This document shows, piece after piece, positions 1 to 5,897 of a DNA stretch of 5,897 nucleotides. Positions within the stretch are counted from its first letter, which is position 1. Each line of letters begins with the position of its first letter. The position numbers and the translations under genes are program-made. The stretch covers positions 1 through 5,897 of the forward strand of contig QJVU01000541.1 in the NCBI GenBank assembly GCA_003235605.1, in the 5' to 3' direction. The stretch is from Planctomycetota bacterium (GTDB lineage: Bacteria; Planctomycetota; UBA1135; UBA2386). The notes beneath the pieces are model-generated. The model was given only the letters and a program-made list of their open reading frames with translations, ran no database searches and was not told where the DNA came from.

Positions 1-1249
1 CCGTTCGCATGAACTTCTCCCGCTCCTTGTCGAGCTTGTCGTAGGCCTCCTGGAGCTTCTTTCTCTCATCCCGTGAGAGCGTCGTGCCAGCGGGGCGTTC
101 GAAAGCATCGCTCACTTCTGTCTGCTTCTTCTCCCATGCAGCGAGCTTGGTCAGGGTCGTTTTCTCATCGAGGCCCTTTGCGGGGTAGTTCACGGTCACG
201 GAATCGCCCACGAGGATGTCGAGCGTGCCGTCGCCGTTGATGTCGTCGACCCAGACGCGGGTGTCCGTCTGGGGTCCGGTGAGGTGTGCATCGCCCAGCT
301 TGGTCTTCCCGTCCCCATACCCAACCGCCGGAATCAGCGCCACCGGCTGGCTGAACTTGGCCTCCTTGGCCGAGCCCCGGTTGGTGCACAGGAACACGCC
401 TCCCACGGACGAGCCGCTGATCAGATCCAGGTCACCATCGCCGTCCCAGTCCACGAAGAAGGGGTCGCTGTGGCTCTGGACCATGAGCGGCCTGCCATCC
501 GCGGTCAACTGCGTCGGCATGGGAGCGAAACGGCCCTTGCCCTCTCCAGCGAAGACCCAGAAGGAGCCGGAGAAGTTGCCGGAAACGATGTCCAGCTTGC
601 CGTCGCCGTCCAGGTCCACGGCGGTGGGCCGGGTGCAGATCCGGTCGGTGATCGGCTCCTTGCCGGCCCCGAATGTCACTCCCCAGACCCTGGTCGGCTT
701 CTTGCGCCGCAAGATCAAGGGCTCGCCGTCCGTGCCCTTGAGGACCTCCGCCTTCTTGAAGGTCCCCTCCTCGGTCCCCCACAGGACCTGGAACAGACCC
801 GCCATGTCCCGGTCCATGCGGGAGTAGGATCCCGAGAGGATGTCTATGTTGCCGTCACCGTTGACGTCCACGAACTGTGGAGTCGAGCTGGTGCATCACC
901 AGACGCCGGGCACCTCGGCCACCTTGCCCTCGGCCTTCAACCACTCCCCCTTCGCGAGCTTGCCGTCCCCGAGGTTCCGGTAGACCTTCATCTTGCCATC
1001 GGCAAACTGACCCACGACCAGGTCCTTCCTGCCGTCGCGGTCTACGTCAGCCCAGCAGGGAGAGGCAAAACCGGGGTACTCGGTCTTGATGTACTCCCCG
1101 TCTGCCTGCAAGCGGACCGGAGCTTCGAACTGGGCTCGTTGGGCCCCTTGCGCCCCCTGACGGACGTGCGTGGCGGAGATCGGGGCGACGGTCACGCCCA
1201 CGGCGAGGCACGCCGGCAACGCCGTCGTTGCGAGGATGGTCTTCAGCAT
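1..1249 (-). CDS. Exported FG-GAP/VCBS repeat protein, candidate selenoprotein (in-frame TGA; C-terminus cut by window edge)
   Basis: Seen: the frame starts at ATG 1249 and runs to the left edge, 416 codons, with codon 118 a TGA (898-896) and 298 sense codons after it. Residues 1-26 form a signal peptide (LKT, a hydrophobic run, cleavage likely near PISA), so the protein should be exported. Acidic FG-GAP/VCBS motifs of the DxDxDG type, each followed by a D-[IL] strand, lie at residues 68-76, 128-136, 212-220, 267-275 and 335-344, on both sides of the TGA. Residues about 360-416 are charged and look helical, perhaps coiled coil. The start is supported by GGAGGG at 1263-1258, about 8 bases upstream. 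Known: such repeats form beta-propeller blades, often binding Ca2+, in surface or secreted proteins. Inferred: the TGA is read as selenocysteine, giving a Trp-Sec-Cys-Thr sequence before the second repeat. A nonsense mutation or base-call error would give the same picture. The enzymatic or binding role is unknown. Confidence 0.8.
856..893 (-). promoter_or_regulatory. SECIS-like hairpin just downstream of the in-frame TGA
   Basis: On the minus-strand mRNA, GACUCCAC (884-877) pairs with GUGGA (871-867) and GUC (865-863), with C866 bulged. This gives eight Watson-Crick pairs closing the loop AGUUC (876-872). A further outer helix, CACC (893-890) with GGUG (859-856), can form across an internal loop of 5 and 3 bases. 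The loop begins 19 nt after the TGA and has G in its second position. Known: bacterial SECIS elements lie inside the coding region directly after the UGA, have a small apical loop with a G in its first two positions, roughly 16-37 nt from the UGA, and recruit SelB. The fit is good by eye, but no folding energy was computed, and GC-rich coding sequence makes chance hairpins common. Confidence 0.55.
896..898 (-). other. In-frame TGA, candidate selenocysteine codon (residue 118)
   Basis: The codon follows Pro-Gly-Val-Trp (residues 114-117) and precedes TGC (Cys119). The same frame continues without any stop to the window edge and carries four more FG-GAP motifs, so there is no frameshift. TGA also ends the glycosyltransferase gene at 5363-5361, so it is a normal stop here and would need a local recoding signal. 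A single-base change from TGC or TGT (Cys) would explain both a Sec/Cys exchange in the family and a read error. Confidence 0.6.
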
Positions 1250-1440
1250 TGGATTGGCCCTCCGTGCTGGGCGAAAGGAGTCGTCGAAGGCGGTGCGAGA
1301 CGCAAGCGGGCGATCATAGCCGACCGGAACCGCACCAGTCGGGAAAAAGCGCCCGGCCAGCCGCTGACCTTGCAGCGAAACAAGGCCGACGACGTGCACG
1401 AGGTGACAGGCCGGACTGGCTGGGTAGAGTTGTCCCCTAC
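1250..1440. other. Divergent intergenic region
   Basis: These 191 bases separate the start of the FG-GAP repeat gene (minus) from that of the DUF1697 gene (plus), so both promoters should lie here. Apart from the GGAGGG ribosome binding site of the minus-strand gene, I see no convincing -35/-10 pair, operator or RNA gene. Ribosome-binding sequence before the plus-strand ATG is weak. Confidence 0.5.
1258..1263 (-). promoter_or_regulatory. Ribosome binding site of the FG-GAP repeat gene
   Basis: The minus strand reads GGAGGG at 1263-1258, 8 bases before ATG 1249. This is a strong Shine-Dalgarno sequence. It selects the Met that opens the signal peptide over an earlier in-frame Met at 1456, which would put about 70 unrelated residues in front of the signal peptide. 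Confidence 0.7.
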
Positions 1441-2007
1441 ATGCCCCCCAACGCATCCCACAGGCACGTCGCCTTCCTGCGAGGCATCAATGTCGGTGGC
1501 AGGAACAAGGTTCCGATGAAGAAGCTGGCGATGATGTTCGAGGAGGTCGGATGTACCGACGTGTCCACCTACATCCAGAGCGGCAACGTGGTCTTCACCG
1601 CCAGGAGCATGCTGGTCCGGAGGTTGCCGGAGTTGATCACCGGGGCTCTCCTGAAGGGGCTTGGCGTCAAGGTGCCCGTCGTCGTCCGCTCGGCGTCTGA
1701 GCTGAGCAACGTGCTCAACAACAACCCGTTCCTGCGCCGCGAGAGCGCCAAGCCGGAGCATCTCCACGTGGGGTTCCTGGCCACACTCCCGGCGCCGTCC
1801 CGGGTCTCGGCTCTGGACCCGACACGCAGCCCCGGCGATACCTTCGAGGTCCTGGGGCGGGAGATCCACCTCTGCTGTCCAGGCGGTATGGCACGCACGA
1901 AGCTCACCGTGACCTATTTCGACAGGGTCCTGGGCACCGTGACCACGGTACGCAACTGGCGCACTACACAGAAGCTCGCTGAGCTTTCCGGCGCGGCGTT
2001 CTGCTAG
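1441..2007 (+). CDS. DUF1697 family protein
   Basis: The 188-residue product matches the usual length and layout of DUF1697 proteins. Near the N-terminus it has the family signature: AFLRGINVGG (about residues 12-21), then K-V-P-M-K-K-L, and YIQSGNVVF (about 43-51). Near the C-terminus it has KLTVTYFDRVLGT followed by TVRNWRTTQKLAEL, equivalent to the family's conserved T-R-N-W-R-T segment. ATG 1441 puts the signature at the normal distance from the N-terminus; longer in-frame starts lie in the region upstream of the divergent gene and add sequence unlike the family. The ribosome binding site is poor (GTAGAG some way upstream). The protein has no signal peptide or membrane segment and should be cytoplasmic. 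The biochemical function of the family is not established, and the neighbours do not help. The gene ends in TAG. Confidence 0.9.
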   Translation: MPPNASHRHVAFLRGINVGGRNKVPMKKLAMMFEEVGCTDVSTYIQSGNVVFTARSMLVRRLPELITGALLKGLGVKVPVVVRSASELSNVLNNNPFLRRESAKPEHLHVGFLATLPAPSRVSALDPTRSPGDTFEVLGREIHLCCPGGMARTKLTVTYFDRVLGTVTTVRNWRTTQKLAELSGAAFC

Positions 2008-2078
2008 CCTTGGGGCTCACGGCCACAGGAGTAGGCGGTGTTTCGTTCCTCAAGGTGTAATTGGAAGTGATTGGCTAC

Positions 2079-2082
2079 GGAG
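2079..2082 (+). promoter_or_regulatory. Ribosome binding site of the GST-like gene
   Basis: GGAG lies 6 bases before ATG 2089. It supports that Met over the in-frame TTG at 2071, which would add only six residues and has no comparable site. Confidence 0.6.
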
Positions 2083-2088
2083 ACCCCC

Positions 2089-2691
2089 ATGTCCGCAGAA
2101 GTCGTCGTCCACGGTTTCGAAACCTCCAACAACATGAAGGTACGGGTGGCCCTGGGCTACAAGGGCATCCCCTACCGGTTCCACACCATCGAGCCCCACA
2201 ACCGGGAGGAGGTCGTGAAGATCTCTGGCCAGCACCTGACACCGGTGCTGGTGCACAAGGACCGCGTGGTCTTTGACTCCGCGGCGATCCTGCGCTACCT
2301 GGACGTGACGTTCCCGGAAACCGAGCGGTTGTTCGGACGCAGCCACGCCGAGCAGTGGGAGATCGAAGACTGGGAGCTGTTCGCCCGCGCCCAGCTCGCC
2401 GGTCCGATGATGGATGTGGTCCACCGCCGGGTGTACGGCAAGACCGTGGATGACACATTGCTGGATCGGTGTGCGACAGCCTTCGCCGGGGCGGTGGCAC
2501 GATTGGCGGAACGCATGGAGGGCCGGAAATGGCTCGTCGGGGGCACGATGTCGGCAGCCGACATCACAGCTGCCGCGGTGATGTTCCGCGTCCAGGCCGC
2601 GGCGATCCTCCCCCTTCCACCCGAAGCCGACGCCCTTTCCAATTGGATGCGCACGGTCATGGCTTTCGACGGCAAGTGCAGGACGGAGTAG
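2089..2691 (+). CDS. Glutathione S-transferase family protein
   Basis: The 200-residue product has the two-domain GST layout. Residues 4-75 are a thioredoxin-like domain: strand VVVHGF, helix start TSNNMKVRVALGYKGIPY (about 12-29), the cis-proline in LTPVL (50-54), and the DSAAI segment (63-67) that binds the gamma-glutamyl part of glutathione. Residues from about 85 on are the helical domain, with MSAADIT (154-160) as the conserved N-capping motif. There is no Cys where zeta- or beta-like classes have one (about residues 13-16); Ser13 or the Asn pair stand there. The enzyme would be cytoplasmic and would conjugate or reduce electrophilic or peroxide substrates with glutathione; the substrate cannot be told from sequence. 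It starts 81 bases after the DUF1697 stop on the same strand, so co-transcription is possible but not shown. Ends in TAG. Confidence 0.9.
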   Translation: MSAEVVVHGFETSNNMKVRVALGYKGIPYRFHTIEPHNREEVVKISGQHLTPVLVHKDRVVFDSAAILRYLDVTFPETERLFGRSHAEQWEIEDWELFARAQLAGPMMDVVHRRVYGKTVDDTLLDRCATAFAGAVARLAERMEGRKWLVGGTMSAADITAAAVMFRVQAAAILPLPPEADALSNWMRTVMAFDGKCRTE

Positions 2692-2716
2692 GCGAGGTTT
2701 CCGCGTCCTTCAGGCA

Positions 2717-2736
2717 GTGGGTAACACCGAACCCAC
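2717..2736. terminator. Hairpin in the convergent GST / TPR interval, possible terminator
   Basis: GTGGGT (2717-2722) pairs perfectly with ACCCAC (2731-2736) around an 8-base loop, 25 bases after the GST stop. There is no T-run on either side, so it is not a classical intrinsic terminator. Its position between convergent genes is the main argument. Confidence 0.3.
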
Positions 2737-2759
2737 GTGGGCGAACAGGAGCCTCGAGA

Positions 2760-2819
2760 TCAAGATGACTTCCGGTGTGACGCCATCTGGTGGAGCATCA
2801 CCACGTTGCCGTCAGGATC
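2760..2819 (-). pseudogene. Remnant of a VOC/glyoxalase-family gene (C-terminal tail only)
   Basis: Reading the minus strand from 2819 gives DPDGNVVMLHQMASHRKSS and then TGA (2762-2760). The DPDGN-[VL]-x-[ML]-L-H/Q pattern close to a stop is the typical last strand of vicinal oxygen chelate (glyoxalase/bleomycin resistance/dioxygenase) proteins. The frame stays open upstream, but there it overlaps the 3' end of the TPR lipoprotein gene in another frame, and it shows nothing VOC-like. The rest of the gene therefore seems lost, perhaps when the TPR gene was joined at this point. The call rests on one short motif, and chance cannot be excluded. Confidence 0.45.
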
Positions 2820-2829
2820 CGCGAGCCGC

Positions 2830-4482
2830 CTAGCTGCCTTCGCGACAGAAGCACGACCCCTTGATCTGCACCGTGGCGTCCGCCCAGGCTTTTTCGAACT
2901 GCTTGCGCACGGCAGCAGCCTCGGGGGAGTTGCGGCGCTCCAGGCACTCGGCGAGGCCGTGTAGGGACCAACCGTTGTCCGGGTACCGCTTCAGGTCCTG
3001 CCGGTAGCAGGCTTCCGCTTCGGCGACCTTACCGGACGACAACAGCAAAGCACCGAGTGCGTGGCGGGTGGGCATCATCCACGGGTTCGGTTCGCTGTAC
3101 TTCAGGTTGTCCTCCGCCGCAACAGCCGCACGGAGGTGCTCGAAGGCAGCGTCGTATTCACCCGCCTTGAAGGCAGTCTCGCCAAGGAGCAGCTCACGGG
3201 CCACCTGCAGGACCTCCTGAGCAGGGACTATGAACACCATTTGGTCCGCCGGCACCTGGGCGGCGGCCTTCTCGAAGGCAACTGCCTCGGCCCTGGCTTC
3301 CCCGATCCGTCTGAGGTTGGCATAGGCAACGCCGCGGCCGTAGTGCCACATGGCGACGGCATAGGGCTGATCTTCCCTGGGGCAGGGAACCTCGAGGGCC
3401 TTGATCCACTGGCCGAAGCGCAGGTGCACGTGCACGTCCATGACCAACCACTCGGCAACGCCGGGGTCGCTGAGGAAGGACTCGGGCAGATCCCGCATGA
3501 GGGCACGGCAGGCTTCCAGAGCCTCTTCGTAGCGGCCGCGGAACATCGCGGACCAGACGATGAAGTGGTTGTTGTGGGCGTGATAGGTGTGATAGATGCC
3601 CTGGGTACCCACCTTGGCAAAGTAGTCACGGTCCAGCTGTGAGGCCCTCTTGTTGCACTCCACCGAGTCCTTGAAGCGACCCACCTGCACATAGATGTGC
3701 GCCGGCATGTGCACCATGTGTCCAATACCAGGGACCAGCTTGCCCAGGCGATCCGCGGCGGCCTCGGCCTTGGCGGGCTCCGCAGAAGGCTCGATGACGT
3801 GGATGTAGAAGTGGTTGGCGCCCGGGTGGTTGGCGTCCAGCTCCAGAACCCGTTCCAGGGTGGCGACGATGGTCGGTGTATCGCCACGCTTGGGTTGGCG
3901 CACCTTGGTCCAGTAGTCCCAGGGGTGCAGGTTCATGAGGGCGTCCGCGTAGAGAACGCCGATGTCCCCGTCCTCCGGGTACTTCTGCCACAAGGCCGCC
4001 ATCGCGTCGGCGTAGGCCTGGTCCAGGTGCTCGCGGTCCTTGGGGGGTGGGTTCGCAAAACGTCTGGCCAGGGCCCCGATCAGATCCTGCTCCACCTGGG
4101 TGGCCCCGCCGGCATGCTGCTGCGCCTTCTGGATGGCCTCGAAGGCACGCTTGCCGGCCGCGGCGTCCATGGGCAGGTTGATGTTCGGCGCCAGGGCATA
4201 GGCCTGGCCCCAGTAGGCCATGGCACAGCCCGGGTCGATCCGTGCTGCCTCCTCGAACGAGCGCACTGCTTCGTCGTGGTTGAAACCAAAGCTGAGGGCA
4301 AGTCCCTGGTCGAAGTAGCGCTGCGCCAGGGGGTCCTTGGTCGTCACCTTGCGGCTGTGGCTGCCCATTCCGTCGAACAGCAGGGCGCGCGGGGTCGTGC
4401 ACCCCGCAACTAGAGCAGCGGCAGAGAGAGACAGAACGAGCTTGAGAGACTTGGGAGTGGCGGCAAACATGGCTTCAGACAT
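2830..4482 (-). CDS. TPR repeat lipoprotein with CxC tail
   Basis: The 550-residue product begins with a lipoprotein signal: a hydrophobic run, then lipobox L-V-A-G-C with Cys28 as the lipidation site, so it should be anchored in a membrane outside the cytoplasm. A TPR pair covers about residues 52-97 (YFDQGLALSFGFNHDEAVRS, then A-R-I-D-P). Further helical repeats run through the protein, and a C-terminal TPR lies at about 475-510 (ALGALLLSSGKVAEAEACYR). The middle has His-rich segments: NHFYIH (223-228), HMVHMPAH (255-262) and YHTYHAHNNH (297-306); similar His-Met-Pro-[AS]-His segments occur in TTC38-like TPR proteins. The protein ends with Cys544-Phe-Cys546 and four more residues. Inferred: a scaffold, possibly metal-binding; no reaction can be assigned. 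Met at 4482 is taken as start; Met5 at 4470 is an alternative, and neither has a strong ribosome binding site. Divergent from the FkbM gene; ends in TAG. Confidence 0.88.
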   Translation of the reverse strand: MSEAMFAATPKSLKLVLSLSAAALVAGCTTPRALLFDGMGSHSRKVTTKDPLAQRYFDQGLALSFGFNHDEAVRSFEEAARIDPGCAMAYWGQAYALAPNINLPMDAAAGKRAFEAIQKAQQHAGGATQVEQDLIGALARRFANPPPKDREHLDQAYADAMAALWQKYPEDGDIGVLYADALMNLHPWDYWTKVRQPKRGDTPTIVATLERVLELDANHPGANHFYIHVIEPSAEPAKAEAAADRLGKLVPGIGHMVHMPAHIYVQVGRFKDSVECNKRASQLDRDYFAKVGTQGIYHTYHAHNNHFIVWSAMFRGRYEEALEACRALMRDLPESFLSDPGVAEWLVMDVHVHLRFGQWIKALEVPCPREDQPYAVAMWHYGRGVAYANLRRIGEARAEAVAFEKAAAQVPADQMVFIVPAQEVLQVARELLLGETAFKAGEYDAAFEHLRAAVAAEDNLKYSEPNPWMMPTRHALGALLLSSGKVAEAEACYRQDLKRYPDNGWSLHGLAECLERRNSPEAAAVRKQFEKAWADATVQIKGSCFCREGS

Positions 4483-4558
4483 TCGAGCAGGATTCCCGGG
4501 CCGAACGTCACTCTGTTTGTCGTTTTTTCTATCCGCTCCGCGGCTAGATTCCGCCGTC
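4483..4558. promoter_or_regulatory. Divergent promoter region of the TPR lipoprotein and FkbM genes
   Basis: These 76 bases lie between two divergent starts and include an unusually T-rich stretch around 4513-4530, unlike the GC-rich surroundings. Promoters for one or both genes are expected here. I cannot define a well-spaced -35/-10 pair. Confidence 0.35.
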
Positions 4559-5350
4559 GTGAAGCTCTCGGACCTCTGGGACTACGTCGCCCTCCGACGC
4601 CTCGTCAAGAACCCCGGCAAGGTCGCCCTGTTCCGCAAGGACCGCAACCCCGACCACGAGCTCGTGGTCGAGATGCGCGATCAGCCCCCCCTCTACCTGC
4701 GAGGCGGTCGCAGCGACTTCCACATGTTCCAGCGCATCTTTCTGCGGGACGAATACCGGCTCGGAACGCTGCCGGCTGGCGGTCTTGGCTGCGTGGTGGA
4801 CCTGGGCGGCAACGTGGGGATGTTCGCGGCGCGTGTCGCACCGGAGGCACGGCGGGTCGTCAGCTGCGAGCCGCTCCCCGTCAACCTGGAGCGGCTTCAC
4901 AAGAACACCCGGGCCCTTGACAACATCACTACCGTGCCGGCGGCGGTCGCCGGACAGAGCGGCACCCTGACGCTCTACGCGCCGCGCTTGGACAAGATGA
5001 GCGGCGCGTTCTCGGCCTACGCCGACTCCGAACAGTTCAACCTGGACGTATCCTGGGAGGTGCCCGCCGTCACCCTTGCCGAGCTCTTCAACACCCACCG
5101 AGTGACCCACTGCGATCTCTTGAAAGTGGACATCGAAGGCTCGGAGTACGACGTCCTCCAGGCGACGGACGATCGCACCTTCAGTTGCATCGACCGGATC
5201 CACGGCGAATACCACAACGTCGGGCCCGAGAAGGCACGCAACCGCTGGGAGACGCTGGAGGCCCTGCTCCGATCCCAGGGCTACTCCGTGGACGTGACCC
5301 ACCATCGCCACAAGCCGAACTACGGCATGTTCTACGCCCGCCGGGTGTAG
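4559..5350 (+). CDS. FkbM family SAM-dependent methyltransferase
   Basis: With GTG 4559 as start the product has 263 residues, the usual size. Residues 78-90 (VVDLGGNVGMFA) are the glycine-rich SAM-binding motif I. CEP at 103-105 supplies the acidic residue that normally binds the SAM ribose. LLKVDIEGSEYDVL (187-200) is the signature that marks the FkbM type. The C-terminus (about 240-260) carries a His-rich strand region ending in YARRV. Known: FkbM enzymes O-methylate sugars or polyketides, often in polysaccharide clusters. The convergent neighbouring glycosyltransferase fits a role in surface glycan modification. The start is uncertain: there is no clear Shine-Dalgarno sequence, and an in-frame ATG at 4469 would add 30 residues but overlap the divergent TPR gene start. 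Ends in TAG, 10 bases from the convergent gene's stop. Confidence 0.88.
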   Translation: MKLSDLWDYVALRRLVKNPGKVALFRKDRNPDHELVVEMRDQPPLYLRGGRSDFHMFQRIFLRDEYRLGTLPAGGLGCVVDLGGNVGMFAARVAPEARRVVSCEPLPVNLERLHKNTRALDNITTVPAAVAGQSGTLTLYAPRLDKMSGAFSAYADSEQFNLDVSWEVPAVTLAELFNTHRVTHCDLLKVDIEGSEYDVLQATDDRTFSCIDRIHGEYHNVGPEKARNRWETLEALLRSQGYSVDVTHHRHKPNYGMFYARRV

Positions 5351-5353
5351 CTG

Positions 5354-5368
5354 CCGCCGCTCAGGCGG
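5354..5368. terminator. Short hairpin at the convergent FkbM / glycosyltransferase ends
   Basis: CCGCC (5354-5358) and GGCGG (5364-5368) form a 5-bp stem around GCTCA, starting 4 bases after the FkbM stop and covering the glycosyltransferase stop. It could serve both strands, but there is no T-run and the stem is short. Confidence 0.3.
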
Positions 5369-5897
5369 ACACCAGACCGTTCTTGCAGCGGATCGGTCGC
5401 CGCATCCTGTAGTACGTCTCGTTGTCCCTGCGACCCACCGACTTCATCGGGTGCCACATGTGGAACACGTCGTTCCGCGTATAGAGCACCTTCACCTTCG
5501 GCCTCGGTCGCAGGCGCATCAGCCGATCCCGGAGATCGCTGTCCTCGCCTTGATAGGGCCACCGGAACACCTCATCGAAGCCGTTGATCTCCTCGAACAG
5601 GTCCCGGTCGACAGCCATGTTGAGGCCGATGGTCTTGGGACGGTTCTTGCGCCGGAGCAAGGTGCCCCACTCGCTCTTGCGCTTGAACCGCCGGAGCCAC
5701 TTGCGTTGCCATGGCTCGATGAAGGACTCAAAGGCGCCGGACTCGACATCCTCCTCGGTGAGCAGCTCGGTGACTTCCCGGCTCCAGCGCACCGGGCCGC
5801 CGACGTGGAAGCTACGCGGCTCGAAAACCCCGAGATGGCGTTCCACGAAGTGCGCTGGGGGAATGCAGTCGCCGTCGCTGAAGATCAGCAGGCGCTC
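5361..5897 (-). CDS. Family 2 glycosyltransferase (N-terminus cut by window edge)
   Basis: The frame is open to the right edge, giving the last 178 residues. At visible residues 4-14 (LIFSDGDCIPP) lies the metal- and nucleotide-sugar-binding DxD motif of GT-A fold enzymes. At 91-122 is the galactosyltransferase-type C-terminal motif: GLNMAVDRDLFEEINGFDE followed by W-P-Y-Q-G-E-D-S-D-L, where the ED pair provides the likely catalytic base. A WHP segment follows at 148-150. Known: such enzymes transfer a sugar from a nucleotide sugar to a growing glycan at the cytoplasmic face of the membrane. The missing part should be the first roughly 80-100 residues of the Rossmann-like half. A GTG at 5846 is internal, not the start, because it lies after the DxD motif. 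Ends in TGA, which shows that TGA works as a normal stop here. Works presumably with the adjacent FkbM methyltransferase on surface polysaccharide. Confidence 0.88.
   Translation of the reverse strand, partial: ERLLIFSDGDCIPPAHFVERHLGVFEPRSFHVGGPVRWSREVTELLTEEDVESGAFESFIEPWQRKWLRRFKRKSEWGTLLRRKNRPKTIGLNMAVDRDLFEEINGFDEVFRWPYQGEDSDLRDRLMRLRPRPKVKVLYTRNDVFHMWHPMKSVGRRDNETYYRMRRPIRCKNGLVSA

Follow-up and report, generated by a model that had tools for sequence, protein, structure and literature searches.

A predicted FG-GAP propeller selenoprotein family with a Sec-Cys pair and a SECIS-like hairpin in Planctomycetota and related phyla

Introduction

FG-GAP propellers are mostly binding proteins, and vicinal thiols are able to bind soft metals. 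A vicinal Cys-Cys ring is found in the propeller enzyme PQQ methanol dehydrogenase. Prokaryotic selenoproteins, for their part, are grouped into 119 families or subfamilies in Table 1 of a 2026 review, whose text states that most of the characterised ones have a thioredoxin-like fold (PMC13188914). Neither this Table 1 nor the main text of the review names an FG-GAP, VCBS or propeller family. The model of the bacterial SECIS element (bSECIS) given there is a hairpin with an apical loop of 3-9 nt and an upper stem of 4-16 pairs, which has a G among the first two nucleotides of the loop and lies 16-37 nt from the UGA (PMC13188914).

Here, we analyze a window of 5,897 nucleotides (the whole stretch of contig QJVU01000541.1, from a Planctomycetota bacterium), in which a sequence-only reading had noticed a TGA codon inside an FG-GAP repeat gene and proposed a selenoprotein of a new family. 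We conclude that this gene very probably codes for an exported selenoprotein, i.e., a propeller with five FG-GAP motifs and selenocysteine (Sec) at residue 118.

The window gene and its in-frame UGA

The predicted FG-GAP propeller selenoprotein gene lies at positions 1..1249 of the minus strand, with its ATG start at 1249..1247 and its 3' end beyond the window edge. From this ATG, the frame extends over 416 positions to the edge (base 2), and its single stop is a TGA. Read-through translation confirmed what had been described from the letters: one TGA at codon 118 (896..898, minus strand), a frame open on both sides and 298 codons after it, the first of which codes for Cys119 (TGC, 893..895, minus strand). 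The preceding codon is that of Trp117 (TGG). The predicted selenocysteine is supported by the TGA/Cys pattern in relatives, and Cys119, conserved in the family alignment, is its vicinal partner. Aligned relatives stop about 12-20 residues beyond the window edge (e.g., ...TGFVWLLLQK). The hydrophobic N-terminus, approximately residues 1-26 (1172..1249, minus strand, boundary placed by eye), is a probable signal peptide, and signal-like N-terminal stretches are also seen by eye in relatives.

The FG-GAP motifs reported on both sides of the TGA were recovered as well. The read-through protein matches Pfam FG-GAP_3 (PF13517) with an E value of 7.1e-28 and 97.4 bits, against a cut-off of 26.9, and DxDxDG motifs are located at residues 68, 128, 212, 267 and 336, one before the UGA and four after it. 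On the minus strand, the metal-binding-type motif 1 (DVDRDGRKD, 1022..1048) is upstream of the UGA; motif 2 (DVNGDGNID, 842..868) is directly downstream, its first two bases overlapping the 3' arm of the predicted hairpin described below; and motifs 3 (DLDGDGKLD), 4 (DWDGDGDLD) and 5 (DINGDGTLD) follow at 590..616, 425..451 and 218..244, respectively. Only FG-GAP models exceeded the Pfam cut-off on the window protein, with no match to a thioredoxin fold, to SBP56/methanethiol oxidase or to a glycosidase. Weak Pfam rows for TcdB_toxin_midN, in the window protein and in relatives, were taken as FG-GAP-like repeats and given no toxin reading.

UGA or Cys at the site across relatives

A lone TGA inside an otherwise open frame looks like a sequencing error or the mark of a pseudogene. 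However, 66 other distinct genes, drawn from many assemblies, have the identical codon, which refutes this explanation for the family and leaves it a negligible probability for the window itself. Indeed, in a scan of GTDB contigs, TGA followed by Cys was found at the aligned codon of all 13 loci, which come from named MAGs whose titles refer to Planctomycetota, Verrucomicrobia(les), Lentisphaerales and Phycisphaerae. By protein similarity, 70 distinct genes were collected, window included, and 67 carry TGA and three Cys at the site; the other genes of this set are 28-59% identical to the window. One more TGA carrier, L012, was kept outside the set, its match starting at the site. In a sample of 294 Planctomycetota genomes, 63 match rows were obtained in 50 genomes: 56 contain exactly one TGA and seven no stop, and TAA or TAG occurs in none. 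The seven rows without TGA are three full Cys-Cys copies (G199, G192 and G249) and four pieces wholly 3' of the site. The loci fetched from this sample show TGA-Cys at the site (L035 among them), except for the three uninterrupted Cys-Cys copies. Among 240 genomes sampled from the phylum to which G009 belongs, G009 was the only carrier. One locus, L074 (G166:C1:2881653-2884022), contains two adjacent FG-GAP genes, each with UGA-Cys and the hairpin.

In protein databases, the window protein has 4093 homologues at E up to 1e-3. Among the best 120 of these 4093, six span the site: five of them have Cys-Cys, and the close relative P0010 has Glu-Cys in place of Sec-Cys. For a member of another subfamily, L078, 57 of the 120 matches listed cover the site: 55 have Cys, one Ser (P0357) and one, a distant homologue, Ala (P0358). 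The sequence-only reading had pointed to Cys or further TGA at position 118 of homologues as the sign of selenocysteine, and this is what the alignments give, the few exceptions being the Glu, Ser and Ala just mentioned.

The second position of the pair is also well conserved. Of 118 family members aligned, 114 have Cys119 (P0248 was left out, and the residue at the Sec site was replaced by X, so that this alignment yields no conservation value for the Sec site), and it is invariant in the 19-row alignment A1, made of the window, 12 loci and 6 homologues. Nevertheless, in five of the 55 Cys forms listed for L078 (P0336, P0338, P0339, P0351 and P0362), the first Cys is kept at the Sec position and the second is replaced by His or Arg; the vicinal pair is thus not universal. 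Around the site, three subfamily types can be distinguished, i.e., W-U-C-T-S-S-T-P for the window, W-U-C-I-G-M (e.g., L065) and U-C-I-S/C-F (e.g., L078). On a quick tree of 119 rows, at least 11 switches between Sec and Cys are counted, and the starred branches alone force 6-7 (P0248 being scored as Cys in the first count and as "other" in the second). The 32 uninterrupted homologues of this tree were hand-picked from those listed; L037 and L077 were omitted for length, and P0255 was dropped.

A conserved SECIS-like hairpin downstream of the UGA

The sequence-only reading did not mention a SECIS-like hairpin; we found one 3' of the UGA. The predicted bacterial SECIS hairpin (867..881, minus strand) has the stem UCCAC/GUGGA and the apical loop AGUUC (872..876, minus strand), which has a G at its second position and lies 19 nt from the UGA. 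Its 5-nt loop, five pairs, G at position 2 and 19-nt distance all fall within the bSECIS constraints as the review words them (PMC13188914). An Rfam scan of the window, with E up to 1, returned no match and no SECIS match.

Directly 3' of the UGA, all 67 TGA genes contain complementary stretches of the form UCCAC-AGUUC-GUGGA or a variant of it. We compared them with 500 synonymous-codon simulations, in which codons for the same amino acids were drawn from the pooled usage of the TGA genes. The inner four pairs form in 67 of 67 genes, whereas the simulations average 13.8 and never exceed 24; all five pairs form in 62 of 67, against a simulated average of 1.6 and a highest value of 6. The outermost pair is missing in the five remaining hairpins. 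When the 3' arm was slid by 1-6 bases either way, pairing was left in only 0-2 of the 67. A G is present within the first two loop positions in 65 of 67 hairpins and absent in two.

The codons concerned change together. The Pro codon of the hairpin is CCA in 51 of the 58 cases with Pro, vs. 10% of the Pro codons elsewhere in the same genes. The codon pairs observed are CCA-GTG (51 genes), CCG-GCG (7), TCA-GTG (7), CTG-GCA (1) and CTG-GTG (1): every CCA goes with the Val codon GTG (51/51), every CCG with the Ala codon GCG (7/7) and every TCA with GTG (7/7). Hence, pairing is kept even through an amino-acid change. On the tree, one of the hairpin pairs underwent at least four changes between the A-U and G-C types. 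The pairing codons are absent from the three Cys genes (3/3). Compared with synonymous shuffles, 58 of 67 segments fold better and nine do not (mean z of -1.7), and in some genes the full 45-nt stretch has an optimal fold other than the hairpin. A degenerate pattern combining the UGA and the hairpin gave 53 matches in 47 of the 294 genomes, against none for the reversed pattern. Twenty of these 53 matches were inspected by eye, and each shows FG-GAP motifs in frame (L077 is incomplete); Pfam was run on three of them, and the 20, having been chosen by their hairpin, were excluded from the hairpin statistics.

These data bear on the possibility that the UGA terminates translation and that the downstream frame is a second protein produced by re-initiation, for instance at the GTG located 24 nt after the UGA. 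Public gene calls agree with such a scheme. Of the best 120 window homologues listed, out of 4093, 114 are proteins of 239-371 aa lacking the region before the UGA, and most of those 114 take as their start one of the earliest start codons available downstream of it. Likewise, none of the 120 matches listed for L065 shows the site (they cover 74-77% of the query), and 63 of the 120 listed for L078 begin after it. Moreover, the GTG exists in 59 of 67 genes. On the contrary, in the other eight it is replaced by GCG or GCA and its pairing codon has changed as well; the frame 5' of the UGA codes for an FG-GAP motif conserved along with the rest; and uninterrupted homologues have Cys at the UGA position. 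Re-initiation is therefore a very improbable account of this gene, and we retain the reading of the UGA as a sense codon.

Selenocysteine machinery in carrier genomes

We then consider which amino acid the UGA would specify. It could be translated as another residue, either Trp by a UGA-decoding tRNA or whichever results from low-level readthrough, which would also yield the full chain; Trp, besides, often precedes the UGA. However, uninterrupted homologues have Cys and not Trp at this position (55 of the 57 listed for L078 that cover it, and all three full copies), and UGA is the final stop of 21 of 62 TGA genes of the family, so that the code is not reassigned. The conserved hairpin also argues against this reading, as does the distribution of SelA, which was detected in 62 of the 64 sampled Planctomycetota genomes carrying the UGA gene and in 131 of the 230 others (Fisher p 3e-11, uncorrected for kinship). 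Insertion of another amino acid is thus exceedingly improbable, and selenocysteine remains the preferred assignment.

The 64 carriers are the genomes in which the UGA gene was found by protein or by pattern, G158 being counted on L075 and the pattern. In total, 193 of the 294 sampled genomes have SelA, 191 of them over cut-off; Sec genes are thus common in the phylum anyway. The two carriers without SelA are G184, which has SelB over cut-off, and G223, in which none of tRNA-Sec, SelA and SelB was over cut-off and whose assembly gave one elongation-factor match only. SelA, SelB or tRNA-Sec is hence present in 63 of 64 sampled carriers. The tRNA-Sec model of Rfam exceeded its cut-off in 195 of 294 genomes, i.e., 58 of 64 carriers vs. 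137 of 230 others (p 6e-7), and, once weak matches were dropped (13 genomes with a best match of E > ~1e-10, from a list made by hand), in 57 of 64 vs. 125 of 230 (p 8e-8). Five carriers without tRNA-Sec (G043, G234, G076, G191 and G184) have SelA, SelB or both. In the first 13 carrier genomes, tRNA-Sec was over cut-off in 12 and SelB was present in the thirteenth (G012, where tRNA-Sec and SelA were not over cut-off); G002, G006 and G007 have tRNA-Sec, with SelB not over cut-off.

Among 14 named control genomes, the SelA model matched E. coli alone and the tRNA-Sec model exceeded its cut-off in five, some of which we do not take to be Sec users. The tRNA-Sec counts may therefore include false positives, and SelA is the cleaner marker. 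Several genomes (G044, G133 and G217 among others) have two or three tRNA-Sec matches, with E up to 1e-8, which could reflect true duplication, redundancy in the assembly or spurious hits. As for the genomes carrying the Cys form, tRNA-Sec, SelA and SelB are all below cut-off or absent in G192 and G249, and G199 has the Cys form despite possessing all three.

Altogether, the proposal that residue 118 is selenocysteine gains support from TGA in 67 and Cys in three of 70 genes, from a covarying hairpin and from Sec machinery in the genomes of relatives. The sequence support is strong, and UGA codon 118 is almost certainly a selenocysteine codon. Its decoding would be performed by SelB and Sec-tRNA, directed by the hairpin whose loop is 19 nt downstream.

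Predicted fold and location of the Sec-Cys site

AlphaFold models a homologue of L001 as a propeller that carries five FG-GAP motifs (pLDDT 93.9). The Sec118-Cys119 site belongs to the loop entering the first strand after the blade of motif 1. In the matching loops of the other blades, P, TRP, DP and R are invariant within the window's subfamily, though they are not in the set conserved at 80% across all subfamilies. Because these loops hold subfamily-invariant residues, we infer, by loop correspondence, that the pair would be located at the central pocket.

Among the top Foldseek matches of the modelled homologue are lectins and integrins, and one redox propeller, PQQ sugar dehydrogenase, appears among the matches listed, at rank 37. 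No redox propeller was recognised among the VIA structural matches listed. A type of propeller missing from either list is not thereby ruled out.

Domain fusions, neighbourhood and possible function

Four long relatives (L044, L078, L079 and L080), picked by eye for a domain scan, all have DsbD_N over cut-off, each with a C-x4-C-[LM]-P motif. L080 adds an AhpC-TSA domain with a second in-frame UGA in the context TPG-UGA-T. This second TGA (1489..1487 of G207:C7, minus strand) is followed by a strong hairpin, and L080 is a probable double selenoprotein. Among the 120 matches listed for L078, 55 contain PF11412 and four PF00578. For members without a fusion, the window protein among them, these fusions carry little evidential weight.

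As for the neighbourhood, the ORFs of the window and of 30 loci (of which 17 had only ~1.5 kb of flank) were compared all against all, and no neighbour was common to more than two or three loci, so that gene context says nothing on function. In the window, the other genes are those of a DUF1697 protein (1441-2007, plus strand, Pfam 135.5 bits); a glutathione S-transferase-like protein (2089-2691, plus strand); a TPR-repeat protein of 550 aa, by eye a probable exported lipoprotein (2830-4482, minus strand); an FkbM-type methyltransferase (4559-5350, plus strand, Pfam); and a glycosyltransferase (Glyco_transf_7C in Pfam), cut by the window edge (5361-5897, minus strand). ARAGORN detected no tRNA in the window.

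Judging from these sequences, the window protein would most likely be an extracytoplasmic Sec-Cys redox enzyme. Sec118 would be the attacking nucleophile of a thiol/selenol oxidoreductase or peroxidase, and the adjacent Cys119 would resolve it as a vicinal selenylsulfide; that the two residues form a vicinal redox pair is likely. Electrons would come back by way of a DsbD-type domain, present on the same chain in some members; this recycling route is somewhat less likely than not. The pair could also bind a soft metal or constitute a fixed structural link, the selenoprotein then having no redox turnover. The affinity of vicinal thiols for soft metals, the mostly binding role of FG-GAP propellers and the lectins and integrins among the top Foldseek matches would suit such a function, which the relatives fused to DsbD_N and peroxiredoxin make rather unlikely. 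Moreover, the loss of the second Cys with retention of the first, in five of 55 Cys forms, is more in keeping with a catalytic nucleophile than with a ligand made of two thiols. We thus favor the redox enzyme. More broadly, there is perhaps an even chance that these proteins constitute a class of beta-propeller selenoenzymes in Planctomycetota, Verrucomicrobiota and Lentisphaerota, secreted, comprising at least three subfamilies, performing Sec-Cys redox chemistry at a central pocket and re-reduced by a DsbD-type system.

Significance

These results have several consequences. In public gene calls, the listed relatives are largely cut off at the UGA, which represents a systematic annotation error. 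The published list of prokaryotic selenoproteins would gain a fold that it did not include, in a phylum in which 193 of the 294 genomes sampled possess SelA. In the hairpin, changes from Val to Ala go along with changes in the Pro codon that pairs there, a clear example from nature of how an RNA signal can constrain a protein sequence. Finally, the fusions to DsbD_N and, once, to a peroxiredoxin with a second UGA provide a testable route to function.

Comparison with known systems

Neither the table of the review nor NCBIfam nor the open literature searched contradicts the proposal of a new family. No NCBIfam model was over cut-off for the four members scanned (P0001, P0009, P0011 and P0072), and no FG-GAP selenoprotein was found among 5.39 million open papers, although very recent work could mention the family and priority is not certain. 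The one paper found to mention both selenoproteins and VCBS repeats is on Mycobacterium abscessus, and five papers since 2021 that mention selenocysteine and Planctomycetota deal, by their titles, with other subjects. FG-GAP and VCBS do not appear in the main text of deep-Sep (PMC12013277) or of another review (PMC9312934), nor in that of a study reporting putative selenoproteins in two planctomycete genomes (PMC4807772). The family is apparently a large and undescribed one, whose fold the published selenoprotein list lacks.

With the known bacterial selenoproteins, the window family shares the UGA with Cys homologues, the bSECIS-type hairpin and the Sec machinery in the genomes of relatives; unlike it, the families in the published table and main text include no FG-GAP or propeller member. 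The DsbD N-terminal domain (PF11412) and AhpC/TSA (PF00578) are fused to the chain in relatives, and neither is found in the part of the window protein that the window contains. GH43/GH62 glycosidases (5b6s, 4n2z and 3qee), which we take to be five-bladed propellers, match the modelled homologue in fold, the best at 10% identity; the comparison is one of fold, and fold likeness shows no function. PQQ methanol dehydrogenase is alike in having a vicinal pair in a propeller, and differs by its larger PQQ propeller and by a pair made of sulfur only; this resemblance is a lead, not a test. To the FG-GAP/VCBS repeat proteins (PF13517, PF01839), the window protein is alike in its five motifs and its Pfam match, the modelled homologue adopting the propeller fold; it differs from them by the predicted U-C dipeptide that follows its first repeat.
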